This document shows, in pieces, positions 1 to 10,367 of a stretch of 10,367 nt of DNA. Position 1 is the stretch's first letter; each line of letters begins with the position of its first letter. The position numbers were made by a program, and so were the translations under genes. This DNA is from Eubacterium sp. Lineage in GTDB: Bacteria > Bacillota > Clostridia > Lachnospirales > Lachnospiraceae. The stretch lies in NCBI GenBank assembly GCA_024697885.1, contig JAILSA010000240.1, positions 1 to 10,367 on the forward strand, in the 5' to 3' direction. The notes beneath the pieces were generated by a model. The model was not told the origin of the DNA. It saw only the letters and a program-made list of their open reading frames with translations, and searched no databases.

Positions 1-1249
1 GATTATGGCGACGGGAGCTGCGGAGAATGTGGTCACCTGCCCGGGTTGGACGCTGCCGGGAGTGATTGGAGCCGGCGCAGCCCAGACTATGATGAATCTC
101 CACGGTATTCAGCCAGGTAAGAAAATACTCATGTTGGGCTCGGGAAATGTAGGCCTGGTGGTATCTTTCCAGCTCATGCAGGCGGGCTGTCAGGTGGTGG
201 CGATTGTAGATGCGGCGCCTAGGGTAGGTGGTTACGGAGTTCACGCCGCCAAGGTGGCCAGAACGGGAGTTCCATTTTACCTGTCCCACACCATCAAGGA
301 AGTGGAAGGAGAAGACCATGTCACTGGCGTCACCATCAATCAGGTCGATGAAAAATTCCAGCCGATTGAGGGCAGCGAAAAAACTTTTGAAGTAGATACG
401 GTTTGCTTGGCAGTTGGCTTGTCCCCTATGTCTCAGCTCCTTAAGATGGCGGGCTGTGAGATGGAGGACAATCCAAAGCGAGGCGGCCAGGTGCCAATCG
501 TAGACCAGTACGGAGAGTGTTCTGTTGCAGGAATTTTTGCCGTAGGAGATGTGTCCGGTATTGAGGAAGCCTCCTCGGCCATGATTGAAGGAAAAATGGC
601 TGGTGTCTGCGTGTCGGAGTATTTGGGCTACATAGATGAGGAAGAGAAAAAAGAAGAGATTGCCAAGTTTGAGAAGGATTTGGACAGTCTGCGTCAGGGC
701 ATGTTTGCTCCCAAGAATCGAGGCAAGGTGATCCAGGAGACAGAAGAGGGAATCAAGGTGTCACAGAGTCTTTTGGAAAAAGGATTTGTGGCAGATGAGG
801 AAATCGAGAGATTTCCGGGAGTGGTCCACAAGGTGGGAGTACATCCTGTCATTGAGTGTACCCAGAACATTCCCTGCAACCCCTGCCAGGATGCCTGCGT
901 AAAGGGTTGTATTTCCATCGGCAACAACATAACCTGTCTGCCATTTGTCAAGGATGAAAACAAATGTATTAACTGCGGAATGTGTGTGGCTAGCTGCTCC
1001 GGACAGGCGATTTTCCTAGTGGATGAGGATCTGGGAGATGGCACTGCTACAGTGACTCTGCCATATGAGTTCACCCCTTTGCCAGAGGTGGGAACCAAGG
1101 GTTACGGACTCAGCCGCAGCGGTGAAAAGATTTGTCCAGCAGAGGTGGTTTCGGTCAAGAGCATCAAGACATTCGACCACACCAACCTTTTGACCATGAA
1201 AGTTCCAAAGGAATTTGCCATGAAGGCAAGATTTTTCAAATGTTCCTAA
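1..1249 (+). CDS. FAD/NAD(P)-dependent oxidoreductase subunit with C-terminal ferredoxin-like cysteine cluster (5' partial)
   Basis: This is the alpha-type subunit of an opine-oxidase / hydroxyproline-dehydrogenase / HcnB-like flavin complex. The visible part opens in the middle of the protein at ATGAAEN, the turn that normally follows the first FAD-binding region, so the true start lies left of the window and the ATG at 5 is internal. A second Rossmann motif, GSGNVG, is encoded at 137-154, and the FAD-closing motif IFAVGDV is near 533-553. The C-terminal third carries an irregular cysteine group (CTQNIPC, CNPC, CQDAC, CVKGC; from 857) followed by a regular CxxCxxCxxxC group at 965-997, which suggests one or two [4Fe-4S] clusters. 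Family knowledge: such subunits move electrons between a DAO-type flavin subunit and NAD(P) or ferredoxin. The next two genes encode the expected partners and start 19 and 366 bases downstream. Substrate unknown; the class is secure, the exact reaction is not. Confidence 0.85.
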   Translation, partial: IMATGAAENVVTCPGWTLPGVIGAGAAQTMMNLHGIQPGKKILMLGSGNVGLVVSFQLMQAGCQVVAIVDAAPRVGGYGVHAAKVARTGVPFYLSHTIKEVEGEDHVTGVTINQVDEKFQPIEGSEKTFEVDTVCLAVGLSPMSQLLKMAGCEMEDNPKRGGQVPIVDQYGECSVAGIFAVGDVSGIEEASSAMIEGKMAGVCVSEYLGYIDEEEKKEEIAKFEKDLDSLRQGMFAPKNRGKVIQETEEGIKVSQSLLEKGFVADEEIERFPGVVHKVGVHPVIECTQNIPCNPCQDACVKGCISIGNNITCLPFVKDENKCINCGMCVASCSGQAIFLVDEDLGDGTATVTLPYEFTPLPEVGTKGYGLSRSGEKICPAEVVSVKSIKTFDHTNLLTMKVPKEFAMKARFFKCS

Positions 1250-1268
1250 GAGAGAGAGGAGACCGGTT

Positions 1269-1601
1269 ATGAACACTGTAGTAGATAGAGCCAAAATGTT
1301 AGGAGAATTTGTTCCACAGGCAGATGACGACATGCTTATTTGCAGGTGTGAAGAAATCACTAAGGGAGAAATCCGAAGGGCAGTTCACGATGGCATGTGG
1401 ACCCTGACGGAAATCCGAAGATATTTGAGAACGGGAATGGGCCTGTGTCAGGGGCAAACCTGTTCTAAGCTGGTCAAGGGAATTGTGGCAAGAGAGTTAG
1501 GAGTATCTCCGGCAGAGTTAGAGCCTGCCACAGCCAGATCCCCAATGAGACCAACTGAAATGAGAATCTTTGCGGCGGAAGCCCAGGAAGAAAAATGTTA
1601 G
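1269..1601 (+). CDS. BFD-like [2Fe-2S]-binding subunit of the oxidoreductase complex
   Basis: A 110-residue protein with the four-cysteine pattern of the Fer2_BFD family: C25-x-C27 (ICRCEE) and C60-x4-C65 in GMGLCQGQTC. The Cx4C form within a GMGxCQG context is typical of the opine oxidase, HCN synthase and hydroxyproline dehydrogenase group, where this domain is either fused to the alpha subunit or separate. Here it is separate. It probably holds one [2Fe-2S] cluster and passes electrons between the two flavin subunits encoded on either side. A purine-rich ribosome site (GAGAGGAGA) precedes the ATG. The preceding gene ends 19 bases upstream. The last codons overlap the region of the next gene's ribosome site, consistent with translational coupling. 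The C-terminal 35 residues, after the second cysteine pair, have no motif I recognise. Confidence 0.85.
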   Translation: MNTVVDRAKMLGEFVPQADDDMLICRCEEITKGEIRRAVHDGMWTLTEIRRYLRTGMGLCQGQTCSKLVKGIVARELGVSPAELEPATARSPMRPTEMRIFAAEAQEEKC

Positions 1602-1615
1602 CAGGAGGTGAGACA

Positions 1616-2758
1616 ATGAACATGGAAAACAAGGCAGATGTAGTTATTGTCGGCGGTGGAATTATTGGATGCGCCATTAGCTACTACCTGAGCAAGCGTG
1701 GCAAGAGCGTCATCGTGTTAGAGGGAAGCGACAACATTGGAAACGGAGGCTCCTCTAGGAATGGTGGTGGCGTGAGACAGTCAGGAAGAGATCCAAGAGA
1801 ATTGCCTCTTGCTATGTATGGGATCGAAAATCTTTGGCCTGGTCTTTCTCAGGAATTAGGTGTGGATTGCGAGTACCACAAGGAGGGAAATCTTCGACTG
1901 GGAAAAACAGAAGCCCACAGGCAAATCCTACAGGGATTGACAGACCGAGCGGTGGCCTGCGGCCTTGGGGTAAAAATGATTGATGCTGAGGAAATCAAGA
2001 AGATCAATCCCCACCTGTCAGATGAAGTGATTTGTGCCAGTTGGTGTCCAACAGACGGACATGCCAACCCTATGGTGACCACCCTGGCTTTTTACAAGAA
2101 GGCAAGAGAGATGGGAGTGCGCTTCATCACAGGAGAAAAGGTTACCAGACTGAGAAAAGTAAAAGGCCGTTTGAAGCAAGTGTATACAGAAGAAAATTTA
2201 TATGAAGGTGATTTTGTTGTTGTGGCAGCGGGCTATGAATCCAGAGAAATCCTTGGAACGATTGGTGTAGATGTACCTATGCACAGGGAACTCTGTGAGT
2301 GCCTGGTGACAGAGGCGGAGCCCCCAATGTTTAACCAGATGTTGGGAACAGCGGAGGCGGACTTCTATGGACATCAGTCAGATCATGGATCCTTTGTCTT
2401 TGGAGGGATGTCAGGTCTAGAGCTCAACAACAAGGATACGGGACCGGAGAATTCTCCGGGGAACGCCTCTATTACAGCACCATGCATATGTCGAGGAATT
2501 ATGAAGTATTTTCCTGCTCTTGAGGATGCCAAAATCGTCCGAACCTGGGCGGGATACCTGGATATCTGTCAGGACGGAGTACCTGTGCTGGGACTGGTGG
2601 ATGAGGTTCCCGGTCTGGTAGTGGCCTGTGCCTTTTCTGGACACGGTTTTGGTATTGCACCGGCAGTGGGAGAACAGATGGCCATGCTGATTGATGAAGG
2701 AAAAACAAGTGTAGACATTTCGGGCCTCAGATACGGAAGGTTTAAGGCCAAAATTTAA
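1616..2758 (+). CDS. DAO-family FAD-dependent oxidoreductase (sarcosine oxidase beta / opine oxidase B-like)
   Basis: A 380-residue flavoprotein of the D-amino acid oxidase fold, probably the substrate-oxidising subunit of the complex; relatives oxidise secondary or D-amino acids (sarcosine, glycine, proline, hydroxyproline, opines) at the C-N bond. The N-terminus has the FAD Rossmann motif VVIVGGGIIGCA, then SSRNGGGVRQSGRD near residues 45-58. The C-terminus has the family signature: TWAGYLDICQDGVPVLG, then FSGHGFGIAPAVGE, ending with a Tyr-Gly-Arg-Phe motif. The start at 1616 is preferred over the in-frame ATG at 1595, because AGGAGGTG at 1603-1610 sits correctly before 1616 and the 1595 start would overlap the upstream gene. 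No signal peptide or membrane segment is seen, so it is likely cytoplasmic. The class is sure; the substrate cannot be read from sequence alone. Confidence 0.87.
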   Translation: MNMENKADVVIVGGGIIGCAISYYLSKRGKSVIVLEGSDNIGNGGSSRNGGGVRQSGRDPRELPLAMYGIENLWPGLSQELGVDCEYHKEGNLRLGKTEAHRQILQGLTDRAVACGLGVKMIDAEEIKKINPHLSDEVICASWCPTDGHANPMVTTLAFYKKAREMGVRFITGEKVTRLRKVKGRLKQVYTEENLYEGDFVVVAAGYESREILGTIGVDVPMHRELCECLVTEAEPPMFNQMLGTAEADFYGHQSDHGSFVFGGMSGLELNNKDTGPENSPGNASITAPCICRGIMKYFPALEDAKIVRTWAGYLDICQDGVPVLGLVDEVPGLVVACAFSGHGFGIAPAVGEQMAMLIDEGKTSVDISGLRYGRFKAKI

Positions 2759-2773
2759 GAAGGAGGAATTCCC

Positions 2774-3151
2774 ATGAATGTAGCTGTAGAAGAATTATCC
2801 AAAATTGAAATAATTACAAAGGAAGCTAAGGTGGCGGAGTTGACAAAGGAGTTTGGCAAGTTCGGCATCACAGGAATGACCATCTATGACGCTGTGGGAT
2901 GTGGAGTCCAGATGGGAACAGAGGAATATGAGATAGAAAAAAATGAGGAGCCTAATCTCCTGAAGAAGCAGGTGGTGATGGTGGTTCTTCCCTCAAAGGA
3001 AGTCAATGACTTTTTGGAATTTGTGGGCAAGTCGCTATACACCGGTCACATAGGTGATGGAAAAATATTTGTGACACCAGTGACTAATGCAGTTCGAGTG
3101 AGAACAGGAGAGGAGGGAAAAGATGCTTTGGTAGAAGGTGAACTAGATTAG
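2774..3151 (+). CDS. Divergent PII-family (GlnB/GlnK-like) signalling protein
   Basis: A 125-residue PII protein that aligns without gaps to E. coli GlnB with an offset of seven residues. Conserved features are the B-loop TGHIGDGKIFV (K97, equal to GlnB K90), the C-terminal RVRTGEE (R108 and R110, equal to R101 and R103), Q46 (Q39) in GVQMG, and K65 (K58). These positions bind ATP/ADP and, for Q39 and K58, help bind 2-oxoglutarate. The T-loop is unlike GlnB: the uridylylated Tyr51 is replaced by E58, and the loop is rich in Glu (TEEYEIEKNEEP), so modification at that site is not possible. The ribosome site AAGGAGG at 2759-2765 lies 8 bases before the ATG, and the permease starts 15 bases after the stop. 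Known PII proteins bind transporters such as AmtB, so the inferred job is to control the adjacent APC permease or the flavin complex by nucleotide state. From memory, a Firmicute PII branch called PotN is linked to amine transport; membership is unproven. Confidence 0.88.
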   Translation: MNVAVEELSKIEIITKEAKVAELTKEFGKFGITGMTIYDAVGCGVQMGTEEYEIEKNEEPNLLKKQVVMVVLPSKEVNDFLEFVGKSLYTGHIGDGKIFVTPVTNAVRVRTGEEGKDALVEGELD

Positions 3152-3166
3152 GGGAGGTGACAGCAT

Positions 3167-4570
3167 ATGAATGAGAAAAAAATAGGATTGGCCAGTGTAA
3201 TCGCAACTGGCGTGGGGCTGGTGGTGGCTTCAAGTTGCCTCCTGACTCTTGGAATCGGAGCCGGAAGTTTGGGAACCCCATTCATTATTACCATGGCAAT
3301 TGCCTGCCTTGTGAATATATTTACCCTGCTGTCCATAGCGGAGTTAAATGCACTGATGCCCAACTTGACCGGAGGCCTGGCCCAGTTTTCCCTGGCCTGT
3401 GTGGGCCCCTTTGTCACCATTATCTGTATGGTGGGGGGATACCTGCTCTGTAATTCCCTGGCAGGATCTGTGGAGGGAGCTGTATTTGGAAACACCTTTG
3501 CAGAAATATTTTCCGACTATGGAATTCCGGCCTGGGTTTTCACTGTGATTCTAATCTTTTTCCTGGCCCTGACTAATTTAAATGGCGTAGATGTTTTTAT
3601 AAAAGTTCAGGACTTTGTGGCCTATGCTTTGATTTTATCCATCGTAGCCATGGGAATTATGGGAGCTCTGGGAATTGGAACTGGAGAGATGATAGAGCAG
3701 CCGGCGGCTTTGGCCACAGATTTTAAGAGCATTACAGGCCTGTGCGGTGTGGCATTTTTCCTCTTTGTAGGAGGAGAGTATGTGATTCCCCTGACCAAAA
3801 GCTGCAAAAATGCCAAAAGGGACATACCTTTGGGAATGGTGCTCAGTATGATAATCATTTTCGGAATGCAGGCATTTTTGACCTTGGGATTTAAAAATTA
3901 CACAGAGTGGGGAACACTGGCAAGTCACACCACACCACAGATGTTGTACGGACAGGTTCTTCTGGGACCTCTGGGAAAATATTGGATGTTGCTTATTACC
4001 CTCTTGGCAGCAGTGAGTTCCGTAAATACAGTTATGGGTTCGCTGGCCTATATCCTGATGGGTATGGCAAAGATTAACCTCTTGCCTCAGATTTTTCAGA
4101 AGGTAAACAAAACGGGAGCGCCCTATGTGGGAATCCTTTTGGAAACAGGAATTTTTATCGTGCTGAATATCACTGGACTTTCATCCACATCGTCAATTTC
4201 TTATATGATTTCGGTGTTGGCGGTTCTGTGGTTAATCAGTTATATCATATCAAATCTCAATGTGATTATTTTGAGAAAAAGGTTGGCAAATGCCCCGCGT
4301 ACCTTTAAGACCCCATTGGGGTATACAGTGCCGATTTTGGGAATGGTTGGATCTGCCTATATGATTTACAACATTGACCCAAGCTGGGAGGTAAAGCTCT
4401 CCCTCTATCGTGTGGTTTTGATTACCCTTGTGGCCCTTGGCATTTATTCTTTTATCTGGGTGAAAACCAAGGTGAAGAGACCACTGTTTAAGCCATATCC
4501 AATTAAGGAAGTTATGGCAATGGAAAATGACTTGTATCAGGAATATCATGCCAGAAAAAAAGCTGGATGA
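3167..4570 (+). CDS. APC-superfamily amino acid / amine permease
   Basis: A 467-residue integral membrane protein with about 12 hydrophobic segments (roughly residues 7-30, 37-57, 80-105, 121-137, 150-172, 190-210, 222-242, 268-290, 320-340, 345-370, 387-405 and 417-435), the usual size and layout for the amino acid-polyamine-organocation superfamily. The first segment has a small-residue run (GIGAGSLG) like the unwound substrate-binding TM1 of APC carriers. The KTGAPYVGILLE stretch, before the segment near 320, is also typical. The C-terminal tail of about 35 residues is hydrophilic and charged. The start is set by GGGGAGGTGA just upstream. It lies directly after the PII gene and before the OCD-family gene, so it probably imports the compound that the operon breaks down. 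Substrate (amino acid, polyamine, aromatic amine or opine-like molecule) is not determined. Confidence 0.88.
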   Translation: MNEKKIGLASVIATGVGLVVASSCLLTLGIGAGSLGTPFIITMAIACLVNIFTLLSIAELNALMPNLTGGLAQFSLACVGPFVTIICMVGGYLLCNSLAGSVEGAVFGNTFAEIFSDYGIPAWVFTVILIFFLALTNLNGVDVFIKVQDFVAYALILSIVAMGIMGALGIGTGEMIEQPAALATDFKSITGLCGVAFFLFVGGEYVIPLTKSCKNAKRDIPLGMVLSMIIIFGMQAFLTLGFKNYTEWGTLASHTTPQMLYGQVLLGPLGKYWMLLITLLAAVSSVNTVMGSLAYILMGMAKINLLPQIFQKVNKTGAPYVGILLETGIFIVLNITGLSSTSSISYMISVLAVLWLISYIISNLNVIILRKRLANAPRTFKTPLGYTVPILGMVGSAYMIYNIDPSWEVKLSLYRVVLITLVALGIYSFIWVKTKVKRPLFKPYPIKEVMAMENDLYQEYHARKKAG

Positions 4571-4623
4571 TGATAGAACCCGTTTTGAGTGACGGATCAA
4601 GAAAGATTAAGGAGGAAAAGACT

Positions 4624-5766
4624 ATGAGTGAAACAAATTTGGATATTTTGTATTTGAGCGAGCCGGATATGTTGAAGGCAGGAGTAAATGATGTGGTAGC
4701 ATGTACCGATTGTATGGAGGAACTGTTGGTAACCTTGGACAAGGGAGATTACCTAATGGGTGGAGAAAATGGAAACTCCCATGGAACAATGATTACGTTC
4801 CCGGATCACCCAGCATTTCCTAACATGCCTAAGAATGGACCTGACCGTAGATTTATGGCCATGCCGGCATATGTAGGTGGCGAGACAGACATGGCTGGTA
4901 TGAAATGGTACGGCTCCAATGTGGAAAATAGGGAAAAAGGTCTTCCAAGATCCATCCTTATGGTTATGCTCAACGACAAGGACACGGGAGCTCCCCTGTC
5001 TCTCATGTCAGCAAACCTCCTCTCCGCCTACCGTACCTCAGGAATTCCCGGTGTAGGTGTAAAAAATCTGGCGTTGAAAAATGCCAAAGTCTTAGGAATC
5101 GTGGGACCGGGAGTTATTAACATCACAGCGATTGAGACTTTTGCTGCTCTTAGACCAAGTCTTGACACCTTGAAAATCAAGGGTAGAAGTCAGGAGTCCA
5201 TTGATCGCTGTATCAATTTTGTAAAGGAAAAACTTCCGCAGTTCAAAACAATCCAGGTGGTGGACACCCTAGAGGAATGTGTGAGAGATTCTGATATTTT
5301 GAGCTTTGCAACCTCCACCAGCATGGGAATGGACCGCTCCCAGTATCCACAGGTAAAAGAGGAGTGGATTAAACCAGGCGCCCTGTTCTGCGTGCCGGGC
5401 TCCTGCGATTTTACGGACGAATATGTATGCAGCGGCAAGGCCAAACTGGTGTGTGACAATATTAAACTCTATGAAGCTTGGGCAGAGGAATATCCTTACC
5501 CAACCTATAACACAGTATACATTCCAGGATGCCTCTGGTTAGATTTGGTTCACGATGGAAAACTTTCAAAAGATAAAATTGTAAACTTAGGCGCCATTCT
5601 TTCTGGCAAGGCGGAGGGAAGAACTTCGGATGATGAGGTTATTATTTACTCCGTGGGAGGTATGCCAGTAGAGGATGTGGCCTGGGGTAAAAAGTGCTAT
5701 GAAAAAGCTCTTGATATGGGCATTGGCACAAAACTTAACCTTTGGGATCATCCATATTTGTTTTAA
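4624..5766 (+). CDS. Ornithine cyclodeaminase / mu-crystallin family protein ("tyramine oxidase subunit B"-like)
   Basis: A 380-residue NAD(P)-binding protein of the OCD/mu-crystallin family, somewhat longer than typical members (about 310-350). The substrate-side segment GMKWYGSN contains K94, matching the conserved lysine of the family, and AYRTSG contains R137, matching the conserved arginine. The nucleotide-binding turn reads VGPGVIN (160-166), a variant of the usual GxGxQ. The region where true ornithine cyclodeaminases have GDxPGKTEL reads PGSCDFTDEYV, so ornithine deamination is doubtful. Other family members are alanine dehydrogenases, ketimine reductases and opine-type synthases. Database annotation of similar proteins as tyramine oxidase subunit B is recalled, not checked. 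ATG 4624 is chosen because GGAGG at 4611-4615 precedes it; the in-frame ATG at 4567 overlaps the permease stop. It is the last gene of the operon. Confidence 0.83.
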   Translation: MSETNLDILYLSEPDMLKAGVNDVVACTDCMEELLVTLDKGDYLMGGENGNSHGTMITFPDHPAFPNMPKNGPDRRFMAMPAYVGGETDMAGMKWYGSNVENREKGLPRSILMVMLNDKDTGAPLSLMSANLLSAYRTSGIPGVGVKNLALKNAKVLGIVGPGVINITAIETFAALRPSLDTLKIKGRSQESIDRCINFVKEKLPQFKTIQVVDTLEECVRDSDILSFATSTSMGMDRSQYPQVKEEWIKPGALFCVPGSCDFTDEYVCSGKAKLVCDNIKLYEAWAEEYPYPTYNTVYIPGCLWLDLVHDGKLSKDKIVNLGAILSGKAEGRTSDDEVIIYSVGGMPVEDVAWGKKCYEKALDMGIGTKLNLWDHPYLF

Positions 5767-5799
5767 CTCAGTCGGAGTACAAGCTCCGACTGAGTTAAA
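5762..5799 (+). repeat. Perfect 16-bp inverted repeat over the stop codon
   Basis: The arms 5762-5777 and 5784-5799 are exact reverse complements around a 6-base loop (TACAAG). The TAA stop of the OCD-family gene (5764-5766) sits inside the left arm. There is no T-run after it, so it is not a standard terminator; it may protect the operon's 3' end or be part of the compound element that continues to 5946. Confidence 0.85.
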
Positions 5800-5812
5800 C
5801 GCTCCGCGAGGA

Positions 5813-5869
5813 TGCGCACGGATTCGGACAGGAATTTGTCTGCTGAAGCAGACCCGAATCCGGCGCGCA
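5813..5869 (+). repeat. Branched or bulged hairpin
   Basis: Nested inverted repeats: TGCGC 5813-5817 with GCGCA 5865-5869; CGGATTCGG 5819-5827 with CCGAATCCG 5854-5862; and GTCTGC 5838-5843 with GCAGAC 5848-5853 around a TGAA tetraloop. A 10-base bulge (5828-5837) separates the outer and inner stems on one side only. Such nested pairing suggests a structured RNA or a palindromic intergenic repeat. No known RNA family is recognised. Confidence 0.7.
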
Positions 5870-5889
5870 AGACTCGCGAGCGAGTCTTG
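5868..5889 (+). repeat. Hairpin with 9-bp stem and CGAG loop
   Basis: CAAGACTCG (5868-5876) and CGAGTCTTG (5881-5889) are exact reverse complements around the loop CGAG. It directly abuts the preceding hairpin (sharing 5868-5869), so the two may be alternatives or may stack. No T-run follows. Confidence 0.75.
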
Positions 5890-5909
5890 ACATCGATTGG
5901 GAGTGCAGG

Positions 5910-5946
5910 ACTCGTCATGCCAAAGAGGGTATGGCGAGTTTTTTTT
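5910..5946 (+). terminator. Rho-independent terminator of the oxidoreductase/PII/permease operon
   Basis: Stem 5910-5921 pairs with 5928-5939 (12 pairs, two of them G-T wobbles) around the loop AAAGAG, followed at once by eight Ts (5939-5946). It is 144 bases after the last stop codon of the operon and just before the cellulase promoter, so it separates the two transcription units. Confidence 0.92.
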
Positions 5947-5964
5947 CTTACTTTTCGAAAAATA

Positions 5965-5994
5965 GTTACAGAATGCCTGCGAGTATGATATACT
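5965..5994 (+). promoter_or_regulatory. Sigma-A-type promoter of the GH9 cellulase gene
   Basis: GTTACA (5965-5970) and TATACT (5989-5994) are 18 bases apart, and TG one base before the -10 (5986-5987) makes it an extended -10 promoter. Expected start is near 6001, giving a leader of about 38 bases with AAGGAG at 6024-6029 nine bases before the ATG. No operator or catabolite-control (cre) site is evident. Confidence 0.75.
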
Positions 5995-6038
5995 AAAAAA
6001 TGGTAAAATTTTCTTGAAATAAAAAGGAGCATTTTGTA

Positions 6039-8855
6039 ATGGAAAAAAGAAAGAGACTTGTTGCATTGTTGTTGTCCCTTGCTATGGTATTTACAAGCCT
6101 TGTAGGGATTGGCCCAGACAAGCGAGTGCTGGCAGCTAGTGAAATAAGCCTGTCAGTTGACACTTCTACCAAAACGGGACAAAACCAGGCGGATGTTCAA
6201 ATACAGTCCACGGCTTATGACACTCAGTCAGAGTTATCAGCAGCAGGTGTGACCGATTTGAATGTAAATTTAAATATTTCATCCTTTGGCCAGAACTCCG
6301 ATGGTACAGCCGGAGTGATGATTTACTTTTGGGATGGCTCTACCTGGCACAACACCTGGTATGATTTGTCTACCGGAAGCATGGCTCTTTCCTATAATAT
6401 TTCTTCCTATCTGAGTGGAAGTAATGATGTAAACTATGGAATCCAGTTTTCCAATGTTTCTAGCGTGACCTACAGTATCACTTCAGCTAGTTTGACTGTG
6501 GGGGGAAGTAGTTCTTCAAGCACCAGCACTAACTCCAAGATTGAGATCACAGACAACTTTGCGAAAGTTTTGGAAACCGCTCTTTATTTCTATGACGCCA
6601 ATATGTGTGGCTGCGATGTCTCTGAAAAATCAGGTTTGACCTGGAGAGGCAACTGTCATACCTGCGATCAGACAGCAACTTATAATGGACAGACTGTGGA
6701 TGTCAGCGGTGGCTTTCACGATGCGGGAGACCATATAAAATTTGGCCTGCCAGGTGGTTATTCTGCCACTATGTTGGGCTTGAGTTACTATGAGTATAAG
6801 GATGCCTACCTTCAGACAGGAACATCCTCACATTTGAAAAAAATTACAGATCATTTTGCAGATTATTTTAAGAGATGTATTGTAAGGGAAAATGGTAAAA
6901 TGGTAGCTTTTGCCTACCAGTGCGGTAATGGAACTGATCATAATTACTGGGGAGCGCCGGAGGACCAGTCAGAGTCTCAGCGCGGAGGAGTTTATTTTGC
7001 GGATTCTTCCAATCCAGCTACAGATCAGGTGAGCCAGGTGGCAGCCTCCCTTGCTTTGCAATATTTGAATTTCGGGGATGAGGAATGCTTAAGCGCGGCA
7101 GAGGAACTTTTTGCATTTGCCATGAATAACAGCAAATCTGTTCCGACAGGTGGAGAAACCACTGAGTTTTACAATTCTGCAGAGTGGAAGGACGATTATT
7201 GTCTTGCGGCTGCTCTTTTGTATAAGGCCACAGGAGATTCTACTTATAAGAATCAATATAGCGCCTACAGCGGAAGTCTGAATCCCTATGCATGGCTGTC
7301 CTGGGACCGTGTGGATTCCCTTGCCATTTTGTATGGAGAAAATAGTATAACAGGAATTTTGAATTGTTATAACAATATGAAAAGTGGTGGAACTATCTTA
7401 GATGGTACCTACTGCGCTCTGCTGGAGTGGGCAAGTGCAAGATACAATTGCAATATTCAGACGCTGGGCCTTCTCTGCGATAAATATGCAGGAACGACAG
7501 ACAAGACTGCCTGGGCAGAGACTCAGATGGATTATATTATGGGAAACAATTCCTACAACAATTGTTTCATTACAGGATTTAATGAAAATTCTAGCAAGTA
7601 TCCACATCACAGGGCAGCCTCTGGCTATACAGGTGGAGTACAGGCGACCAAGGAGCAGGCCCATGTTTTGATTGGAGCTCTGGTGGGGGGACCTCGTCCA
7701 GACGGATACTATCAGGACTTGGCTACAGATTACAAATGTAACGAGGTGGCAAATGACTACAATGCAGGTTTGGTATTTGCTGCAGCAGGTCTTTACCTGG
7801 CAAATAAAGATGATGGAAATCAAAAGGTTGTAGATCCAGCCAGCCTTTCTGGTGTTAAATCCACAGAGAAGTTGGATAATACTTTGACTCTGGATTATGA
7901 GGGGGATGAACCGGAGGAAAATACAGCGACGGCTACAGCAACCCCTACCGCTACACCAACGGCAACACCAACGGCAACAGTGGCGCCTACGGCGACACCA
8001 AAGGCGACAGCTACCCCAACAGTAGCACCTACTGCGACACCAACAGCCACGGCGACACCAAAGGCAACAGCTACGCCAACAGTAGCACCTACTGCGACAC
8101 CAAAGGCGACAGCTACCCCAACAGTGGCACCAACAGCCACAGTAGCACCAAAGGCAACAGTGGCGCCTACGGCGACACCAACAGCTACACCAACGGCAAA
8201 GGCAGTAGCGACACCAACTGCGACACCAACAGTAGCACCAACTGCCACACCAACGGCAAAGGCAGCAGCGACACCAACGGTAGCACCAACTGCCACACCA
8301 ACAGCAACGGCAGCGCCAACAACCACAGCTACAGCAACAGCCACAGCAACGGTAGCGCCAACTGTAACAGCAACAGTAGCGCCAACTGCTACAGCAACAT
8401 CGGCACCAACAGTAACACCAACTGCCACACCAGTAAATGGCAGTATGGCTACAAGTGTACCAGGAGACAATGAGTCTAATCTGGGAGATGCGGTAGTGCC
8501 ACCTGAAGTTACAATTTCTAATGGAACTACTCCAACTTCTGAGACAAGTGAGACAAGCAAGGTCAAGGTGACATCCATTAAAATCAAGGCGAAGAAGAAG
8601 GCTAAGGTTGGAAAGAAAATAAAATTAAAGGCCACAGCCAAGATTAATGGTAAGCGTCGCAAAATCACCCAAAAACTTTTAAAGAAGTATGGCCTCAAGA
8701 TTAAGTGGTCCGTAAGTCCAAAGAAAAAGGCCAAGGTTCTCAAAAAGAAAAAAGCCAATGCCAAATTAAAGTTGAAGAAGAAGGGCAAGATTACAGTTAA
8801 GTGCAAGATCTCTTCGAAAAAAGGCAAAAAGATAATAAAGATTCTTAAGAGATAA
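6039..8855 (+). CDS. Secreted multidomain family 9 glycoside hydrolase (endoglucanase)
   Basis: A 938-residue secreted cellulase. Layout: signal peptide 1-33 (basic KRKR, hydrophobic core, cleavage near VLAA/S); beta-rich domain about 34-155, perhaps carbohydrate-binding but not recognised; Ser/Thr linker 157-166; GH9 catalytic domain about 168-592; Thr/Pro/Ala linker 629-798; lysine-rich domain 841-938. GH9 marks are GGFHDAGDH with D228 and D231 (water activation/nucleophile pair), PHHRAASG at 522-529 (substrate-binding His/Arg), and [10 protein letters not shown] with E569 as the general acid. All catalytic residues are present, so the enzyme should cleave beta-1,4-glucan internally or processively outside the cell. 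No dockerin, LPxTG motif or SLH domain is seen; the basic tail may hold it on the anionic cell surface. It has its own promoter and no partner genes. Function class is sure; the roles of the outer domains are inferred. Confidence 0.93.
7923..8432 (+). repeat. Thr/Pro/Ala linker-coding tandem repeats within the GH9 gene
   Basis: About 170 codons that are nearly all ACN, CCN, GCN and GTN, with an occasional Lys. A 42-base unit encoding [14 protein letters not shown] occurs at 7992-8033, 8052-8093 and 8094-8135, with few base differences. A second pattern around PTATPTAKA recurs at about 8187-8290. It forms an extended, probably O-glycosylated linker. Near-identical DNA units suggest recent expansion and possible length variation between strains. 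Confidence 0.85.
8559..8852 (+). other. Polylysine-rich C-terminal domain of the GH9 enzyme
   Basis: Residues 841-938 contain 42 Lys and 3 Arg in 98 residues and no Asp or Glu. The opening VTSIKI, then [12 protein letters not shown] and later IKWSVSP, follow the strand spacing of bacterial Ig-like (Big_2) domains, with most exposed positions turned to Lys. Likely a strongly cationic module that binds anionic wall polymers, or charged plant polymers such as pectin; inference only. Confidence 0.7.
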
Positions 8856-8876
8856 TTTCACTCTGAGATAAATAAC

Positions 8877-8911
8877 TAGCGGCAGATTGGGGGCACCACC
8901 TTCTGCCGCTA
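8877..8911 (+). terminator. Hairpin after the GH9 gene, possible weak terminator
   Basis: A 10-bp perfect stem, TAGCGGCAGA (8877-8886) with TCTGCCGCTA (8902-8911), around a 15-base loop. It is the only strong hairpin between the cellulase and thiD. A run of As rather than Ts follows, so termination would be poor; 3'-end protection or partial read-through into thiD is as likely. Confidence 0.45.
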
Positions 8912-8915
8912 TAAA
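8887..8915 (+). promoter_or_regulatory. Weak candidate promoter for thiD
   Basis: TTGGGG (8887-8892) and TATAAA (8910-8915) are 17 bases apart, giving a start about 24 bases before the thiD ATG. The -35 is poor and the site overlaps the hairpin at 8877-8911, so transcription from the cellulase promoter is a fair alternative. Confidence 0.3.
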
Positions 8916-8945
8916 AAATAATGCAAGAAGAAAGAAGGATGAGAA

Positions 8946-9728
8946 ATGAAAACAGCATTAACAATCGCTGGAAGTGATTCTAGTGGAGGCGCCGGTATCC
9001 AAGCAGACCTTAAGACCATGACCATGCATGGAGTATATGCCATGTCCGCAATTACTGCCCTGACGGCTCAGAACACCACGGGAGTCACAGATATTATGGA
9101 AGTGACACCGGAATTTTTGACGGCACAGTTGGAAGCTATTTTTACGGATATTTATCCCGATGCAATTAAGACGGGAATGGTGGCTTCTTGCCAGCTCATA
9201 GAAACAATTGCTGATAATCTAAAAAAATATCAGGCAAAAAATATAGTAGTTGATCCCGTTATGGTAGCTACGAGTGGAGCAAGACTCATCAGTGAGGATG
9301 CTATAGAAACATTAAAAAAGGAACTTTTGCCTTTAGCCACCCTGGTAACACCAAATATACCTGAAGCTGAGGTTTTGTCAGGAATGACCATAAAAAATGA
9401 GGAAGAAATGATAGCCGCGGCAGAAAAAATCAGCGGGGAATACAAGTGTGCCGTGCTCTGTAAGGGAGGACATCAGGTAAACGATGCCAACGACTTGCTG
9501 TTCCGCCAGGGCTCTTATGTTTGGTTTAAGGGCAAGAGAATTGACAACCCAAATACCCACGGAACAGGATGTACCCTGTCAAGTGCCATTGCATCCAATC
9601 TGGCCAAGGGACAGGATTTGGACCAGGCAGTGAAAAATGCCAAGGATTATATATCGGGAGCTTTGGCTGCCATGCTGGATTTGGGGAAGGGAAGCGGCCC
9701 TATGGCTCATAATTTCCAAATACTGTAG
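8946..9728 (+). CDS. thiD: Hydroxymethylpyrimidine / phosphomethylpyrimidine kinase
   Basis: A 260-residue ribokinase-fold kinase that phosphorylates 4-amino-5-hydroxymethyl-2-methylpyrimidine (HMP) and then HMP phosphate, giving the pyrimidine half of thiamine. The N-terminus [16 protein letters not shown] is the ThiD signature, [13 protein letters not shown] follows, and the anion-hole motif [14 protein letters not shown] carries the catalytic-loop Cys209. Length is normal for ThiD. Some close relatives with the same motifs are pyridoxal kinases (PdxK/PdxY-like ThiD2 enzymes), so vitamin B6 salvage is a minor alternative. The ribosome site (AAGAAGGA, about 8932-8939) is moderate. No other thi gene is in the window and the upstream region lacks a TPP riboswitch, so it may serve salvage rather than a regulated biosynthetic operon. 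Confidence 0.92.
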
Positions 9729-9760
9729 AGAATATCAAGAGAAAAAATAATAAAAAGTTG

Positions 9761-9789
9761 TTGACAAGGAAAAAATTCTAGTATATACT
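9761..9789 (+). promoter_or_regulatory. Near-consensus sigma-A promoter upstream of the asnB leader
   Basis: TTGACA (9761-9766) and TATACT (9784-9789) are separated by exactly 17 bases, the strongest promoter in the window. Expected start is near 9796. No other convincing promoter lies between it and the T-box, so it probably drives asnB, although an intrinsic terminator begins about 10 bases after the start. Confidence 0.88.
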
Positions 9790-9805
9790 GACAACTGTAA
9801 AAAGC

Positions 9806-9842
9806 AAAGGCGCTTTGGACTAGGTCCATTGCGCCTTTTTTT
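9806..9842 (+). terminator. Intrinsic terminator between promoter and T-box
   Basis: AAAGGCGC (9806-9813) pairs with GCGCC plus TTT (9831-9838), then a TT/TT internal loop, then TGGAC (9816-9820) with GTCCA (9824-9828) around TAG; seven Ts run 9836-9842. It could end thiD transcripts from upstream, but it also lies inside the transcript of the promoter at 9761-9789, which it would stop at about 45 bases. Confidence 0.85.
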
Positions 9843-9884
9843 ATTGCTTAAGCTTAACAATTTTACAAACGGAAAAGCATTTGA

Positions 9885-10099
9885 GCCAAGAAAAGTAACA
9901 CAGGAAATCATTGACAGCGAGTCTGGGGCAGTGGAAGCCAGATAACCGAGTCTGTGCGAAGAACACTTGGCGAGCTGCAATCCGAACAGGGAGACCTTAG
10001 TAGGTGCGCCGGAAGCCCCCGTTACCATGGGCCACGGCTTTGTTAGAAGCTAAAAGAACAAAGATAGGTGGTACAGCGAGAAACAGCACTTGCCCTATC
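9885..10099 (+). promoter_or_regulatory. T-box riboswitch leader, asparagine-specific
   Basis: Stem I begins with GCCAAG (9885-9890), pairing with CTTGGC (9966-9971); above it CACAG (9899-9903) pairs with CTGTG (9952-9956). The loop between has the AGTA motif (9894-9897) on one side and GAA on the other, placing the specifier AAC (Asn) at 9962-9964. The distal stem TCTGG/CCAGA (9922-9942) and the CCGGAAGCCCCCGTTA stretch near 10009-10024 are typical of clostridial T-boxes. The T-box proper, AGGTGGTACAGCGAG, is at 10066-10080, with GATAGG (10063-10068) pairing with CCTATC (10094-10099) as the antiterminator. TGGT (10069-10072) would pair with the tRNA 3' end. Uncharged tRNA-Asn should turn on the asparagine synthase that follows, matching gene function. 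No strong terminator follows the antiterminator. The stretch 9843-9884 holds nothing I recognise. Confidence 0.9.
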
Positions 10100-10131
10100 G
10101 GATGCTGAAAAAATTTTAGGAGGTTTTTGAT

Positions 10132-10367
10132 ATGTGTTCGATCATGGGTTATTGCGGTACAGGCTACGACCGAGAAAAATTCCAAGCGGGATTTGATGCA
10201 ACAATCTCAAGAGGACCAGACGACAGCAGAGTAGTAGACACAGGAAAAGGACTTTTGGGATTCCACAGACTGGCAATCATGGGTTTGACCCCAGAGGGAA
10301 TGCAACCATTTGAGAGAGACGGCAGTTATGTGGTCGGCAACGGAGAGATTTATGGTTTTGGAAAACT
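10132..10367 (+). CDS. asnB: Asparagine synthase (glutamine-hydrolysing), N-terminal glutaminase domain, 3' partial
   Basis: The first 78 codons of a class II glutamine amidotransferase of the AsnB type, cut by the right edge. After removal of Met1, Cys2 (MCSIMGYCG) is the N-terminal nucleophile that releases ammonia from glutamine. RGPDDSR, GFHRLAIMGL and NGEIYGF are the standard glutamine-binding segments of the AsnB glutaminase domain. The full protein should add an ATP-dependent synthetase domain that makes asparagine from aspartate. The start is fixed by AGGAGGT at 10118-10124, seven bases before the ATG. The Asn-type T-box upstream supports asparagine synthase over other class II amidotransferases such as GlmS or PurF. 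Length and synthetase domain cannot be checked here. Confidence 0.92.
   Translation, partial: MCSIMGYCGTGYDREKFQAGFDATISRGPDDSRVVDTGKGLLGFHRLAIMGLTPEGMQPFERDGSYVVGNGEIYGFGK

Follow-up and report, generated by a model that had tools for sequence, protein, structure and literature searches.

An eight-gene clostridial operon for probable anaerobic amine or amino-acid oxidation, with a PII protein paired to an APC-family permease

A Eubacterium sp. genome of the Lachnospiraceae carries an operon of eight genes, RidA–Fer2_4–A–B–C–PII–APC–OCD, with a divergent LysR gene. The operon is conserved in rumen and gut anaerobes and probably takes up an amine or amino acid for oxidation without oxygen. Its permease is almost always accompanied by a tailored PII, the nitrogen/energy sensor, which suggests that the transporter is of a new, PII-controlled kind. 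The window, the whole 10,367-nucleotide stretch that was analysed, is the entire contig C79 and holds the 3′ six genes; it begins at a contig end, leaving the six-gene set incomplete on its 5′ side. The missing part was found at the end of contig C82 of the same genome, which terminates with roughly the N-terminal 95 residues of A. An upstream regulator or further subunits had been proposed as something to look for; a regulator gene, LysR, turned up there, along with two further genes, for RidA and Fer2_4.

Contig C82, 801-1688, minus strand: LysR gene, divergent from the operon
Contig C82, 2000-2398: RidA
Contig C82, 2420-2737: Fer2_4
Window, 2..1249, plus strand: subunit A, FAD/NAD(P) pyridine-nucleotide oxidoreductase, 5′-truncated by the contig end (Pyr_redox_2 86 bits; Fer4)
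Window, 1269..1601, plus strand: subunit B, BFD-like [2Fe-2S] protein (PF04324, Fer2_BFD, 50 bits; SO_alpha_A3 43 bits)
Window, 1616..2758, plus strand: subunit C, DAO-family FAD amine/amino-acid dehydrogenase (PF01266 231 bits; start chosen by ribosome-binding site)
Window, 2774..3151, plus strand: PII of the APC-linked clade (PF00543 74 bits, cut-off 25)
Window, 3167..4570, plus strand: APC-family permease of the PII-paired type (PF13520 92 bits; LeuT/APC fold model, mean pLDDT 85.4)
Window, 4624..5766, plus strand: OCD/mu-crystallin-family dehydrogenase (PF02423 229 bits)

Pfam and NCBIfam profile searches of the window's open reading frames upheld all six family assignments of the sequence-only reading, and its description of six co-directional genes separated by 14–53 bp holds. 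Mechanical open reading frames begin C at 1595 and OCD at 4567, overlapping the preceding genes; starts set by eye from the ribosome-binding sites just upstream (C at 1616, after GGAGG; OCD at 4624, after AAGGAGG) give gaps of 19, 14, 15, 15 and 53 bp. The window part of A aligns to the E. oxidoreducens homologue over residues 112-525, and residues 2-95 are covered by C82.

Opine oxidases, HcnABC, heterotetrameric sarcosine oxidase and PDH-type proline dehydrogenase combine a DAO subunit with an alpha part made of Fer2_4, Pyr_redox and BFD. The same parts recur here, and the predicted architecture is supported as belonging to the opine-oxidase/HCN-synthase/sarcosine-oxidase class. Unlike in those enzymes, the alpha part is split into three proteins, A has an extra cysteine-rich iron–sulfur region at its C-terminus, RidA and OCD are added as partners and the hosts are anaerobic. 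The earlier designation of the complex as opine-oxidase-type therefore fits as a statement of architecture, but none of our tests singled out an opine. The top solved relative and the top fold match of subunit C were both 1y56_B, an L-proline dehydrogenase, followed by glycine oxidase, sarcosine oxidase beta and, lower, opine dehydrogenase 7fgp; D-amino-acid dehydrogenases matched more weakly than the glycine/sarcosine types. Residues including R48, R54, R58, H253, R309 and H343 were invariant in 87/87 C sequences, a few duplicates among them. Taurine dehydrogenase TauXY was set aside as a model for the complex; it is named in one paper, without its family.

The co-occurrence of the six families is not chance. 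All six were found together in 47 of 109 distinct loci, as the earlier reading had proposed checking, and these loci come from Lachnospiraceae, Eubacterium, Acetobacterium, Ruminococcus, Treponema and Olsenella. The eight-gene order was unbroken in 10 of the 109 and was interrupted by an internal AraC gene in 4 more; in the window's genome it is split over two contigs. RidA was present in 37 loci and not found in 72, a count that includes stretches cut short, so that imine hydrolysis is not a general step. AmtB and GlnK replaced APC and PII in 8 of the 109 OCD loci. Neighbouring genes (glutamate dehydrogenase in 4 of the 109 loci, Fe-alcohol dehydrogenase in 7, EutB in 1, a GABA-type aminotransferase in 1 and serine dehydratase genes after the module in L102) converged on no single substrate. 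Among literature titles and abstract openings we found no description of the operon or of an APC-linked PII, and the PotN paper discussed below may mention such genes.

PII pairs with one type of permease, with two exceptions: L054 and L146 have PII-type permeases that keep the characteristic tail without an adjacent PII. Among interior loci, PII accompanied every PII-type APC (35/35), AmtB (6/6) and PotABCD (2/2), 43/43 together, versus 0/28 for loci with the other type of APC (0/10) or no transporter (0/18). In the 109-locus set, PII lay immediately upstream of APC 53 times. A second sample covering 392 genomes from the order gave PII beside 12 of 13 PII-type permeases, the window included, and beside none of 5 others; at least 6 of these 18 permease places (the window, L151, L152, L154, L162 and L165) were also in the first set, and without those six the figures were 8/8 and 0/4. 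Across 43 loci, protein distances gave partial correlations of 0.69 for A–C, 0.61 for PII–APC, 0.37 for PII–OCD, 0.22 for PII–A and −0.06 for PII–C. PII had been proposed to tie uptake or oxidation to energy or nitrogen state; because it follows the transporter and not the oxidation enzymes, uptake is favoured as its target. That PII instead regulates the oxidoreductase complex or OCD, its place beside the permease reflecting operon order only, is unlikely given the 28 interior loci without PII, distances that hardly track A or C, and the placement of AmtB- and PotABCD-linked PIIs on other branches of the tree. The PII–OCD correlation speaks for some such role, and OCD could on that basis be a second PII target; PII also adjoins OCD in some gene orders, and OCD remains with PII and a transporter in loci without the oxidoreductase. 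One of these, L034, is a PII–PotABCD–OCD locus on contig C257 of the window's own genome, and its lack of an oxidoreductase indicates that the link between the enzyme complex and PII is loose. The L034 PII is PotN-like (best PDB match 7o4x); a reading in which PotD retains its polyamine-site residues in L051 and not in L034 was set aside.

The PIIs linked to APC permeases are a lineage of their own. All 52 formed a single clade (support 100/100), recovered in all 200 bootstrap trees, that fell outside both GlnB/GlnK and the PotN/Pot-linked group in a tree of 122 columns in which PotN sat on a long branch. Their T-loop is remodelled:

Window, 2903..2968, plus strand: PII T-loop region, GVQMGTEEYEIEKNEEPNLLKK, without R47 and Y51 (alignment column counts)

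In GlnK–AmtB, the known case of PII gating an ammonium channel, R47 is the residue that plugs the AmtB pore. It was present in 1 of 52 APC-linked PIIs versus 8 of 8 Amt-linked PIIs; Y51 was present in 9 of 52, whereas E44 (52/52) and Y45 (50/52) were nearly universal. The residues of the nucleotide site, which comprises the GDGK loop, R101, R103 and K58, were kept as in GlnK (K58, K90 and R103 in 52/52, R101 in 50/52). Q39 was replaced by E in 18 of 52, and 2-oxoglutarate sensing may be lost in those proteins. The window PII shares with GlnK a gene position beside a membrane transporter, but that transporter is an APC-fold permease, and without R47 and Y51 we rejected assignment to GlnB/GlnK proper. 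Assignment to PotN, a PII subfamily of Firmicutes (7o4x) reportedly described in a 2022 FEBS J paper and likewise having a transporter partner, was rejected as well: the clade is separate from 7o4x at 100/100, the T-loop differs, and the adjoining gene encodes an APC permease, not PotABCD. A phylum-wide search with the mixed PII alignment A2 returned mostly ordinary GlnK beside AmtB (30 loci opened) and supplied control PIIs with intact ‘YRG’ T-loops.

The permeases paired with these PIIs carry a matching signature at the C-terminus:

Window, 4511..4537, plus strand: permease C-terminal tail motif VMAMENDLY, candidate PII docking site (motif counts and fold model)

The tail consensus of PII-type permeases was V(M/L)AMEN..Y, and its core [VI][LM]AM occurred in 53 of 54 PII-type permeases versus none of 14 permeases of the other type; the tail was modelled with modest confidence as helices at residues 446-451 and 455-466. 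The T-loop change and the tail motif each mark one clade and may record single historical events, not repeated co-evolution. In the first helix, the permease has VGL.VATSCL where characterized amino-acid APCs have a GSG-type motif.

We lean towards a reading of the eight genes as an operon for taking up and oxidizing, under anaerobic conditions, an amine or amino-acid-like amine, with PII as the permease's own gate. The APC permease would import the substrate, and the DAO subunit C would oxidize its C–N bond to an imine, passing electrons through the [2Fe-2S] and [4Fe-4S] centres of Fer2_4, B and A to NAD(P)+ or ferredoxin. RidA would hydrolyse the imine with release of ammonium, and the OCD-family enzyme would catalyse a second NAD(P)-linked imine/amine conversion of the same compound. 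When ADP-bound or under nitrogen repletion, PII would dock its T-loop on the permease from the cytosol, with the conserved V(M/L)AMEN..Y tail as the likeliest site, and block uptake; ATP, perhaps with 2-oxoglutarate, would free it. A broader proposition, for which we judge the case evenly poised, treats PII as an exchangeable valve: one OCD/amine-oxidation module would use three unrelated transporters (APC, PotABCD and AmtB), each matched by a different kind of PII, and the APC-linked PIIs would be an undescribed subfamily whose acidic T-loop (EYE), docked on the V(M/L)AMEN..Y tail, shuts a secondary active transporter. Few bacterial sensors are as widespread as PII proteins. If these proposals are right, the APC-linked pair would be the first case of an APC-fold permease gated by PII and would show a way for anaerobes of the gut and rumen, and for acetogens, to limit import of amine nitrogen to times of need. 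The association of one PII clade with one type of permease, which bears a matching motif, also offers a small system, about 125 residues plus a short peptide, for studying how PII switches partners, and Fer2_4, A, B, C, RidA and OCD could serve as marker genes for amine loss in the gut.

The last gene bears on the substrate. Its product belongs to the ornithine-cyclodeaminase family (PF02423), as first read, but is not a classical ornithine cyclodeaminase. Among solved structures its best match was SbnB (4m54; E 3e-31), of the same Pfam family, followed by alanine dehydrogenase (1e-24); ornithine cyclodeaminase 1u7h was far weaker (1.5e-7), and a true ornithine cyclodeaminase was rejected on that ground. 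It scored 554 bits, versus a cut-off of 362, on NF004848 ‘tyramine oxidase subunit B’, a subfamily model that does not imply function. The Agrobacterium opine cluster, to which the operon had been likened, is not the closest analogy: plasmids of aerobic Proteobacteria bear OCD–RidA–DAO cassettes, most of them accompanied by an APC permease; their OCDs are 52-55% identical to that of the window (best 22 records). Of 12 plasmid regions opened, 11 had OCD–RidA–DAO, 9 had an APC permease within 9 kb and 9 had an AraC-type or other helix-turn-helix regulator nearby. These cassettes differ from the window operon in that no PII match was found in the 12 regions and no electron-transfer subunits are annotated in the cassettes. 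In Acinetobacter, DAO and RidA are 24% and 28% identical to their window counterparts and permease similarity is marginal; in Aminobacter, a related cassette adjoins bhcABCD (glyoxylate use).

We leave the substrate between an opine-like amino acid and a biogenic amine. In the first, a tenable but tentative reading, C would oxidatively split an opine-like amino acid, N-substituted or cyclic, and the SbnB-like OCD would act on a secondary amine of that kind. SbnB splits a secondary amine and is the closest solved relative of OCD, those of C use amino acids or N-substituted glycines, and the Aminobacter cassette sits beside genes for glyoxylate use; RidA, however, points to the hydrolysable imine of a primary amine, the first permease helix lacks the GSG-type motif and the OCD family name points to tyramine. 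The second reading is possible though somewhat doubtful: a biogenic amine of the tyramine kind, handled by an anaerobic counterpart of the Pseudomonas Tyn route with a dehydrogenase complex replacing the O2-dependent oxidase. It agrees with the NF004848 score, with the plasmid cassettes and their permeases, with the ethanolamine ammonia-lyase genes that lie within one cluster, L108, and with the Fe-alcohol dehydrogenase in 7 loci, which could reduce an aldehyde; yet the other 102 loci show no such dehydrogenase, the model is one of a subfamily, the tyramine work, reportedly Arcos 2010, is known by its title, and the window C and permease have little likeness to those of Acinetobacter. Oxidation by C of a D-amino acid to an imino acid, which OCD would reduce to the L-form for ordinary catabolism, is quite improbable, as RidA would compete for the imine and C matches D-amino-acid dehydrogenases less well than glycine/sarcosine types, even though OCD counts alanine dehydrogenase and pyrroline-carboxylate reductases among its relatives, and serine dehydratase (L102) and glutamate dehydrogenase genes lie near some modules.

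An Rfam search (eight sources) found no family in the window or in the contig with LysR and RidA, and thus gave no RNA hint on the substrate. Promoter matches inside the operon numbered 10 versus 7.5 expected, which was uninformative, and terminator-like hairpins 9 versus 6.1 expected, the latter by consensus match only. Two features lie at the 3′ end of the operon:

Window, 5762..5799, no strand: perfect palindrome of 16 bp where the OCD gene ends, beginning a repeated intergenic element
Window, 5907..5942, plus strand: terminator-like hairpin and T run that could end the operon (consensus match only)

The repeated intergenic element has further partial copies in the genome.

Six co-directional genes encoding a FAD/NAD(P) oxidoreductase (A), a BFD [2Fe-2S] protein (B), a DAO flavoprotein (C), a PII signal protein, an APC permease and an ornithine-cyclodeaminase/mu-crystallin-family enzyme (OCD) lie where the sequence-only reading had placed them, as borne out by open reading frames and profile models; that observation was right and understated. 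Taking starts preceded by a Shine-Dalgarno sequence, judged by eye, the intergenic gaps are 19, 14, 15, 15 and 53 bp. The window spans all of contig C79 of a 1.79 Mb genome that is 79.5% complete, and A, a pyridine-nucleotide oxidoreductase bearing iron-sulfur cysteines, is truncated at its 5' end. Because relatives have three more genes upstream, we searched the window's own genome for these, and contig C82 (3039 bp) yielded both a regulator and further genes, which the earlier reading had proposed seeking upstream:

C82, 801-1688, minus strand: LysR gene, with 46% identity to the LysR that Pfam confirms in the fetched locus L076
C82, 2000-2398: RidA, from the own-genome search
C82, 2420-2737: Fer2_4, from the own-genome search
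C82, end of contig: start of A, about the first 95 residues, running off the contig
Window, 5907-5942: terminator-like hairpin 3' of the operon, weak evidence

Residues 2-95 of A are covered on C82 and 112-525 on C79. From homology we infer that the two contigs adjoin, giving a probable operon order of RidA-Fer2_4-A-B-C-PII-APC-OCD with LysR divergent. A palindrome-bearing element of about 125 bp, 3' of the OCD gene (window 5762-5945), has 14 further full or partial matches across the genome (one on C89 matches at 98% over 126 bp) and resembles a REP/MITE-type repeat. The gene after the operon and hairpin (6039-8855) encodes a GH9 glycoside hydrolase whose TPTAT-type, low-complexity linker is very long and whose C-terminal stretch is strongly basic; it is followed by a ThiD-type kinase gene (8946-9728) and the start of an asparagine-synthase/glutamine-amidotransferase gene (10132-10367), cut by the contig end.

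Profile-model annotation of the window and 114 fetched stretches gave 109 distinct OCD loci after removal of 5 with identical OCD, a set picked by OCD similarity and not a random sample. The core of A and C stood beside OCD in 83 of 109 loci and in 63 of 71 interior loci, those whose clusters lie more than 1.5 kb from either end of the stretch. All six families occurred together in 47 of 109 loci, which bears out the anticipated co-occurrence in relatives, in several orders, most commonly Fer2_4-A-B-C-OCD-PII-APC (19) and Fer2_4-A-B-C-PII-APC-OCD (16). The eight-gene order was unbroken in 10 of 109 loci, with an AraC gene inserted in 4 more; RidA was present in 37 and AraC in 47. Distribution of OCD is patchy: relatives at E<=1e-60 turned up in 26 of the 200 family genomes searched and in 6 of 41 close relatives, including 4 of 24 other genus members. 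A scan of named genomes found at least 536 relatives, and hosts among the best 80, which were retained, include rumen Lachnospiraceae, Pseudobutyrivibrio xylanivorans, Eubacterium oxidoreducens, E. aggregans, a MAG named Acetobacterium woodii, Ruminococcus, Clostridium magnum, Lacrimispora, Treponema, Olsenella and others. In a Clostridiales MAG (L108, 12099-15621), EutA-EutB-EutC (ethanolamine ammonia-lyase) lies between the OCD/AraC genes and Fer2_4-A-B-C. No description of the operon was found in passages of PMC9692440, PMC9781322, PMC11423573, PMC10850344, PMC12718150, PMC12027173 and PMC10606097.

Co-occurrence is conserved, and by transporter counts and distance correlations PII and the permease track each other as a unit separate from the oxidoreductase; these are the two points on which the earlier reading had said that it could be refuted. 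Permeases were classed by score on a model from 38 permeases resembling the window's, chosen regardless of PII; the window-like class mostly exceeded 650 bits and the other class scored about 400-480 bits. At interior loci PII accompanied window-like permeases in 35/35 cases, AmtB in 6/6 and PotABCD in 2/2, other permeases in 0/10 and no transporter in 0/18. Edge loci (17/19, 2/2, 4/4, 1/4 and 2/9, respectively) agreed except where cut or broken: in L084 the other-type permease beside PII is split in two frames, and in L096 and L119 PII lies at the stretch end with no transporter scored. Two window-like permeases (L054, L146) were without adjacent PII. In a second sample, 392 genomes of the order with 18 permease places, PII lay beside 12/13 window-type permeases (both counts including the window) and 0/5 of the other type; without the 6 places seen already, the counts were 8/8 and 0/4. 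Partial correlations of protein distances over 43 complete loci were highest for A-C (0.69) and PII-APC (0.61), followed by PII-OCD (0.37), PII-A (0.22) and PII-C (-0.06). AmtB+GlnK replaces APC+PII in four Treponema/Spirochaetaceae loci and two of uncultured Clostridiales (L097, L100, L102, L105, L106, L109). The window genome itself has a second OCD locus on contig C257 (L034, 4150-10772), PotD-PII-PotA-PotB-PotC-OCD-MFS, with the oxidoreductase not found on that contig and a c-di-GMP-I riboswitch (55 bits) at 3859-3934. The best solved relative of its PII is PotN (7o4x), so this one OCD family is found with three families of transporter and three kinds of PII.

A stronger result than the operon itself is that one PII clade is dedicated to a single type of permease and that both partners bear signatures of the pairing. 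In a 73-row PII tree, from a short alignment (122 columns) with PotN on a long branch, 52 APC-linked PIIs lay on one side of a branch (100/100; 200/200 bootstrap trees) that excluded AmtB-linked GlnKs, Pot-linked PIIs, PotN and reference GlnB/GlnK; the tree omits the PIIs of L119 and L096, whose partner is not known, and the 44-residue PII of L069. The APC-linked T-loop carries E44 in 52/52, Y45 in 50/52 and E46 in 44/52. R47, the AmtB pore-entering residue, is kept in 1/52, versus 8/8 AmtB-linked PIIs of the same set, and Y51, the uridylylation site, in 9/52. Nucleotide-site residues K58, K90 and R103 are each present in 52/52 and R101 in 50/52; at position 39, 34 of the PIIs have Q and 18 have E. 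In 6/8 Amt-linked PIIs, A replaces D in the GDGK loop.

The permease is predicted to adopt a LeuT/APC fold (mean pLDDT 85.4). Past the last membrane helix, 53/54 window-like permeases and 0/14 others have a [VI][LM]AM tail, modelled with modest confidence as short helices; the sole miss, the 409-residue permease of L040, is truncated by the contig end. In the order-wide sample the tail was present in 12/13 and 0/5, the miss (L157) having in-frame stops. Contact between the PII T-loop and this tail is a candidate interaction, suggestive but not proven because each of these two signatures marks a single clade. An unusual first helix, VGL.VATSCL, is common to both permease classes, suggesting a shared substrate under different control.

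Across 87 sequences, among them a few duplicates, C has many invariant residues (for example, R48, R54, R58, H253, R309 and H343). Its best match by sequence and fold is L-proline dehydrogenase 1y56_B (31% identity, TM 0.88). Next come glycine, sarcosine and L-amino-acid oxidases, and a flavin opine dehydrogenase ranks 44th. The opine-oxidase comparison is borne out in architecture; membership of that family and the proposed opine-like substrate stay hypothetical. OCD scored 554 bits on NF004848, 'tyramine oxidase subunit B' (cut-off 362). SbnB is its best solved relative; identity as an ornithine cyclodeaminase was rejected as remote in comparison with solved structures.

On Proteobacteria plasmids, OCD was 52-55% identical in the top 22 of the 30 records listed out of 438 that matched. 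In 12 hand-picked plasmid regions, OCD-RidA-DAO occurred in that order in 11 and an APC permease lay within 9 kb in 9; none of the 12 gave a PII match. An Acinetobacter cassette has DAO and RidA 24% and 28% identical to those of the window genome and a barely alignable permease. A similar set of parts therefore recurs, built around a single-gene DAO in Proteobacteria and around a multi-subunit dehydrogenase in the anaerobes; OCD is the well-conserved piece. Work by Arcos in 2010 reportedly concerned tyramine and dopamine in Pseudomonas putida U, and our guess is that tynB of that strain is this OCD. On an Aminobacter plasmid (L203), OCD-RidA-DAO has an aldehyde dehydrogenase gene and the bhcABCD genes for glyoxylate assimilation nearby, and on a Sphingobium plasmid (L204) it sits within a region for nicotine degradation (ndpB, ndpC).
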